NCBI GenBank assembly: GCA_022446965.1
Contig: JAKVBV010000009.1
Location: 1 to 64,000 of the forward strand
Length of the DNA stretch: 64,000 bases
Reading direction: 5' to 3'
DNA from: Phycisphaerales bacterium
GTDB taxonomy: Bacteria > Planctomycetota > Phycisphaerae > Phycisphaerales > SM1A02
The position numbers were made by a program, and so were the translations under genes. Position 1 is the first letter of the stretch; each line of letters starts with the position of its first letter. Below the pieces are notes generated by a model. The model was not told the origin of the DNA. It worked only from the letters and a program-made list of their open reading frames with translations, and searched no databases. Shown here one piece after another: positions 1-64,000 of this stretch.

Positions 1-177
1 TCGATACAGCTCGATCTGGCTGCGCATGGTCTGCAGTTGAGTGCGAGCTGAAGACACGCTGGCATCGTCGGCCGCGTTGGTGAACTGCGGAATGACCACG
101 GCAGCAAGGATGCCGAGAATCACAACGACGATGAGGATTTCAATGAGCGTGAAGCCTGTTCGGGTGCGGCGAATCAT
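1..177 (-). CDS. Type IV pilin / GspG-like pseudopilin, 3' part outside window
   Basis: The first 59 codons are present. The N-terminus is MIRRTRTGFTLIEILIVVV followed by ILGILAAVVIPQF. This is a class III signal peptide: a basic leader, a prepilin peptidase site between Gly8 and Phe9, Glu at position +5 and a long hydrophobic helix. The following residues (NAADDASVSSARTQLQTMR) resemble the alpha-1 helix of GspG/PilA-type major pseudopilins. The product would be processed by a PilD-like peptidase and assembled into a pilus or type II secretion pseudopilus. The rest lies left of the window, so pilin and pseudopilin cannot be told apart. Confidence 0.85.
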   Translation of the reverse strand, partial: MIRRTRTGFTLIEILIVVVILGILAAVVIPQFTNAADDASVSSARTQLQTMRSQIELYR

Positions 178-391
178 GGGATACGTACTCCTGCCAGAAG
201 CCTTCTCTTCCGACCGAACCACGCGTTCGGCCCTGGAAACACACTCCTGGTCGTGCTGAGGGGATCGGCCCACCGGCACGGCGACTGAAGTGCAGCCTCC
301 GCACTGCGAGGATCAACCGGCCACGACAGCGGCACAATCCGAACGACCGGTACAGACGGACCTGCACCTTGAGGGGTAAAATCCCCGTCCC

Positions 392-1633
392 ATGCGTGTT
401 CGCCCCTTCACTGCCGTTCGCCCCCCCGCCAATCGTGCGGCCTTGGTGTCCTCCCCGCCCTACGACGTCGTCGATCGGGCGCAGGCCAAGGCTGAGATCG
501 ATCGCAGCCCTCAGTCATTCATGCGCGTGCTTCGCCCCGAAGCGACACTCCATGATGGTGTGTCACCATTCGATGACGCCGTCTACACGGCTGCCCGAGC
601 GGCGTTTGACGCCATGTTCGACGAAGGCGCCTTGATGCGGGAAGACACACCGTGCATCTACCTGTATCGCCAGGTATGGGAAGGCCGCAGCCAGGTGGGC
701 GTGGTGTGCTGCTGTCATGTCGGTGATTACGAAACAGATGTCATCCGCAAGCATGAACTCACACGCAAGGACAAGGAAGACGACCGCACTCGGCATGTCC
801 TCACCACCGACTGCAATGCCGGACCGGTGTTCCTCACGTACCGGGACGACCCGGTGCTCGCGGATCTGGTGGATGGTGACACGTGCGATCGCCCCTTGTT
901 CCATTTCATCGACAGCAACGGTGTCACCCACACAGGATGGATCGCCAAGGACCCTCAGGCCTATGTGACCGCGTTCGACCGAATTGGTCACGCCTATGTC
1001 GCCGATGGCCATCACCGCAGTGCGTCCGCCGCCCGCGCAGCAGCGTCGCTCCGCGACGAGACGGGCGAAGACAATGACGCGGCACCCTGGAACTGGTTTC
1101 TCTCGGTGCTGTTCCCCGCTGGCGACCTGACCATCCTGCCCTACAACCGTCTCGTGGCCGACCTCAACGGCCACACCACGGAGGCGTTCCTACACGCAAT
1201 GGCTCAGGCCGGCACGGTGACCAAGCACGACTGCCCGGTCGAACCGGGCTGCCCGGGCGATATCGGCGTGTATGTGGCCGGTGCCTGGTACCTGTTGCAA
1301 CTGCATGACCCCGATGACGACGCTGACGCTGTGGAGTCGATCGACTGTGCACGTCTATCCAGCGCCGTGCTCGGCCCGGTGCTGAACATCCACGATCTAC
1401 GTACCGACCAACGCATCGCGTTCCTCGGTGGCGTGCACGGTGTGGAGGCACTGCAGGCCAAGGTGGATGCCGGCGAAGCCGCTGCGGCCTTCGCCATGCA
1501 CGCCGTGAGCATCGATCAGTTGATGGATGTCGCCGACGGCGGTCACTGCATGCCGCCCAAGTCGACATGGTTCGAACCGAAGTTGCGAAGTGGCCTCTTT
1601 GTCCACAAGCTCGACGCTCCCGCACGCGTCTGA
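392..1633 (+). CDS. DUF1015 family protein, serine-cluster associated
   Basis: The 413-aa product matches the DUF1015 family over its full length. Visible hallmarks are the N-terminal PPYDVVD segment, the region around RKHELTRKDKEDDRTRH (about residues 120-136) and the VADGHHRSASA motif (about residues 203-213), which gives the family a possible His-rich active site. The family has no established biochemical role but often sits beside serA and serC, exactly as here: serA starts 15 bp downstream and serC follows. A role linked to serine or phosphoserine metabolism is inference from context. The ATG at 392 gives the usual family N-terminus. Confidence 0.85.
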   Translation: MRVRPFTAVRPPANRAALVSSPPYDVVDRAQAKAEIDRSPQSFMRVLRPEATLHDGVSPFDDAVYTAARAAFDAMFDEGALMREDTPCIYLYRQVWEGRSQVGVVCCCHVGDYETDVIRKHELTRKDKEDDRTRHVLTTDCNAGPVFLTYRDDPVLADLVDGDTCDRPLFHFIDSNGVTHTGWIAKDPQAYVTAFDRIGHAYVADGHHRSASAARAAASLRDETGEDNDAAPWNWFLSVLFPAGDLTILPYNRLVADLNGHTTEAFLHAMAQAGTVTKHDCPVEPGCPGDIGVYVAGAWYLLQLHDPDDDADAVESIDCARLSSAVLGPVLNIHDLRTDQRIAFLGGVHGVEALQAKVDAGEAAAAFAMHAVSIDQLMDVADGGHCMPPKSTWFEPKLRSGLFVHKLDAPARV

Positions 1634-1648
1634 CGAAGGAACTCTGTG

Positions 1649-2887
1649 ATGCACGCCACCGCTGTCGATACTGCGCAGGCCACCGTGTTGGTGGCGGATC
1701 GGATGTCGGAATCAGGGCTCGACGCACTTCGAGCCGCTCGATGCCAGGTGCGAAGCCAGCCCGAACTCACTGCTGATTCACTGGCCGAAGCCGTCAAGGC
1801 GTACGACCCCGACATCCTGATCGTCCGCTCCACCAAGGTGCCCGCCGAGGTGTTCACGCACGCGACTCGACTGAGCCTGGTGATTCGCGCCGGAGCCGGG
1901 TACGACACGATCGATGTCGCGGCGGCAAGTGCCAAGGGCATTTCGGTCGCCAACTGTCCCGGCATGAACGCGGTCGCCGTGGCCGAACTCACTTGGGGGC
2001 TCATCCTCGCGTGCGATCGCAACATCCCCGCCCAGCACATCGACTTGAAGGCCGGCACTTGGGCCAAGAAAACCTGGAGCGCCGCCGAGGGACTGTGCGG
2101 ACGCACCCTGGGCATCATCGGAACCGGCCGCATCGGGCAGGAAGTCGCCGCACGAGGCGCCGCGTTCGGCATGAAGGTGGTCGGCTGGAGCCGATCGCTC
2201 ACGCAGGCCAAGGCTGACGCCATGGGCATCGGCTACTGCTCGAGTCTGCAGAACCTGCTGAAGATGAGCGACGTGATCAGCCTGCATGTGGCAGCCACGC
2301 CGGACACCCGCGAACTGGTGGACACGACCTTCTGCGACGCCTTGCGTCCGAGGGCAATTCTGGTGAACACCACTCGTGGCAGTGTGATGGACGAGGCCGC
2401 CGTCGCTGCGGCCGTGGAGGACAAGGGCATCAAGGTGGGTCTTGATGTCTACGCCAACGAACCCGGCGCCGGCGACACGTCCTTCAGCAATGCGCTTATC
2501 AACCTGCCGGGCGTGTACGGCACGCACCACGTGGGCGCGTCCACCACGCAGGCGCAGGACGCCGTGGCTGCAGAGGCCATTCGAATCGTCAACGCGTGGA
2601 TCACATCGGGTGACGCCCCGAACACCGTGAATCTCGCTGCCTCCACGACGGCCGCATGCCTGTTGAGTGTGCGTCATCTGAACGTGCCTGGCGTGCTGGC
2701 CCACGTCTTCACCGCACTCCGCTCATCTGGCTTGAACATCCAGGAGATGGAGAACGTGATCTTCCAGGGTGGAGACGCGGCGTGCGCCCGGATTCAGGTG
2801 GATCACTCGATCGCCGATCACGTGCTGGCCACACTACGTGAACACGAATCTGTCTTGTCCATCGCCACCTCACCCTTGCCCAGCTGA
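1649..2887 (+). CDS. serA: D-3-phosphoglycerate dehydrogenase
   Basis: This 412-aa enzyme oxidises 3-phosphoglycerate to 3-phosphohydroxypyruvate with NAD+, the first step of serine synthesis. It has a D-isomer 2-hydroxyacid dehydrogenase fold: the Rossmann motif GIIGTGRIGQEVA (about residues 154-166), catalytic Arg in VNTTRGSVMDE, Glu in ANEPGAG and His in THHVGAST. A C-terminal ACT-like region (about residues 335-405) probably gives serine or other allosteric control. The ATG at 1649 is preferred over GTG at 1646 because AAGGA lies at a good distance upstream. It sits between the DUF1015 gene and serC in the same direction, so the three probably form one transcript. Confidence 0.95.
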   Translation: MHATAVDTAQATVLVADRMSESGLDALRAARCQVRSQPELTADSLAEAVKAYDPDILIVRSTKVPAEVFTHATRLSLVIRAGAGYDTIDVAAASAKGISVANCPGMNAVAVAELTWGLILACDRNIPAQHIDLKAGTWAKKTWSAAEGLCGRTLGIIGTGRIGQEVAARGAAFGMKVVGWSRSLTQAKADAMGIGYCSSLQNLLKMSDVISLHVAATPDTRELVDTTFCDALRPRAILVNTTRGSVMDEAAVAAAVEDKGIKVGLDVYANEPGAGDTSFSNALINLPGVYGTHHVGASTTQAQDAVAAEAIRIVNAWITSGDAPNTVNLAASTTAACLLSVRHLNVPGVLAHVFTALRSSGLNIQEMENVIFQGGDAACARIQVDHSIADHVLATLREHESVLSIATSPLPS

Positions 2888-2917
2888 TTCACACGGCGCT
2901 CCACGAGAGGAACACAC

Positions 2918-4018
2918 ATGACCACATGTGTTGAACAAACTCGACGCACGCTCAACTTCTCCGCCGGCCCCGCCGTGCTGCCCGAGCCCGTGCTCGAACA
3001 AGCCCGGGCTGACCTGTGGAACATCGACGAGACAGGCATCGGTGTGCTCGAGCACTCCCATCGCGGCCCGTCAATCGACCGCGTGTTCGAAGAAGCCGAA
3101 GCCGCGTGCCGACGCGTTGGTGATGTCCCCGACGACTGGAGCGTGCTGTTTCTGCAAGGCGGCGCATCGATGCAGTTCGCCATGCTGGCGATGAACTTTC
3201 TCAAGGCCGGCCGCACGGCCGACTATCTCCACACCGGCGCATGGACAAACCGCGCCATCGCCGACGCCAAGGCCGTGGGCGATGTGCACGTGGCCTGGGA
3301 TGGCAGCGGCGACACGTTTGCGCACCTCCCCGCCGCCGCCGACATCCAGTGGAGCGCCGACCCTGTCTACGCCGCCTACTGCTCGAACAACACGATCTAC
3401 GGCACACGGTTCGACACGCCACCAGACGCACCGGCGCCGCTGATCGCCGACATGAGTTCGGAGATGTACAGCCGACCGATCGACTGGTCGAAGCACGCCA
3501 TGGTGTATGCCGGCGCCCAGAAGAACCTCGGACCATCGGGCATGGCGCTCGTGCTGATCCGCCCGGATCTCCTTGAGCAGGTGAATGCAGCCTTGCCAGC
3601 GATGCTGCGCTACGACGTGCACGCGGACAAGGGCTCTCGCTACAACACGCCACCAGTGTTCGGGGTGTACATCTGCGGCCTCATGTTCCAGTGGATCGAA
3701 TCGATGGGTGGCACGGCCGCGATGAGTGAACGCAATGACGCCAAGGCCGCCAAGATCTATGACGCCATCGATTCTTCCGGTGGATTCTGGCGTGGCCATG
3801 CCGACACTGCATGCCGCTCCGTGATGAACATCCCGTTCGTCTCGCCGTCACCCGAGCAGGACGCAGCCTTTCTGCAGGCCGCCACGGACAATGGCATGTC
3901 CGGACTCAAAGGCCATCGCAGTGTGGGTGGCCTGCGGGCTTCCCTGTACAACGCGTTCCCGGAGGCGGGATGCGACGCACTCGCTCAACTCATGCGTGAC
4001 GTGGCGGCGAAGGGCTGA
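2918..4018 (+). CDS. serC: Phosphoserine aminotransferase
   Basis: The 366-aa class V PLP aminotransferase converts 3-phosphohydroxypyruvate and glutamate to phosphoserine and 2-oxoglutarate. The family signature is clear: NFSAGPAVLPEPVLEQ at the N-terminus, GGASMQFAM, the PLP lysine in YAGAQKNLGPSG (about residue 202) and the substrate-binding C-terminal segment GHRSVGGLRASLYNAFP. Length is normal for SerC (about 360). An AGAGGAAC-like ribosome site precedes the ATG, 30 bp after serA. The 3' end overlaps the convergent tyrosine phosphatase gene by 29 bp. No serB was found in the window. Confidence 0.96.
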   Translation: MTTCVEQTRRTLNFSAGPAVLPEPVLEQARADLWNIDETGIGVLEHSHRGPSIDRVFEEAEAACRRVGDVPDDWSVLFLQGGASMQFAMLAMNFLKAGRTADYLHTGAWTNRAIADAKAVGDVHVAWDGSGDTFAHLPAAADIQWSADPVYAAYCSNNTIYGTRFDTPPDAPAPLIADMSSEMYSRPIDWSKHAMVYAGAQKNLGPSGMALVLIRPDLLEQVNAALPAMLRYDVHADKGSRYNTPPVFGVYICGLMFQWIESMGGTAAMSERNDAKAAKIYDAIDSSGGFWRGHADTACRSVMNIPFVSPSPEQDAAFLQAATDNGMSGLKGHRSVGGLRASLYNAFPEAGCDALAQLMRDVAAKG

Positions 4019-4466
4019 TCGCATCGAGCAGGCCGGCGCACGCATCGTCCAACAGATCCAGCACCAGTTCAAATCCGTCGTCGCCACCGTAGTACGGGTC
4101 GGGAACGTGCCGGTCATGTGCACCGGCGGCATGGTCCATCAACAGCACCGCCTTGTCGCCACCGGGCATCGCCCGCAGGTGGCGCAGGTTGTCGTCATCC
4201 ATGCACAGCACGTGATCGAACGAGTCGAAGCACTGCGGCGTGATCTGCCGGGCACGTGAGGTGATGTCGATGCCACGCGCCGAGGCCGCGGCCCGCATGC
4301 GTGCGTCAGCTCGTTCTCCAGCATGCCAACCACCGGTGCCACAGGAGTCGATGCTGAAGGCATCAAGCACGCCCCGCTCGGCCGCCTTCTGGCGAAACAC
4401 AGCCTCGGCCGCCGGAGAGCGGCAGATGTTGCCCATGCACACGAACAGCACGCCGATGCGTGTCAT
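3990..4466 (-). CDS. Low-molecular-weight protein-tyrosine phosphatase
   Basis: The 158-aa LMW-PTP has the P-loop CMGNICRS (CX5R(S), about residues 9-16) and the acid loop DPYYGG (about residues 124-129). LMW-PTPs of the Wzb/Etp type dephosphorylate Wzc-type tyrosine kinases in capsule and exopolysaccharide loci. The same partnership is suggested here: it is the last gene of the EPS operon and its ATG overlaps the stop of the WecA-like gene (ATGA, 4463-4466). An upstream extension of the frame is not used because homology begins at MTRIGVLFVC. The 3' end overlaps serC by 29 bp on the opposite strand. Confidence 0.9.
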   Translation of the reverse strand: MTRIGVLFVCMGNICRSPAAEAVFRQKAAERGVLDAFSIDSCGTGGWHAGERADARMRAAASARGIDITSRARQITPQCFDSFDHVLCMDDDNLRHLRAMPGGDKAVLLMDHAAGAHDRHVPDPYYGGDDGFELVLDLLDDACAGLLDAISPSPPRHA

Positions 4467-5731
4467 TGCGACGCGTTTCGGCGCGCCCGCCCCTGCTTGA
4501 GTCCCATGCGGATGCCGACAATGCCGGTGCCGCCGAAGATGACGATGCACACGAGGTACGGCACCATGACGCGGATCTCATGCGTCAATGTGAGCAGGGC
4601 CAGCAACACACCGATCACAACGAGAATCGCCTCCACACACCACATCCCCACCACAGCACTCTTCACGCCGCCGAGATACCGCTTGAACTTGTGATGCATG
4701 TGGTCGGCATCCGGACTCGACGCAGGCAGCCCTTGGATCTTGCGGCGTGCGATCGCCAGCACCGTGTCCATGATGGGCAGCCCAAACACGATCAATCCTG
4801 CAACCACGAGATGCGTCTGCCCTTGATCCCCGAGCATCAACACGAGGGTGACACATGTGAAGCCCAACAGCAGGCTCCCTGCATCGCCAAGGAAGATCGT
4901 CGCGGGATTCCAATTGTGCGGCAGGAACCCCAGCACCGCCCCCAAGAGCGCCATCGACATCACGATGCGAGCCCCGGCCAGCGTGATGCCCTCATCCTCC
5001 ACGATTCGGCTGGGCAGCAATTGCTCCGTCGCGTGTAGATCGCCTTCGGTCAGCCACATGGCCGCCAACAGCGAGATCAACAGAAAGCCACCTGCCGCAA
5101 TCGCCACCGTGCCCGACAACAGCCCGTCGAGGCCGTCGATCAGATTGGCCGCATTGCACCCACCGAGCACGAAGATGGCGATCATCGCGGTACCGGCCCA
5201 CTCGACCAGGTTGATGGGGACATCCACGAAGGGCAGCGGCACCACGAAGCCAAGCTCGGTGGTGCCGAAGAAGTACGCGATGAAGCCGGCCGCAGCTTGT
5301 GTGCCCACACTCGTCAATGCCAACGCCGCGGCGGCCACCAACTGTCCGGCGACCTTCCACCGTGGATCCCAGCCCCAGACATCGTCGGCGAGCCCGGTGA
5401 CCATGATCGCCACCATGCCCAGCACGATGGAGAACGGCACGGGCCGGAATGCAATTGGGGCATGCACCGCGTATCCGACGGCGATGCCCGCCAACAAACC
5501 GATGAAGACCGCGGTGCCGCCCAGATAGGCGATAGGACGTTTGTGTTGCTTGCGCACTTCGTCCGGGCGATCGATCACGCCGGTCTCGATCGCGATGGCC
5601 CGGGCGAGCGGTGTGGCCACCAACGTCACGAGGAACGCCGCAAGCAGCACCGGCATGAACACGCCCACCAATCCCATGCCGGAGAGTTCCGTCACGGAGC
5701 CCCCCGCCGTGGGTAGATTCACGCCGGTCAC
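4463..5731 (-). CDS. Undecaprenyl-phosphate glycosyl-1-phosphate transferase (WecA/TagO/MraY family)
   Basis: The 422-aa polytopic membrane enzyme has about 10-11 hydrophobic segments. It should transfer a sugar-1-phosphate, probably GlcNAc-1-P, from UDP-sugar to undecaprenyl phosphate, which starts repeat-unit synthesis. Diagnostic motifs are the Asp pair in TGLADDVWGW, NLIDGLDGLLSG, FLGDAGSLLLGF and the cytoplasmic DADHMHHKF histidine motif. The start is GTG at 5731 with AAGGAG nine bases upstream. The gene lies 86 bp after the Wzc-like gene and overlaps the phosphatase gene. The sugar specificity cannot be read from sequence. Confidence 0.9.
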   Translation of the reverse strand: MTGVNLPTAGGSVTELSGMGLVGVFMPVLLAAFLVTLVATPLARAIAIETGVIDRPDEVRKQHKRPIAYLGGTAVFIGLLAGIAVGYAVHAPIAFRPVPFSIVLGMVAIMVTGLADDVWGWDPRWKVAGQLVAAAALALTSVGTQAAAGFIAYFFGTTELGFVVPLPFVDVPINLVEWAGTAMIAIFVLGGCNAANLIDGLDGLLSGTVAIAAGGFLLISLLAAMWLTEGDLHATEQLLPSRIVEDEGITLAGARIVMSMALLGAVLGFLPHNWNPATIFLGDAGSLLLGFTCVTLVLMLGDQGQTHLVVAGLIVFGLPIMDTVLAIARRKIQGLPASSPDADHMHHKFKRYLGGVKSAVVGMWCVEAILVVIGVLLALLTLTHEIRVMVPYLVCIVIFGGTGIVGIRMGLKQGRARRNASQ

Positions 5732-5817
5732 GCTGGACGGCTCCTTTGCAATGGACTGTGGGCCGGACGAAGCGCCGGTGCAGCCGAGTTCAGACCCGAA
5801 GCGGGCCCGTCAAACGA

Positions 5818-8007
5818 TCAATCCTCGTCCTCGTCATCTTCGGTGCCGTAGGACGACATCACCTCGTAGTTGCGTCGGAAGTACCCGCCGACCGCCTGGC
5901 GCGGACGGTTGAGAATGACACCAAGCAACTGGGCCCGAGCATCATTGAATTGCCCGGCGAGTCGTGCCACCAGTCCGCGCTCTTCACGTGAGGCCTGAAT
6001 GACGAGAGCCGCGGCATCCGTGCGAGCCGCCACTTCCAGGGCATCGCCAGCAGCCACTGATGGGGCCGCGTCGATGATGACGTAGTCGAATCGGTCGCAC
6101 AGCGTGGCAAGCACGCTCGCCATGGACTCATTGGCCAGCCGCTCGAAGATGCGATGGGCAGGCGCACCGGCCCCCACCACACTAACGCCACCCTTGCCTT
6201 CGGCGACCACCTGATCGACCGTCGCTTCACCGCCGAGCAGTTCGCCCAGGCCGGCCCCTTCCTCCACGCCCATGACCGAAGCCAGACGGGGACGGCGGAA
6301 GTTGGCATCCACAACACACATCTTGAAGCCCGAGGCTTGTCCAGCCACCGCGATGTTCGAGATCAAGGTGGTGGTGCCAGCGCCGGGCAAGCCACCAGCC
6401 ATGAGCAAGGTGCGGTGCCCTTGGGCCTGCATCATTCGCAGCATGCCCCGACCGATCTGCCGCAGGGATTCGGCGGTCACACTGGATGGTTCCTCCAGTA
6501 CGACACACTCGGCCTCTTCGGGTTCGCGCGGATCGTCGTCGATGTCCGGCACGCCACCAAGGGGGTGCACACCGGGGATGACCGCAAGATCGGCGACCGT
6601 GCGGACCTTCTTGTTCGAGACTTCTCGCAGGAATACGATGCCGATGTACAGCCCCGTGATGAGCACGATGCCTGCCGGCGTGATGTACTCGATCTTGGGG
6701 AATGAGGGTGCACGAGGGATGTCGGCGTCGCCGTATTGCGTGACGCGGCTGGCATCCGACCGCAGCTTCATCAGGCTGATCTCGCGGAGAATCTGCTGCG
6801 TGGAATCGCGCTGCACCTCGAGATTGTCACGCTGCTGACGCAGTGACTCGTAGTAGGCGGTGTGGGCCGTGAGGTCCCGCAGGGCGGCGTCCTTGGACTC
6901 CAGCTCCGTCTCGAGATTCTCGATGATCGTGGAGACTCGATCTCGATCCGCATCAAGCGTACGCAACCTGGCGTTCAGGTTTCGCCGCAGGATCTCATCG
7001 GTCTTCTCGGCAATCTGAAGTTCCAGTGCGCGCACACGACGACCGATGCTGCGCACCTGCGGTGTATCTGCATTGAAGTGCTCGCGAATCTGCCGCTCTT
7101 CACTGCGCAAGATCTCCAACCGCTGCAATTGCTGGATCAACGCCGGATCGTTCTCGGCTTGAAGCACATCCTCCGAAGAGGGCTTCATGGTACCTTCGAG
7201 CTTTGCCGCCGTTTGCATGTACTGCGTCTGCGCCGACGCCAATTCCTGACTGGCTGTCGACAAGCTCTTGGTGAGGTTCTCCACTTCCAGTGCAGCCTGG
7301 GAGAATCGCGGGTCATCCAGAGTGGTGATGCCCTGCGCGCGGATGAAGGCCTGAATCTCGTCGTTGAACTGATCGATCTGCTCACGCAGTCGGTTGACCT
7401 GATCCTGGAACAACTGCTCGTTCTTGTCGAAGAGGGCATTGTCCAGATCACGACGCTTCGCCATGAACGACCGCGCGACGGCGTTCAACACGACGGCCAC
7501 ATCATTGGGATGGTGTGCCGACCACCGAATGGCAAAAAGGTTGGTTCCCCGAATCACGGGCGTCTGGATGTCCTCTTCGAGTTCATCCACAGCGAGTTCA
7601 ACCAGCGGACGACCTGTGGCCGAGTCGTAGAACCAGGTACGCACCCAATTGGTGTCACGAACATCCGGAGCCTGCATAGCTTCTGCCAGAATGTCGCGTC
7701 GGCGGATCAGCTCCGTTTGCGTGCGAGCCATCCGCTCCACTTCGTTGTCGCTGAGGCTCGTCGCCGTACCCACCTCTGTGGATTCAGCCACGCCAGGCTT
7801 CACCTCGAACAGCACTTCTGAGCTGTAGAGGGGGTACACCATGTTCAGGAGCACATAGGACCCCACCCCGAAGCCCGCCCCAAAGATGATCGACGCCAAA
7901 ATGCCCACGATGTGCTGTCGCAACACGCGGATGGGGTCGACGGTGGACCGCCGAGCGGGAGCCTGAGAGGGCCGCTGGCGGCCCCTTGGTGATGAAGGCG
8001 AATTCAT
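5818..8007 (-). CDS. Wzc-like chain-length determinant / BY-kinase-like protein with altered Walker A
   Basis: The 729-aa protein has a Wzz-type N-terminus with a membrane helix near residues 34-56, a long periplasmic coiled coil (about 150-430), a second membrane helix near 450-470 and a cytoplasmic CpsD/CapB-like ATPase domain (about 520-729). Such proteins control polysaccharide length and export and autophosphorylate on a C-terminal tyrosine cluster. Tyrosines are present near the C-terminus (about 709, 714, 720) before an acidic tail. The P-loop at about 540-547 reads LPGAGTTT where BY-kinases have G-x-G-K-T/S-T, so the nucleotide-binding lysine is threonine. Walker A-prime (VVDANFRRP) and Walker B (VIIDAAP) are recognisable. 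It sits 24 bp after the TPR gene. Confidence 0.88.
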   Translation of the reverse strand: MNSPSSPRGRQRPSQAPARRSTVDPIRVLRQHIVGILASIIFGAGFGVGSYVLLNMVYPLYSSEVLFEVKPGVAESTEVGTATSLSDNEVERMARTQTELIRRRDILAEAMQAPDVRDTNWVRTWFYDSATGRPLVELAVDELEEDIQTPVIRGTNLFAIRWSAHHPNDVAVVLNAVARSFMAKRRDLDNALFDKNEQLFQDQVNRLREQIDQFNDEIQAFIRAQGITTLDDPRFSQAALEVENLTKSLSTASQELASAQTQYMQTAAKLEGTMKPSSEDVLQAENDPALIQQLQRLEILRSEERQIREHFNADTPQVRSIGRRVRALELQIAEKTDEILRRNLNARLRTLDADRDRVSTIIENLETELESKDAALRDLTAHTAYYESLRQQRDNLEVQRDSTQQILREISLMKLRSDASRVTQYGDADIPRAPSFPKIEYITPAGIVLITGLYIGIVFLREVSNKKVRTVADLAVIPGVHPLGGVPDIDDDPREPEEAECVVLEEPSSVTAESLRQIGRGMLRMMQAQGHRTLLMAGGLPGAGTTTLISNIAVAGQASGFKMCVVDANFRRPRLASVMGVEEGAGLGELLGGEATVDQVVAEGKGGVSVVGAGAPAHRIFERLANESMASVLATLCDRFDYVIIDAAPSVAAGDALEVAARTDAAALVIQASREERGLVARLAGQFNDARAQLLGVILNRPRQAVGGYFRRNYEVMSSYGTEDDEDED

Positions 8008-8031
8008 GTCGTACCTACCTGATCGGATTCC

Positions 8032-11000
8032 TTACCCAGTCCCCTCCAGATCCGACCGAATTCGGATGATCTGATCGAGCATTTCCTGATCCGTACTGAG
8101 CGCCTCGGCCTGCCGTAGCTGGTCGAGGGCCTGCTGATTCCGGCCCTGGGCGGCCAGAACCTGAGCCAAGTGCACATGCGCCGAAGCCGAAGGCTGTCGT
8201 CGAATCGATTGCTTGAGTCGATCCTCCGCACGAGCCGCCTTGCCGGACTTGAAGTCCACCCAACCGGCCAAATCTAGGGCCGACGGATCTCGAGGTGAGA
8301 GTTCCAACACACGCTCGGCAAACGGAGCCGCGGCCGGCGCATCATCGAAGTCCGCAACATAGGCCGACGCGATGGCCTTGAGCAGTGCTGGGTTGTTGGG
8401 CTGCAGACGCAATTGAGATTGCCGGGTGGTCATCGCACCTCGGTGATTACCCAATCGCTCGTACACCTCCACCAACGTATCCATGAAGGCCGGGTTGTCC
8501 GGCGCCAATTCGACGGCACGGCGAGCCAAGGGCATCGCTTCCTGGGCGGAATCCACTTCGGTCGCCAGCAGCCACGCGAGGTTGTTGAAGGACACCGGGT
8601 TCTGGTTGTCCATCTCCACCAGTTCGCGGAATGTGGCGATCGCCTCAGGGGTGAGGTTCAGCCGCAACTGCACAGACCCGTGCTGGCGGAGCAGGTCATA
8701 CCGCTCATTTGCCGCAGCAAGACCGATCGATCGTTGCAGCAACATGTCAGCACGTTCCAGATCGCCATCGCCACCGCGTAGTGAATGAAAGTGCGCCAAG
8801 CCAGCGAGCACCTGTGACGACTGATCGCCTTGCACGACCGATTCGAGGAATGCGTCGCCTGCTGCGGGATCACCGTGTCGGAACACGACCACTGCATCTT
8901 CGAACCAGTGAAGCAGAGTGATGTCTGCAGCAGCACCTGTAGGGGACATGGTGAGCACCCATGATTCACGCAGTGTTTCACGAGCGTGATCACGCAATCC
9001 CTGAGCCGCTTCTGTACGGGCTTGCAATCCACGAGCCGCAGCAGAACGCTGTACCAGATCTTCGTGGCTTTGTAGCGCCTTGTAGATGGTTTCCTGATCC
9101 CATGGTGCATCGAGCAGCGTCAACCGGCGCAACTCCAGCATACGATTGGAGGTGGGTTCATCCTGCCATGCTCTGGCTAGCAATCGCGACGCTTCTTCCG
9201 TGTCCCGGTGATGCCTCATCACGTGCATTGCCAGTCGCTCTCGCCAAGCTGCGGGATTCTTACCATTGGCAATGGCATCCGACAACACGCGTCGAGCGCG
9301 ATCGGGCGTCCCCGCTGCCACATGCATCTGCGCCAAGGCGATACGGACATCGTCGTTGTCAGGATGGCGACGAAGGAAGGCTTCCAGATCGGATGCCGCC
9401 TGTCGCGGTTCGCCCAGCGCCTCCAATACGAATGCCCGTTGCACCGCAAGCGGGGCGACATCCGGATTGATGTCCGCAGCCGCTTCTGCATAGCGCAGGG
9501 CCGACTCGAGCACCTGACGATCAATGGTCCTGCGGTACTCTCGAATCAAGGATGCAATCAACTCGAGATACGGCGTGACGCTCGTTGTATCACGTCGAGC
9601 GGCCAACTCCAGCGCATCGCGATAAGACTGCTGGGCTACTTCGATGCCGGCCTGGTCGTTGGCGATTTCGGCACGTCCCTGTTCGGCGCGATGCACGATC
9701 GCCTGCAACATGGCTGTTTGATAGGCCTCGGGGGCACGGGCCTCGATGTCGACCATGATCGCCTTGGCTTCATCCAGCCGCTGTTGTTGCAACAGCACTT
9801 CCACCAGTCGTTGCTGGGCGATCTCGTCACCCGCATCAACTGCATCACGGAGAAACGGCTCGGCTTCCGCGGGGCGACGGAGCGACGCCAGCATCCCGCC
9901 AAGACCAGCGTCAATCTTGCGAGAGTCATCCTGCAGATCACGACGGGCCCGCATGAATGCCACGGCGTCGTCCGAACGGTCCGCTTCCAACAGGAACTGA
10001 GCGGCCAACAACACTTCATACTGCTGATCACGATCCGGGCCAGCATCCGTCCGGTCAACCCAGCTGCTGACCAATGCAATCATGTCGGCTGGACGACCCA
10101 GCGTGTTGAGCACGTTGGCTCGAGCAAAAGTCATGTTCGCCGTGGCCTCCGGGGTATCGCCGAGACGGTCAATGAGCGCACTTGCTTCATCTCGCCACTG
10201 CACGCGGAACTGACGCATGATGTCATCCTGTTCAGCGCTGGACATGGCCAACCACTGCCGTGCGGTGATGGATGCACCGTCCGCACCGATCATGTCGAAC
10301 GTCGGACTGACCGTGACGAGCAAAGTCGCCAATTGGATGGTGTTCAACCGACTTCTGGTCGCCTCCGTCTCATCGAGCAGACGGCGCTCGACGATCGCAG
10401 TGGCGACGTCACCATGTGCCCCTTCAACGGTGAGCCAGTCCTCCACAAGCATCGCATTGCCACGGTGTTCTCTCGCTGCTGTGCGGAGCACACGCGCAGC
10501 TGTCGCCGGTTCACCACCAGGCAACAACAAGAGATGGGCATAGGATCGGGCTGTTTGTGGGTCGGTCGGATCTCGACGTGACGCCTCCGCCCAGGCGAGC
10601 CGCGCCTCTTCCGTATCTCCTGTGGCATGAAGCACACGACCAAGCTGCTGCCACGTGGCATCATTCCAACCGGCCTCCTGCGTGGCGCGTCGAGCGGTTG
10701 CCACAGCTCGTTGACCGATCGACACCGCTTCAGGATCATCCGCTGACGTCGCCGCTTCGAATCGAGCAAGGAGCAGGGCGCCTTCGAGCAGATTGCCGCC
10801 TGCCTGGTCGGCATCCAGCTCCCGCGCCTGACTCAACATCTGCTCGGCCTCTTCGAAACGACCTTCACTGATCACCATTCGGAATTGCACCAAAAGCGTC
10901 GCGGCTGAGCCATCGTCTGACTGGCCCACCTCCGCCCCGAGTCGGTCCACTTCGGCCTGTGCTCTTGCAATCAGCGATTCGAGTTCAGCGGCCTGCGCCA

Positions 11001-13143
11001 GCTCGCCGGCCCGCTCCAGCCGCGTTTGCTCCATCGACTGTGCATCGATGAAGGCGCCCAGCGTGATGAGCGCCATCCGCGACCGTTCCGCCGGGTCCTG
11101 CACGTTCGTTTCCACGTATCGAAGCACTCGTTCGATCGGATCATCAATTGCGAGTGATGCCCGCAGGGTCTGCAAGCGATCATCATCCGGACGAATGGCG
11201 ATCGCGCGATCCACCATGGCCAGACTCTCTGCTTGTTCGCCCAGGAAAGAGTGGAACTGCGCAGCGGCCACCATCGCGCCAAGGATGCCGGGATCGTCGG
11301 CATGGGTCTCGATGATCGCAAGCAGCGTGTCACGTGCCTCGGCGGGCTTTCCGTCCTTGTACAGCGCATTGGCCTGCGTGATTGCCAGCAACACGGGGTT
11401 GCTGATCTCACCGACATCGCCCTGACCTTCCGCCACGAGCATGGCTCGAAGTGAGTCCCTCAGCCGCACCGCGGCAGGGTTGCCTTCCATCGTGCGCTCA
11501 GGAATCACTGACAAGATCTGCAGGGCCTCGACCACGCGACCTTGTCGTCCCAGCAGGCCCGCCAGCAGCGCGCGATTGCCCACGGACGCCGGCCGCAGTT
11601 GCACAGCTTGTTCAAGACGCTCGATGGCCAAGCCTGGCTGCCCAATCTCCTCGAGCGCCGCAGCATTGATACGCAGCACACCGGCATCCACCAGGCCGCC
11701 CTTCGACGCCTGCTCCAGCTTGCTGGCCGCGGCGCGGTAGTCGCCTTCCATGAACGCCACGCGTCCATCAGCTTCGACAATCATCAGGTTGCTGTCGTCG
11801 CCCTGAAGATGCTGGACCAGCAGATCACGAGCAGCCTTCGCGTCGGCGATGGCCTTGGCCTTATCCTGAGATTCAACTGCCGTCCAACTGTCAAAGGCAA
11901 TGTCGAAAAGCTTCTTGCTGGCGATCCCCTTGGTGAGGTACTGCTCTGCGGCGCCCTTGGCTACTGCGCGAGATGGTGCATCGAGCACGATCTGTGCCTC
12001 CGCTGTGGCGCCCTCTCGATCACCCTGCGCGAGCAGCGAGTCGGCCAGTTCGAGACGACGAAGATCCGCATCGGGATGGGTGCGCAGGTACTGCTGGAGC
12101 ACTTCCTGCACCCTGGCGTGGCCGTTCTCACGATCAGCCAGCCGCACGAATTGGGCGAAGTCAGCAAGCAGGAAGGGGTCGGGGTCGTCCTGCCCCTGCA
12201 GCACAGCCTGTACCTGATCCAAGCGACTGGCGAGTTCGGTCAGCACTGCATCACGTTCTTCGGTCGTGAGCGTGCCCACTTGACGCTCTTCGCGTGACAC
12301 CGTCACGAGATCATGCAGCAGGAGGTGGCGGATGTAGGCGATCAGCGTGGCCGGACCGTCTGGGTTCTGAGCCAGCGCCTCTTCAAAGGTCGCTTCTGCA
12401 AGGGCCAGATTGCGGGCTTCCTGCTGGAACTGCTCTTCCAGGCCCAAACGCCGGGCGACCGCCATTCGACCAAACGCCAACTGCGCCATGCCTTCGTCAT
12501 CGCCCGGTCGGGCGTCGAGGAAGGCGACGAGTTCAACTTCGCCAGGAAAGACCACGTTGCCCTGATCGTCGCGTTCGGATGTGAAGCGCTCGGTCTCCAG
12601 GGCCAGTCGAGCGATCGCCTGGTAGTACAGGGCCTCGACGGCCGCATCGCTGTCCGGCGCGTACTCCTCGCGCACCACGTTCGCAAGATCCTGCAATGCA
12701 CGCCATGCCTGGTCACCACCCAATGATCGAGCATTGACAAATGCCATTTCCATGGCCGTGATCGCCCGGGCATCATCGCCAGGGTGATACCGCATGTCGT
12801 GCACGACCACGCCGAAGTGCTGCCGCTTCAGATCTTGGGAGTGCTCGCGAGTTTCCGGAATCCACACGTCGTAGACCGACAACAGCCCGTTGATGCCTTC
12901 ATCGTTGGACGGCTCTTTCCGCACCACACGCCCATAGGCCCGCTGCGCCTTGTCCCAGTTGCCTTCCTCGAGATAGGCCGCACCAGCATGGAGATTGCGC
13001 GACACCGACCCCTTGACGTGCAAGAAGAACAGTGCGCCACAGATACCTGCCACGATCATGGCGCTCAATCCGATAATCATCAACAATCTGGTGTTGAGCT
13101 GGCCCTTCTTCTTGCGGCTCTTTGATTTCTTTCGCTTGGCCAT
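8032..13143 (-). CDS. Giant membrane-anchored TPR protein of the exosortase/EPS operon
   Basis: The 1703-aa protein has a very basic N-terminus rich in Lys and Arg, one membrane helix at about residues 20-43 (RLLMIIGLSAMIVAGICGAL) and then repeated alpha-helical TPR units to the end. The repeats are clearest at residues 50-90, 450-640 and 1330-1700, with alternating W-x-x-A-x-x-x-L and A-x-x-x-x-P patterns. The bulk should be outside the cytoplasmic membrane. TPR proteins of this kind accompany exosortase/EPS loci (PrsT-like), where they are thought to scaffold export. The gene starts 6 bp after the exosortase stop, so it is translationally linked. Partners cannot be named from sequence. Confidence 0.85.
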   Translation of the reverse strand: MAKRKKSKSRKKKGQLNTRLLMIIGLSAMIVAGICGALFFLHVKGSVSRNLHAGAAYLEEGNWDKAQRAYGRVVRKEPSNDEGINGLLSVYDVWIPETREHSQDLKRQHFGVVVHDMRYHPGDDARAITAMEMAFVNARSLGGDQAWRALQDLANVVREEYAPDSDAAVEALYYQAIARLALETERFTSERDDQGNVVFPGEVELVAFLDARPGDDEGMAQLAFGRMAVARRLGLEEQFQQEARNLALAEATFEEALAQNPDGPATLIAYIRHLLLHDLVTVSREERQVGTLTTEERDAVLTELASRLDQVQAVLQGQDDPDPFLLADFAQFVRLADRENGHARVQEVLQQYLRTHPDADLRRLELADSLLAQGDREGATAEAQIVLDAPSRAVAKGAAEQYLTKGIASKKLFDIAFDSWTAVESQDKAKAIADAKAARDLLVQHLQGDDSNLMIVEADGRVAFMEGDYRAAASKLEQASKGGLVDAGVLRINAAALEEIGQPGLAIERLEQAVQLRPASVGNRALLAGLLGRQGRVVEALQILSVIPERTMEGNPAAVRLRDSLRAMLVAEGQGDVGEISNPVLLAITQANALYKDGKPAEARDTLLAIIETHADDPGILGAMVAAAQFHSFLGEQAESLAMVDRAIAIRPDDDRLQTLRASLAIDDPIERVLRYVETNVQDPAERSRMALITLGAFIDAQSMEQTRLERAGELAQAAELESLIARAQAEVDRLGAEVGQSDDGSAATLLVQFRMVISEGRFEEAEQMLSQARELDADQAGGNLLEGALLLARFEAATSADDPEAVSIGQRAVATARRATQEAGWNDATWQQLGRVLHATGDTEEARLAWAEASRRDPTDPQTARSYAHLLLLPGGEPATAARVLRTAAREHRGNAMLVEDWLTVEGAHGDVATAIVERRLLDETEATRSRLNTIQLATLLVTVSPTFDMIGADGASITARQWLAMSSAEQDDIMRQFRVQWRDEASALIDRLGDTPEATANMTFARANVLNTLGRPADMIALVSSWVDRTDAGPDRDQQYEVLLAAQFLLEADRSDDAVAFMRARRDLQDDSRKIDAGLGGMLASLRRPAEAEPFLRDAVDAGDEIAQQRLVEVLLQQQRLDEAKAIMVDIEARAPEAYQTAMLQAIVHRAEQGRAEIANDQAGIEVAQQSYRDALELAARRDTTSVTPYLELIASLIREYRRTIDRQVLESALRYAEAAADINPDVAPLAVQRAFVLEALGEPRQAASDLEAFLRRHPDNDDVRIALAQMHVAAGTPDRARRVLSDAIANGKNPAAWRERLAMHVMRHHRDTEEASRLLARAWQDEPTSNRMLELRRLTLLDAPWDQETIYKALQSHEDLVQRSAAARGLQARTEAAQGLRDHARETLRESWVLTMSPTGAAADITLLHWFEDAVVVFRHGDPAAGDAFLESVVQGDQSSQVLAGLAHFHSLRGGDGDLERADMLLQRSIGLAAANERYDLLRQHGSVQLRLNLTPEAIATFRELVEMDNQNPVSFNNLAWLLATEVDSAQEAMPLARRAVELAPDNPAFMDTLVEVYERLGNHRGAMTTRQSQLRLQPNNPALLKAIASAYVADFDDAPAAAPFAERVLELSPRDPSALDLAGWVDFKSGKAARAEDRLKQSIRRQPSASAHVHLAQVLAAQGRNQQALDQLRQAEALSTDQEMLDQIIRIRSDLEGTG

Positions 13144-13149
13144 GGGGTG

Positions 13150-14949
13150 TCAGGGCTGCGTCGAGAAGACGCTGTTGCCGCTCTCCGATGAGGGAATGTC
13201 GCCATCAAGTACGTCCGCCCAGTCGGGCAACACGCGCATGACGTGGGGAAGGGTGAGAGAGAGAAAGCCGGACGCGGTCTCGAGATACTCGTCCTGGCCG
13301 AACTGTGAGCCGCCGCCTGCAATCAACTGCACCTTTGCGTAGTACGCATGGCTGTCGGGGCCCATGAATGAGATCAGCTTGACGCCGCTGGGCGCCGGTG
13401 TCATCTGTCCGTTGGTGATGAAGAAGTAACCGGCCCAGATCCGCTGACCCGCAGCTTCATCGTCGTTGAACTCCATCGTTCGAATCAACGGTGTACCGAC
13501 GGGAAGGTGGACCGCTTGTGTCTCACCCGTAGCTGAGGCCACGTCGATCACCGGCCAGTCATGACCGGCCAGCTGACGACCGTCCATGCGCAGGTCGTTG
13601 ATGTCGAGCGAAAACTCGATGTTCGTCGGCTCCGACGTCCGGGGACGCAGCCCACTGGCCACCATGCATCGATCGGGCACGTGAGGAATAGCGTCGATGG
13701 TGTCGGTGTAGTACGCCACGTGGAACTGCACGATCTGACCACCGTCGTTGTGCTGGTACACACGACTGATCGTGAACGGCGTGCCCAATTGCTCGATGAA
13801 CGCGTCATCGAACTTTGCTTCGTCGATCATGCGCCACGGGCCGATGCTCGATGGAATCAGTCCGAGTGATTCACGCAACGGAACAGGCTGCTTGCGGAGA
13901 TGCACATCAAGGGCATTGGCGAGCACGGAGAACCCGACACCGCCGACGACGAGCACCAGCACGCTTGTCACGAACACGCCGGTCACGTTGCTGCCGAACC
14001 GAATCGCCACGAGCGTGCCCGAGTCTTCGGAGGGCTCCGGAGCGTCTTCATTGGTCACGATGATGTTCTTGAGAATCCACATCACACCGAGATAGATGAA
14101 GAATGCCGGAATCAGCCAGAGCATTCCGATCATCAGGTGGAATTCACCGGTTGCGAATCCACTGTCGTAAATCGAGAGGATGCCCAGCGTCATCACGCGG
14201 AGCACATTGACGAACACGGCCGTGGGCACGGCCATCACGACGAGTGTGATGCGCTGCCAGAGGGTGTCCAGGCCGCGATAGGCCATGGCCACACCCAGTG
14301 CGAAGAACGCCACCAGCATGCGCATGCCCGAGCATGCTTCGGCGATGTTCAGCGGAATGACTCGCCCAGACTCCTCATGGATGCTGAGCGTGTGTCCCTC
14401 ACGACTGATGTCGTAGCCCAGCAGGGCCAGGCCGTACTCGGACCCGATGGTGGCGATGCCCTGCAGCTGGAATGTGATGATGTCGAGAAACCGATCCGAC
14501 ACGGTCTGGCCGAACACCACCAGATACGCGACGGGGAACCACAGATACCGCATCGCGCGCCACCCACAGAAGGCCAGCACGATGCCGAAGATCGCAGCCC
14601 CCACGCCCATGCCCATCAAGTTGTGGTGCCGCAACCACGCTGGCCCCAACGCTGCAACGCTGTACCAGGCCAGTCCACCAGCCATGACGATCAGCCCAGC
14701 GACGCTCGGCTGCAGTGGTGATTCCAGGATGCGGTCTCGATTCAACCACACGAACCAACCGGCAATGAATGGGATCACGAGTGTGTGCCCCCAGTCAGCC
14801 TGCTGCTCAATGGCGAATCTGAACTGCCGCTCGAAGAAGGCCCAGAAGATCCAGATCGTGATCGCCAACAACATCCCAGCCCAGAGCGCCGCTGTCGCGG
14901 GTTTCACGGGCGACGGCGATGGCGTCGCGATGGCTGGTGTGGCATTCAT
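13150..14949 (-). CDS. Exosortase fused to EpsI (DUF3485) domain
   Basis: The 599-aa protein has an exosortase domain in residues about 20-300 with about eight membrane helices. The predicted catalytic triad residues are visible: Cys206 in EACSGMR, Arg251 in NVLRVM and His271 in GEFHLMIGM. After a linker and a further membrane helix (about 323-345), residues about 346-575 match the EpsI/DUF3485 domain, including HVPDRCM. Exosortases are membrane transpeptidases that process PEP-CTERM-type C-terminal signals and travel with EPS genes. Fusion to EpsI is known in the family. It lies between the Wza-like gene and the TPR gene. No protein with an obvious PEP-CTERM tail was found in this window. 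Confidence 0.92.
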   Translation of the reverse strand: MNATPAIATPSPSPVKPATAALWAGMLLAITIWIFWAFFERQFRFAIEQQADWGHTLVIPFIAGWFVWLNRDRILESPLQPSVAGLIVMAGGLAWYSVAALGPAWLRHHNLMGMGVGAAIFGIVLAFCGWRAMRYLWFPVAYLVVFGQTVSDRFLDIITFQLQGIATIGSEYGLALLGYDISREGHTLSIHEESGRVIPLNIAEACSGMRMLVAFFALGVAMAYRGLDTLWQRITLVVMAVPTAVFVNVLRVMTLGILSIYDSGFATGEFHLMIGMLWLIPAFFIYLGVMWILKNIIVTNEDAPEPSEDSGTLVAIRFGSNVTGVFVTSVLVLVVGGVGFSVLANALDVHLRKQPVPLRESLGLIPSSIGPWRMIDEAKFDDAFIEQLGTPFTISRVYQHNDGGQIVQFHVAYYTDTIDAIPHVPDRCMVASGLRPRTSEPTNIEFSLDINDLRMDGRQLAGHDWPVIDVASATGETQAVHLPVGTPLIRTMEFNDDEAAGQRIWAGYFFITNGQMTPAPSGVKLISFMGPDSHAYYAKVQLIAGGGSQFGQDEYLETASGFLSLTLPHVMRVLPDWADVLDGDIPSSESGNSVFSTQP

Positions 14950-14996
14950 GAACTGGTCGTCTGATCGAGTTGGCTCAGCACCGCATGCTTCACGGC

Positions 14997-16517
14997 TCAG
15001 CCACCGACGACATTGACAGGCGGCGGGCCGAATACGTCATTGCCGAAGTTGCGGTCAAGCAGGAAGCCGAATCCGTAGTTCGCACGCAATCCATTGCGGA
15101 ACACGGCCAGTGGATATGCCCAGAAGTCCGTGCCCACGATGATGTGGTCACCAGGCTTGAGATACACGTCAGGTTCTGTTCGGGATCGAATCGCGCCGAG
15201 ATCAAGGCGAATCGTCGCCTCTCGTCCGTTGCCCACCAGCCGTACGAGATCCACGCGATCTGGCACCGCCAGAGCGCCCAAGCCACCAGCGGCTGCGACG
15301 GCACGAGACAACGTCAGGGGCTCAGCGGAAGACGGCAGGTCAAACACGCCCGGACGCATGACCTCACCTTCGATGTAGTACAGCCCTTGAGGCGGGCCGT
15401 CGACGAAGATCTGGTCGCCAGGGCGGATCACGAGATTGAGATCGTTCTCGCCCCGTGACAGTCGCTGGTAGTCCACTTCGATCACACGCTCGAGCACGAG
15501 GTCGTCGTGGTCGACCGCCTCGTCTTCCAGCATGTCGCCTGTGATGTCTTCCATGGGTGAGGCATCCGCGACAGCTTCAGCCGTGCGCTGCACCTCATCG
15601 GGCGCCACTTCCACCCATCGATCCTGCTCCGGGATGTACACCCAGGAGTCGGTCGCTACGCTGCCCGCCTCCACTGAAGGGGCGGCGGCATCGGCCGCTT
15701 GAATGTCCTCGATGTCAACGGGCGCGGCTGCTTGTGCAGTGAACACACCTGGGCTTGGCGCTGGCGACTCGCCTTCGTTGTCGAGGGCGTTGATCAGGTC
15801 TTCCAAGCTCGGGCCATCGGTCGTCGCCGGAGCTTGACCGGTGGCCGAGGGGGACTCTGCCACCGAGAAGGCATGCTCGGGCGCAGTGCTCACCTGACGC
15901 ACCACATAGATCGTCTTCGTCGTCAGCGGCAGCCCGCCCGCCATCGTGATGGCCTCGAGCAGACGCAGCTGGGGATCACTCAACGTGAATCGGCCCGGCT
16001 GGGGCACATGCCCGTAGATGATGTAGTTGAAGGCAGCGCCTTCGATCAGGCTCACCGACACCGTCGGGGCGCTGTTGATGCGATTTCGCATCGCACTGAC
16101 CACCGACTGTTGGAATGCATCAACTGTGTACCCCGCTGCAGGCAGAGGGCCGATCTCAGGAATCGTGACGTATCCGCCTTGGTCCACTGTGCGAATGACC
16201 GGATGGAATTGGTCGGTCTGATACAGCTCGTACAGCTGGATATCGAGGCGGTCACCTGGGTGCAGCCGGTAGATCAATTCGTTCGGACGGAGATCTTCAG
16301 CGGATACCGCTGAGGTTTCGCCCCATGGGTCGCCGGCCGGCTCAATGGCGTCGATCCGGTCAAGAATCGGCATCGTCGTGGGTGTGCGATGGAAGTACCC
16401 GGTCTTGGACGGGTCGAAAAAGCCCTTGGTCCCTGCACACCCCACCTGCAGCACGACCAACAGGGCTGCGCACAGCAACCCTGCTCCGCGCACACCACGG
16501 AACACCACCCCTCGCAT
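14997..16517 (-). CDS. Wza-like polysaccharide export lipoprotein (Poly_export + SLBB)
   Basis: The 506-aa protein starts with a lipoprotein signal (MRGVVFRGVRGAGLLCAAL, lipobox LQVGC) and so should be anchored in the outer membrane. A Poly_export domain follows (about residues 80-180: YRLHPGDRLDIQLYELY), then an SLBB-like segment, an acidic low-complexity insert (about 225-330) rich in Ala, Pro and Asp, and a second SLBB region (about 355-470, GDQIFVDGPPQGLYYIEGEV). It is the first gene of the EPS operon and forms the export channel with the Wzc-like protein. The ATG at 16517 is chosen because AAGGA lies upstream and it gives a proper signal peptide. Upstream in-frame starts at 16550 and 16559 are possible. 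Confidence 0.88.
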   Translation of the reverse strand: MRGVVFRGVRGAGLLCAALLVVLQVGCAGTKGFFDPSKTGYFHRTPTTMPILDRIDAIEPAGDPWGETSAVSAEDLRPNELIYRLHPGDRLDIQLYELYQTDQFHPVIRTVDQGGYVTIPEIGPLPAAGYTVDAFQQSVVSAMRNRINSAPTVSVSLIEGAAFNYIIYGHVPQPGRFTLSDPQLRLLEAITMAGGLPLTTKTIYVVRQVSTAPEHAFSVAESPSATGQAPATTDGPSLEDLINALDNEGESPAPSPGVFTAQAAAPVDIEDIQAADAAAPSVEAGSVATDSWVYIPEQDRWVEVAPDEVQRTAEAVADASPMEDITGDMLEDEAVDHDDLVLERVIEVDYQRLSRGENDLNLVIRPGDQIFVDGPPQGLYYIEGEVMRPGVFDLPSSAEPLTLSRAVAAAGGLGALAVPDRVDLVRLVGNGREATIRLDLGAIRSRTEPDVYLKPGDHIIVGTDFWAYPLAVFRNGLRANYGFGFLLDRNFGNDVFGPPPVNVVGG

Positions 16518-16872
16518 GACTAGTCCTTGTTTACCCAACTCCTGAGACATCCTGTCCAACTACCCCGTCCTGGATGGGCGGCAATCTAACCGAACCAGCA
16601 CGTCGGCCTTTGGAAATCGACCGTCTGCACGCTTACGGATCAACCGTTTGCAAGGATCGTTCAAACATCGCACGAACGAGCGAATCCCCACTGGGGCCTC
16701 TTCATTCCATGACCTATCGGAAGTTCGCCCCGAAACCGCGCTCGTGGTGGCATACGCCACGCCGGCCCCGCTGGTGCAGCACCGCCGAACAGGCATCTCA
16801 ATGGCCTGATTCGCGGCTTAACTGATTGCCAATGCTTGTTTTAGGGTGATCCGCGGTTCGCGGCCCCAGGCG
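16518..16872. other. Intergenic region upstream of the EPS operon
   Basis: This 355-bp region lies between the lipA stop and the start of the Wza-like gene, both on the minus strand, and should hold the EPS operon promoter. No convincing protein is encoded: the only frame of note, 16560-16796, is arginine- and cysteine-rich and lacks recognisable domains. A short inverted repeat (CCGCG-GTT-CGCGG, 16851-16863) lies just after lipA but has no T-run, so it is at best a weak terminator. No clear promoter hexamers were identified by eye. Confidence 0.4.
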
Positions 16873-17901
16873 TCATGATGGCCGGGCGGTCCCAGCGGCC
16901 ACTGCATCGGCATGCCGGCGGGCCTGTTCTTCAGCGTGGTACGAGCTGCGAACGAGGGGCCCAGCCTCTACGACCCGATAACCCATCGACAATCCGGCCG
17001 CTTTCCATGCCTCAAACTTATCGGGCTCAACCCACCTATCGATCGGAAGATGGTTCCGTGTGGGCTGCAGGTACTGCCCGATCGTAAGGATCTCCACGCC
17101 GGCTCGCTCGCGGGCATCGAGCATGGTCTGTTCGACCTCGGCGTCGGTCTCTCCAATGCCCACCATGATGCTGGTCTTGGACACGAGGCCTGCGTCGCTG
17201 ATCTGCTTGAGCACGGCCAGGGACCGGTCATATCTGGCCTGAGGCCGCACCGCAGGGTGCATTCGCTCGACCGTCTCGATGTTGTGAGCAAGGATCTCCG
17301 GCTTGGCCTCGATCACCAGATCGATGTCGAGGGGCTCACCTTGGAAATCGCCCACCAGCACTTCAACCGACAACTCAGGACAGGCCGCGTGCACCTCGCG
17401 GATCGTCTCCGCCCAGATGGCCGCCCCACCATCAGGCAGATCATCTCGATCGACCGAGGTGATGACCACGTGCGACAACCCACTGCCGCGGAGCTGTTCG
17501 GCCACGCGGCGAGGCTCGTCGAGGTCGGTCACCGGCGGGCGGCCAGTCTTGACGTTGCAAAATCCACATGACCGGGTGCACGTATCGCCCAGAATCATGA
17601 TCGTGGCCGTGCCACGGGCCCAACACTCGCCGATATTCGGGCACGAGGCCTCTTCACAAACGGTGTGCAAGCCGCGTTCTCGCAGCGAGTTACGCAGTTT
17701 GACATAAGCATCTCCGCCTGGTGCCACCGCCCGAATCCACGGGGGTTTGGGCCCTGTGCGAAGCGACTGCCCCGAATCTGGGTTGTTCAGCACCATGTCG
17801 CCGAGCGTCACCACGGCGTCTCTGACCGTGGATCGAGCGGTATCGCCTCCCAGTGGCCGGGGATGGCGTGCAATGGTGCGGGTTGTCCCGGGATTGGACA
17901 T
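16873..17901 (-). CDS. lipA: Lipoyl synthase
   Basis: The 342-aa radical SAM enzyme inserts two sulfurs into octanoyl groups on lipoyl domains. The auxiliary cluster motif (CEEASCPNIGEC) is followed by the radical SAM CX3CX2C motif (CTRSCGFCNV). The family C-terminal RSSYHAEE segment supplies the serine that ligates the auxiliary cluster. The start is uncertain: ATG at 17901 gives an N-terminus slightly longer than usual, GTG at 17958 falls inside a strong hairpin, and ATG at 17796 would be closest to the core. No lipB is nearby. Confidence 0.93.
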   Translation of the reverse strand: MSNPGTTRTIARHPRPLGGDTARSTVRDAVVTLGDMVLNNPDSGQSLRTGPKPPWIRAVAPGGDAYVKLRNSLRERGLHTVCEEASCPNIGECWARGTATIMILGDTCTRSCGFCNVKTGRPPVTDLDEPRRVAEQLRGSGLSHVVITSVDRDDLPDGGAAIWAETIREVHAACPELSVEVLVGDFQGEPLDIDLVIEAKPEILAHNIETVERMHPAVRPQARYDRSLAVLKQISDAGLVSKTSIMVGIGETDAEVEQTMLDARERAGVEILTIGQYLQPTRNHLPIDRWVEPDKFEAWKAAGLSMGYRVVEAGPLVRSSYHAEEQARRHADAVAAGTARPS

Positions 17902-18408
17902 CCGGGCATTGTACGCCGCCAGCGGCGTGTCGCTGTAGCCCAAAAGGAAGGGAGCCACGCATCTGTCGATGCGGGGCTCCGGGAGGAGAGAGGAGAGAGG
18001 AGTCTTGATTGAGGGGCACGCTGCTCAAGGGCATGTGCCATCCATGACAGACGATCCACAGGTGCTGCAGTCCATTCAGGAGGGAGAAAAAAATGTCTCG
18101 CCCCCCCTCCAAACGGCCCCAATCCACGATCAGGGCCCCGAAAGCCGCATGCCGTCCATGAGGCAGAGCGAGGCCAAGGCTGTGCGCTGCCGTGGCGACA
18201 CCTAACGTGGGGCATTGCCGCTGCCACGGCATGTGCGGTGAATCCCACCGACGTGATGAACCAGCCATCCCCATCGGCGTACAGGTGTGCAGCACTCGGT
18301 TGAGTGCGACTCACTTCTTCTATCTCCTCTGCCCCATCACATCCGCGTTGTGCTGAAGCGACTGCATCCGTGCAGCGTGCGATGTGATTGCCTGAGCACT
18401 TCCACCAC
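17902..18408. other. Divergent intergenic region lipA / sigma factor
   Basis: About 500 bp separate the divergent lipA and sigma factor starts, the longest non-coding stretch in the window. It holds the stem-loop at 17951-17980, a purine-rich tract of GGAGAGA units (17981-18004), and an A7 run flanked by complementary GGAGG and CCTCC tracts (18079-18110). Open frames across it on both strands have no recognisable domain. Both promoters must lie here, and an unannotated small RNA is possible. I see no riboswitch or tRNA. Confidence 0.4.
17951..17980. promoter_or_regulatory. Perfect-armed stem-loop upstream of lipA
   Basis: The sequence contains GGAGCC-AC-GCATC-TGTC-GATGC-GG-GGCTCC. That is two nested perfect arms (6 bp and 5 bp) with a small internal loop and a TGTC tip. 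It lies 50 bp upstream of the likely lipA start, inside its presumed 5' leader on the minus strand. Only a weak pyrimidine stretch follows, so a leader hairpin or attenuator is about as likely as a terminator. Function is unknown. Confidence 0.4.
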
Positions 18409-19266
18409 ATGGATCGAAATACAACCGCCCCGGCCACTGACTTGGACACCTACTACCGCGACATCAGTCGTGTTGATCTGCTCACTCCATTGCAAGAACG
18501 CGAACTCGCCTGGCAAGTTGTCAATGACAACTGCGATCAAGCGCGGCGGCACATGATCCGAGCCAACCTCCGGTTGGTGGTGAGCATCGCCAAGCGATAC
18601 CTCGGCCGAGGGGTTCCACTTCAGGACCTCATCAACGAAGGTAACATCGGTCTCATTCGAGCCGTGGAACGCTTCGATCCGGCACTCGGCCACCGCTTCT
18701 CGACCTACGCCACGTGGTGGATCCGCAAGACCGTTAAACAACTGGTCGAAGAAGCCGGCCCACCCATGCACATTCCGGCATACATGCGTCACCGCATGGC
18801 CCGCTGGAACCAGACTCTGGCCACATTGAAGGAGACCCACGGCCGTGCGCCCACGCCGGCAGAGATGGCCGCGGCCATGGGTGTGCCGCGGTCAAAGCTC
18901 TCCCTCATTCAACGCACATTGGGGACCAGCGGTCGCCTCAGCGGCGGTTGGCGTGAAGATGAAGATCGCCGCGCCGCCATCGAACGGGCGCCGTCCGAAG
19001 AGCAGGCGGTTGCGGATCGCATCGAGATGACGGACGCGATGGAAGCGGTTCGTGGTTCGCTGGCTCGGTTCGACCCGGTATCGGCGCTCGTCTTGCGCTT
19101 GCGTTTCGGGCTCGACGGCCATGAACCACACACACTGAAAGAAGCCGGCCTCAAACTTGGGCTCACCCGGGAGCGTATTCGTCAGATCGAACGACAGGCG
19201 CTCGACCGCCTGCGTGGCATGTTTGAACGCGCGCCCAAGACACAGGCCAGCCGACGGGCCAGTTGA
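18409..19266 (+). CDS. RNA polymerase sigma factor, group 2 sigma-70 (RpoD/RpoS-like)
   Basis: The 285-aa sigma factor has region 1.2 (about residues 13-40, [20 protein letters not shown]), region 2 ([18 protein letters not shown] followed by [11 protein letters not shown]), region 3 (about 145-200) and region 4.2 ([18 protein letters not shown]). It lacks region 1.1 and the long non-conserved insert of the housekeeping factor, so it is likely an alternative group 2 factor. ATG at 18409 is preferred over TTG at 18388 because homology starts directly after it. It is monocistronic, facing away from lipA and converging on apbE with 5 bp between stops. Confidence 0.93.
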
Positions 19267-19271
19267 TCGTC

Positions 19272-20246
19272 TCAGGGGGACACGTGCAGCGTGGCATCGA
19301 TGTCACTGCGCTCCAGCAATGCTTGCATGGCCTCGGGGCCCATGACGCATGCGGCGCTTGCCAGTGCGTCGGCCTGTGCTGCAGTGGGCGCGATCACTGT
19401 GAACGCACGCATGTCCGTCACTGGTCGACCGGTACGCGGATCAAACACGTGGGAGAGTCGTGCATCAGCGGATTCGATGTGCTGGTAGTGCGATCCTGAT
19501 GTCGCCACGCCGCAGTTGCCCACGTACACCTTCGACGAGACTCCCACATCACCACTGATGCCCACGATCCAGGCCGGCTCTTTGGCGCCGGTTGCCGGTC
19601 TGCCCACCGCGAGATCGCCGCCAACATCGACCACCGCGTGCGGCATGCCGTGCGATGCGATCTCGGCGAGCGCCGCATCGGCGGCCATACCCTTGGCGAT
19701 GCCACCGAAGTCCAACCACGGCCCGACGATTGTCGGGCACACCGTGCCGGCCTGGGGGTCGAAGCCCAGCGTGTGAAAGCCACCCTTGCTCGCCGCGCGT
19801 GTCATCGCCGTCTGATCAGGGGGTGTGCCCGCCTCGCGTGCGGCTCTCCACAGCGACGACACTCGGCCGCAGACCGGATCAAAGGCGCCTGCCGTCAGGT
19901 CCACCAGCGGCGCACTGTGCCGTAACGCCATGGCCAGATGTTCAGGCAGCTGCACAGTCTCACCGCGCTGTGCCGTTCTCAATGCCGCCACGGGACCATC
20001 GACCAACCAGTCACTGGTGTCATGTTCAATCGCTGTGATCACCGCGAACGCCGCCCGAGCCGCGGCTTCTGCCGATGCCTGAGATCGATCGGTGTCGATG
20101 CGAATTGTCGCCCGTGTTCCCATGCACACACGGTCAAACGTGAATCGATTGGAACTCCGCACATTCTGGCAGCCCACAATCCAAGCCAGCACCACTAGCA
20201 TGGCCGCAATGCGCGCACTGCACTTGATCGTCTGTTCACTGCTCAT
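19272..20246 (-). CDS. apbE: FAD:protein FMN transferase (ApbE), lipoprotein
   Basis: The product is up to 324 aa and attaches FMN to Thr or Ser of target proteins in the periplasm using Mg2+ and FAD. Family motifs are visible: the N-terminal MGTRATIRI strand, the GAFDPVCG segment, LDFGGIAKGMAAD, VVDVGGDLAVGR, and the FAD/metal region HVFDPRTGRPV with PTAAQADALA near the C-terminus. A lipobox-like WIVGC follows a hydrophobic stretch. The ATG at 20246 supplies basic residues for the signal peptide but overlaps the divergent gene by 38 bp; ATG at 20201 avoids the overlap. No flavinylation target (NqrC/RnfG-like) is nearby. Confidence 0.88.
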   Translation of the reverse strand: MSSEQTIKCSARIAAMLVVLAWIVGCQNVRSSNRFTFDRVCMGTRATIRIDTDRSQASAEAAARAAFAVITAIEHDTSDWLVDGPVAALRTAQRGETVQLPEHLAMALRHSAPLVDLTAGAFDPVCGRVSSLWRAAREAGTPPDQTAMTRAASKGGFHTLGFDPQAGTVCPTIVGPWLDFGGIAKGMAADAALAEIASHGMPHAVVDVGGDLAVGRPATGAKEPAWIVGISGDVGVSSKVYVGNCGVATSGSHYQHIESADARLSHVFDPRTGRPVTDMRAFTVIAPTAAQADALASAACVMGPEAMQALLERSDIDATLHVSP

Positions 20247-21024
20247 CTTCACCGCCCAGGCCATCGCGGACGCCGGTGAGGCACCGGATGCGTTCGAATT
20301 CACTGTACCGGGGAGCGCTGTGAAGATGACGTTCGTCAAAGTGGAGACGGCGCCGGGGGCCGCCCCGCTGTGGATTTCACGGGAGGAGACGACATGGGAT
20401 CTGTACGACGCGATGGTCTATCGCCTCGACCAGGAAGACCCTGCTGCTGAACCGACCGACGGACTCACCCGACCCACCAAGCCGTACATCATGGCCGACC
20501 GTGGTTGGGGGCACGCTGGATACCCCGCCCTGAGTGTGTCGAGCAACGGCGCCAAGGCCTTCTGCGTGTGGCTCGGTGCCAAGGTCGATGGCACGTTCCG
20601 CCTGCCCACCGTGGCAGAGTGGACGGCGCTTGCCAAGTCCTCCGGCGTCACGCCTGAGAACCTCGACAACCACGCCTGGCACAAGAAAACCTCCAAGCGT
20701 CGCAAGACCATGGCGGTGGCCACCAAACGACCCGACGCCAACGGCTTTCACGACCTCTACGGCAACGTCTCCGAGTGGTGCCTTGTCGAATCTGGCAAGG
20801 ACGACAAGCTGGTACTGATGGGCGGTCACTTCAAGCAGGACCGCGACGCCCAGACCGCCACGGAGCGAAAGGAGCCCACTCCCGCCTGGAATGACACCGA
20901 TCCGCAGATTCCCAAGAGCATCTGGTGGCTCTCCGACGCCCCCTTCGCCGGGTTCCGCGTAGCCTGTACAAGGCCCCCCAAAGGGGCCAAGCCCGTTTCG
21001 ATCACACAGGGAGTTTCAAAGTGA
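20209..21024 (+). CDS. Exported FGE/SUMF1-fold protein, probably non-catalytic
   Basis: The 271-aa protein has a Sec signal peptide (MRALHLIVCSLLIFTAQAIA) and a formylglycine-generating-enzyme fold: WISREETTWDLYDAM, PALSVSSNGAKAFCVWLGAK, FRLPTVAEWTALAK, GFHDLYGNVSEWCL and the terminal AGFRVAC. In true FGEs a cysteine lies in a C-R-x-A-x-R segment shortly before the end. Here that segment reads DAQTATERKEP and has no Cys, so sulfatase maturation is unlikely. Its stop overlaps the next start (GTGA, 21021-21024), tying it to the sugar oxidoreductase module. A binding or structural role is inference. Confidence 0.85.
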   Translation: MRALHLIVCSLLIFTAQAIADAGEAPDAFEFTVPGSAVKMTFVKVETAPGAAPLWISREETTWDLYDAMVYRLDQEDPAAEPTDGLTRPTKPYIMADRGWGHAGYPALSVSSNGAKAFCVWLGAKVDGTFRLPTVAEWTALAKSSGVTPENLDNHAWHKKTSKRRKTMAVATKRPDANGFHDLYGNVSEWCLVESGKDDKLVLMGGHFKQDRDAQTATERKEPTPAWNDTDPQIPKSIWWLSDAPFAGFRVACTRPPKGAKPVSITQGVSK

Positions 21025-22337
21025 GCGACAAGAAGTCTGATGTCACCCGCCGTACCTTCGTCCGCGGAAGCGCCGCGCTGGGCACCGCAGCCCTCGTGAA
21101 TCCCGCCTTGGGCTGGGTCAATGGCGATGACAAGATCAAGGTGGGGCTGATCGGCTGTGGTGGGCGTGGCACCGGCGCCGCTGGGCAATCGATGAACGCC
21201 GACCCAGGCACCGTGCTTTGGGCCATGGGCGATGCATTCCCTGATCGTCTTGAGAGCAGTCGCAACTCACTGATGAACGCACATGGCGACAAGATCGACG
21301 TGCCATCCGAACGACAGTTCACCGGCTTCGATGCCTTCAAGAAGGTAATCGACTCAGGCGTGGACGTGGTCATCCTCACCACGCCACCGCACTTCCGTCC
21401 TGAGCACTTCGCCTACGCCGTCAAGCAGGGCAAGCACTGCTTCCTTGAAAAGCCCATGGCCATTGACGGCCCGGGTGTCCGCAGCGTGCTGGAATCCGCT
21501 CGCGCCGCCAAGGCCAAGGGTCTCAACGTCATGGGCGGCTTCTGCTGGCGCTACAACACCCCCAACCGTGAGTGCTACGCACGTATCCACGATGGCGCCA
21601 TCGGCGATGTCATGGCTGTTCACAGCACCTACTGCGCCGGCCCGTTGGGCAAGAAGCCTCGCAAGCAAGGCTGGTCCGACATGGAATGGCAGCTGCGCAA
21701 CTGGCAGCACATGGACTGGCTCGGCGGTGATCACATCTGCGAGCAGGCCTGCCACGCGATCGACAAGATCAACTGGGCCATGAACGGCAAGCAGCCTGAA
21801 CGAGCCATCTCCATGGCGGGCCGACAGATGCGCCATGGCGCCGAGTCGGGCAACATCTACGACCACTTCGGTGTGATGTACGAGTACGCCGACGGCTCGC
21901 GTGGCTTCCACGACTGCCGCCAGATGCCCGGCTGCTGGAACGACAACACCGAGTACATGATGGGCACCAATGGCACCTGCTACGTGAATTCCTGGGGGCC
22001 CACCCAGATCATCGAGGGCGCCAACGAGTGGGAGTACGACGGCCCCAACCCCAACATGTATCAGGTGGAGCACAATGAACTCATCGAAGCAGTGCGTGGC
22101 AAGCGCGCTCGCATCGACGACACACAGGACATGATGGGCTCCACCCTCATGGCCATTATGGGCCGCATGAGCGCCTACTCGGGCCATCCCGTCACCTGGG
22201 ATCAGGCCCTCAACAGTGATGAACACATGGGTCCCACCGAGTACGACATGGCGGCAAGCCTTCCGGTGATGCACGTTCCCATGCCCGGCAAGCCGGTCTC
22301 GTGGAATGCATGGCGCGCCGCCCTGGCCCAGGCTTGA
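21021..22337 (+). CDS. Tat-exported Gfo/Idh/MocA oxidoreductase 1
   Basis: The 438-aa protein has a Tat-type signal (TRRTFVRGSAALG, about residues 9-21), a Rossmann motif VGLIGCGGRGTGAAG, the family FLEKPMAID motif and the C-terminal Gfo/Idh/MocA beta-sheet domain. Such enzymes oxidise or reduce sugars and cyclitols with NAD(P), and planctomycetes carry many Tat-exported copies. GTG at 21021 is chosen because GGGAG lies upstream and the start overlaps the previous stop. It is followed 43 bp later by a paralogue with shared stretches such as TAIMGRMSAYSG or its near match. Substrate unknown. Confidence 0.9.
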   Translation: MSDKKSDVTRRTFVRGSAALGTAALVNPALGWVNGDDKIKVGLIGCGGRGTGAAGQSMNADPGTVLWAMGDAFPDRLESSRNSLMNAHGDKIDVPSERQFTGFDAFKKVIDSGVDVVILTTPPHFRPEHFAYAVKQGKHCFLEKPMAIDGPGVRSVLESARAAKAKGLNVMGGFCWRYNTPNRECYARIHDGAIGDVMAVHSTYCAGPLGKKPRKQGWSDMEWQLRNWQHMDWLGGDHICEQACHAIDKINWAMNGKQPERAISMAGRQMRHGAESGNIYDHFGVMYEYADGSRGFHDCRQMPGCWNDNTEYMMGTNGTCYVNSWGPTQIIEGANEWEYDGPNPNMYQVEHNELIEAVRGKRARIDDTQDMMGSTLMAIMGRMSAYSGHPVTWDQALNSDEHMGPTEYDMAASLPVMHVPMPGKPVSWNAWRAALAQA

Positions 22338-22380
22338 GCTGCACGCCGACAACGGCAATCTTCCGACAGGAGTAGAGAAC

Positions 22381-23694
22381 ATGACCAAGGAACTGGACCG
22401 CCGCACGGTGCTCAAGAGCACCGCCGCCGGCACTGCTGTTGCTGCGCTGGGGGGACTGTCGACCGCAGCATTTGCGTCAGGTCGTCAGACGATCCGTGTT
22501 GGCCTCGTGGGTTGTGGCGGCCGTGGTACCGGCGCCGCCGCCAACACGCTCGACGCATCGCCCGACACCACACTGGTCGCGATGGCCGACGTGTTCAGCG
22601 ATCGACTCGAAGGCTCCAAGGGCCATCTCACGCAGCGCGGCGATCGTGTCACGGTGACGCAAGATGACTGCTACGTGGGCTTCGATGCCTACAAGCAACT
22701 CATCGCTCGGGATGACATCGACATGGTGATCCTTGCCACCCCTCCACACTTCCGACCGATCCACTGCGAAGCTGCGGTGGCCGCCGGCAAGCACGTGTTC
22801 ATGGAGAAGCCCGTCGCGGTGGATCCCGCAGGCGTGCGCAAGGTGATGGCTGCGGGCAAACTTGCCGACGAGAAGGGGCTGAGCATCGTGTCGGGCACAC
22901 AGCGACGACATGAGGCCTGTTACCTTGACTGCATGGACCGCATCCAGAACGGTGAGATCGGCGAGATCGTCGGCGGCCAGTGCTACTGGAACATGGGCGG
23001 ACTGTGGAGCCATGCACCACGCGAGGAGTGGACCGACACCGAATGGCAGTTGCGCAATTGGCTGTACTTCGCCTGGCTGAGCGGCGACCACATCGTCGAA
23101 CAACACATCCACAACATCGACGTGATGAACTGGGCCATGGGAAGCCATCCCGACCGCGTCACCGCCATGGGTGGACGTCAGTCACGCATCGACCCCACCT
23201 ATGGACACATCTTCGATCACTTCGCCTGCGACTTCACCTATCCCGATGGACGCCAGGCCATGAGCATGTGCCGTCAGGCTGTGGGCGCTAGCGGCAAGGT
23301 GGAAGAGCACATCCAAGGCACCAAGGGGCGCGCGATCACCCATTCGGGCGGCACGCGATTCGAAGGCGGCGTGGATTGGCAGTACGACAAGGCCAACCCC
23401 AACCCATACGTGCAGGAACACAAGAATCTGCTCGCCAGCATCCGCGGTGAAACGCAACGGCTCAATGAAGCACAGCGGGTGGCTGAGTCCACAATGACTG
23501 CCATCATGGGACGCATGAGTGCGTATTCCGGCAAGGATCTCACCTGGGATGAGACCCTCAACGCCGACCTCGACATGACGCCGGACGAGTACGCCTTTGT
23601 CACGCTGGCCACGCCACGCATCGCCCGTCCGGGCAGCACCAAGTTCGACGACGAACTGTGGGGCACAACTGCTACGGCGAACGCCAATGGATGA
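22381..23694 (+). CDS. Tat-exported Gfo/Idh/MocA oxidoreductase 2
   Basis: The 437-aa protein is a paralogue of the gene before it. It has a Tat-like signal (DRRTVLKSTAAGTAVAALGG), Rossmann motif VGLVGCGGRGTGAAA and MEKPVAVDP. The two share long similar blocks near the end (IMGRMSAYSG, then TWD and the LN-D-E-Y patterns) and around EWQLRNW, so they arose by duplication. The ATG at 22381 is preceded by ACAGGAG. The 3' end overlaps the start of the hydroxypyruvate isomerase-like gene by 8 bp. The pair may act on successive or stereo-different substrates, but this is inference. Confidence 0.9.
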   Translation: MTKELDRRTVLKSTAAGTAVAALGGLSTAAFASGRQTIRVGLVGCGGRGTGAAANTLDASPDTTLVAMADVFSDRLEGSKGHLTQRGDRVTVTQDDCYVGFDAYKQLIARDDIDMVILATPPHFRPIHCEAAVAAGKHVFMEKPVAVDPAGVRKVMAAGKLADEKGLSIVSGTQRRHEACYLDCMDRIQNGEIGEIVGGQCYWNMGGLWSHAPREEWTDTEWQLRNWLYFAWLSGDHIVEQHIHNIDVMNWAMGSHPDRVTAMGGRQSRIDPTYGHIFDHFACDFTYPDGRQAMSMCRQAVGASGKVEEHIQGTKGRAITHSGGTRFEGGVDWQYDKANPNPYVQEHKNLLASIRGETQRLNEAQRVAESTMTAIMGRMSAYSGKDLTWDETLNADLDMTPDEYAFVTLATPRIARPGSTKFDDELWGTTATANANG

Positions 23695-24664
23695 CGGCAC
23701 GCCACCGATGGATCGTCGCACCTTCATCGCTGCCGCATCCACGGCGGGGCTCACCGGCGCCGCGGCCGCTCAAGGACTGCCCTCGACATTGCCCGATCCA
23801 GGACGACACGCTGACCCCAAGATTCGCCGCACCACCGACTCTGGTGCGCCCTTCACGCTGGACTACGCGCCCCACTTTGGCATGTTCCACGCCCACGCCG
23901 GCGACGATGTCGTCGACCAGATCAACTTCATGGCCGACGCGGGCTTCCGCAGCATCGAAGACAACTGGATGCGAGGCCGCCCTGTGGCCGAGCAAGAGCG
24001 CATCGCTTCGGCGCTTCGCGATCACAACATGCGCATGGGTGTGTTCGTAGCCAACAACGGTGGCTTCGGCCCACCACTGCTCACCAGTGGTGATGCCGGC
24101 GCCCGCGAACAGTTTCTGCGTGACATTCGTGAGTCTGTCGACATCGCCGATCGAACGGGCGCCATCTGGGCCACCTCGATTCCCGGCAACATGGACACGT
24201 CCAAGTCGATGGCCGAACAGACCCGCAACGTGATCGACGGCTACAAGGCCGCCGCTGACATTCTCGACGGCACCAACCTGATCCTCGTATGCGAACCGCT
24301 CAATCCACGCGACCACGCAGGACAGTGGTTGGTCACCACCGATCAGTCACTCGAATTGATGAAGGCCGTGAACAGCCCGAACGTGCGTATCCTGCAGGAC
24401 ATCTATCACCAGCAGGCCTCCGAAGGCAATCTGATCGAGAACATTGACCGCATCTGGGATTGGATGCCCTATGTGCAGGTGGGTGACAACCCCGGCCGCA
24501 AGGAACCGGGCACCGGCGAGATCCACTACGCCAACGTGTTCAAGCATCTGCATCAACGCGGTTACACCGGCATCGTGGGCATGGAACACGGCAAGTCCCG
24601 TGGCGGCAAGGACGGCGAGATCGCCTTGATCGAGGCGTATCGTGCCGTCGACCCGACCGCCTGA
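23687..24664 (+). CDS. Exported hydroxypyruvate isomerase-like TIM-barrel protein
   Basis: The 325-aa protein has a Tat-like signal (MDRRTFIAAASTAGLTGAAA) and an AP endonuclease family 2 TIM barrel resembling Hyi. Conserved pieces include DYAPHFGMF, CEPLNPRDHAG, LQDIYHQQASEGN and VGDNPGRKEPGTGEI. Hyi interconverts hydroxypyruvate and tartronate semialdehyde, while relatives act on other keto sugars, so the substrate is not certain. Cytosolic Hyi proteins lack a signal peptide, and export is unusual. It overlaps the preceding oxidoreductase by 8 bp and ends the operon at a strong terminator. A later in-frame ATG at 23708 would keep the signal peptide. Confidence 0.87.
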   Translation: MDDGTPPMDRRTFIAAASTAGLTGAAAAQGLPSTLPDPGRHADPKIRRTTDSGAPFTLDYAPHFGMFHAHAGDDVVDQINFMADAGFRSIEDNWMRGRPVAEQERIASALRDHNMRMGVFVANNGGFGPPLLTSGDAGAREQFLRDIRESVDIADRTGAIWATSIPGNMDTSKSMAEQTRNVIDGYKAAADILDGTNLILVCEPLNPRDHAGQWLVTTDQSLELMKAVNSPNVRILQDIYHQQASEGNLIENIDRIWDWMPYVQVGDNPGRKEPGTGEIHYANVFKHLHQRGYTGIVGMEHGKSRGGKDGEIALIEAYRAVDPTA

Positions 24665-24686
24665 ACCAGACCATCAACCCAATGAC

Positions 24687-24718
24687 ACAGCCCCGTGTGC
24701 ACAAGCACACGGGGCTGT
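24687..24718. terminator. Strong bidirectional terminator hairpin
   Basis: A perfect 14-bp stem (ACAGCCCCGTGTGC / GCACACGGGGCTGT) with an ACAA loop lies between the convergent hydroxypyruvate isomerase-like gene and the MFS transporter gene. Outer arms CTGAACCA (24661-24668, overlapping the stop codon) and TGGTTCAG (24719-24726) are also complementary, so the structure can extend. There is no long T-run, but the symmetry and position fit termination in both directions. Confidence 0.8.
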
Positions 24719-24739
24719 TGGTTCAGTCACGATGAACCC

Positions 24740-26101
24740 TCAGTGCTTGAGGGCAGGACGACTTGGGTAGGCCACCAGCATCACGGCCAAGCAGGCCACT
24801 GCGATCCACATGGGCACACTGAACAGGTCAACCCAGTTCATCGTGTTGACCGCGATGCCATCCGCATCAATCACTTGCACGCCATTCTCCATCACTGGAA
24901 TGTTGTTGGCCCACTTGCCCACGACTGCCGTGGCGAACCAGCTGCCCACGATGATGCCGATGCCGACGATCACCAAGTTGAACAGGTTCTGCGCCGTTGC
25001 ACGGACGTCCTTACTGGTGTGCTCGTCCACCACGAGGAACGCCACGAAGATAAAGCAGCCAAAGCACACGCCGTGCAAGGCCACACCCAACATGACGGGC
25101 ACAAGATCCGGCATGAATGCGAACAGCGCCATGCGAACGGCGTAGGCGGCCAAGCCGATGCACAGCAGTGCCTTCTTCGACAGGCGGCCAGCCATCACAG
25201 GAATGCACGCGAGCACGGCGATCTCGGACATCTGTCCGATGGTCATCAGCCCGCCGCCACCAACGCCGAGAATCTCGTTCACGGCATTGGCGAACGAATT
25301 GGCGGCATCGGAAGCCGCTGCATTCTGAATCTCGGTTACGAATTGGCTCGTGAACACGAAGTAGAACTGATGCACCATGCTCACCGGCACGGCGATCAAG
25401 AAGAGTGTCAGCAGCGGCTGCATCTTGATCTCGCTCAGCGCCTCGGCCCACGCCAGTTTCTGATCTTCGCTTTTGCTTGGCGGCGTGTGCGGCAGGAAGA
25501 AACAGTAGATACCCATCAGCACGCCGAGGCCCGCACTCAGGGTGAACGCAAAGCTTCGACCGGCGTTCTGCGCCGCTTCGATCTGCTCCAGAGTGCCTTC
25601 TGCAGGAGTCGCAAAGCGCAGGAGGTACTGCCCCACCACGATGCCGGCAACGATCCAGCCCACGGTGCCCCACAGTCGCACTAATCCGAAGTCGCGATCA
25701 CGGTCGGGCATGTGATGGAAGGCCAGTGAGTTGGTCAATGCGATTGTCGGGGCGTACACGAACCCGTAGAGGGCGGACAACACCATGAAGCCGCCGAACG
25801 TGTCCGCCTCGCCGAGCATGTACACCAGGACGGCGCCGATGAGATGGCTGATGCCCAAGAGCTTCTCGGTCGAGATCGTGCGGTCGGCCAGCTGGCCAGC
25901 GATGAACGGCCCGAAAATGGCGCCCACGGCACCAGCCGACAGGCACAGGCCGGTCTCCTCAAGGGTGAAGCCGCGATGCCCCAAAAGGAAGGGGTAGAGA
26001 ATAGGCAGCCAGGCGCCCCAGACGGCGAACTGCAGAAACATCATGAACGACAGACGGCTGCCGAGATTCACGCCCAGTGGCGGCGCTACTGAAGTACTCA
26101 T
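24740..26101 (-). CDS. MFS transporter, nucleoside:H+ symporter (NupG/XapB)-like
   Basis: The 453-aa protein has about 12 membrane helices. Its N-terminus (RLSFMMFLQFAVWGAWLPIL) and the motif RLWGTVGWIVAGI are typical of the MFS nucleoside:H+ symporter family. Planctomycetes often have such members beside sugar oxidoreductases, and here it converges on the exported oxidoreductase module, so the substrate may be a nucleoside or a sugar derivative. The ATG at 26101 is preferred to the upstream frame start because GGGAG lies upstream. Its immediate leader shares 13 bases with that of the metalloprotease gene at 46493. Confidence 0.85.
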   Translation of the reverse strand: MSTSVAPPLGVNLGSRLSFMMFLQFAVWGAWLPILYPFLLGHRGFTLEETGLCLSAGAVGAIFGPFIAGQLADRTISTEKLLGISHLIGAVLVYMLGEADTFGGFMVLSALYGFVYAPTIALTNSLAFHHMPDRDRDFGLVRLWGTVGWIVAGIVVGQYLLRFATPAEGTLEQIEAAQNAGRSFAFTLSAGLGVLMGIYCFFLPHTPPSKSEDQKLAWAEALSEIKMQPLLTLFLIAVPVSMVHQFYFVFTSQFVTEIQNAAASDAANSFANAVNEILGVGGGGLMTIGQMSEIAVLACIPVMAGRLSKKALLCIGLAAYAVRMALFAFMPDLVPVMLGVALHGVCFGCFIFVAFLVVDEHTSKDVRATAQNLFNLVIVGIGIIVGSWFATAVVGKWANNIPVMENGVQVIDADGIAVNTMNWVDLFSVPMWIAVACLAVMLVAYPSRPALKH

Positions 26102-26158
26102 CGTGGTCAATCTCCCTGAGGGCTCATGTCGAGCCGGCGGCGACAATAGCCGACCGCG

Positions 26159-26176
26159 ACGGACCGTGCGGTCCGT
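26159..26176. promoter_or_regulatory. Palindromic operator-like site
   Basis: The perfect inverted repeat ACGGACC-GTGC-GGTCCGT lies in the 92-bp divergent spacer between the MFS gene and the threonine aldolase gene, 17 bp before the aldolase ATG. It could bind a dimeric repressor for either gene or form an mRNA hairpin in the aldolase leader. No matching site was noticed elsewhere in the window. Confidence 0.4.
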
Positions 26177-26193
26177 TCGATACCATCTCCGCC

Positions 26194-27225
26194 ATGATCG
26201 TCGATCTCCGCAGCGATACCGTCACGCAACCAGTTCCAGCCATGAAGCAAGCTATGGTCGAGGCACCACTGGGGGATGACGTGCTCGGTGACGACCCGAC
26301 AGTGCTTGCACTGCAGTCACGCTGCGCCACACTGCTCGGCAAGGACGCGGCGCTCTTCGTACCGAGCGGATCGATGGCGAACCAGATCGCCATCGCCGCA
26401 CAAACACGCCCCGGTGACGAGATCATCGCCCACGAATACAGCCACATCTATCAGTATGAAGCGGCCGGCCCTGCGGCCATCAGCGGCTGTTCGTTCGCCT
26501 TTCTGCATGGCGACCGTGGGATGTTCGATGCGGCCGATGTCGAAGCAGCCATCCGGCCTGATGACCACCACTTCCCCGAATCGATCCTGCTGTCAGTGGA
26601 GAACACGCAGAACAAGGGGGGCGGCGCCGTGTGGCCCATGGAGCGCATCAAGGCCGTCACCGCCACCGCACGAGGACACGGCATGCGCTGTCACCTTGAT
26701 GGCGCCCGGTTGTGGCATGCCTGCATGGCACTGGGCATCCCGCCGGCCGACTGGGCAGCCCACTTTGACACCGTGTCGTGCTGCTTCAGCAAGGGACTCG
26801 GCTGCCCCGTGGGATCGATCGTCGCGGGTGACGCCGAGACGATGCACCGCATGCACCGCTTGCGCAAGCGACTGGGCGGCGCGATGCGGCAATCGGGCAT
26901 GCTCGCCGCTGCAGCCCTGTGGGCATTGGACAATCACGTGGAGCGCCTCGCCGAAGATCACCGTCGTGCCAAGCAACTGGCCGAAGCGCTGTATCCCATT
27001 CCCGGCGTCGGGGTCGATCCAGAAACGGTCGAATCGAACATGTTGTATTTCGACGTGCCCGAGGGCCGCGCCGAGGCGCTCCAGGACATGCTCGATGCCC
27101 GTGGCGTGCGTGTATTGTCCATCGGCTCCAACCGGATGCGCGCGGTGACTCACCTGGAGGTCACGGACGAAGGCATCGAGCACGCCATTGCCGTGTTGTC
27201 CGATGTCCTCGGTGCGGCCGCCTAG
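26194..27225 (+). CDS. ltaE: Low-specificity L-threonine aldolase
   Basis: The 343-aa PLP enzyme cleaves L-threonine or L-allo-threonine to glycine and acetaldehyde. Typical features are the N-terminal MIVDLRSDTVTQP, GDDVLGDDPTV, FVPSGSMANQIA, the HLDGARLW segment and the PLP lysine in CFSKGLGCPVGS (about residue 200). Length fits the family (about 340). ATG at 26194 is the start because homology begins there; the open frame extends upstream without similarity. The stop lies in a CTAG palindrome that also provides the stop of the convergent ThiF-like gene. Confidence 0.93.
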   Translation: MIVDLRSDTVTQPVPAMKQAMVEAPLGDDVLGDDPTVLALQSRCATLLGKDAALFVPSGSMANQIAIAAQTRPGDEIIAHEYSHIYQYEAAGPAAISGCSFAFLHGDRGMFDAADVEAAIRPDDHHFPESILLSVENTQNKGGGAVWPMERIKAVTATARGHGMRCHLDGARLWHACMALGIPPADWAAHFDTVSCCFSKGLGCPVGSIVAGDAETMHRMHRLRKRLGGAMRQSGMLAAAALWALDNHVERLAEDHRRAKQLAEALYPIPGVGVDPETVESNMLYFDVPEGRAEALQDMLDARGVRVLSIGSNRMRAVTHLEVTDEGIEHAIAVLSDVLGAAA

Positions 27226-27953
27226 TTAACGCCGGGCAAGGCCATCTCGCGCATCTTCATCGTGCGCAGATCCATGAACAACATTCGGTTGAACAGTGGC
27301 TCGCCCAGACCGGCGAGGCACTTGATCGCTTCCATCGCACCAAGACACCCCACGGCCCCACTCACCGCGCCGAACACCGGAAACCGGCGTTGCCATGGCT
27401 GTGGCGGTTCCGGCACCAGATCACGCAAGCGACCGGTGCGACCAGCCAACTGGGTGGTGATGGTGGCTTCTAGGTCGTACATGGCGCACTCGACGATGGG
27501 AATACCCTTGTCGAAGGCGGCGTCGTTCAATGCCAGACGTTCTTCAAAGAGCGGCGCGGCGTCGACCACCACGTCGGCCATCGCCACGAGCTCCGCCGCG
27601 TTCGCGTCGGTCACGTTGGACTCCACCGCCACCACTTCGAGCCGGGGATTGAGTTCCTGCAGCCGACGCGCCGCGCAATGCACACGCGGCGTACCCAACG
27701 CCTCGTGTGTCATGAGGAGTTGACGATTCAGATCCGACGGCTTGAGCGTTCCACCATGGGCCAGCACGATTCGGCCGATGCCCGCTGCTGCCAGTTCGTA
27801 CGCCACCGGAGAGCCCAGCCCGCCCACCCGCGACACCAACGCGGTGGCCCCTTTCAGCACCGATTGCCCGGCCTCGCCGTGCCCTGGCACATCGAGTTGC
27901 CATTCGTAGACGGCTCGTTCTTCGTCGGTCAGCGGTGGCCTCGACATGCTCAT
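27222..27953 (-). CDS. ThiF/MoeB-like adenylyltransferase lacking the zinc cysteines
   Basis: The 243-aa E1-like protein has a nucleotide-binding loop (RVGGLGSPVAYELAAAGIG), the arginine-containing SDLNRQLL segment and the C-terminal FGAVSGAVGCLGAMEAIK helix. ThiF/MoeB proteins adenylate the C-terminal Gly-Gly of ThiS or MoaD. The usual CxxC before L-x-PEPP is replaced (GRLRDLVPEPP), as is the second zinc CxxC, and the DxxDN metal-binding segment reads DAAPL. The start overlaps the MoaD-like stop (ATGA), so the two are an obvious pair. It is the last gene of a ten-gene overlapping operon. Activity in molybdopterin or thiamin synthesis is doubtful without other such genes here. Confidence 0.85.
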   Translation of the reverse strand: MSMSRPPLTDEERAVYEWQLDVPGHGEAGQSVLKGATALVSRVGGLGSPVAYELAAAGIGRIVLAHGGTLKPSDLNRQLLMTHEALGTPRVHCAARRLQELNPRLEVVAVESNVTDANAAELVAMADVVVDAAPLFEERLALNDAAFDKGIPIVECAMYDLEATITTQLAGRTGRLRDLVPEPPQPWQRRFPVFGAVSGAVGCLGAMEAIKCLAGLGEPLFNRMLFMDLRTMKMREMALPGVN

Positions 27954-28228
27954 CCACCTGCCACCGGAGAGACCAGCACCACGGTGCAGCCGCACTGCAC
28001 CGGCGGATCACTGCCGCGGGCCACGAGGGCATCGTCGATAGAGATCATCAGCCAGCCATGCCGCACACCGTCGCCGTCGAGCAGCAGGTCACGGATGGAC
28101 GGCACCGCATCGGCGACATCACTGAGCAGGGCCGACACGGTGGTGCCGCCTTCACAAGAAATCTGCAAGGCGTCCTGGCCAGCGGCAGCGCGAAGTTGCG
28201 TGAGCAGTTCAATGGTGATCATGGGCAT
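27950..28228 (-). CDS. MoaD/ThiS-like small sulfur-carrier protein
   Basis: The 92-aa protein has a beta-grasp profile (MITIELLTQLRAAAG at the N-terminus) and ends in VSPVAGG, the C-terminal Gly-Gly that E1-like enzymes adenylate and thiocarboxylate. It is slightly longer than typical MoaD (about 80 aa). GAGG upstream supports ATG at 28228; ATG at 28222 would overlap the previous stop as ATGA. It lies between a ModC-like ATPase gene and the ThiF-like gene. It may supply sulfur to molybdopterin or to another acceptor; no MoaA, MoaC or MoaE gene was found in the window. Confidence 0.85.
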   Translation of the reverse strand: MPMITIELLTQLRAAAGQDALQISCEGGTTVSALLSDVADAVPSIRDLLLDGDGVRHGWLMISIDDALVARGSDPPVQCGCTVVLVSPVAGG

Positions 28229-28875
28229 GTCGCCTCGAAGGGAATGGAGAGTTGTCCGTCTTCCATGATGCGGATGGTATGGGCAAGCACCTTGGCTTCA
28301 GCCATGTCATGCGTCACATGCAACACGGACAGATCCCCCTTGTCACGAATGCGTTGCAAGACGGTGCGCATTGCAGCCTTTGTTTCCATGTCCAGCGCCG
28401 ACAGTGGCTCATCCAGGCACAAGACCGACGGCTTGCACAGCAACGCCCGACCCAACGCGATGCGTTGACGCTCGCCACCACTGAGTCCGGCTGCAGACCG
28501 CCGCAGCAGTGACGCAATCCCCAGCTGCGCCGCCATGTCCCGCACCGCAGTGGACCGATCCTTGCGTCGCACGCCGCGGGCTCGCAGTGGAATCCCCATC
28601 ATCTGTTCCACACGCATGCCGGCGAACAGTGCGCCATCCTGTGGCACCAGCGAGATGCCGCGCTGTCCGGGCGGGGCATGTGTGACGTCGGCCCCGTTGA
28701 TCGTCAGCGAGCCGCTGGAGATGTATCGCAATCCACAGATGCCCTCGAGCACCGTGGTCTTGCCGCACCCCGTCGGCCCCATAATCGTCTGCCACTGCCC
28801 GCGCTCGACCTGCAGCGAGCAATTCGTCACATGAAAGCGACCAGCATGAATCGTGAGTGCATCGCACGTGAGCAT
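28219..28875 (-). CDS. ABC transporter ATP-binding protein, ModC-like
   Basis: The 218-aa ATPase has Walker A GPTGCGKTT, Q-loop LVPQDGALF, signature LSGGERQRIALGR, Walker B VLCLDEPLSALD and the switch His in HVTHDM. It lacks the C-terminal TOBE domain of full-length ModC. ATG at 28875 gives the proper N-terminus (MLTCDALTI), although the frame is open further upstream. It shares TGATG with the permease stop. With the permease and the tandem binding protein it forms an importer of the molybdate/tungstate/sulfate type, but specificity is not proven. Confidence 0.9.
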   Translation of the reverse strand: MLTCDALTIHAGRFHVTNCSLQVERGQWQTIMGPTGCGKTTVLEGICGLRYISSGSLTINGADVTHAPPGQRGISLVPQDGALFAGMRVEQMMGIPLRARGVRRKDRSTAVRDMAAQLGIASLLRRSAAGLSGGERQRIALGRALLCKPSVLCLDEPLSALDMETKAAMRTVLQRIRDKGDLSVLHVTHDMAEAKVLAHTIRIMEDGQLSIPFEATCP

Positions 28876-29744
28876 CAGGCGGCCATCCTCGCACCCACCG
28901 TGCGGGCGATCAGCAATACCACGATTGCCGCAGCCACCATCATCAGCGACACGGTCGCGGCCGCTTCGACATTGCCCACGCTCATCTCGAGAAACACCGT
29001 CGTGGGCAACACTTCGGTCTTCATGCGAGTGGCACCGGCGAACACAAGAATCGGCCCAAACTCTCCCATTGCTCTGGCCCACGCCAGCGTTGCGGCTGCA
29101 ACGATTCCACTGCGGACTTCAGGCAGCGCGACCCAAAAGAAGGCCTGCCGCCGAGTACAGCCCAGCACCTGAGCCACATGCTCACGGCGATCACTCACCT
29201 GCTCGAACGCCACTCGCATGGTGCGAATCGCAAAGGCAGAAGCGACTGCGAATTGGGCCAGAATCACACCCGGCACGTCATAGGTGACGCTCGTCACATG
29301 ATCGAGACCGATCCAATGCAGCGGCAGGACAGCGAGCACCCACTCCACACCGTCTTCGAGCCAGCGACCAACAGCGGTCTGATTGAACAGCAGCAGCAAC
29401 GCCAGCCCGACGACGATCGGCGGAAGCACGATCGGCACGTCCACCAGAACATCAACGAAACGCCGTCCGCGAAACGGCACGCGCGCGAGCAGGTAACCCG
29501 CCGGCACAGCCACCACGGTGGACAAGATCGCGGTGATCGTACACGTGCACACACTCAGTAACACGGCGTAGCAAATCTGTGGCGAATCGATCGCGGCCTG
29601 CACGTGTTCGCCACGAACGTACAGCACGTTGGCGGCCAACAACGCCACCACCAACGCCACGAAGACGCCCGTGGCACCGAACAGCGCAATGCCGAAGGGC
29701 ATGTTGCCTCGCGACGACAGTCGCAACGACGCCGGTGTGGTCAT
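28875..29744 (-). CDS. ABC transporter permease, ModB/CysT-like
   Basis: The 289-aa integral membrane protein has about six helices and the inner-membrane permease EAA-type loop (LPEVRSGIVAAATLAWARAMGEFGP), which contacts the ATPase. The sequence DVPIVLPPIVVGLALLLLF is typical of molybdate/tungstate/sulfate permeases. Its ATG overlaps the stop of the binding protein gene (ATGA, 29741-29744) and its stop overlaps the ATPase start. The transported oxyanion is inferred from family and context only. Confidence 0.9.
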   Translation of the reverse strand: MTTPASLRLSSRGNMPFGIALFGATGVFVALVVALLAANVLYVRGEHVQAAIDSPQICYAVLLSVCTCTITAILSTVVAVPAGYLLARVPFRGRRFVDVLVDVPIVLPPIVVGLALLLLFNQTAVGRWLEDGVEWVLAVLPLHWIGLDHVTSVTYDVPGVILAQFAVASAFAIRTMRVAFEQVSDRREHVAQVLGCTRRQAFFWVALPEVRSGIVAAATLAWARAMGEFGPILVFAGATRMKTEVLPTTVFLEMSVGNVEAAATVSLMMVAAAIVVLLIARTVGARMAA

Positions 29745-31186
29745 GGGGCCGTGTCCGTCGGCGGCAGGAAGCCCAATGCTTCGAACGCCCCACGTTGTCG
29801 AGCGGCTTTGATCGCCTCGTGCAACCGCCCCAAGGTCAGGGCGTGGTCGCCGTCAAGACGCACCGTCCACGGCTGGGTGGCAGGATTCGTATCGAGCCCC
29901 AGCGGCACCACATCAGCACCGTTACGAACGGCCTGCGATGCGCGAGCGTTGCTGTGATACACGATCGCGCCATCAAGGCCCCCCGCACGCACCTGATTCA
30001 CAAGAAAGTCACCCGTGGCCGATTCCACCTTGATGTTGCCGCTGCGTTGCAGTGGCGCCCACAAGTCGGCCGCCGTGAGCGCCTGCACCGTGAGCGCGCC
30101 CAGTGCGCTGCGCTCCGGTGACGCCACGCCAAGTCGCAGCCCAGGCTTGAGCATGTCCGTTGCGCCGGTCAGGCCGGCCGGATTCCCCTTGGGCACGATC
30201 AACACCATCTCATTCCGGCTCAGCAGCGTGCCCGGCACGAAGTGCTCCTGCACCACATCAAGAAACTGCTGATCACACGCGGCGTACGCGTCGGGCAGTG
30301 CGCCTGTTCGCATCTGCGCCACGAGCACACCACAGCCGTTGTAGACCCGGTCGATGGTCACCCCTTCACGCTCACAAAACGCCTCGATCACCGGCTCGAT
30401 GGCCGGGCGCAACATGGCACCGGCAAAGAGCACCAACCGAGGATGAATCGCCCACACATCACCACGCACTGGTTCGAATCCGGCCTTTGCGAAATCGAGT
30501 GCCCCCCTGTCGCGTGCGCCGAGCCACCGAGCGAACTGCAACGCATTCGTCGGTTGCTTGGAGGCCCGGAGCACACCGATGGCCACGGCTTCTCGGCTGG
30601 GCTTGAACCTCGCATCATTGACCGCTTCGAGACCGCCGACGAGCTTGGTCGTGGCGTTCCATGTGATCGCTGCATCCACAGTGCCCAGCCGCACGTCTGC
30701 GGCCACCTCGTTCACGGTCGGCTTGGTCACCACGATGCTCGGCTGCAGTCTGTCCCACACGCCGAGGTCCTGCAGCACGGTCTTGCACGTCTTGCCTGCT
30801 GCAGCCGTGTCGGGATTGGGAATGGCCAATCGAACCTTGCCGTCAATCACGTCGTCGATGGATGTGATGCCCGCAGGGTTGCCTGCGGTCACCGCGATGC
30901 ACAGGTGCTGGTGCGCCAGCGGAATCTGCTCGGCGATCAGCTGCAGTGAACTCGCCTTGTCCATGTAGCCCGTTGCAGCGGCGAGATACAGATCAGCCCG
31001 TGGCGCCACGCGGAGATTGTTGAGCAACGTCCCAGAGCCGCCGAACTGCAACTGCACACGTTGGCCCGTCTCCTTGGTCCATGACTCCGCAGCGGCTTCG
31101 ACTGGCGCTCGCACTCCAGCGGCGCAGTACACCGTGAGCGGGTCAGGCGCGACGCACAGTGCTGCGGCAAGGACGACATGCAACAT
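29741..31186 (-). CDS. Tandem two-domain ModA-like substrate-binding protein
   Basis: The 481-aa protein has a short signal-like N-terminus (MLHVVLAAALCVA) and two consecutive periplasmic binding modules, about 17-240 and 250-481. The halves align by eye: LTVYCAAGVRAPVEAAAESW with LVLFAGAMLRPAIEPVIEAF, FGGSGTLLNNLR with YNGCGVLVAQMR, TAGNPAGITSIDDV with PKGNPAGLTGATDM. ModA-like proteins are normally single-module (about 250 aa), so this is an internal duplication with strong divergence. It should bind an oxyanion outside the membrane and deliver it to the adjacent permease. The start overlaps the LamG/PQQ gene stop (TGATG) and the stop overlaps the permease start. Confidence 0.88.
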   Translation of the reverse strand: MLHVVLAAALCVAPDPLTVYCAAGVRAPVEAAAESWTKETGQRVQLQFGGSGTLLNNLRVAPRADLYLAAATGYMDKASSLQLIAEQIPLAHQHLCIAVTAGNPAGITSIDDVIDGKVRLAIPNPDTAAAGKTCKTVLQDLGVWDRLQPSIVVTKPTVNEVAADVRLGTVDAAITWNATTKLVGGLEAVNDARFKPSREAVAIGVLRASKQPTNALQFARWLGARDRGALDFAKAGFEPVRGDVWAIHPRLVLFAGAMLRPAIEPVIEAFCEREGVTIDRVYNGCGVLVAQMRTGALPDAYAACDQQFLDVVQEHFVPGTLLSRNEMVLIVPKGNPAGLTGATDMLKPGLRLGVASPERSALGALTVQALTAADLWAPLQRSGNIKVESATGDFLVNQVRAGGLDGAIVYHSNARASQAVRNGADVVPLGLDTNPATQPWTVRLDGDHALTLGRLHEAIKAARQRGAFEALGFLPPTDTAP

Positions 31187-34100
31187 CAGTCCCCGGCTCC
31201 TGCAAGTTTTGGGTCAAGGTGCCGCGGAATCCAGGCCATCGAGGTTTGAATGGCGTGCGTGCATGAACAGCCACTGCTCGTTTCAGGGCCGAGCAACATG
31301 CCACCAGCGGGCAACAGGCCCAACCAGCAGCCGCCGCGTGTTCCGGTCCATTCCGTCCACTCATTGCTCTGGGGATCCCAGAAGGAGTGGAAGTGATGTC
31401 GAAAGGCGAGCAGATGATTGGACGCCGTCTTGGTGCCACACCCACGCCCCTGCGGGATGTCCGTGCGGAGCAGGTCGCCGGTGTGCAGGTCGTATGCACA
31501 CGACTCCACGTAGACAATGTCACCCACGATCACGGGGTGCTGCAACGGCCCACCGTGGTGGTCGCGAGCCCAGGGGTGATCCTTGGCCCAGTTGTGTTCG
31601 CCGGATACGGCATCGAAGGCCAGCGTATGGAAGCGGTCGCTGGAACCGCACACCAGCACCACACCGTCGTGCAGGAGCACGTAGGTCATCCGATCGAAGT
31701 GCCCCACATCGAGCGATTGTCGCCAGTGCTCTTCGCCGGTCGCCATGTCGACGCACACCAAGTCCTGTTCGGCAAGTACCGACTGCGGAAGGCGTCCGGG
31801 TGTGGCCGTGTCGGCCTCGGGCACCTCGATGAAGTACAGCAGGGTGTCGTCACGCGCGATCGAGGAGTGCAGGATCCACCCGTCGGGCTCAACCGACCAA
31901 ACCTCGGCGCCACCACTGTCGAGCCGGACGATGCGGTCACAAGCAACTCGCCACGATTCTTCACCACCCGAGTCGTACCACTCACCCTCGGCGCCCGTAT
32001 ACATCGCGGCCCGCGGCACGGCGGTGGTCAGTTGACCGCCGTCATCGAGCGGATCGACGACACCCCAGTCACGATTGCGACTGGCCGTGTGCAACACACG
32101 CTCCACGCGACCAGTCTCACCGTCGAGGACCCACAGGTCATCCCGCACGGCCAGATGCAAATCGCCATCTGGACCAATCGCCATGTTGGTGGTGTCTCTG
32201 GGTACGTTCGTGCGACGCAGGCCGGGCATCGACAGCGTCCAGCGCGGCGAGCCGTTGTATGCGTCGAGACAGAAGATCGCATGGTTGCCCTGCACGAACA
32301 TTCGGCCGTGAGAAGCCAACGGCGACGGCGCTCGTGCGCCACGGTCAAGCATGGGGCGTGGCCCGGGTCGTCCCCACCACAACAACCGCAATTCGCCGCC
32401 GACAAGATCGTCGCCCGAACAGCTGGTGTGCCCCGGTTCGGCGTACTGCCTCGCCCACCACTTGGCACCGTCCACGGCGCCACGCACCCAGCTTCCGTCG
32501 TCGTGCAGCGTGAATCCCTCGACAGGTTCGCCGGTCATGCCATACAGACGACCACCCTCGGGCCGGACCAAGGCGATGCACTGCTCGAGCACTGCCGCTG
32601 GCGTGCCAGCAGAAACATGCACTTCGTTAAACAACCATGGGGCATAGGGCAGCGTGTCGTCTTCGATTCGATGGACGGCAAACCGATCACCCTGGATACC
32701 GCGGGCACGTGCCGCGCGGCGCAGTGCTTGAATTCGCTCGCGATCCGACATGGCCACCGTCACTTGCACCTCACCCAATGCGGCGGTCTCAATGGCCAGT
32801 GCATCAACGGGATTCACGTGCAGCACATGGCCCTTGCCCGCTGCCGTCAGATCGATCTGCAGGTCAAGCGTGTGCGGATCGCCATGCCGCCATGCGCCGA
32901 AGGATGTGCGTGCCATCGGGCGGATGCGCAATCGCTCTCCGAGCTTCTCCGGCTTGACCACGGCGCCTCGCCAGCGACCATCCTCAACAGCCGCGATGCG
33001 ATGCGGCGGCTCGTCATCCACGGCCCACTCGAGCCAGCTCTCATCCTGTTCGTCGCTCATCCACTCCACCGACCAGCGGCTGTCGCCAAGCGTGCGAATG
33101 ATCGGCCCTGCGATGATCGCCGGTGGCTGCGGCAATAGGGCCAGCGCAGCTGCGCGATCCTGTGCTCGTGTGTGCGCGTCTCGAATGCTGGCGCCGTACT
33201 GCAAAGCATGGACATCCGCCGCCAGCGTGCCCTCAGCCACATCAGCACGAGTACCCGCCACCACCAGATGCCTGTGAGACACTGGCCGCAAGGCGCCGGC
33301 CACGCTTCGCGCGGCTCTCATCGTGTCGTTCACCGTAATGGAGGCACCCGTGGCATCGGCCTGCACCGAGATGTGTGTCCACACGCCCGGCTCGATGGGC
33401 ACGTCGGATGACAAGACTTGCATGCCGTGTGTGCGAGCCACTCGCAAGGTGGGCATGCCACATTCGAGGTTCAACGCCCAGCCCTCGTCTTCGGCACTCA
33501 AGGCGCTGAGCAAACCACCATCGGGGTGGCGGCCGTCCACCTTGACCAGTAGATCGGCGTCGATCTCAGCGCCCGGGCCGGTGTTCCATGGCAATCGCAG
33601 CACACGGGTGTGATCTTCGCCGGGGTTCACGCCGGCAGCGAATCGACGAATGTCTTCTCCTGCAAAGTGCAAACGCACCAGCGGAGGGCGTGCGTCCAAT
33701 GTCGTGTGCGGCTCGAGCGAAACGGTGGCATCCCAGAAGGCCACCGCCGGTTCGCCGGAGGACTGCAGCTCTTCCATCACATCACCATCTTGCACGATGA
33801 CCGGGCCGAGCAGCCCTTGCATGGGATACCGCTCATTGCTGTCGAGATACGCCCCAAAGCCAAATGGCGCGGACTCGGGCCAACGCACGTCGCCCTTCTG
33901 CACGGTGGACCGGGCCACTTCCTGACCATCGATCCAGAGCCGCTGCGTCGTGCCGTCCCATGTGCCGGCCACTTCATACCACCGCCGCAGCTCGAACGGC
34001 TCGGGGGCGGTGAGATAGGTCATCGTGCCATCGGCGTCGCCATGATCTTGGGTGGCCAAGGCAAATGCGAATCGGTCCTTGCGGTAGCCGAGCATCCAGC

Positions 34101-34413
34101 CTTGCTCCTGCGAACCGTTGTCCTGCAATGCCGACACGATGCCGCCCCACTCTTGGGGCGCGTCAATCTGCACCATCGCCCGCACCGTGAATGCGCTCGA
34201 TGGCAACATGTGGATCGTGGTGCCGTCGCCGACCACCGCCCAGGTGTCCCCGGTCATCACCATGGCCGGGATCCGCTGCACCGAAGCCACTGTCGTGTCG
34301 CCGTGCACGACGCCACGCAGCGCGGGATCGCCACTCACCCATGCCGGCTTGCCCTCGATCATCTGGGGTGTCCATTGAGTGGATGCCAGAAGCATGCAGG
34401 CCAAAAGCGTCAT
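31186..34413 (-). CDS. LamG-LamG / methyltransferase-like / PQQ beta-propeller protein
   Basis: The 1075-aa protein has a short signal peptide (MTLLACMLLAS) and two LamG/concanavalin-like domains (about 60-215 and 285-420). A linker is followed by a region (about 525-625) that resembles the Rossmann methyltransferase module of related planctomycete proteins. That region has lost its glycine-rich SAM motif, reading HVLHVNPVDALAIE. A PQQ/BamB-like propeller (about 690-1050) contains repeats such as LDAYNGSPRW, LDGETGRVERV and VDMATGEEHWRQ. A Cys-rich end (GGCWLGLLPAGG, SGCSCTHAIQTS) could bind a metal or form disulfides. It overlaps both neighbours. True enzymatic activity is not shown. Confidence 0.8.
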   Translation of the reverse strand: MTLLACMLLASTQWTPQMIEGKPAWVSGDPALRGVVHGDTTVASVQRIPAMVMTGDTWAVVGDGTTIHMLPSSAFTVRAMVQIDAPQEWGGIVSALQDNGSQEQGWMLGYRKDRFAFALATQDHGDADGTMTYLTAPEPFELRRWYEVAGTWDGTTQRLWIDGQEVARSTVQKGDVRWPESAPFGFGAYLDSNERYPMQGLLGPVIVQDGDVMEELQSSGEPAVAFWDATVSLEPHTTLDARPPLVRLHFAGEDIRRFAAGVNPGEDHTRVLRLPWNTGPGAEIDADLLVKVDGRHPDGGLLSALSAEDEGWALNLECGMPTLRVARTHGMQVLSSDVPIEPGVWTHISVQADATGASITVNDTMRAARSVAGALRPVSHRHLVVAGTRADVAEGTLAADVHALQYGASIRDAHTRAQDRAAALALLPQPPAIIAGPIIRTLGDSRWSVEWMSDEQDESWLEWAVDDEPPHRIAAVEDGRWRGAVVKPEKLGERLRIRPMARTSFGAWRHGDPHTLDLQIDLTAAGKGHVLHVNPVDALAIETAALGEVQVTVAMSDRERIQALRRAARARGIQGDRFAVHRIEDDTLPYAPWLFNEVHVSAGTPAAVLEQCIALVRPEGGRLYGMTGEPVEGFTLHDDGSWVRGAVDGAKWWARQYAEPGHTSCSGDDLVGGELRLLWWGRPGPRPMLDRGARAPSPLASHGRMFVQGNHAIFCLDAYNGSPRWTLSMPGLRRTNVPRDTTNMAIGPDGDLHLAVRDDLWVLDGETGRVERVLHTASRNRDWGVVDPLDDGGQLTTAVPRAAMYTGAEGEWYDSGGEESWRVACDRIVRLDSGGAEVWSVEPDGWILHSSIARDDTLLYFIEVPEADTATPGRLPQSVLAEQDLVCVDMATGEEHWRQSLDVGHFDRMTYVLLHDGVVLVCGSSDRFHTLAFDAVSGEHNWAKDHPWARDHHGGPLQHPVIVGDIVYVESCAYDLHTGDLLRTDIPQGRGCGTKTASNHLLAFRHHFHSFWDPQSNEWTEWTGTRGGCWLGLLPAGGMLLGPETSSGCSCTHAIQTSMAWIPRHLDPKLAGAGD

Positions 34414-35747
34414 GACGAGTCACCCTCGCGGAAGCAATGCACCTGCCCGGTGTCAGTGGACACCAGAAGCGCGCCATCGACGACAGCCAGCCCCTTGGCG
34501 GCACCGTCCACGGGCCGAGTCCACAAGCGCTCACCATTCTCCATGCTGAATGCGGCCACTTCGCCGTCACCGCCGGCCACCAAGACACCACCGGCAAGCA
34601 TCAACGCGTGCGGATGCGACGCCTCCACACGCCACAGCAGACAGTCACGCATCTCGGCCGCGATGAGCTCCAATCGCTCACCGATCTGTGCCGCCTTGGC
34701 CGCGGCATCCTGGCTGCCCGCCTTGATGGCGGCGTCGAGTGCTGTTCGCTGCACATGCAATGATCGACGCTCCACAGCGAGTGCTCTGTAGCGATCCCGA
34801 TCGAGTGCTGACAGCGACTGGGCATCGAGCAGATAGCTGCGGCCGTCGGCCACCACCATGCGCATGCCTTGGAATGTGGCCAGTTCATCACCGGCCTGAT
34901 CACCTTCGTCGAGGCGGCCGGTCTTGCCCGGGCCGTGTACCACGCCGTCACCTGTGAGCAACACCCAGGTGCCACCTTGACCGCCGAGTTTGCCGATGCG
35001 ACTGCCGTCGGTACGATCGAGCACCACCGGGGTGTCTCGACTGGCCGGGACGTACAACCGCTGTGGCGACGACACCAGATACCCCTGCGCCGGCAGGTCG
35101 GTGTGCCGCACCTTCCACTGCTGTTCGCCGGTGTGCACGTCATACGCGGCAACCCACACACCCTCCAAGGGAAAGATGCCGGCAGTGACATGCACGGTGG
35201 AGTCGACCACGACCGGTCCGGTGCGTACCGGCCAAGCCGACACCACGCGGCCATTGCCTGCCACTCGGCGATCCACCGGGCCAGGACGTACGCGCCAGAC
35301 TTCATCGCCGGTGGTGCGATCAAGTGCGTACAGGTGGCCGTCGTCGGATCCCACCAGCACGAGGTCGCCATGGATGTATGGACTGAACCGCACCGGGCCT
35401 TCTGTCCAGAATGTCCATTGCACGTCACCGGTGTGCAGATCGATCGCCTCCACAGTGTCGTCGCGGCTCGACCCCACAATGACGAGACCGTCCACGATGG
35501 TCGGTTGTGGAGCGTCATCAAACCGCAGCCGAGATTTGAGATCTTCCACCTTGTTGTACGCGTCACGCTTCGCAGGCCCCGGCCAGGCCGGGTTGCTTCC
35601 CGCGTCTCGTCGCCACGCTTCAACGGGATTGGCCGGCGGCGGCACGTCGGACACGTGCGAACGTGAAGCGTCGCCCCCGTACGTCGGCCAGGTCGACGAA
35701 TCAGGGCCGAGCAGGCAGGCCAGAATCACAGCGCAGGTGAGTGACAT
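34410..35747 (-). CDS. Secreted PQQ/BamB-like beta-propeller protein
   Basis: The 445-aa protein has a signal peptide (MSLTCAVILACLLG), then a WPTYGGDASRS segment and beta-propeller blades of the PQQ type: IDLHTGDVQWTF, YALDRTTGDEVWRV, YDVHTGEQQWKV and SMENGERLWTR. A charged helical insert (about 310-355) separates the blades. No quinoprotein active-site residues were recognised, so a binding or scaffold role is more likely than dehydrogenase activity. It overlaps the ATPase before and the larger propeller protein after it. In related bacteria the two propeller genes may be one fused gene; that is from general knowledge and unverified here. Confidence 0.82.
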   Translation of the reverse strand: MSLTCAVILACLLGPDSSTWPTYGGDASRSHVSDVPPPANPVEAWRRDAGSNPAWPGPAKRDAYNKVEDLKSRLRFDDAPQPTIVDGLVIVGSSRDDTVEAIDLHTGDVQWTFWTEGPVRFSPYIHGDLVLVGSDDGHLYALDRTTGDEVWRVRPGPVDRRVAGNGRVVSAWPVRTGPVVVDSTVHVTAGIFPLEGVWVAAYDVHTGEQQWKVRHTDLPAQGYLVSSPQRLYVPASRDTPVVLDRTDGSRIGKLGGQGGTWVLLTGDGVVHGPGKTGRLDEGDQAGDELATFQGMRMVVADGRSYLLDAQSLSALDRDRYRALAVERRSLHVQRTALDAAIKAGSQDAAAKAAQIGERLELIAAEMRDCLLWRVEASHPHALMLAGGVLVAGGDGEVAAFSMENGERLWTRPVDGAAKGLAVVDGALLVSTDTGQVHCFREGDSS

Positions 35748-36388
35748 CAGCCCTCCACCATACGGCCATCGTCCATGGTCAAGGTGCGCCAGTGCGAGAG
35801 ATCGATGGCCGAATCATGCGTCGCCAACACCACCGTGGCTCCATTAGCACGAGCCTGCTCGAGCAGGTCGATCACGGCGGCCGCGGATGTGGAATCCAGT
35901 GTGCCTGTCGGCTCGTCTGCCAACACGAGTGACGGTGATGCCGCCATGGCTCGTGCGACCGCTGCACGCTGCTGTTCACCGCCGCTCACATCCAGCGGGC
36001 GATGATCGACGCGATGGGCCAATCCAACGCTCGTCAACAGCTCGGTGGCCCGCGTGCTGCTCACGCCGGCAGCTTCCACATTGGCCTGCAGGCTCAACCA
36101 CGGCAACAGGTGCCCGGCTTGAAAGACAAACCCGATTGACGATCGGCGCAAGGCGGCCCGGTCACGGGGCGAACCTGCCCATGGATCGACACCATCCATC
36201 GTGACCGTGCCCGACGTCGGCCGCAGCATGGCACCGAGCATGTGCAGCAAGGTTGATTTGCCACTGCCAGAGGCACCGCGTACCAGCACACCGTCACCTG
36301 GCTGCAGTTCGAGATCCACATGGTGCACCGCGGAGATTCTGGAGCCACGCACACGGTACGTCTTCGAAATCCCCTGCAGTGTGATCAT
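35747..36388 (-). CDS. LolD/MacB-type ABC transporter ATP-binding protein
   Basis: The 213-aa ATPase has Walker A GASGSGKST, signature VSGGEQQRAAVARA, Walker B LVLADEPTGTLD and switch His in LATHDS. The LADEPTGTLD wording is typical of the LolD/MacB/FtsE group, which pairs with FtsX-type permeases, as the adjacent gene does. The start is ATG at 36388, overlapping the permease stop (ATGA). The stop overlaps the PQQ gene start (TGATG). Such pairs move lipoproteins or envelope factors rather than import solutes. Confidence 0.9.
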   Translation of the reverse strand: MITLQGISKTYRVRGSRISAVHHVDLELQPGDGVLVRGASGSGKSTLLHMLGAMLRPTSGTVTMDGVDPWAGSPRDRAALRRSSIGFVFQAGHLLPWLSLQANVEAAGVSSTRATELLTSVGLAHRVDHRPLDVSGGEQQRAAVARAMAASPSLVLADEPTGTLDSTSAAAVIDLLEQARANGATVVLATHDSAIDLSHWRTLTMDDGRMVEG

Positions 36389-37467
36389 GATCGCAGCGCC
36401 TCCACCGGATCGGCGCTGGCACCAAGCATGGCCGGCAACAACGACGCGATGACTGCGGCGCCCGGAGCAGCGGCCAAGATCCACCACCAGAGCGGTGCCC
36501 CTTCTGTCAGCATCATCGCGACGATGAGCCCGATGACGGCACCGTCGAAACCGATGCAGCACCATCGCCCTGCCAGCAGCACCACCAGTTCGCCGCGTGT
36601 CCATCCCAATGCCCGGAGCACGCCGCACTCTTGTTGCCGCACGCGAACGTTGAACCACGCCATGCCCGCGATCAACAGCAACCCAGCGCACGCCGCAGCA
36701 GGGCCGGCCACAGCGGCGATCGCCTCGGCGAGATCACGCTGCTTGCGCCGCGCTTCGGCGGCCGCCTGACGACGAATCACGACTGCCCCTGGCACGGCCG
36801 TCTCGGCCAGACTGATCACGTGCGCCCCTGGGTCAGCGACGGCTGGACTGCAGCGGCATTCCAGTGCTTCGATTTCGGTCACGTGGCCTTCCAGATGCAG
36901 ACGACGCTGCGCCTGCGCCAAGGGCATGAAGACGGCGGTGTCATCGATCGACCCTTCGGGCAACAGCACATCCGTGATCTGGGCTGGACCACCGGGAAGG
37001 TCGAGCTCATCGCCCACTTGCACGTCGAGTGAGAGCGCCACTGCAGCGCCGATCACGACGCCGCTTTCATCCACATCCCGGGCGAACACTGATCGCTTAC
37101 CGCCGGCTCGCTCCTGACCGACGCCTGTGAGCAGCACGTCCTCGCCGTCAACCTGCACCACGCGCCGCACCAAAGGAATCAGGCGGCCAGCCAATCCGGA
37201 CGCTTCCAGTTGATCCACCGCCGCCATTGGCAGTGCACCACTGGACTGCCGGCGCAAGAGCCACGCGGTGGTGTCGGTACCCGGAGGCAACACCACGAGA
37301 TTGGTGCCGATATCTCGCTGCACTCGCCGTGTGACATCGGCGGCGCCCCGCGCAACGGCATCGGCCCAACACATGCTCACCACGGCCGCGGCCACAAGTA
37401 GGACCGCCAGCAATGCGGTGCCCCACCGCCAGCACAACTCCGCAATGATCATTCGAAGCAACTGCAT
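36385..37467 (-). CDS. FtsX/MacB-like ABC transporter permease
   Basis: The 360-aa permease has one N-terminal membrane helix (about 10-35), a large extracytoplasmic domain (about 36-245) and three C-terminal helices with an FtsX-like loop (RVRQQECGVLRALGWTRGEL) that is typical of the superfamily. It ends in PVEALRS, the conserved C-terminus of these permeases. It forms one unit with the LolD-like ATPase. The preceding gene stop overlaps the ATG (TGATG). The extracytoplasmic domain carries a CRCS motif (about residues 204-207) of unknown meaning. Confidence 0.88.
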   Translation of the reverse strand: MQLLRMIIAELCWRWGTALLAVLLVAAAVVSMCWADAVARGAADVTRRVQRDIGTNLVVLPPGTDTTAWLLRRQSSGALPMAAVDQLEASGLAGRLIPLVRRVVQVDGEDVLLTGVGQERAGGKRSVFARDVDESGVVIGAAVALSLDVQVGDELDLPGGPAQITDVLLPEGSIDDTAVFMPLAQAQRRLHLEGHVTEIEALECRCSPAVADPGAHVISLAETAVPGAVVIRRQAAAEARRKQRDLAEAIAAVAGPAAACAGLLLIAGMAWFNVRVRQQECGVLRALGWTRGELVVLLAGRWCCIGFDGAVIGLIVAMMLTEGAPLWWWILAAAPGAAVIASLLPAMLGASADPVEALRS

Positions 37468-38366
37468 CAGGCGGCGTCCCTCGACATCACACTCATGCCG
37501 ATCCCGCACAGCACGACGGCGCCCAGCCCCACACACAGCCAGAACAATGGGGCGCTGAATCGCGGAGTCGGCTTGGACTTCGCCACCTGCGGCGCTACGG
37601 CGGGTTCCAACTGCAGTTCGTCGTAGCCCAGCAGCGGGTCATCGAAGACCACATCTCCGACCCTGTCGGGGACGTCCGGCTGCGGCCCACGAGCGAGAAT
37701 CTTGTCCATCTCAGCGCGGATGCGTGGGCTGTGCGGATCGAAGCCCAGACGATCTCGGGCGCGAGTACGCAGTGCGTCGTCCCACGGCATGGGCAGGTGC
37801 GGGCCTTCCAGCCACGATCGAGGACGATCGCACTCGCACGAGTCACTGACCAATTCGAGTTGATCGAGAATTGCCTCCGTGGTGATGTGACCGCCGTGCA
37901 ACACAGGGCCGGCCAACCGGCCACGCCCATAGAGCACTGCGACGGATGCGTGCCCATCAGGTGACCAGCCGAGCCCCCACGCGCCCAAAGGATCTGCATG
38001 GACATCGAAGGTGTCGATGAACACAGGTGCATCAAGCGCCCGGGCCAGCTTGCCCTCGTCGCTCATCTGCTCGAGCATGTTGGCCGCGGCGCGGGCACTG
38101 TGCAGTGCGGCGTCCGCACCGTGACCGGGCAGCACCACCACCACTGCGATCGCATCAAGCAGGTCTTGTGACAGGGCCAGTCGAACGGCGCCGCCATCCA
38201 GAGGTACCGACGAGGGAAACAGCCGTGTCGCCCCGTCAGCAGGCCGGCGGGCGATGCCGCCGTCGCCGACCTCCACTACCGCCGGGCCGATGAACACGAA
38301 CCCGACATCTCGGATTGTGTACTTGCACAGCGACGAAGCGATCAGGGCCAGGCACAACAGCACCAT
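37467..38366 (-). CDS. Uncharacterised membrane-anchored protein, first gene of the operon
   Basis: I do not recognise a named domain in this 299-aa protein. It has a signal-like N-terminus (MVLLCLALIASSLC) directly followed by KYTIRDVGFVFIG. The central part is alpha/beta-like, with an acidic CECDRPRSWLEGP motif (about 195-210). A C-terminal membrane helix (PLFWLCVGLGAVVLCGIGM, about 272-292) is followed by a short cytoplasmic tail. The main body should therefore be extracytoplasmic. It overlaps the FtsX-like permease by TGATG, so it probably works with the efflux-type ABC pair. A thioredoxin-like fold is possible but not shown. Confidence 0.75.
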   Translation of the reverse strand: MVLLCLALIASSLCKYTIRDVGFVFIGPAVVEVGDGGIARRPADGATRLFPSSVPLDGGAVRLALSQDLLDAIAVVVVLPGHGADAALHSARAAANMLEQMSDEGKLARALDAPVFIDTFDVHADPLGAWGLGWSPDGHASVAVLYGRGRLAGPVLHGGHITTEAILDQLELVSDSCECDRPRSWLEGPHLPMPWDDALRTRARDRLGFDPHSPRIRAEMDKILARGPQPDVPDRVGDVVFDDPLLGYDELQLEPAVAPQVAKSKPTPRFSAPLFWLCVGLGAVVLCGIGMSVMSRDAA

Positions 38367-38400
38367 GACCAGTGATCATACGACCTCGCGGGACCGCGAA

Positions 38401-41400
38401 TCAGTGGCAGATCGTGCCCAACGCCTGAATCAGGGCGACCAGATCTTCGGTGTCCACGTCCTGATCCCCATTCAGGTCGGCATGCCCACAGCCTTCGCCC
38501 GCCCGGCTCCAGCAGGTGAGCATGGTGACGAGGTCTCGGACATCCACCGTCCCGCTGCGATCGACATCGCCCACACAGGGAATCGGATCATTCACCGCAT
38601 ACAGCGGGTCGCACTCATCAATGACGCCGTTTCCATCTGCATCATTGAAACACCCCAGCGACAAGTCGATGGGATCGTGTGTGCCGTTGACATTGCAGTC
38701 TTTGAACGCGGGCTTCAGTTGGCAATCAAAGGCGGCGGAGAGATCCGCATTTGCAAAGGTTGCCGGCAGGCCCTGATCCGTTTCGGACACTCCCACGATC
38801 GCGCCAGGCTGGGCGACATCTAGATACACCAGCGTGATCCCACCATCAGAATGCAGTTGCGCCTGCACGGTGTTAAGGCGCGTTGCACTGCCATGCGTCG
38901 GCACCTGATACCAGGTGATCAGGTATGACCCGGCCGGCCCGATGTGCTCGAACACGCCGCCGAGTGCTGACGGATCCAAATCACAGAACAGCGCACTGAT
39001 ACGCGGTTGGCTGAAGTGGGCCTGCAGAGAATGCACCGACCCGGCGTCACCCTGATTGAAGGTCAGCGTGCCGTTGGACGACACGTAACACTGAGTCCAG
39101 GACTGATCGGCGAAGTCGAAGGCGAACGGCAAGGTGCGCACATCGAATGCGTCGTCTCCGAGCAGCAGATCAGTAGCATCCGACGGCGGAACGAACACGT
39201 TGGCCGCGGTTATGTCCGAACACACTTCCCAGCCCGAGGGCTGATCGTCATCCGGGCGCAGGCTCACCACATGCCCGGTGATATCCATGTCGCCGATGAA
39301 CATCTCGGCCACGAAGAGGATGTCATCGGGAGGGGCCACTTCACAGTTGTCCCAGTACCGGTCGTAGTCACAATCGCCATGCCCGTCCGGCAGGTACTGC
39401 TCACAGTTCGTGGCAATAGTCACGTCTGTCTCGACCCAGCCCATGGGGGTCCCGAATCCACCCGACACGCCCGTCACAGCGTGCATCGCCGATACTGTGG
39501 GCCACGCGATCCCAATCGACTGATCTGCATACAGGGCGATCTGACAGCTGCTGTACCGCAACGGATCGTTGACATCGTCGCGATAGTGGGCCACGTTGAA
39601 CCAGCTGAAGATATCGGCCTGCAGCGACGCGTCGTAGTGGTACCGGACGTCCCCTCCTGTGCTCGGATCCAGGTCCGAAAACACGCCACTGATGCGGGGC
39701 AGCTTGAAGTGCGTGTCGATGGAGGGCACGAATGATGTATCCGGCGTGTTGCCGAACACGAGGTATCCGTTGCTGCACACATGCACCGACGAGTACTCCC
39801 GGCCGAAGAAGGTGAAACTCGCGTTCAATGGCACCTGAACTGAAGCATCATCAGTCAAGCTGAGATCCGTGCCACTCAATGGACTGCTGAGCCAACCTCC
39901 TTCGGGCTGTGTCGTGCACGTGGTGTACACGCCCTCACTGTCCTGATTGGACAAATGCACGCCATAGCCCTCCAGATCGACATCATTCCGAAACGCCTCG
40001 GTCGACCAGATCGGGAGCGACTGCCCGGGTGTGACGCACGAGTCGAGATGGCCATCCCTATCACAATCGAGTGCGGGGTCGGCGGCAATCTCACACAGAT
40101 CTATCAACCCGTTCGCATCGCAGTCGACAAAGCCCGACTCGCACACATCGAGCGTTCCATTGGCATTGCAGTCGGTCAGCGGTGACAACTGACACACGTC
40201 CGGCTCGCCGTTCATGTCGCAGTCTTCTCCGGTATCACCCTGGCACTCATCAAGAATGCCGTTGGCGTCACAATCCGTATCTGACCCGAGCTGACATGCA
40301 TCGAGGATGCCGTCCAAATTGCAGTCGGTCACGCTGTCCACTTCGCATGCGTCGAGAATGCCGTTGACATCGCAGTCGTCGCCGGATGTGTGATCTGCAT
40401 CGCATTCATCGGTGATGCCATCGTTGTCGTCATCGGGATCCGCGTTGTCGCCGATGCCGTCGCCGTCCGCGTCGGCCCACTCGGTGCCATCGAACGGGAA
40501 GGCATCCGTGGTGTTGTCCCACCCATCGCCGTCAATGTCCGGATCGGTGTTGTCGCCAACACCATCGCCATCTGTATCCGCCCACTCGGAGGCATCTGTC
40601 GGGAATGCATCGACATCATTGGCGTAGCCATCACCATCAATGTCATCGTCGCACGGATCGATCTGCCCGTCCCCGTCAAGATCGGCCTGACAGGCATCAG
40701 GCGTGCCATCGCCATCACAGTCGGCTGTCGGATCCATCATCACCTGACAGGCGTCGTAGATGCCGTCGCCATCACAATCCCCCTGGCCACCGCCCAACTG
40801 CAGAAAGTCCCACAACCCGTCGCCGTCACAGTCGCCAGCGGCGAAGGTGTCGATGTATTCGAACACCTCGATCGCATTGGTTTCCACTCCACCATGCCCT
40901 GGCGCCGGGCAGGTCAAGGAAACCACGTTCTCAGGCCACGACGACAAACTCGACTTCGTGATCGCGATCGAGTGACCAAAGCGAGACGCGCTCGACGAGC
41001 CCGGCGAAATGCCCGCCCGCGTGGTCATGCCTGCTGAGTCGATGGCGAAGGCGTGCAGCTCACCCTGATGACCACCCATCCCCGGGGCCCCGACCAGAGC
41101 GAGGGCATGGCCCTCCACAACGAAACCGGTCAGGGGATTCACCCACTTGTCGGTGAGGAACACAGCGACACTCGCGCCGGCCTCATCGAAACTCGCGCCA
41201 TTGGCGTGGTCGAGCGCGACCGGTGAAGTGACATCGAGCACGCCATCGGGGCCGCCCATCCATGCCCATGCCCGTCCGGTCTGAGACGAATGCCCGGGAG
41301 CGCCGGCGACCAGACAGCCAAGGTCCGGTCCGACCTTGTAGTCCATGCACTTTCCGAAGCCCTGCCCGGATGTTCCACCTGGATTGGTCAGTTCCTGCTG

Positions 41401-42225
41401 CGCGGTCCATGCGGTGCCGTCATGCGTGAAGACATGAATCACACCGCGATCTTCATCTGCCCGTGGTGCCGACACGGCGATGCGTCCGCCGGCGATCGCC
41501 ACAGCCCATCCGAATCGATCGCCCGGCTGTGGCTCAGGAGCGAGCAGTTTCTGCTCCATGGTCCACTCGCCCCCTTGATTGCGAAAGACCCACGCTGCAC
41601 CGGCATGGTCCGCCGCCTCAGGATCGAGGTCACACCCCCACCCGCCGATCACAGCGAGATCACCATCGAGGGCGACGGCCGCGCCGAAATAATCTCCGGC
41701 TGCGATGTCGTCCACCATCAACTTGGCCGTGGGCAACAGCACACCCTCAGCGTTTGGAGTGCCGGCGAGATCAAACACCCACGCCGCGCCACAGTCCGTG
41801 GTGGTGGGTGGATAGCCCTCCGGCGTTTCGGCGTCCGCGTCCCATCGGGGCGCTCCGACAACCGAGTGATCACCGGACACACTGACAGCACTGCCAAAGC
41901 GGGCGTGCGTCCAAGCCTCCTCTTGCGGTGCAAGCGTCGCGAAGGATGTCCATCCCCACGGGCGATCTGGATCACCATCAATGAACCCGTGCCGATAGGC
42001 CGTGGCCCCACCCGATCGCGTGTTGTCATCACCTTGCCAGTGATGCCCCACAACCAGATGGGCATTATCCGAAGCCACCGCATGCCCCCATCCGGCCGCC
42101 GTCGACTCCGGCGTGAGCACTTGATCGGGTGTCTGCAGATCAGCTGTGCCTGATGCACCGCACATGGCAGACACAATGATCGCCGCCAGTTTGACCCGTC
42201 CAGATCTTCTCACGGTCGTGCCCAT
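38401..42225 (-). CDS. Secreted FG-GAP / thrombospondin-3 / dockerin-like protein
   Basis: The 1274-aa secreted protein begins with a signal peptide (about 1-30, LAAIIVSAMCGASGTA). Residues about 30-470 contain FG-GAP-like propeller repeats (AVASDNAHLVVG, AVALDGDLAVIGG, AVAIAGGRIAVSAP). An Asp-rich calcium-binding tract follows (about 475-735), first with thrombospondin type 3-like DxDGDG units, then DCDxNGxxDxC repeats. Two related beta-sheet modules lie at about 750-960 and 970-1180. The C-terminus has paired dockerin-like loops (DRSGTVDVRDL and NGDQDVDTEDL). It is probably a cell-surface or matrix protein. It ends 35 bp before the ten-gene operon, and whether they are cotranscribed is unclear. 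Confidence 0.85.
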   Translation of the reverse strand: MGTTVRRSGRVKLAAIIVSAMCGASGTADLQTPDQVLTPESTAAGWGHAVASDNAHLVVGHHWQGDDNTRSGGATAYRHGFIDGDPDRPWGWTSFATLAPQEEAWTHARFGSAVSVSGDHSVVGAPRWDADAETPEGYPPTTTDCGAAWVFDLAGTPNAEGVLLPTAKLMVDDIAAGDYFGAAVALDGDLAVIGGWGCDLDPEAADHAGAAWVFRNQGGEWTMEQKLLAPEPQPGDRFGWAVAIAGGRIAVSAPRADEDRGVIHVFTHDGTAWTAQQELTNPGGTSGQGFGKCMDYKVGPDLGCLVAGAPGHSSQTGRAWAWMGGPDGVLDVTSPVALDHANGASFDEAGASVAVFLTDKWVNPLTGFVVEGHALALVGAPGMGGHQGELHAFAIDSAGMTTRAGISPGSSSASRFGHSIAITKSSLSSWPENVVSLTCPAPGHGGVETNAIEVFEYIDTFAAGDCDGDGLWDFLQLGGGQGDCDGDGIYDACQVMMDPTADCDGDGTPDACQADLDGDGQIDPCDDDIDGDGYANDVDAFPTDASEWADTDGDGVGDNTDPDIDGDGWDNTTDAFPFDGTEWADADGDGIGDNADPDDDNDGITDECDADHTSGDDCDVNGILDACEVDSVTDCNLDGILDACQLGSDTDCDANGILDECQGDTGEDCDMNGEPDVCQLSPLTDCNANGTLDVCESGFVDCDANGLIDLCEIAADPALDCDRDGHLDSCVTPGQSLPIWSTEAFRNDVDLEGYGVHLSNQDSEGVYTTCTTQPEGGWLSSPLSGTDLSLTDDASVQVPLNASFTFFGREYSSVHVCSNGYLVFGNTPDTSFVPSIDTHFKLPRISGVFSDLDPSTGGDVRYHYDASLQADIFSWFNVAHYRDDVNDPLRYSSCQIALYADQSIGIAWPTVSAMHAVTGVSGGFGTPMGWVETDVTIATNCEQYLPDGHGDCDYDRYWDNCEVAPPDDILFVAEMFIGDMDITGHVVSLRPDDDQPSGWEVCSDITAANVFVPPSDATDLLLGDDAFDVRTLPFAFDFADQSWTQCYVSSNGTLTFNQGDAGSVHSLQAHFSQPRISALFCDLDPSALGGVFEHIGPAGSYLITWYQVPTHGSATRLNTVQAQLHSDGGITLVYLDVAQPGAIVGVSETDQGLPATFANADLSAAFDCQLKPAFKDCNVNGTHDPIDLSLGCFNDADGNGVIDECDPLYAVNDPIPCVGDVDRSGTVDVRDLVTMLTCWSRAGEGCGHADLNGDQDVDTEDLVALIQALGTICH
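40020..40830 (-). repeat. Tandem Asp-rich calcium-binding repeats within the FG-GAP gene
   Basis: This coding tract has many short imperfect repeats, on the minus strand of the form GAYTGCGAYNNNAAYGG. They encode DCDxNGxLDxC units and, nearer 40390-40700, longer DxDGDGxxDNxDPDxD units. The similarity is at both DNA and protein level, which makes the tract prone to length change by recombination or slippage. Boundaries are approximate. Confidence 0.75.
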
Positions 42226-42313
42226 CAGCCATTCGCCCCATTCTGTTCGCTCATGCCGGGCCCGCAGAATGCGTCAGCCCAAGCCCAACAATACCACGCA
42301 TCAGCTCGCACCC

Positions 42314-42736
42314 TCAGTCGTATCGCCAGGCACGGTCTTGTTTTCGGCGGCTGCGGCGCTGTTTGTCTTCCCGCCGCACCCGCTTGGATGCTCTCGTCGG
42401 CGACGTCGCCTTGCGCGTGCGCTGTTGCTGCAGTGCTTCGGCGAGCAGTTTCGCCATGCGTTGTCGAGCCTCGATCACATTGCGGTACTGCTCACGGTGG
42501 CGTCCGCAGGCCACCGAGAGTTTGCCGCCACCAGTAAGCCGATGGCCAAGTCGGTTTCGCAATGTCGCACGCCGATGCGGCCCCAGTGCAGCGCAGGATT
42601 CCAGATCCAGCCACAGCACCACCTTGGTCCGCACCCGATTCCGACGCTGCCCGCCTGGCCCTGATCCAGTGGTGGCTTCCACACGCAGATCACGGGCGGG
42701 AATGGTGAGTCGGCGATTGACGATCAGATCATCCAC
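42314..42736 (-). CDS. arfB: ArfB-like peptidyl-tRNA hydrolase (ribosome rescue)
   Basis: The 140-aa protein has the class I release factor-like domain with SGPGGQRRNRV (about residues 25-35), the GGQ motif that hydrolyses peptidyl-tRNA. A basic C-terminal tail (KATSPTRASKRVRRED and RRSRRKQDRAWRYD) would enter the mRNA channel of stalled ribosomes. Length matches ArfB (about 140). It is transcribed away from the SGNH gene, with 44 bp between starts. The GGQ is followed by RRN where many ArfB proteins have HVN, a moderate variation. Confidence 0.88.
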   Translation of the reverse strand: MDDLIVNRRLTIPARDLRVEATTGSGPGGQRRNRVRTKVVLWLDLESCAALGPHRRATLRNRLGHRLTGGGKLSVACGRHREQYRNVIEARQRMAKLLAEALQQQRTRKATSPTRASKRVRREDKQRRSRRKQDRAWRYD

Positions 42737-42780
42737 GAGTGTTCACCGGCAGCGTACACTCGCCAGCCCGATCGCCTCCC

Positions 42781-43653
42781 ATGAGACTCACCCGACGACT
42801 GCTGCTGATCTGCCTCATCACCCTGCTGGCCGCGGCGGATCAACCCACACAAAACGCGCGGCCACGCCATGGGCTCGCATTGCTCGGGGCCAGCGCCACG
42901 GCTGGATGGGGTGTGATTGTTCCAGTGCTCAACCCGACCGAAGGCAATCGCTTTCACCATGTACAACTGGCCGATGCCCTGCATGCGCTGGATCCCACGC
43001 TGCCACCGGCAGTGACCGCCTCAGGCTCACCGGGGTTCTTTCGCACCTCGCTCAAGAACCGTGCCGGCATCGTGAGCGAGGCGATCGCGGTTCGCCCTGA
43101 AGCCTTCTGCGCCGTGGACTTTCTCTTTTGGTACGGCTACGGCACCACCGGTGGGTTCGGGGAAGGCACGACAACGGAGCGCCGAGCCCAACGGCTGGAG
43201 TTGGGCCTGGCCCAACTGGATCGACTGGTGGCCGAGGGGGTTCCGGTGATCGTGGGTGATCTGCCTAACTTCACCGATGCCCTCGAGGCCAAACCCTTCT
43301 CCTTCCTTGCTCGCGGTCAGGTGCCGACGACCGAGGTGCAGCAGGCCCTCAATGCCCGAATTCATGCATGGGCCCAAGGCAAGGCGAATGTCCACCTGAT
43401 GCCGTTGGCGAAGCTCGTCGCGGACATGAAGACCGGCAAGCCCGTGCCGGGTGCAGGTATCACGTGGGGCCCCACGCCGCGCATGATGCAGCACGACCGG
43501 CTGCACCCAAGCAGTGAAGGCCTTCTGGCCTTGGGGGCCGTTACCACCGATGCGTTGCGTGTGGCCCTCGGCCGCGACCCAATACAGGTGGACAAATCTG
43601 CCACACGCGTTGCCCTGCAACGTAAGGATCGGCCGATACCCACTGCACCGTGA
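42781..43653 (+). CDS. Secreted SGNH/GDSL-like hydrolase
   Basis: The 290-aa protein has a signal peptide (MRLTRRLLLICLITLLAA) and an SGNH-like layout. Block I is LLGASATAGWG (catalytic Ser about 37), and the C-terminal DRLHPS segment gives the Asp and His. A conserved Asn may be the one in PNFTD. Substrate could be an acyl or acetyl ester, for example on polysaccharide, but this is not shown. The stop overlaps the start of the VTT protein (GTGA, 43650-43653), so the two are coupled. Confidence 0.78.
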   Translation: MRLTRRLLLICLITLLAAADQPTQNARPRHGLALLGASATAGWGVIVPVLNPTEGNRFHHVQLADALHALDPTLPPAVTASGSPGFFRTSLKNRAGIVSEAIAVRPEAFCAVDFLFWYGYGTTGGFGEGTTTERRAQRLELGLAQLDRLVAEGVPVIVGDLPNFTDALEAKPFSFLARGQVPTTEVQQALNARIHAWAQGKANVHLMPLAKLVADMKTGKPVPGAGITWGPTPRMMQHDRLHPSSEGLLALGAVTTDALRVALGRDPIQVDKSATRVALQRKDRPIPTAP

Positions 43654-44393
43654 AGGACTCGAAAGCACGCATCGATTGGAGTTCCGCCAAGCCCACACTC
43701 GTGCTGGGTGGCGTATGGGCTGCGCTTCCCGCCATTGCCGGATTTGTGCTCATCGCACGGTTAGACCTCGCCGCCCAGTGGCTGGGCGCACTGGGCACAT
43801 CAGCCATTGTTGTGTACGCGGTGTTTTTCGCCATTACATCCGGCCTCGGGCTGCTGCCAACCTACGCACAGGCGTTGGCGGGCGGGTGGATCTTCGGCCT
43901 TGGCTCAGGGACAGTTGCCGCATTGGCCGGCTTCACCGGCGGCGCGATCATTGGCCGACTGGCGTGCACGGGGATCGCATCGGGCGGCCTCGATGGTGTG
44001 TTTGCCCAAGACAAGAAAGCTGATGCCGTTCGCACTGCACTGCTAGGCCGCGGCATGTTGGCAACGACGGGCATCATCACCTTGCTCCGCGTGCCCCCAA
44101 ACTCGCCGTTTGCCCTGACCAATCTTGCCCTCACAGCATGCCGTGCAAAGTGGATTCCCTACATCATTGGTACGGCGATCGGCATGTCTCCGCGCACAGC
44201 CATTGTGGTTGGGTTTGGAGCCGCAGGTGCATCAACTGGCGCGTCGAGCCTAGGCGACATGCTCGCCCATGGCACACATCGCTGGTATCTCGTCGGTGGG
44301 ATCATTGTGCTGATGATCGTGTTGGTGATTCTGGCGCGCATCGGCCAACTCGCCATCGCCAAGGTCCATGCGGCGCACCAGCCCGCAAACTGA
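43650..44393 (+). CDS. TVP38/TMEM64 (VTT/DedA-related) family membrane protein
   Basis: The 247-aa protein has about five or six hydrophobic segments. It carries the VTT-domain pattern: GLLPTYAQALAGGWIFG, a glycine-rich LAGFTGGAIIG segment, and LLRVPPNSPFALTNL before a membrane helix. VTT proteins are linked to membrane homeostasis and lipid movement in other organisms; the role here is unknown. GTG start overlapping the SGNH stop. Its TGA abuts the convergent metalloprotease stop (TGA/TCA, 44391-44396) with no spacer. Confidence 0.85.
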   Translation: MKDSKARIDWSSAKPTLVLGGVWAALPAIAGFVLIARLDLAAQWLGALGTSAIVVYAVFFAITSGLGLLPTYAQALAGGWIFGLGSGTVAALAGFTGGAIIGRLACTGIASGGLDGVFAQDKKADAVRTALLGRGMLATTGIITLLRVPPNSPFALTNLALTACRAKWIPYIIGTAIGMSPRTAIVVGFGAAGASTGASSLGDMLAHGTHRWYLVGGIIVLMIVLVILARIGQLAIAKVHAAHQPAN

Positions 44394-46493
44394 TCAGCAC
44401 GAACCGCCGAACAGCGCGAGGATCGAAAGAATCTCATCCACGCCGACGTCGCCGTCGCCGTTGAAGTCTTCATCACACCCGTCGCATGAACCGAAGGCAC
44501 TGATCACTGCCAGCAGGTCGTTCACATCGATCATGCCTGAACCGTCAAGATCCTGCGGGCACGTCGGCTCGGACACCTCGTGGGCCCAGGATGCAGCTGG
44601 AATGATCTGCTTGGCCAGCCCCGGGCCGGACCAACGCACGATGAGCCCGGCTCCAGCAGCTTGCTCGAAGAAGTCAACGCGGATGCGGTGACGCCCCTGA
44701 GCCAGACCGATTAACCCGGATCGCTCCTGCATGCCATGCACGCCGTCGTTCTCGACCACGTGCAGGTTGCCTACCCACAGGCCAGAGCCGTCGTCCGACT
44801 CGGTGTAGAAGGTGTAGAGGCCATCCTGCGGGACGTCGACCAACGCGGTGAATCGTGCGCCGACTTCATCACTACGACCAGATCCTGCGAAGGCGCCATT
44901 GGTGCTGGGCAGATTGACTTGTGCCAGCACGCCGTTGAGATAGGAATCCATCTCGTCGTAGTTGGGCAGTGACTGTGGATTGGACAGGATGTAGTACCCC
45001 ACAGCGAGACCATCTTCCAGGTCACCATGTGTGTCGGGTTCACGCAATGAGATCACTTCCACCGTGACGGTGGCTGTCTGCCCATCCGGCAGGGCATACG
45101 TGAACGTATCCACGCCGATGAAATCGACCGCCGGCTCGTAGTGCAGCTGATCGAACGCACCGCCCGACCCAGGCACCAGCGTGATCGTGCCACCAAACGC
45201 CGACTCGGCGTCGAATTCGTCGATCGCCACTTCGGTCTCGTCACACGTGGCACCGGCATCATTGGCCAGCACATTGATGTCGCGGCCGACATTGGGCAGC
45301 GTCCACACGTTGTCGTCCATGGCGACGGCGGCCCCGGCATCCAGACTGCAGTTGTCCGAAATCGCCTCGAGATAGTCAATGATCACCCCGCGTACTTCGT
45401 CGCGGAAGCCAAGTTCGATGTTTGACACACCACCCGGACAAATGTGACAGTACGACATGATCGTGCCGTTCTCTGCGCCGGTGCAATCACCGTTGCCGCA
45501 GTTGTCCAGTGGTGGATTGAAGCCGTCATGGGTGTGCAGCGTGCCGAAGTTGTGACCCAGTTCATGGGCCATCACGAGCAGATCCCAGTTGTCTCCATGA
45601 TTGTTTTGGAGCGGCTGGGGGAACGACCCCTCGATGTACCCAGACACGCCGTAGCCGAAGTTGTTATTGCACAGCACACCAAGCCAAGCGACACCGCCGT
45701 AGGGCAGGTTGGTGCGACCGGTGAGGATATGCGCGATCGTTCGATCGACATCCGTCATCTGGGATGTCCAGTGATTGCGGAACTGATCGAGCATGTCCAC
45801 GCTGCTGTCGGGATCGTAGGGATCGCTGTCGTCAGCCCACGTACGCAGGAATCCAATGCCGAAGCGCACGTTGAGTTCGTTGATGTAGATCTCACTGATC
45901 GCACCGGTCAATGTGACCGCATAGGCCGCGGCGATGTCCGGATCACCATTGAACACACGCTCGGTGAATTCCCAGTCGGTCTCCACCGCGATGGTTGCCG
46001 CCCGACAGGGGAAGTCTTGACCACCACCGCGACGAGGCACAGGCGGTGTCCATCCCGGAGGTGTGCGCACTTCGCATGGCGGAAGTTCAACGGTCGGCTC
46101 GGGCAGCTCGTCAGCCGGCACCGCGGTGACCGCACCGCGTGTCTGTCCCCATGGCCCTGAAGAGATCACATGCATCTGTCCATCAGACTGGCAGAACCCC
46201 GCCACCCCCCACTTGGAGATACCGATGAACCCACTGCTGTCGGCGCCGTCGGTCATGCGCCACATGGTCAAGCCGCCAAGATCCGCTGGTCGCGTGCCCT
46301 GTGCAGAAGCCACCTGCGGCACCACACCGTCTTCCAACACGACCACCTGCTCAAACGACATGGCTTGGATCGAACCATCGAGCGACACGGGCAAGATCTG
46401 CGCTTCGCGAGTGGGATCGAGCCGAATCGGCAACGTGTCCAGCGTGTGCTGCGGTGACACGGCCAATGTGCTGAGCAGTAGATGGGCGAGCAT
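44394..46493 (-). CDS. Secreted reprolysin-like metalloprotease with PA14 and dockerin-like tail
   Basis: The 699-aa protein has a signal peptide (about 1-20) and a propeptide-like region. The M12B-like zinc protease domain (about 160-390) has HELGHNFGTLH near residue 310 and a downstream SYCHIC met-turn-like region. A cadherin/Ig-like domain (about 400-490) precedes a PA14 domain (about 500-630, including YTFYTESDDGSGLWV). The C-terminus carries paired dockerin-like loops (DLDGSGMIDVNDLL and DFNGDGDVGVDEIL). The protease could degrade matrix or external protein. ATG at 46493 has AGGAG upstream; its leader matches the MFS gene leader over 13 bases. Confidence 0.88.
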   Translation of the reverse strand: MLAHLLLSTLAVSPQHTLDTLPIRLDPTREAQILPVSLDGSIQAMSFEQVVVLEDGVVPQVASAQGTRPADLGGLTMWRMTDGADSSGFIGISKWGVAGFCQSDGQMHVISSGPWGQTRGAVTAVPADELPEPTVELPPCEVRTPPGWTPPVPRRGGGQDFPCRAATIAVETDWEFTERVFNGDPDIAAAYAVTLTGAISEIYINELNVRFGIGFLRTWADDSDPYDPDSSVDMLDQFRNHWTSQMTDVDRTIAHILTGRTNLPYGGVAWLGVLCNNNFGYGVSGYIEGSFPQPLQNNHGDNWDLLVMAHELGHNFGTLHTHDGFNPPLDNCGNGDCTGAENGTIMSYCHICPGGVSNIELGFRDEVRGVIIDYLEAISDNCSLDAGAAVAMDDNVWTLPNVGRDINVLANDAGATCDETEVAIDEFDAESAFGGTITLVPGSGGAFDQLHYEPAVDFIGVDTFTYALPDGQTATVTVEVISLREPDTHGDLEDGLAVGYYILSNPQSLPNYDEMDSYLNGVLAQVNLPSTNGAFAGSGRSDEVGARFTALVDVPQDGLYTFYTESDDGSGLWVGNLHVVENDGVHGMQERSGLIGLAQGRHRIRVDFFEQAAGAGLIVRWSGPGLAKQIIPAASWAHEVSEPTCPQDLDGSGMIDVNDLLAVISAFGSCDGCDEDFNGDGDVGVDEILSILALFGGSC

Positions 46494-46683
46494 TGTGGTC
46501 AATCTCCTGATGCACTGACAGTGCAGATCGCCCCTCCCGGCGAACACCCCACCATATCACCGAAATAGCTCGTGTCGAGGCACCATCACCCCGCAATACA
46601 CGCAACGCGGCCTGCAGGCACAGTCACCTGCAGACCGCTCCAGGGGGCCGAGACACCGGACACCCTTGGATGTGCTTGATTCC

Positions 46684-48558
46684 TCAGCCGCCGCGAGGCC
46701 CTTGCCCGGAACCGCCCTGGCCGCCACGGCCTTGACCGCCACCTTGGCCGCCGCGGCCTTGACCGCCACGACCGCCACGGGCCTCACCGCCACCGCGGCC
46801 ACCGCGGCCTTGGAACGCCTCGCGGATGGCTTCGCGTTCTTGTTCGTCAATCTCACCGTCGCCGTTCGTGTCGAACCGCTCCATGAACTGCCGACGCATC
46901 TCTTCGCGATCAGCACCACCACGGCCTTCGCCGCCGCGAGTTCGACGTCCACGCTCCTGCAACGATGACACCTCGGCAATGCGATCTTCGCCCAGCAGAT
47001 CCTTGAGCGCTTCGATGAACTCTTCATCCACTTCGCGACGGGTGTCGTTGGCCATGTCCAGCGGCGTGTCTTCACGCTCGCCACGGCCCATGTCACCACT
47101 GGCCATGCGACGAATGAAGTCCAGCTCGCGTGGCTCTTCGTGCTGGCGAGCAGCAGCGAGCACTCGGGCGTCCTGTTCAGCCATGGCCGCAACGCAGTCG
47201 ATCTGCAGTTCCAGAATGGCCTCACGGAGGTTGTCTTCGAGATCTTCCAACTGCAACGCTTCATCGATGGCGCGAAGCGATCGCGCCTGACGCAACCACC
47301 GGCCGTAGCCTTCACGTTGCGCATCAGCCTGCCACTGGGCGCCCAGTTCTTCGGGCAGCACTGCAGCGATGGCGATGACCGCTTCATCGTTCACGTCACG
47401 CACCGTGCGTTGCAGACGAAGACGATCCAAGCTGATCTTCTCGAGCGCTTCGTAGTCACGGCTGGACATCGCCTCCATGGCGTCGAATCGAGCCGGCGTA
47501 TCGAATGCATCGCGACGCTGCAGTGCATCGTCGACATCGACCGCCCAGTTGTTCACCAGCACATGCACGTTGGCTGCGGTGGTGTCGTCAAGTTGATCGG
47601 CCAACGGACGGACCGACTTCTCCACGTCGAATGACTCGCCAGACACCCGGCCTTCGGGCAACAGACGTTCACGGCGGATACGACGCATGACGTCTTCCCA
47701 CTTGGCAGCCTGATCTTCCGCAAGGATTGCGGCGATCGCCTCTTCGGTCTCGGCATTCATGCCACGACGAACGGCGTCGAACTGCCGATACACCGCACGC
47801 TGCTGCGAGAGGTTGTCCTGCACCGACTCGCTGTCCATGTGTTCCTGCATCGCTTCGCGGAAGCCGCCACGCATGGCATCCATCCGGGCACGGAACTCCT
47901 CACGCATAGCATTGCGTTGTTCTTCGGATATCTGTGTTTCGCCCTCGCCCTCGGAGGCCGATTGGCGGGCAGCACGCATCTCTTCACGCATGGACTCCAT
48001 CTCACCACGGAGTTCCTCGAAGCGTTCCTGTGATTCAGGATTGTTGCGCATCTCCTCGTTCATGTCGCCCACGGCATCACGGGCTTCTTCAGCTGCCATG
48101 CGGAATGCCGCGTCGTAGTCTTCGAGCACGGCCTCGACGATCTGCGATTGCCCTTCGTCGAGATCGAGCATCTCGATGAACACGGGAAGATCGCGGGTCA
48201 TGAACAGCGGGCGGAACATGCCACGGGCCACCATGCCCATTGGGCCACCGCCACCACCTGGGCCGCCGAAGCCACCGCGTTCGCCGCCGCGGCCTCTGCC
48301 TTCACCGCGATCTCCACGCTCACCGCGTTCACCGCGGTCACCTTGCGATCGCATGTGCTCACGCAACGCGTTGCGCTCGTCATCGTTCAGACGACCATCG
48401 CCGTCGGCATCGAATCGTTCCAGCAGCGCTTGGCGTTCGTTGGGGTCGCCGCCGGGGCGTTGCCCATCCTGAGCAAAGGCGGTCGAGACAGCCAGCAAGG
48501 ATGCGGCGCAGGTCAGGCCGGCCAGGACGCCAGCACGATTCAAGGTGGTACGGATCAT
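46684..48558 (-). CDS. Exported EF-hand coiled-coil protein with Gly/Arg-rich tail
   Basis: The 624-aa protein has a signal peptide (about 1-30, ending STAFAQ), an EF-hand-like loop (FDADGDGRLN, about 48-57), a Gly/Arg-rich segment and long charged helices (about 110-560). A second EF-hand loop (FDTNGDGEID, about 567-576) is followed by a Gly/Arg-rich C-terminal tail of GGRGGQ-type repeats. It probably binds calcium in the periplasm. The first EF-hand and its flank match one in the CpxP-like protein at 49777. It is divergent from the ECF sigma operon, suggesting shared regulation. Enzymatic activity is not evident. Confidence 0.8.
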   Translation of the reverse strand: MIRTTLNRAGVLAGLTCAASLLAVSTAFAQDGQRPGGDPNERQALLERFDADGDGRLNDDERNALREHMRSQGDRGERGERGDRGEGRGRGGERGGFGGPGGGGGPMGMVARGMFRPLFMTRDLPVFIEMLDLDEGQSQIVEAVLEDYDAAFRMAAEEARDAVGDMNEEMRNNPESQERFEELRGEMESMREEMRAARQSASEGEGETQISEEQRNAMREEFRARMDAMRGGFREAMQEHMDSESVQDNLSQQRAVYRQFDAVRRGMNAETEEAIAAILAEDQAAKWEDVMRRIRRERLLPEGRVSGESFDVEKSVRPLADQLDDTTAANVHVLVNNWAVDVDDALQRRDAFDTPARFDAMEAMSSRDYEALEKISLDRLRLQRTVRDVNDEAVIAIAAVLPEELGAQWQADAQREGYGRWLRQARSLRAIDEALQLEDLEDNLREAILELQIDCVAAMAEQDARVLAAARQHEEPRELDFIRRMASGDMGRGEREDTPLDMANDTRREVDEEFIEALKDLLGEDRIAEVSSLQERGRRTRGGEGRGGADREEMRRQFMERFDTNGDGEIDEQEREAIREAFQGRGGRGGGEARGGRGGQGRGGQGGGQGRGGQGGSGQGPRGG

Positions 48559-48576
48559 TGGGGTTAGGTCCTCATT

Positions 48577-48617
48577 CCCCCGCACGGGGGCGTGCAAATC
48601 AACGGCGACATGCCGTT
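48577..48617. promoter_or_regulatory. Paired hairpins in the EF-hand/sigma divergent region
   Basis: Two perfect inverted repeats lie in the 163-bp divergent spacer: CCCCC-GCAC-GGGGG (48577-48590) and AACGGC-GACAT-GCCGTT (48601-48617). They could be operator or leader hairpins of the EF-hand gene, whose start is 18 bp away. No promoter hexamers were assigned. Confidence 0.35.
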
Positions 48618-48721
48618 CCGGTCGATTATACGGGGGCGTGGCCCGAGGCCATCCCTGATGAATCGCGATTGCGGGGTACCTTCAGCCCCGCTGAAGACGT
48701 ACAAAACAGGGACACCCGGGT

Positions 48722-49303
48722 GTGCACCGGCCTACAGGCGTGAGCGACAGAACCATCCAATCCGTGGACTTGCAGGCCTGTTTCGACGGGGATGCCGCCG
48801 CGTGGACACAGTTCGTGGAACAGGCCATGGGCCTGGTGATGGGGGCCGTCCGCCGCACCGTGGGCACGCCGCCACCGGGTATTGATCTGGAAGACCTTGC
48901 CCAGCAGGTGTTTGTGCGATTGCTGCAGCATGATTGCCGCCTGCTTCGGACCTATGACCCGGCCCGATCGAAGCTCTCAACCTGGCTTACCATGGTGTCT
49001 CGCTCTGCCACCATCGATGTGCTGCGACGCAAGCGGCTCTCGACAGTGCATGTCGATGCGGCCCTGTCGATCCCCGTGGATGATGAGGCCCCAGAGGTCC
49101 GAGAATCTGCGCTCGCCAATATCCCCACCGAGGTCCTAACGGCCCGGCAGGTGGTGATTCTGCGGCTGCTGTACGACGACGGTCTCGACGTAGCTGAGGT
49201 CGCCCAGGTGCTCGGTGTCGAGGCCCAGACCATTCGCAGCAGCCGTCACAAGGCCATGGTCCGCCTTCGAGCGCACATGGAGGGATGCGAGTGTGAGCAA
49301 TGA
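48722..49303 (+). CDS. ECF-type RNA polymerase sigma factor
   Basis: The 193-aa sigma factor has region 2 (about residues 18-90: QFVEQAMGLVMGAV, DLEDLAQQVFVRLLQ and STWLTMVSRSATIDVLRR) and region 4 (about 130-185, RQVVILRLLYDDGLDVAEVAQVLGVEAQTI by parts, an HTH). GTG at 48722 or GTG at 48740 may be the start. It is followed by an anti-sigma-like membrane protein and a CpxP-like EF-hand protein, so it probably responds to an envelope signal through them. Confidence 0.9.
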   Translation: MHRPTGVSDRTIQSVDLQACFDGDAAAWTQFVEQAMGLVMGAVRRTVGTPPPGIDLEDLAQQVFVRLLQHDCRLLRTYDPARSKLSTWLTMVSRSATIDVLRRKRLSTVHVDAALSIPVDDEAPEVRESALANIPTEVLTARQVVILRLLYDDGLDVAEVAQVLGVEAQTIRSSRHKAMVRLRAHMEGCECEQ

Positions 49304-49339
49304 CCGTAGAACTACACAAGGAGGGGCTACGGCTCAACC

Positions 49340-49780
49340 ATGGCTGAATCACACGCCCAACATGATGATCTGACCCTGGCCAGCCTGGATCCGCAGATGC
49401 TCGCTGACTGGATCGACGACCCCCAGCGGCCGTGTCCGCAGGAGATCATCGACGCCATGGCGGTCGACCCCACGCTGCGATCGATGATTCGAGACCTGCG
49501 GCTTGATCGCTTTCAGGTTGAAGCAGCACCGGCCCACGTCATCGATCGCGCCGCAGCGTTGCAACGACCCACACCCGTACTGGCCACGATCGGCCGCTGG
49601 ACCGCCGCGGCAGCGGCGGCCATCGCCATCGCCGTGGTCGGGTTCCAGCTGGGCACCGCCTCCGCCGGCGTGCAGGCCACCCCCACACAGGATGAATTCG
49701 CTGCCTTCGGCCTCACCCCGATCGACCCGAGCGAATCGCTCATCGCGATGCTCCTTCCCTCAGAGGGCGCCCCCTCATGA
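49340..49780 (+). CDS. Putative anti-sigma factor, single membrane helix
   Basis: The 146-aa protein has a cytoplasmic-type N-terminal helical part (about 1-80), one membrane helix (about 87-108, AAAAAAIAIAVVGFQLG) and a short outer segment. Position right after the ECF sigma gene and topology fit an anti-sigma factor, but no zinc-binding HxxxCxxC motif is visible. Its stop overlaps the next start (ATGA, 49777-49780). The assignment rests mainly on context. Confidence 0.6.
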   Translation: MAESHAQHDDLTLASLDPQMLADWIDDPQRPCPQEIIDAMAVDPTLRSMIRDLRLDRFQVEAAPAHVIDRAAALQRPTPVLATIGRWTAAAAAAIAIAVVGFQLGTASAGVQATPTQDEFAAFGLTPIDPSESLIAMLLPSEGAPS

Positions 49781-50577
49781 ACACGCGAACACTCTTGATC
49801 CTCCTGAGCTTGTCCCTTCTCTTCAATGCCTGCTTCATCGCAGGCTGGATCGGTGCCTCTAATCTGGCCGCCGCTGGTGCCGGAGCAGGCATCGATCGCC
49901 TTGCACAGTCGCTTGAACTGGATGACGTGCAACGCAAGCATCTCGACGAACTGCATGCGTCGATGCGTTCGGAAACTGCCGCCATTCAGGCACACGTCGG
50001 CACGCTGCGTCGACAGCTCGCCCAGGCGCTTGAATCTGATTCACCTGATCTCGAACACGTCCGCACGCTTGTCGCTGACATCTCAGCTGAGCAGCGCGAA
50101 GCACAGATGATCGCGGCCGACCATCTCGGCTCATTCCTCGACATGCTCGATCCCAAGCAGCGTCGAACGCTTGGCCGTCGCCTCGGCCGCGGTGGTCACC
50201 ATCACATGCCGCCCCCGCACGTGCTCGAACCGTACGACGCCGATGACAACGGACAGCTCGACGATGACGAGCTCGCTTCGGCCATGAGCGACATTCGCAG
50301 CCGCCACGAACGTATCCGCGAACGGCAGGCCGAACTGGCTCGTGAGTTCGACGCCGACGGCGACGGACGCCTCAATGGCGAAGAACGCGAGGCCCTCCGC
50401 GCGAAACTCCTCGAAGAAGGCCTCCTCCCACCCCACCATGGCGATCGCGCCGGGCGTGGTGAACGAGGTTCAGGCGAAGGCCGTCGTGGCCCACGTCGCG
50501 GTCGTGGGCAAGGCCGAGGTGGCGAAGCGCCGCCTTCTGGTGACGGACCACCTGCGCAACCTCCACCCACGTTCTGA
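49777..50577 (+). CDS. CpxP/Spy-like periplasmic protein with EF-hand loops
   Basis: The 266-aa protein has an N-terminal signal or anchor (LLILLSLSLLFNACFIAGWIG by parts, about 5-28), a helical CpxP/CnrR-like segment (about 38-125, SLELDDVQRKHLDELHASM) and two EF-hand-like loops (YDADDNGQLD about 150 and FDADGDGRLN about 189). The C-terminus is rich in Gly, Arg and Pro. The FDADGDGRLN-x-x-ER-x-ALR block is nearly identical to one in the divergent gene at 46684. A role as sensor of calcium or envelope stress feeding the sigma factor is inference. Confidence 0.75.
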   Translation: MNTRTLLILLSLSLLFNACFIAGWIGASNLAAAGAGAGIDRLAQSLELDDVQRKHLDELHASMRSETAAIQAHVGTLRRQLAQALESDSPDLEHVRTLVADISAEQREAQMIAADHLGSFLDMLDPKQRRTLGRRLGRGGHHHMPPPHVLEPYDADDNGQLDDDELASAMSDIRSRHERIRERQAELAREFDADGDGRLNGEEREALRAKLLEEGLLPPHHGDRAGRGERGSGEGRRGPRRGRGQGRGGEAPPSGDGPPAQPPPTF

Positions 50578-50585
50578 ACCACGCA

Positions 50586-53462
50586 TCAACGTGACACGAG
50601 CGAGTGCAGCAGCACCATCGGGTGGATCGCCTGCGTATCGAACACATCGTTGATCTGATGGCGACACGATGTGCCGTGGGCCACGATCGTTGACGAGTGC
50701 GCTCGAGCCATGGCCTCGCCAAGAGACTGCCGGGCAATGCGCAGCGATAGATCGTGCGTTTGGGCGTCATAGCCGAACGAGCCCGCCATGCCACAACACC
50801 CACTGTCGAGCAGTTCCACGTCCTCACATCCACAGCGACGCAGCACGGCCTCGACCACCGAGGCCCTGTGCTTCTGATGACAGTGCACATGCACCATCAC
50901 GTGTTTGGTGTAGGTCTCGAACTTAGGGGTACAAGGATGGTCATCCCAGTGGTCGACGAGGAACGACTCCACCGTGTGAGCCATGGTGGTGATGCTTGAC
51001 ACATCCACACCCGTGTTCAGTTCAGCCCACTCCTGCTGCATCGCAGTGGCACACGAGGGCTCGACCGTCACGATACCCACAGCATCGCCCGATGCGAGCC
51101 GGTCGGTGACAGCGGCGCTGCTGCGTCGCACCTGCTGCACGGCCATGTCGAGCACACCGGCGCTGCAGGCTGTCCGGCCACAGCAGTCGGCTTGTTCCAG
51201 CAGTTCCACGCGGTAGCCGAAGGCTTCCAGCACCCCAACCGCGGCCTTGCCGATGTCAGGATCATTCCACATGGTGAAACAGTCTGGGTAGAGCAGCACT
51301 GTCGGCCCGTCCACCGACGAACGATCACGCATCCATCGACCCAGCGACGGCGCAAGCTTCGGCAGTGATCGCGAAGGCGCGACGCCCAACACCCGTTTGA
51401 GAACGCCGGCAATCGGCCATGCCCGCTGCATCAGATTCACCATCGGATACACGGCCGAGCCGAGCCGGTTGAACCGGCGCACCGACGCCTTGAGCCTTGT
51501 GCGCCACGGCACGCCGCCTCGACGCCGCCATCGCTGCGCGTCGTATTCGGCCTTGAGTTTGGTGACATCCACCTGAGACGGGCACTCGTAGCGGCACGCC
51601 TTGCACCCCAGACAAAGCCCGAGAGTGTCCACCGTGTCGGGATCATCGAACGCCGCCTCGCCGGCGGCCACCTGCCCGGTGATGGCCAGTCGCAGCGCGT
51701 TGCCTCGCCCACGCGTGCTGTGACGCTCTTCTCGTGTGGCCCGAAACGACGGACACATCGCGCCGCCACTGCTCCGTCGACACAAGCCTTGCCCGTTGCA
51801 CTGGGCAGCCGCCGCGGGCAGGCCGCCCTCCGTCTCCCAATGGAAGAACGTGTCGATCGACGCGATGTCCTGCTCTTCGTCGATACGAAGAGCAGCCATG
51901 GAGGGCGTCGCCTCGACGATCATGCCTGGATTGAATCGCCCGGAGGGATCGAACAGCGTCTTGATCCGACCAAAGGCGTCCACAATCTGCGGGCCATAGA
52001 ACTCGTGCACGAGCGCGGCGCGAATGCGTCCATCACCGTGTTCACCACTGATGGACCCACCGAATTGTCGCACCAGATCGAGCGCCGAGCGGCCCAGTTC
52101 CAGATACGTGTGCCGTGACTGCTCGTCGTGCAGATCGAGCCGAGGCCGGGCATGCAACAGCCCCACGCTGGCGTGTGCGTACCACGTGGCCTTGAGCCCG
52201 TGTGCTTGGAGCATGGCGGTGAAGGCATCTTGGAACGATGCCAGATGCTCCACAGGGACGGCGCAGTCTTCCAAGCCCGGCACCGGACGGACAGGCGACC
52301 AGTCACCCGAGATCAGCCCCAAACCCACCTTGCGGAGATACCACAGGTCCTTCTGTTCCTGTTCCGTGGATGCGACGACAAGTGGTTCGCCCAAGGCTCG
52401 CAGTGCATCGAGTTTGGCCTGCAAGGCGTCGACTGTGTCCGCAAAACAATCCACGTACAGCACCGCTTCCGGATCATCGCCGTCCACCTGCGGCAGCAGA
52501 TCGACCAGACCAGCGAATGCCTCGTGCGCTCTGGCTCTCGTGATGACGTCGTCATCGAGCAACTCAACTGCAGAGGGTTCGATCTGCAGGATGTCCATCA
52601 TGCGTGCCAACGCCGATGCGACATCGGTGAACCCCAGTACAGCCAAGCCCACGTGCTTTGGAATCGGAACGAGATCCAACTCGATGCCAGTGATGAAGGC
52701 CAGTGTGCCTTCACTACCGCACACCACCCGTGCAGGATTCACTGCGTCCAGCGTGTCCGGCGAGCTCGCCTCGAGTTGGTCAAGCACCAGATCGAGACGG
52801 TAGCCACCGTTGTTGCGCATGACTGCAGGGAAGGTGGATCGAACCTGCGGTTCCACATCCCGCGTGATACGCACGATGTCGGCGACCAGTACCTGCACAC
52901 GAGGATCAGAAGAACCCGCTTCCAATCGAAGCTGTGTGCCGTCTGCGAGCACCACATCGAGTGCACGCACGTGATCTCCAGTCATCCCCCACCACAGTGA
53001 ATGGAGGCCCGCCGAGTTGTTCGCCACCATGCCACCAAGAGTGGCCTGCGCACTCGTGGACACTTCGGCGCCGAAGGTGAGGCCATGGGGCCGCGCCGCT
53101 TCGCGAAGATCATCGAGCACGACACCGGGACCGACCGTCGCCGTGCGGCTGTGCGCCTGAATCTCGATGGTGGTCATGTGCACCGAACAGTCGATGACGA
53201 CGGCGCGATTCACGGTCTGCCCTGCCAACGACGTTCCACCACCTCGCGCCAGCACGGGCAGGCCATTCGCGGCGCACCAGTGCACGGCCGCGCGGACATC
53301 GTCGGCATCAAGCGGCTCGACCACCGCCAATGGCATCACCTGATACGGACTGGCGTCCGTGGCGTAGAGCTGCCGCTCATGCACCGATGTGCGCACGGCG
53401 CCGCGGACGAGTGTCTGCAGTTCCTGTAGCGGGTCACTGTGCTCCACGACGGGCAACTGCAT
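50586..53462 (-). CDS. YdiJ/Dld-type FAD and Fe-S 2-hydroxyacid dehydrogenase
   Basis: The 958-aa protein joins an FAD-binding type 4 domain (ARGGGTSLAGQ near residue 75, then HSLWWGMTGDHV) and an FAD-oxidase C-terminal domain (to about 530). A ferredoxin-like part has two Cys clusters (CNGQGLCRRSSGGAMCPS and CLGCKACRYECPS), and two CCG domains close the protein (DCCGRTACSAG and SGCCGMAGSFG). This layout is that of D-2-hydroxyglutarate or D-lactate dehydrogenases of the YdiJ type (about 1000 aa). ATG at 53462 shares TGATG with the NRAMP-like stop. The frame extends upstream without homology. Confidence 0.9.
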   Translation of the reverse strand: MQLPVVEHSDPLQELQTLVRGAVRTSVHERQLYATDASPYQVMPLAVVEPLDADDVRAAVHWCAANGLPVLARGGGTSLAGQTVNRAVVIDCSVHMTTIEIQAHSRTATVGPGVVLDDLREAARPHGLTFGAEVSTSAQATLGGMVANNSAGLHSLWWGMTGDHVRALDVVLADGTQLRLEAGSSDPRVQVLVADIVRITRDVEPQVRSTFPAVMRNNGGYRLDLVLDQLEASSPDTLDAVNPARVVCGSEGTLAFITGIELDLVPIPKHVGLAVLGFTDVASALARMMDILQIEPSAVELLDDDVITRARAHEAFAGLVDLLPQVDGDDPEAVLYVDCFADTVDALQAKLDALRALGEPLVVASTEQEQKDLWYLRKVGLGLISGDWSPVRPVPGLEDCAVPVEHLASFQDAFTAMLQAHGLKATWYAHASVGLLHARPRLDLHDEQSRHTYLELGRSALDLVRQFGGSISGEHGDGRIRAALVHEFYGPQIVDAFGRIKTLFDPSGRFNPGMIVEATPSMAALRIDEEQDIASIDTFFHWETEGGLPAAAAQCNGQGLCRRSSGGAMCPSFRATREERHSTRGRGNALRLAITGQVAAGEAAFDDPDTVDTLGLCLGCKACRYECPSQVDVTKLKAEYDAQRWRRRGGVPWRTRLKASVRRFNRLGSAVYPMVNLMQRAWPIAGVLKRVLGVAPSRSLPKLAPSLGRWMRDRSSVDGPTVLLYPDCFTMWNDPDIGKAAVGVLEAFGYRVELLEQADCCGRTACSAGVLDMAVQQVRRSSAAVTDRLASGDAVGIVTVEPSCATAMQQEWAELNTGVDVSSITTMAHTVESFLVDHWDDHPCTPKFETYTKHVMVHVHCHQKHRASVVEAVLRRCGCEDVELLDSGCCGMAGSFGYDAQTHDLSLRIARQSLGEAMARAHSSTIVAHGTSCRHQINDVFDTQAIHPMVLLHSLVSR

Positions 53463-54775
53463 CACGCCACCCACGAGTAGATGCGAAGGACCACATAAAA
53501 CACCGCGAAGGCCGACAGGCACAGCACGCTGAGCAACGAATACCACCGCATCGCAGGTGAAAGGCGATGGGCCTCGGGCATGGCCGCAGACGTGACCACA
53601 CGATGATTGAGCAGTGCCAGCACCGGCGCGGTGAGGAATGACGCCACCGTGGCCACGTCGACCACCAGGAGAAACGCATTGCTCAGCACCTGCAGCAGCA
53701 CGAGAGCGCCGCCAGCCAGCAGCACCATGCCGCGCACGTACCACGTCGATCGCTCGCCCCCTTCCGGCGCCACGCTGAACCCATCTTCAGTTTCAGGGCT
53801 CGTGAACCGCTGTACCAACACGCTGAGCACGCGCGGGAAGCCGTCCAACACGGCAACCGTGGTCGAGACCATCACTGCCAAGGCCGCAGCCGATACGACC
53901 CACCCCGCCCACGGACCGATCGTGGTGGCGTACAGATCGATGAAGAAGCCCGGATAGGCCGTCGCGGTCGCTGGAAACTCGGCGCCGGTGGAGGCCATCG
54001 CGGCGCCGAGGATGAGAAAGCAGAACGCCAGCACACCGGTGGCGACGTAACCCACGTTAAAGTCGAAGACGACCTCGCCCACACTCAATCGCTGGTTTTG
54101 TGATCTGCCTCGGGCCAACACCCACAGGGACTGCCAGGCGGAAATGTCCACGGCAGTCGGCATCCAGCCGATGAGGGCCGCAATGAAGGCGATGGTGGAT
54201 ACCTGCTCAAGCGTCATCATGGACGGGAGCAGCGGGCCTGGATCTGACCACACACGAGGCAGCACCACTGCTGTGGCCACCACCGTCAACAGGGTGAAGA
54301 ATGGCACCAGGATCTTGGTGAGTCTGTCCAACCAGACGTAGCCGCCGTACAACAGCATCCCCGCACATGACGCCAGCAGCAGTCCATTGAGCCACGGTAT
54401 CCCGGGCGAGGGCATGCCGAGGCGTTCCAATTGCCCGTGCAACAAGGCCGAGGTCACGATGGTGACGGCGGCCTGCACCGCGAACATCGTGAGCACCGTG
54501 AGCACCGCAAACAGCCACAAGGTCCACGGCCCGAGCCTTCGGTAGCCCTCCAGCAGCGACTTGCCGGTGGCCGCCGACCACACCGGGCCGAAGCGAAACG
54601 GCGGGTACTTGAGGACGAGCGCGAGCAGGATGAACACCCACAACGCCAGTCCCCAGTCCGTTCCAGCCCGAGCAGACTGCACAAGATGCGACACGCCGAC
54701 AGATGTGCCGGCGAAGATCAATCCCGGTCCGAGTGCGGCCAATGAGCGGACGGATGATGCGCGTGGTGTCGTCAC
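53462..54775 (-). CDS. NRAMP-like transporter lacking the DPGN and MPH motifs
   Basis: The 437-aa protein has about 11 membrane helices and the NRAMP-type first helix (LGPGLIFAGTSVGVSHLVQS). The metal-binding DPGN of true Nramp proteins is replaced by GVSH, and the helix 6 M-P-H motif reads MPTAVD. A divergent Nramp-related clade is therefore likely, and the ion may not be Mn or Fe. Its stop overlaps the YdiJ-type dehydrogenase start, and it follows the dcyD-like gene by 48 bp. Confidence 0.85.
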   Translation of the reverse strand: MTTPRASSVRSLAALGPGLIFAGTSVGVSHLVQSARAGTDWGLALWVFILLALVLKYPPFRFGPVWSAATGKSLLEGYRRLGPWTLWLFAVLTVLTMFAVQAAVTIVTSALLHGQLERLGMPSPGIPWLNGLLLASCAGMLLYGGYVWLDRLTKILVPFFTLLTVVATAVVLPRVWSDPGPLLPSMMTLEQVSTIAFIAALIGWMPTAVDISAWQSLWVLARGRSQNQRLSVGEVVFDFNVGYVATGVLAFCFLILGAAMASTGAEFPATATAYPGFFIDLYATTIGPWAGWVVSAAALAVMVSTTVAVLDGFPRVLSVLVQRFTSPETEDGFSVAPEGGERSTWYVRGMVLLAGGALVLLQVLSNAFLLVVDVATVASFLTAPVLALLNHRVVTSAAMPEAHRLSPAMRWYSLLSVLCLSAFAVFYVVLRIYSWVA

Positions 54776-54823
54776 GCGAGCGAATCTACCAGCACCACGG
54801 CGCTGGGCGGTCTACCAGAGGAC

Positions 54824-55744
54824 TCAAGCCCAGACATTCGAGCAGGGCGCCGTGCCTGCAAGCAGTGGCGCCAATGACCAGGTGTTGTGCGTCTGCCAGA
54901 ACACTGCCGGGGCGGTGTCCGTGTCGGCCAGTGCCGCAGCGAGTGCCTTGCCGGTGTAGGTGGTCTCCAGTGGCGTGACCGAAGCCAACGCATCGACCGC
55001 GGCCACGCCCGCCGTTGTTGCTTCTCCGTAGCCGTCACCGAGCTGGGTGTCATCGATCGTCGGCACGGCAGGGTCGAGACCAGTGAGGCGAGCAACCCCC
55101 GCTGCCAGTTCGACGATGTCCGATTCGGGCAGCCACGCATGCGGCACCACCCGCACTGCCATCACTTCGGTGTCCCACCCAGCAGCCTTGACCGCCATGG
55201 CCAGCCCGACCACCGTACCGGCGGTGCCCATGGCGGCCCAGATGCGTCTCGGCCGAGGAAGCAGCCCGGAGTTCACCTGCGCGATCAATTCTTCTCCGGC
55301 CTGCACGAAGCCCAAGGCGCCACGTGCAGACGAACCACCCGCCGGGATGGTCATCACACCTTGCGCCCCAAGTTGGGCCAGCGTGTCCTTGGCGTCATCG
55401 AGCGAAGCCGTGACATGCATGGTCGCCCGCGCTTGCGTGGCCTGCAGCACCTGTTCGACATGCGGCGTGTGCGGACGCTGAAACGTCACCACGTCCACCT
55501 GGTGACCGGCCGACATACCGTGCACTGCTGTCGCGAGACAGTGGTGCGACCCCATCGCCCCCATGGTGGCGATGCGTTCGGGTGCCCCGTGCAGCAGGTA
55601 CGCCAACTTGCGTGGCTTGTTGCCGCCATAGCGCGAGGCGCTGTGGCCGTCATCCTTGATCCACAGCCCGGGCTTCAAACCTGAGCCATCGATGACCGGC
55701 GTGGGGGCGATGCCCAGATCGATCTGTTCGTTGCGCCAGTTCAC
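54824..55744 (-). CDS. PLP-dependent D-cysteine desulfhydrase / ACC deaminase-like enzyme
   Basis: The 306-aa protein belongs to the tryptophan synthase beta fold of PLP enzymes. The Schiff-base lysine is in YGGNKPRKL (about residue 43), followed by GAMGSHHCLATAVHG and the phosphate-binding AAMGTAGTVVG. The N-terminal TPV and YGGNKPRKL blocks match the ACC deaminase/D-cysteine desulfhydrase family; the exact substrate is not settled. GTG start at 55744 overlaps the xylA stop (GTGA). Confidence 0.83.
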   Translation of the reverse strand: MNWRNEQIDLGIAPTPVIDGSGLKPGLWIKDDGHSASRYGGNKPRKLAYLLHGAPERIATMGAMGSHHCLATAVHGMSAGHQVDVVTFQRPHTPHVEQVLQATQARATMHVTASLDDAKDTLAQLGAQGVMTIPAGGSSARGALGFVQAGEELIAQVNSGLLPRPRRIWAAMGTAGTVVGLAMAVKAAGWDTEVMAVRVVPHAWLPESDIVELAAGVARLTGLDPAVPTIDDTQLGDGYGEATTAGVAAVDALASVTPLETTYTGKALAAALADTDTAPAVFWQTHNTWSLAPLLAGTAPCSNVWA

Positions 55745-57072
55745 GTGGCTGCAAACACCACGTCGTTCCAGATGGCCTCGAGCATCTCCTGTCGGCCGGA
55801 AAATGGTCTCGTCTCACCAACAGTGGCTGCGTGGACTTCAAGGGACGCCAGCGTTGCGTTGCCAGACAGAATGTCCTCGCCCAGTTGTTCCGACCAGGAG
55901 GCGTAGCGGACGGCCATGAATTCTCGCAGACGTCCATCGGCACGCAGTGCTGCGGCACCAAGCAGACCACGGGCGAACGTGTCCATGCCCGCAATGTGTG
56001 CGTGCAGATGATCCACCGGTTCCATCGACTCACGCCGCCGCTTGGCGTCGAAGTTCAGTCCGCCATTGCCCAGACCGCCCTGTTCCAACAGCACCAGCAT
56101 GATGTCTGTCGTCAGATACAGATCGGTCGGGAAGCGATCGGTGTCCCAGCCGGCATGCTCGTCACCCATGTTGGCATCAATTGACCCCAGCATGCCTGCG
56201 GCTGCAGCCACTCGCAACTCGTGCCCCATTGATTTGCCCGCCAGCGTGGCATGATTCGTTTCGATGTTGAGCTTCACGTCTTCGTGCATATCGAACTCGC
56301 GCAGGAAGTTGAGCGTGGACTCCACATCGTTGTCGTACTGGTGCAGTGAAGGCTCGCGTGGCTTGGGTTCGATGTAGAAATCGCCGGTGAAGCCGTTGTC
56401 CCGCGCATGCGTGATCGCCATTTCCAACAGTCGTGCGTACTGCACGCGTTCTTGATACAGATCCGTGTTGAGCAACGTGGTGTAGCCTTCGCGTCCACCC
56501 CAGAAAACGTAGCCGCGGCCTTCCAGTGCGATCGTGGCGTCGATCGCCCGCTTCACCTGACCGGCGGCATGTGCGAACACGTCCACCGACGGACTGGTCG
56601 CCGCGCCATGTGCGTATCTCGGATGGGCGAAGAGGCATGCGGTTCCCCAGAGCAGCTTCACTCCAGTGCCGTCCTGCAGCCCCTTGAGTGTGTCTGTCAT
56701 CGCCTCAAGATTGCTGGCGGCCTCAGCCGGCGTGTCCCCTTCGGGTGCGACATCGTGATCGTGAAAGCAGTACCACTCGATGCCGAGACGATCGAGAATC
56801 GCGAAAAACACTTCGGCCCGAGTCTTGGCGTTGGCCAGGGAATTGCTGCCGTCGTCCCACGGCATGAGCGCCGTGCCCCGTCCGAATGGATCGGCCAGCC
56901 CATTGCGCATGGTGTGCCAATAGCACGCAGCGAACCGGAGATGATCGCGCATGGTTTTGCCTTCCACCTGGCGATCGGCGTCATACCAGTGGAAGGCCAG
57001 TGGATTAGTGGATGAAGGCCCCTCATACGTGACATGAGGGAGGTCGGCAATGGCACTGTGCAATGAAGACAT
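55741..57072 (-). CDS. xylA: Xylose isomerase (class II)
   Basis: The 443-aa enzyme interconverts D-xylose and D-xylulose using two divalent metals. Signature blocks are FHDHDVAPEG (catalytic His), VFWGGREGYTTLL, EPKPREP (metal Glu), TNHATLAG, GSIDANMGDEHAGWDTD and NFDAKRRRES. Length fits class II (about 440). The motif normally reading SIDANRGD has Met for Arg, and the WGTAN-LF block reads WGTACLF. ATG at 57072 starts at homology; the frame is open further upstream. No xylulokinase gene is near; it heads an operon with a PLP enzyme, a transporter and a dehydrogenase. Confidence 0.92.
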   Translation of the reverse strand: MSSLHSAIADLPHVTYEGPSSTNPLAFHWYDADRQVEGKTMRDHLRFAACYWHTMRNGLADPFGRGTALMPWDDGSNSLANAKTRAEVFFAILDRLGIEWYCFHDHDVAPEGDTPAEAASNLEAMTDTLKGLQDGTGVKLLWGTACLFAHPRYAHGAATSPSVDVFAHAAGQVKRAIDATIALEGRGYVFWGGREGYTTLLNTDLYQERVQYARLLEMAITHARDNGFTGDFYIEPKPREPSLHQYDNDVESTLNFLREFDMHEDVKLNIETNHATLAGKSMGHELRVAAAAGMLGSIDANMGDEHAGWDTDRFPTDLYLTTDIMLVLLEQGGLGNGGLNFDAKRRRESMEPVDHLHAHIAGMDTFARGLLGAAALRADGRLREFMAVRYASWSEQLGEDILSGNATLASLEVHAATVGETRPFSGRQEMLEAIWNDVVFAAT

Positions 57073-57250
57073 GCCACCCAGCGTACAGCCATGCGCCAGC
57101 CCCCCATCACGCATGAGGCGGTCAGGGGGACGGCGTGACCCAAAGGCCACCAGACGCCAGTGGAAACGACGTCCGACAGGCTCCCCCGCACAAGAAGGCT
57201 GTCGTGATGCCGAGTCGGCCCACACCAGTTCGGCGGGCCCCAGATGGAGG

Positions 57251-57266
57251 CGCGTGTGGACACGCG
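57251..57266. promoter_or_regulatory. Palindromic operator-like site between xylA and EEP gene
   Basis: The sequence CGCGTGT-GG-ACACGCG is a perfect inverted repeat with 7-bp arms in the 245-bp divergent spacer. It lies 52 bp before the EEP gene start and 179 bp upstream of xylA. Size and symmetry suit a dimeric regulator, but no regulator gene is adjacent. Confidence 0.4.
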
Positions 57267-57317
57267 AGCACCATCCAGGAATAGCACCACGATCCCCCGG
57301 TCGGATACCGTTCTCAC

Positions 57318-58721
57318 ATGCCCCTACTCATCCACGCCTGTCTTGTCGCCGCATCGCTCACCACCGCCGACCCAGTTGTACTCGACGGAACATTCGACGA
57401 CTGGGGTGTTGTTGATGGGCCGACCCCTGCCCTGCAGGGCGCACGTGATGCACAGTGGGTCTACCTACATCTCCAGATTGACGGGGCTCCGGTCAATCTC
57501 CAAGGGCTCGATGAGCCGGCGGTGTTGCTGCTGAACATCGACGGTGATACGAAGACCGGCAGCCGAAACCTCGCCCTCAATGGCGCCGATCTTGAGATCG
57601 TGTTCAGCCCCAAGCAGGGGCGCCGCTCAGGCGGAGCCCAGGTTCGACTGGGCGGTGGAGACCTGGCCACGCCTGACGCCATCGACTTCCTCTACGCACC
57701 AACGACCGCAGCCACGCAGTTCGAGATGCGAATCCCACGTGATATTGCCATTGCAGATTCCACCATGGCGGTTGCCGAGGTGGTGCCGTGGGCGATCGCT
57801 GGGTCACTCGGAAGTGCCTCAGGCGAAATCACCTTGCACACCGATCGTCCGTCACCGACCTCGCATGTCAACGACATCCCAGCCACCGTGACTGGTGGCA
57901 CCCGAGTTGTGAGTTGGAACGTGGAGTTTGGTGGGCTGATCGAAAACCCCGACCCATTCGTGCGCATCTTGTCGGCGTTGCAGCCCGACGTACTCCTGCT
58001 GCAGGAACTCGAACCAGATCAAGAAGCCGACGCCATCGCCGCGGTCCTGCGTCGCGGCGTCCCGGGCGATTGGCATGTGCATCTTGGCCCGGTGGGTGGT
58101 CGACTTCGCAGTGCCGTGGCTTCACGACTGCCGGCGGCCCCCATTCCCATGCTCGATGCCCTGCAGCGCCGTGACACCACGGACCGCGGTGTGCGAGCCG
58201 CATCCTTGGCGGTGGAGGTGCCCGGTACCGGCCGCGTACTCATGACATCACTGCATCTGAAGTGTTGTGGCTCGGCCCACGGGCCGGAAGACATGACCCG
58301 CATCGCCGAGGTGCTGGCCGTCAAGCAAGCCGTCGCTGCAGCCCATGCCCACACCCCGTTCGATGCCGCCGTCATCGGCGGCGACCTAAATCTGGTGGGA
58401 TCCACGGTGCCCTTGGATCTGCTGACAATGGACGGTGAAGCCATGTTGGGCGGCGTGGGCGATCTTGCGGTGGCGAACGCCATGCGACCTGCCGGCGGCG
58501 GGCTGCAGACTTGGAACAAGGACGGGCAGCGATACACCCCTGGCCGTCTGGATTGGATCACCTATACGGCGGCCAGTGTGCACGCGGCACACGCATTCGT
58601 GCTCGCGACCGACGAGTGCACACCAGAAGCACTTCAACGCGCGGGCCTCAAGGCCTCCGATGCGGAAGATGCCGCCGACCATCTCCCGGTGGTGGTCGAT
58701 CTTGTGCCTGCGGTCAAGTGA
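57318..58721 (+). CDS. Exported endonuclease/exonuclease/phosphatase family protein
   Basis: The 467-aa protein has a signal-like N-terminus (MPLLIHACLVAASLTTA). A beta-rich domain follows (about 20-180) that resembles CBM9/DOMON-type modules (LDGTFDDWGVVDGP, then VLLLNIDGDTKTGS). The EEP domain (about 195-460) has the expected residues: VVSWNVEFG, LLLQELEPD (metal Glu), SLHLKC, GGDLNLVG and the terminal DHLPVVVD. It may cleave phosphodiesters or phosphate esters outside the cell. The 3' end overlaps the convergent permease by 8 bp. Confidence 0.85.
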   Translation: MPLLIHACLVAASLTTADPVVLDGTFDDWGVVDGPTPALQGARDAQWVYLHLQIDGAPVNLQGLDEPAVLLLNIDGDTKTGSRNLALNGADLEIVFSPKQGRRSGGAQVRLGGGDLATPDAIDFLYAPTTAATQFEMRIPRDIAIADSTMAVAEVVPWAIAGSLGSASGEITLHTDRPSPTSHVNDIPATVTGGTRVVSWNVEFGGLIENPDPFVRILSALQPDVLLLQELEPDQEADAIAAVLRRGVPGDWHVHLGPVGGRLRSAVASRLPAAPIPMLDALQRRDTTDRGVRAASLAVEVPGTGRVLMTSLHLKCCGSAHGPEDMTRIAEVLAVKQAVAAAHAHTPFDAAVIGGDLNLVGSTVPLDLLTMDGEAMLGGVGDLAVANAMRPAGGGLQTWNKDGQRYTPGRLDWITYTAASVHAAHAFVLATDECTPEALQRAGLKASDAEDAADHLPVVVDLVPAVK

Positions 58722-59550
58722 GCAGCTTGAACGAAGCCACCAGCACGAGCGCCACAAACACACTGCGAATCACCTTGAGCGGCAACTTGTGTGACAACCG
58801 TGCCATGCCCCAACTGCTCAGGATGCAGGACGGGATCAGCCAGGCGGCGTACTCAAGCGGCGACCACCACTGCACATGAGCGGGCATGTCCGGGGCGTTC
58901 ATGATCGTGGCATCCTTGAAGATCGCACCGACGATTGATGTGACCACCATCACCGCCGAAGACGTTGCGATGCACTGACGCAATGGCAATCGACACACGA
59001 TGCCCAGCAATGGCACAGTGATCAGCCCGCCGCCGATGCCAAGCAGGCCAGCGCCGAATCCGAAGCACCCACCCACGACCGCCGCTCGCGGCCAGGACAT
59101 CAGAGGGTCAGCATCTGGCCCATCAGACGGTTCTGCACTGCGGTTGGTCCGCACGAGTAGCTTACGCAAGTGGACGAACGCCACCCAAATCAGGAACACA
59201 CCGAAGATGAACCGCAACCACGAGTCATCCAGCACAAACGTGGCGCAAATGCCGCCGATGATCGCCACCACCGCCACTGGGGCCAGCCGCTTGAGCAATG
59301 ACACGCACACGGCCCGTTCACGGTGATGGCCAAGGGCCGATGCCCCCGCCACGAACGGTGTCACACTCATGGACGCGGCCTGGGCGAGATGCATGGGCAG
59401 GCCCAGCAGGAGCGTGAGCATTGGAATGTTCACCACACCACCGCCGATCCCCAACATGCCGCCGAGTGAACCGGACAGCACGCCGACACCGATCAATGCC
59501 AGTGCTTGCCACAGTTCAAGCGATCCGATTTCGGTGTAGAGCACGTCCAC
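58714..59550 (-). CDS. TauE/SafE family membrane permease
   Basis: The 278-aa protein has about eight membrane helices in two homologous halves, each with the family glycine motif: GGMLGIGGGVVNIP (about 30-43) and GAGLLGIGGGLITVP (about 166-180). TauE/SafE proteins export or import sulfur-containing or organic anions such as sulfite or sulfoacetate. No sulfur-metabolism gene adjoins it, so the substrate is open. It overlaps the convergent EEP gene by 8 bp. Confidence 0.9.
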   Translation of the reverse strand: MDVLYTEIGSLELWQALALIGVGVLSGSLGGMLGIGGGVVNIPMLTLLLGLPMHLAQAASMSVTPFVAGASALGHHRERAVCVSLLKRLAPVAVVAIIGGICATFVLDDSWLRFIFGVFLIWVAFVHLRKLLVRTNRSAEPSDGPDADPLMSWPRAAVVGGCFGFGAGLLGIGGGLITVPLLGIVCRLPLRQCIATSSAVMVVTSIVGAIFKDATIMNAPDMPAHVQWWSPLEYAAWLIPSCILSSWGMARLSHKLPLKVIRSVFVALVLVASFKLLT

Positions 59551-59616
59551 TGTCGAGCACCCTAGCCGATGGTCACTGGCCCAATGCCAAGCAGGGCATG
59601 ATCGTTGTGACGCGGA

Positions 59617-60612
59617 TCAGCCTTCTTCCGCCCGAAGGCGATCCACCACCGCCCGAAGTCGCTTCGTGATGCGCATCTTCGCGTGACGGATGGCCGCTTC
59701 ACTCATGCCGGTCTCTTCGGCCACGGCCGCAGCTTGCGTACCACGCAGGCCGTACAGCTCGAATGCCCGCCACGTCTTGTCCTCAACTTCTTCCCGCACT
59801 TCAATCATCGCTCGGGTGAGCAGTTGCTCGGTCCACTGGCGATCCCACTGCTCATCAAGCCCGTCGGGCATGAACGGCTCGCAGTGATCCTCGATGCCCA
59901 CCGCCGGCCGCTTGCGACGATGCCGTCCACGGATTGCATTCAGCGTCACACGCTTGAGGTATCCACGAAAGCGACCCTTCTCCGGGTCGTACTCGAAGGC
60001 ATCGGAGACTCGGAAGAAACCAAGAAGCACATCCTGCAGCACATCGTCGGCTTCTTGTGCCGGCAGACCTGCGTTGCGGGCAAAGCCTGCGATCACCCGT
60101 GAGTACTTCTGCGCAAACTCCTGCCAACCCAGCTCACGTTCCACCGAACCGTCGGCCTTGAGTCGAATGAAGATGCTCGCCCGTGTCGCGTACAGCGAAT
60201 CCGATCGGCTCTTGGGGCCGTCCGATTGAGCAGGCGAAATGGTGGCTTCCATGTCTCCGGGCTGGGGCGTGATCAGAGCAACTTCCACGGGTGCATCACC
60301 GGTCACTCGGGCCAGCAGCTTCCACGGGCCGATGCCGACAAGATCGCGATCCGTCAATCGCACCTGCTCACCTTCGCTCACGCGAACAAGATTGACAGTC
60401 GTGCCGCCGCTGGACCCAAGATCTTGAATGTGAAGTGCACCGTGTTCATCCACGATCATGGCTGCGTGCTTGCGAGACACGGAAGGGTCGGTCAAGACCA
60501 GTGCGCACTCGCTGCTGCGGCCGATTTCAGCCGCCAACTCACCCACACCAAACGTCCCCCGCTTGAATTCCTTGGGGCCTGAGACTGCAACCAATTCCAC
60601 CTCAACACTCAT
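59617..60612 (-). CDS. FHA domain fused to an ECF-like sigma factor
   Basis: The 331-aa protein has an N-terminal FHA domain (about 25-100: IGRSSECALVLTD, SVSRKHAAMI and LGSSGGTTVN), which binds phosphothreonine. A linker of about 60 residues is followed by sigma region 2 (about 165-235, DDVLQDVLLGFFR and KGRFRGYLKRVTLNAIRG) and sigma region 4 (about 270-328, AVAEETGMSEAAIRHAKMRI). This suggests control of transcription by a Ser/Thr kinase, though no kinase gene is in the window. ATG at 60612 lies inside the 3' end of the symporter gene (11-bp overlap), so the two may be cotranscribed. Confidence 0.9.
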   Translation of the reverse strand: MSVEVELVAVSGPKEFKRGTFGVGELAAEIGRSSECALVLTDPSVSRKHAAMIVDEHGALHIQDLGSSGGTTVNLVRVSEGEQVRLTDRDLVGIGPWKLLARVTGDAPVEVALITPQPGDMEATISPAQSDGPKSRSDSLYATRASIFIRLKADGSVERELGWQEFAQKYSRVIAGFARNAGLPAQEADDVLQDVLLGFFRVSDAFEYDPEKGRFRGYLKRVTLNAIRGRHRRKRPAVGIEDHCEPFMPDGLDEQWDRQWTEQLLTRAMIEVREEVEDKTWRAFELYGLRGTQAAAVAEETGMSEAAIRHAKMRITKRLRAVVDRLRAEEG

Positions 60613-62107
60613 CGTGTGCCTGCTCCTTGCCGGTGTGTTCATAACGGTGTGTAAGCACACTGACCACGATATTCGCCACGCCCGCTGCAATGAAGGCCAG
60701 CGGGAGGTTGTAGATCTCGATTTCGCCCTCGTATCCCAGTTTCCACCCGATCGCCACGGCAAACCCGGTACACAACCCTGCCACACACCCCCATCCGGTG
60801 GCCCGTTTCCAGAACACGGCCAGGAGCACCTGCGGACCAAATCCTGCGCCGAGAATCGCCCACCCGTACGTGAGCACATACGTGTACACCTCCACATGCT
60901 CGTCAATCACGAGCCCCACGGCGACGATGGCCACCCCGACTACGCTCAACCGATGGACGCGGGTCGACTTTGCCGCTTGCGACTTGCCCAGCACGCGAGC
61001 GAGCAGGTCAGATGCGATTGCGGAGGCGCCCACCACCAGTTGGCTGTCGGCCGTCGATGCAATGGCCGCCAGAATGGCTGCGAGCGCCAAGCCGCCCAAC
61101 ACTGGAGGCAACAATGCCTGAGCCGATTCGATCAGTGCATATTCACCATCGGGCCCACCGCCAGCACCGGCGGTGAGCATGGGCACGGCCCACTCGGCGC
61201 CGGACTCTGCGAACCCACGCACCAACAAGCCGACCACGATGGCACCTGTGATGACGAGCAGGCCCCACACCATGGCAATGGCGCCACCGATGAGCGCATC
61301 ACGCCGCTTTTGCATCGCCATGTACCGCACCAGCACGTGCGGTTGACCGGCGTACCCGAAGCTCACCCCGAGCGCGCCTGATCCGAGCAAGAAGCCGATG
61401 AAGGCGCTGCCTGTGAGCCCGGGCCAGAAGCTGAGCAGGTGGCCGCCGTCCGTGCCCGCAGCGAGGGAAGCCTGCAGCCCCTCGATGCCCGGGCCGGAGA
61501 ACAACACCCATGCGGGGAAGAACACCAAGACGACCACCATCAACAAACCCTGCAGCAGATCAGTCCAGCACGCGGCACGAAAGCCGCCAAGGGCCACGTA
61601 GCACAGCACCAATCCCGCACCGATCGCCACCCCCCAGACGTAGTCAAGGCCGTCGAACGCAGCGTGGAAGGCCTTGCCAGCCGCGGCGAATTGAGCGGCC
61701 ACGTACAGCGTCATCGCCGTGAGCACAATGGCCACGCCGGCAAGACGAATCCAGGTCGCACCGGTGTTGAAGCGACGAGCCAGATAATCCGGCACGGTGA
61801 CCGCGCCCAGTCGTGCGGCGTCGTCTCGAAGTGGACCGGCCAGCACGAACCAGTTGAAACCGAAACCCACCACCACGGCCGGCAGCATCCAGAGTGCACT
61901 CACGCCTGATGCGAACGCCCACCCGACCAAGCCCAAGGTGACCCAGCCACTTTCCGAAGACGCTGACGCTGACAGCGCTGCCACCCAAGGGCCGAGCTTG
62001 CGTCCGGCAAGGAAGTACTCCGCTTCGCTGTCACCGGCCCGTTTGCTTGTGGCGATACCCACCCACACCACGATGAGGGTGTAGACCGCAAATGACAGAA
62101 TGAACAT
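60602..62107 (-). CDS. Sodium:solute symporter, PutP-like (SSS family)
   Basis: The 501-aa transporter has about 13 membrane helices. SSS features include FLAGRKLGPWVAALSASASSESGW by parts at about 33-56 (sodium-site region), ALGVSFGYAGQPHVLVRYMA and ILAAIASTADSQL in the helix 8 region. The sequence order is that of proline symporters, so proline is the likely but unproven substrate. It overlaps the FHA-sigma gene by 11 bp and is divergent from the dCMP deaminase gene with 78 bp between starts. Confidence 0.88.
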   Translation of the reverse strand: MFILSFAVYTLIVVWVGIATSKRAGDSEAEYFLAGRKLGPWVAALSASASSESGWVTLGLVGWAFASGVSALWMLPAVVVGFGFNWFVLAGPLRDDAARLGAVTVPDYLARRFNTGATWIRLAGVAIVLTAMTLYVAAQFAAAGKAFHAAFDGLDYVWGVAIGAGLVLCYVALGGFRAACWTDLLQGLLMVVVLVFFPAWVLFSGPGIEGLQASLAAGTDGGHLLSFWPGLTGSAFIGFLLGSGALGVSFGYAGQPHVLVRYMAMQKRRDALIGGAIAMVWGLLVITGAIVVGLLVRGFAESGAEWAVPMLTAGAGGGPDGEYALIESAQALLPPVLGGLALAAILAAIASTADSQLVVGASAIASDLLARVLGKSQAAKSTRVHRLSVVGVAIVAVGLVIDEHVEVYTYVLTYGWAILGAGFGPQVLLAVFWKRATGWGCVAGLCTGFAVAIGWKLGYEGEIEIYNLPLAFIAAGVANIVVSVLTHRYEHTGKEQAHDEC

Positions 62108-62185
62108 GAAACTGGCTCCCTTGGGCGTTGGGCTCGGTGGGTCGCCATACTATTGCCCGATCCCCATGCACGAGACATCCCTCCA

Positions 62186-62635
62186 ATGAGTGACACCAAC
62201 TGGGACCACAGGTTTCTTGCCCTGGCCGACCACATCGCCACGTGGTCGAAGGATCCGTCTCGTGGCGTGGGCGCAGTGATCGTTGATGGCGCTCGCCGCG
62301 TGTGCGCCACCGGTTTCAACGGGCTGCCCGAGGGTGTGGAAGATCGCCCCGAGCGACTCGAGCGGCCGGTAAAGTACGACCTGATCTGCCACGCCGAGAT
62401 GAATGCCATCACGCAGTGTGCCCGTCATGGTGTGTCGACGGTGGGCAGCACCATCTACACCTCGTTCTTCCCATGCAACACCTGCACGCTGGCAGTGATT
62501 CAGGCCGGCATCCAACGCGTCGTGGCGTGGACGCCCGGCGAAGGCGACGCACATTGGGCCGATTCCATCGCCAAGAGCGTGGAGCTGCTTACAGAAGCTG
62601 GTGTGGAGTGGGTGCAGGTCGACCGAGCTGACTGA
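62186..62635 (+). CDS. dCMP/cytidine deaminase family zinc enzyme
   Basis: The 149-aa protein has the deaminase zinc motif: His69 and Glu71 in CHAEMNAI and Cys97 and Cys100 in PCNTC. It resembles dCMP deaminases of the ComEB type, which convert dCMP to dUMP, a precursor of dTMP. ATG at 62186 matches the family start; the frame is open further upstream. Its TGA abuts the convergent panD stop with no spacer. Confidence 0.9.
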   Translation: MSDTNWDHRFLALADHIATWSKDPSRGVGAVIVDGARRVCATGFNGLPEGVEDRPERLERPVKYDLICHAEMNAITQCARHGVSTVGSTIYTSFFPCNTCTLAVIQAGIQRVVAWTPGEGDAHWADSIAKSVELLTEAGVEWVQVDRAD

Positions 62636-63031
62636 TCAGCCGTCGACCGTGGCAAGACTCGGACCGGGGTCGTAGTTCAGTGACTGGGCGATCGTGTTGT
62701 CTTCGTTCATCACCAGCACCTGCGGGTGATGTTCGGCGTACTCGGCGTCGGTCATGTCGGCGAAGTGCAGAATGATGACCCGATCACCGGGTTCCGCCAG
62801 CAAGGCCGCGGCACCATTGATCCCGACCACGCCGCTTCCCGGTTCGCCGCGAAACACGTAGGTTTCGAATCGGGCGCCATTGCGGCAATTGGCGATCAGC
62901 ACCTTGTCGTTGACGCGAAGGCCCGACGCCTCGAGCAGGTCCGCATCGATCGTGATCGAGCCGACATACTCAGGATCGGCCTGCGTGACGGCGGCCTGGT
63001 GAATCTTGCAATAGAGCACTGGGCGAAGCAT
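62636..63031 (-). CDS. panD: Aspartate 1-decarboxylase
   Basis: The 131-aa proenzyme self-cleaves between Gly24 and Ser25 (YVGS) to form the pyruvoyl group. It then makes beta-alanine from aspartate for pantothenate and CoA. Lys9 in YCKIHQ and the VNDKVLIANCRNGARFETYV block are typical. Choosing ATG at 63031 puts the cleavage site at the canonical position 24/25, which supports it over the upstream codon at 63040. No panB or panC is in the window. Confidence 0.96.
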   Translation of the reverse strand: MLRPVLYCKIHQAAVTQADPEYVGSITIDADLLEASGLRVNDKVLIANCRNGARFETYVFRGEPGSGVVGINGAAALLAEPGDRVIILHFADMTDAEYAEHHPQVLVMNEDNTIAQSLNYDPGPSLATVDG

Positions 63032-63089
63032 GAGCACCACATTCTACCCACCCCCGCCACGAAGCGAAACACCCGGATAGGCTGCTTGA

Positions 63090-64000
63090 ATGCTGCGTGA
63101 GATGCAATTCGACGGGCTGGTGGGCCCCACCCACAACTATGCCGGACTGTCCACGGGCAACGTCGCTTCCACACACCATGGCGGCCAAGTAGCTCACCCT
63201 CGCATTGCCGCAATGCAGGGGCTGGCCAAGATGCGATTTGTCCACGAATTGGGCGTGGATCAGGCCTTTCTCCCGCCGCTGGACCGTCCCATTCTTACGG
63301 CATTGCGTGACACAGGCCTCACCGGCACCGATGACGACATCATCACTGCTGCGGCCAACACCGCGCCGCTCATGTTGGCTCAAGCCAGCAGCGCCTCGAG
63401 CATGTGGACAGCCAATGCCGCCACCATCGCACCGTCATGCGACTCGAACGATGGCGCGGTGCATGTGACACCTGCCAATCTGCTGTCCAAGGCGCATCGT
63501 GCATTGGAACCAATGCAGACATCGGCGCTGCTCAAGACAGCCCTGCCGTGTGCCACGCATCATCGTCCCCTTGCGGGCATGGCCCTCCGTGATGAGGGCG
63601 CCGCCAACCACACCCGCCTCCACACCGACCAGGGCGTGGTGCATCTGTTTGCATACGGCACGGATGAAGACGATTCCACGGCACCTGCCCCGCAGAAGTT
63701 CCCTGCTCGGCAGACCCGCGCCGCGTCGGCCACGATCGCACGGCATCACCAGCTCGCCGACGACCGAGTGTTGTTGGTACAGCAGCACCCCGACGTGATC
63801 GATGCGGGCGTGTTTCACAATGACGTCATCAGCGTGGGCACGGGGCGAGTGCTGCTGACCCATGAACGCGCCTTCCTCGACACCGATGCGGTGATCACCA
63901 TGTTGGCCGATCGACTCGGCCCCACGTTCGAGCCACTCGTGGTGACCGACGCCATGCTGTCGGTTGACGACGCCGTGCAGACCTATCTCTTCAACAGTCA
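63090..64000 (+). CDS. astB: N-succinylarginine dihydrolase, 3' truncated by the window edge
   Basis: The first 303 codons are present. The sequence matches AstB: DGLVGPTHNYAGLSTGN at the N-terminus, then SSASSMWTANAATIAPS, VTPANLLSKAHRALE, LRDEGAANHTRLH, PARQTRAAS and QQHPDVIDAGVFHND. AstB hydrolyses N2-succinylarginine to succinylornithine, CO2 and ammonia in arginine catabolism. The usual length is about 440 aa, so about a third is missing. It is divergent from panD with 58 bp between starts. The other ast genes would be sought to the right. Confidence 0.95.
   Translation, partial: MLREMQFDGLVGPTHNYAGLSTGNVASTHHGGQVAHPRIAAMQGLAKMRFVHELGVDQAFLPPLDRPILTALRDTGLTGTDDDIITAAANTAPLMLAQASSASSMWTANAATIAPSCDSNDGAVHVTPANLLSKAHRALEPMQTSALLKTALPCATHHRPLAGMALRDEGAANHTRLHTDQGVVHLFAYGTDEDDSTAPAPQKFPARQTRAASATIARHHQLADDRVLLVQQHPDVIDAGVFHNDVISVGTGRVLLTHERAFLDTDAVITMLADRLGPTFEPLVVTDAMLSVDDAVQTYLFNS

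Follow-up and report, generated by a model that had tools for sequence, protein, structure and literature searches.

The window, a 64,000-nucleotide stretch of Phycisphaerales DNA, contains between positions 46684 and 50577 an operon that codes for an ECF sigma factor, an anti-sigma-like protein (P0003) and a third protein (P0004). A further gene, P0001, is oriented divergently from this operon. The first-pass annotation had placed the sigma and anti-sigma genes between two proteins with EF-hands and Gly/Arg-rich tails, and this is the arrangement that we find. The sigma gene (48740..49303, + strand) begins with GTG and codes for a short protein in which PF04542 and PF04545 (Sigma70 regions 2 and 4) both score above their cut-offs; TIGR02937 gives 69.7 bits against a cut-off of 42.9. 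The set of sigma, anti-sigma and TM/Spy sensor recurs in relatives, represented here by 45 named loci that come mostly from uncultured genomes (MAGs). A P0001 relative faces the sigma operon in 23 of them. An FAD oxidase gene that flanks the locus is conserved nearby in 21 scanned stretches, several genomes being counted twice. The dockerin-type repeats of a neighbouring protease (44394-46547) were considered as part of the same cassette and set aside: they belong to a different motif class, and the protease is a neighbour in some relatives only.

P0001 (46684..48558, - strand, 624 aa) is an exported protein whose gene is a predicted sigma target. Its signal peptide, identified by eye, is followed by an EF-hand block (F49-R66, 48361..48414, - strand), a helical region that matches Metal_resist weakly, a C-terminal EF-hand (46837..46890, - strand) and a Gly/Arg-rich tail of low pLDDT (46687..46806, - strand). 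The Spy/Metal_resist-like stretch (aa 97-200, 47959..48270, - strand) scores 28.7 bits, just below the cut-off of 29.2. The AF2 model has a mean pLDDT of 78.1 and a pTM of 0.69; its comparison with the PDB gave no usable match, which we do not hold against a Spy origin. As a Spy-like EF-hand protein of the periplasm, P0001 probably acts as a buffer for metal or as a guard of other proteins.

P0003 (49340..49780, + strand) consists of a cytoplasmic part, one TM helix and a short outer tail, a topology that was judged by eye. It lacks the cysteines of the zinc finger and matches no Pfam family at E<=0.1, hence no zf-HC2. In this respect it differs from its relatives among the zf-HC2 (ZAS) anti-sigmas: the domain exceeds the cut-off in 4 of the 6 P0003 homologues scanned, from four other genera, and phmmer matches P0003 to two of these zf-HC2-bearing proteins.

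The stop of the anti-sigma gene overlaps by 4 bases with the start of P0004 (49777..50577, + strand, 266 aa), a putative membrane-anchored sensor of the Spy/CpxP/CnrX type with an EF-hand pair and a Gly/Arg tail. Its Metal_resist domain (PF13801, 49810..50166, + strand), which partly covers the N-terminal membrane helix, lies above the curated cut-off with 42.4 bits against 29.2, and LTXXQ (PF07813) reaches 29.8 against 24.3. The EF-hand loops (aa 154-165, 50236..50271; aa 192-203, 50350..50385; both + strand) are followed by the tail (50443..50541, + strand), which again has low pLDDT. The TM helix is indicated both by inspection and by a helix in the AF2 model, and this model (pLDDT 82.5) displays a Spy-like antiparallel helical fold. 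Foldseek returned Spy at a probability of 0.99 and CnrX at 0.94 (best CnrX/Spy/CpxP chains 0.94-0.99), all at E >0.1, and VIA gave Z <=7.5, a range in which the tool advises caution with helical bundles. A profile of the sensor core alone was used against PDB sequences, because a search with the whole sensor was swamped by calmodulin; it matched an STV (VirG-like) protein and Spy, a chaperone, best, and CpxP ranked lower. P0004 thus appears to belong to the Spy/CnrX fold class, and a role in metal sensing is plausible. Among 25 sensors, no column of the Spy part holds an invariant or nearly invariant His or Met, and a CnrX-type metal site therefore does not appear to be conserved. EF-hands are present in the sensors of 33 of the 45 named loci, while complete sensors without EF-hands occur in 7 and also in the genomes G011 and G017. 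The other five loci (L164, L165, L179, L183 and L188) were assigned to neither class; the tree labels L165 and L183 as EF, although no sensor was seen there.

A near-identical EF-hand block had been claimed for P0001 and P0004, and 15 of 18 residues are in fact identical between F49-R66 and the second EF-hand of P0004. The claimed Gly/Arg-rich tails are likewise C-terminal in both proteins, in regions modelled with low confidence. Loops in both have 12 residues with the canonical D-x-D-x-D/N-G...E spacing that is the rule for EF-hands, and single EF-hand Pfam models stay just under their cut-offs in either protein. The first-pass annotation had named a block shared by many unrelated proteins of the genome as evidence against its reading, and this is not the case here: PF13499 gave 14 matches at E<=1, led by P0004 (28.8 bits) and P0001 (21.2), with the next at 15.7, and a search of the own genome with P0004 at E<=1e-5 yielded P0001 as the sole match besides P0004 itself. 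Many EF-hand matches were observed in some other genomes of the same class. The same codon is used at 5 of the 15 identical residues and 38 of 54 nucleotides agree, and we therefore rejected the idea that the block was duplicated recently or copied by gene conversion. Across 20 loci, the EF-hands of sensor and divergent protein showed no greater likeness within a locus (mean 9.75 of 19) than between loci (9.36; permutation p 0.09). At the sequence level, the near-identity of the blocks reflects the EF-hand consensus and not recent copying, and their likeness in itself is no evidence of a special link. The EF-hands probably are calcium-stabilised modules common to the sensor and the targets and do not themselves receive the primary signal.

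What is new here is a putative promoter signature, GGGAT(G/A)-N16/17-CGTA, that lies before the divergent gene and before the anti-sigma/sensor pair. In the window, a predicted sigma-dependent promoter (GGGATG-N17-CGTA, 48629..48655, - strand) faces P0001, and a second one of the same form (49282..49308, + strand) spans the 3' end of the sigma gene and would serve the anti-sigma and sensor genes. Of 43 sigma loci, 28 have a site that faces the divergent gene, for which 200 dinucleotide shuffles gave a mean of 0.26 and a maximum of 2, and 35 have one at the sigma/anti-sigma junction, for which the shuffles gave a mean of 0.025 and a maximum of 1. Across the 482 kb scanned, 68 of 73 motif matches fall inside these two regions. 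A regular site upstream of sigma itself was considered and rejected, since only 5 of 43 loci have one, in one case at a distance of 481 bases. The divergent sites face P0001-type genes in 23 cases (window included) and redoxin/EF-hand genes in 4, and one is without an assigned gene. At L167-L170 the divergent gene has been swapped for one that codes for a redoxin/EF-hand protein, and the site is retained; no exact site was found at L155, which has a divergent P0001 relative, or at the redoxin/EF-hand locus L182. A reverse-strand site at L154 (G023) has no assignable gene.

The set of 43 consists of the window, G011 (L106) and 41 named loci; of the 45, L163, L187, L188 and L189 were dropped because the sigma gene or its upstream region is missing or fragmentary. 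Some of the 43 are near-copies (L150/L151, L167-L169, L158/L159), and several come from G-numbered genomes. The motif was first spotted by eye in divergent spacers of the same loci, so that evidence independent of how it was discovered comes from the junction, unlinked and distal sites alone. Genome-wide in G000, the pattern has 12 matches compared with 8 for a reversed control; most single matches must therefore be due to chance, and only conserved ones count. Positions outside the required pattern are conserved as well: among 62 sites, the spacer is 16 in 56, an extra G is present in 49 and an A stands two bases past CGTA in 46. The comparative evidence argues strongly that the sigma factor recognises the fuller form (G)GGGATG/A-N16(17)-CGTA.

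The predicted site also occurs away from the sigma locus. Where the best P0001 homologue is unlinked, 4 of 5 genomes that have the sigma factor carry a site before it, against 0 of 17 that lack the sigma factor (p 0.0007); the 17 do not include G035 (L089, upstream region off the contig), and some of their homologues are short forms with neither EF-hand nor tail. G011 has the sigma factor but no site at its best homologue. Another 21 unlinked P0001-like genes, from nine sigma genomes, all lack it, as does the paralogue in the genome of the window (L109), which gives 4 of 26 for all unlinked homologues examined in sigma genomes. Since paralogues are common and mostly lack the site, we rejected the view that all P0001-like genes are targets.

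Beyond P0001, the site precedes genes for a Planctomycete cytochrome (PSCyt1) and a DUF1800 protein in six genomes from four genera, each of them in 6 of the 7 sigma genomes for which all listed sites were used. The distal scoring covered 87 sites from G000, G001, G002, G006, G009, G024 and G036, minus those near stretch ends, and including 11 chosen ones from G014, G022 and G023. DUF1800 genes carry the site in 9 of 15 cases in sigma genomes and in 0 of 13 in others (p 0.0008; among the 13, L349 has a short upstream region and L353 an incomplete start). In the sigma genomes, those without it belong to G011, G017, G022 and G024 and include both G023 copies. In G000, G006 and G036, DUF1800 is followed by DUF1501, and the adjoining ATPase exceeds the cut-off of TIGR01511 (copper) in these three genera examined; this gene is located upstream of the site and is not under its control. 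In G000, genes for an HMA protein and a MauG-type cytochrome lie downstream. In some species, genes for redoxins, for a YHYH protein or for a further EF-hand protein also have a site. The PSCyt1 cytochrome carries a Gly/Arg tail, and the module combinations among the targets are Spy-like with EF-hand, redoxin with EF-hand, Spy-like with redoxin, and cytochrome with Gly/Arg tail. The conserved distal motif targets comprise no RND metal efflux operon, no calcium transporters and no classic folding factors.

We consider it likely that the locus encodes a CnrYXH-like envelope stress switch with negative feedback, which controls exported redox- and copper-associated proteins. Going by the anatomy of the proteins, the one-TM anti-sigma would hold the ECF sigma in the resting cell, with the membrane-anchored Spy/CnrX-fold sensor beside it on the outer face. 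The trigger would be an envelope signal; too much copper or other transition metal, or a linked redox or misfolding stress, is the likeliest, and it would alter the sensor and release sigma. Free sigma would turn on P0001 and, from the predicted sites, unlinked exported proteins: PSCyt1, DUF1800 and, in some species, redoxins, YHYH or the EF-hand protein. It would also drive its own anti-sigma and sensor from the promoter at the sigma 3' end and thereby produce negative feedback. We infer all of these regulatory steps from sequence. The first-pass annotation had thought a calcium- or metal-sensing envelope circuit plausible. A circuit that links both sides of the spacer is well supported by the shared motif and by the unlinked best homologues (4 of 5), and metal sensing stays plausible given the Spy/CnrX fold class and the copper-type ATPase beside one predicted target in three genera.

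Calcium sensing by the EF-hands is the less likely part of that proposal. The EF-hands could report a fall or rise in periplasmic calcium and so free sigma, with P0001 as a calcium buffer, along the lines proposed for CaBP-SigV; the canonical loops in both sensor and target and the prevalence of EF-hand sensors (33 of 45 loci) fit this, and EGTA induces Caulobacter cabp via SigV according to passages of PMC13171946. However, calcium alone is less likely as the signal because the EF-less sensors (7 of 45, G011, G017) occur within the same sigma group, and four of the seven, as well as G011, keep the junction promoter. The conserved distal targets, moreover, are cytochrome, redoxin and DUF1800 genes instead of calcium transporters, and calcium in seawater is high and steady; on balance, we regard a calcium switch as unlikely. 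Improbable, too, is a general envelope-misfolding response of the CpxP/Spy type, in which the Spy domain of the sensor would bind unfolded proteins and metals would act only via the damage that they do to proteins. The best PDB sequence matches of the sensor core and the Spy-like stretches in the divergent target would agree with it, but the conserved distal targets are associated with redox and copper rather than being classic folding factors.

It is also conceivable that the divergent gene is unrelated and the motif is the site of another regulator or a general promoter, the conservation of the arrangement being mere synteny. The FAD oxidase gene is conserved nearby as well, and most unlinked P0001 paralogues have no site. 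Yet the site tracks the sigma factor at the best homologues (4/5 vs 0/17) and at DUF1800 (9/15 vs 0/13) and persists through the swap of the divergent gene, and we regard this explanation as highly improbable. A speculative reading, to which we give a small chance, is domain mimicry, in that the sensor has the same Spy and EF-hand/Gly-Arg modules as the products of its sigma. Competition for the same ligand or surface might then let the sensor gauge free exported protein, and the shared cassette might be a regulon-wide tag, not a calcium detector.

The proposed envelope stress switch resembles several known systems in part. CpxP, Spy and ZraP serve two-component systems; the sensor core is in their fold class and part of P0001 weakly so, whereas the domain here is anchored in the membrane and belongs to an ECF sigma locus. 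In CnrYXH, CnrX is membrane-anchored, its metal site is formed by His, Glu and Met, the genes form an operon in the order anti-sigma, sensor, sigma, and the system controls an RND metal efflux operon. Here, in contrast, the order is sigma, anti-sigma, sensor, the anti-sigma is of zinc-finger descent, unlike the CnrY type, the sensor EF-hand pair and the promoter at the sigma 3' end are additions, and the predicted targets are exported redox proteins. The likeness to this Co/Ni system of Cupriavidus metallidurans (passages of PMC4598750) is that a one-TM anti-sigma and a sensor of the Spy/CnrX fold are encoded together with the ECF sigma. In both systems the sensor has a membrane anchor. CaBP-SigV of Caulobacter vibrioides is similar in that a periplasmic EF-hand protein is coupled to an ECF sigma by which its gene is activated; in passages of PMC13171946, CaBP is a soluble 133-aa protein with three EF-hands, sigV lies downstream and the promoter reads GGAAA-13-CGTTCA. 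The promoter elements here differ, and our locus combines a Spy-fold sensor held by a TM helix with an anti-sigma gene and, on the divergent side, a Spy-like target with EF-hands. In the open-licence literature, outside which most subscription papers fall, we found no EF-hand/Spy-fold ECF module in Planctomycetes and no copper link for DUF1800/DUF1501. An existing ECF group number may apply to the sigma factor.

Planctomycetes have many ECF sigma factors, and the signals of few of these are known. For one of them we now propose a promoter sequence, a feedback architecture, a class of candidate signals and targets that are conserved across genera, and all of these predictions can be tested directly by reporters in E. 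coli. DUF1800 (followed by DUF1501), YHYH and PSCyt1, whose functions are little known, are placed in a predicted envelope redox/copper response. For the marine Phycisphaerales, an otherwise unstudied ocean group, this provides a testable envelope stress response with a seemingly self-limiting switch.

The locus lies on contig C102 of a 2.24 Mb genome. Its nearest named relatives are MAGs that bear Phycisphaerales in their record titles, and several of these titles point to ocean samples. The exported 624-aa protein P0001 (46684-48558, minus strand) carries an EF-hand near both ends and a Gly/Arg-rich tail. It is encoded divergently from an operon for an ECF sigma factor (48740-49303, plus strand; sigma regions 2 and 4 by Pfam), the small one-TM protein P0003, a putative anti-sigma factor (49340-49780, plus), and the sensor P0004 (49777-50577, plus). 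Beside P0001 we found a secreted reprolysin-type metalloprotease with PA14 and a dockerin-like end (44394-46547, minus). This position is occupied by one or two homologues in some relatives and by a subtilase with a dockerin end in L147. Downstream of the sensor, a FAD-linked oxidase/iron-sulphur protein (50586-53744, minus) is conserved in relatives, as judged from 21 scanned stretches that count several genomes twice.

Among 61 genomes, the window's own included, matches to P0001 were found in 47, to P0004 in 14 and to P0003 in 8. A sigma profile gathered 45 named loci, in 23 of which a P0001 relative lies opposite the sigma gene. At five loci, L167-L170 and L182, a redoxin-like protein with EF-hands is encoded divergently instead (L167 by Pfam, the others by resemblance); L167-L170 also encode, downstream of the sensor, a P0001 relative that lacks EF-hands. 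Sensor EF-hands are present in 33 of the 45 loci, absent in 7 and cannot be judged in 5; the EF-less sensors occur mainly in the outer parts of a midpoint-rooted sigma tree that has five long branches and 11 of 39 forks open. The sigma group also appears in records titled Alphaproteobacteria, Oceanobacillus or Actinomycetes (L175, L178, L165, L166); a sensor was seen alongside it in L175, L178 and L166 but not in L165. The bins may be mislabelled or contaminated, or the genes may have been transferred.

The spacer sequences yielded the promoter pattern GGGAT(G/A)-N16-CGTA. Of 43 scanned loci, near-copies included, 28 have it oriented towards the divergent side (mean 0.26, maximum 2 in 200 shuffles): 23 sites face P0001-type genes, four face redoxin/EF-hand genes and one has no gene assigned to it. 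The sigma/anti-sigma junction, whose sites played no part in finding the pattern, carries it in 35 of 43 (shuffles: mean 0.025, maximum 1), and the region ahead of sigma itself in 5 of 43. The predicted sites in the window are at 48629-48655 (minus) and 49282-49308 (plus). The spacer is 16 in 56 of 62 distinct sites, and bases outside the pattern's demands are also conserved. The window's genome contains 12 pattern sites versus 8 for a reversed control. The junction layout suggests that the sigma factor would raise its own brake from this predicted promoter, a negative feedback. In G014, a second site (C17:9885-9910) is identical to that of L167-L169, which suggests that the module is present twice or that the bin is chimeric.

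The site also follows the sigma factor to unlinked genes. The best P0001 homologue carries it in four of five sigma genomes where that homologue is unlinked (G016, G017, G023 and G024, not G011), versus 0 of 17 genomes without this sigma (p 0.0007). Presence of the sigma was clear-cut where tested (at least 188 bits in five carriers, at most 78.6 in 21 other genomes). In G023 an unlinked EF-hand protein has the site as well. None of 21 further P0001-like paralogues examined in sigma genomes has it, and it is absent from the window genome's own paralogue (L109, C36, 8225-9631, minus). With the site at 4 of the 26 unlinked homologues examined in sigma genomes, one branch rather than the whole family is the predicted target. 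L109 and L397-L416 are mostly about 460-600 aa long, and most of them lack EF-hands and strong Gly/Arg tails; as none has the site, they would be a second branch of the family under different control.

Distal targets were surveyed with sites from seven genomes and eleven chosen sites from three more. In G000 (the window's genome), G001, G002, G006, G009 and G036, sites precede both a DUF1800 gene and the gene of a PSCyt1 cytochrome with a Gly/Arg tail; in G024 neither has one. At DUF1800, the site was seen at 9 of 15 genes in sigma genomes versus 0 of 13 in other genomes. Further predicted targets are redoxin genes (G006, G009, G014, G022), two of whose products show an N-terminal Spy-like stretch by eye, and a YHYH protein gene (G000, G001; Pfam). 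In L326 (G006:C22), the sites at 5446 (plus) and 5476 (minus) overlap, and one of the two points towards a redoxin gene.

P0003 matched no Pfam family. Four of six scanned relatives, from four other genera, exceed the zf-HC2 cut-off, and phmmer with P0003 reaches two zf-HC2 relatives (E 5e-6 and 7e-5); P0003 is best read as a probable zinc-finger-type anti-sigma factor whose cysteines were lost. P0004 matches Metal_resist (42.4 bits, cut-off 29.2) and LTXXQ (29.8 bits, cut-off 24.3), followed C-terminally by an EF-hand pair slightly under the Pfam cut-offs; Metal_resist also scores just under its cut-off in P0001. Modelled with AlphaFold on an alignment of 35 sensors (mean pLDDT 82.5), the protein begins with a long helix and continues with a Spy-like helical core and the EF-hand pair. 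Foldseek related the core to Spy (probability 0.99), CpxP (0.99) and CnrX (0.94), with all E-values above 0.1, and VIA-align 2 ranked CnrX first with a Z of 7.5, a score that is not conclusive for helical bundles. A core-only profile against PDB sequences found an STV protein (4e-8), Spy (4e-5), CpxP (0.012) and ZraP (0.016). The core alignment has invariant columns of L, S, N, F and Q, and in none of its columns is His or Met invariant or close to it; many sensors have His in linker and tail. In L252 (G034) a Spy-type TM sensor with a GR-rich tail accompanies an ECF sigma of another kind, and the motif is absent; sensors of this class may work with several groups of sigma factors.

The first-pass annotation had noted near-identical EF-hand blocks in P0001 and P0004, and indeed 15 of 18 residues are shared. 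The same codon is used at only 5 of these 15, with 38 of 54 nucleotides identical, and in a comparison of 20 loci the EF-hands of sensor and divergent protein resemble each other no more closely within a locus (9.75 of 19) than across loci (9.36 of 19; p 0.09). The near-identity is therefore the look of two good EF-hand motifs. P0001 and P0004 are the genome's two best PF13499 matches, and that precisely this pair has EF-hands is not trivial. A soluble EF-hand protein coupled to an ECF sigma is described in passages on Caulobacter CaBP-SigV (PMC13171946). The junction site is kept in five loci with EF-less sensors (L166, L175, L177, L181, G011), and we consider calcium an unlikely primary signal.

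Copper or redox stress is favoured from the neighbours of DUF1800. A copper-type P-type ATPase precedes it in G000, G006 and G036, and DUF1501 follows it in these three genomes (by Pfam in G000, by resemblance in the others); further on in G000 are an HMA-domain protein, an NHL protein and a di-haem cytochrome peroxidase. The ATPase gene itself is not behind the site. We would give copper, another metal or redox stress an even chance of being the signal. The overall plan is common to CnrYXH, in which metal binding to CnrX is thought to switch CnrY (a passage in PMC4598750), whereas gene order, anti-sigma type, EF-hands and targets differ. Such an arrangement is not mentioned in passages of a review covering planctomycete and metal-responsive ECFs (PMC8103513).

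Of the calcium- or metal-sensing envelope circuit proposed initially, the circuit is well supported, calcium as primary signal is unlikely, and metal would be a signal that we infer, as we do the mechanism of sigma release. The module, the promoter signature predicted for it, a layout that implies feedback and a number of putative targets are supported by comparison across genomes, and, the signal aside, such a circuit very probably operates in these bacteria.
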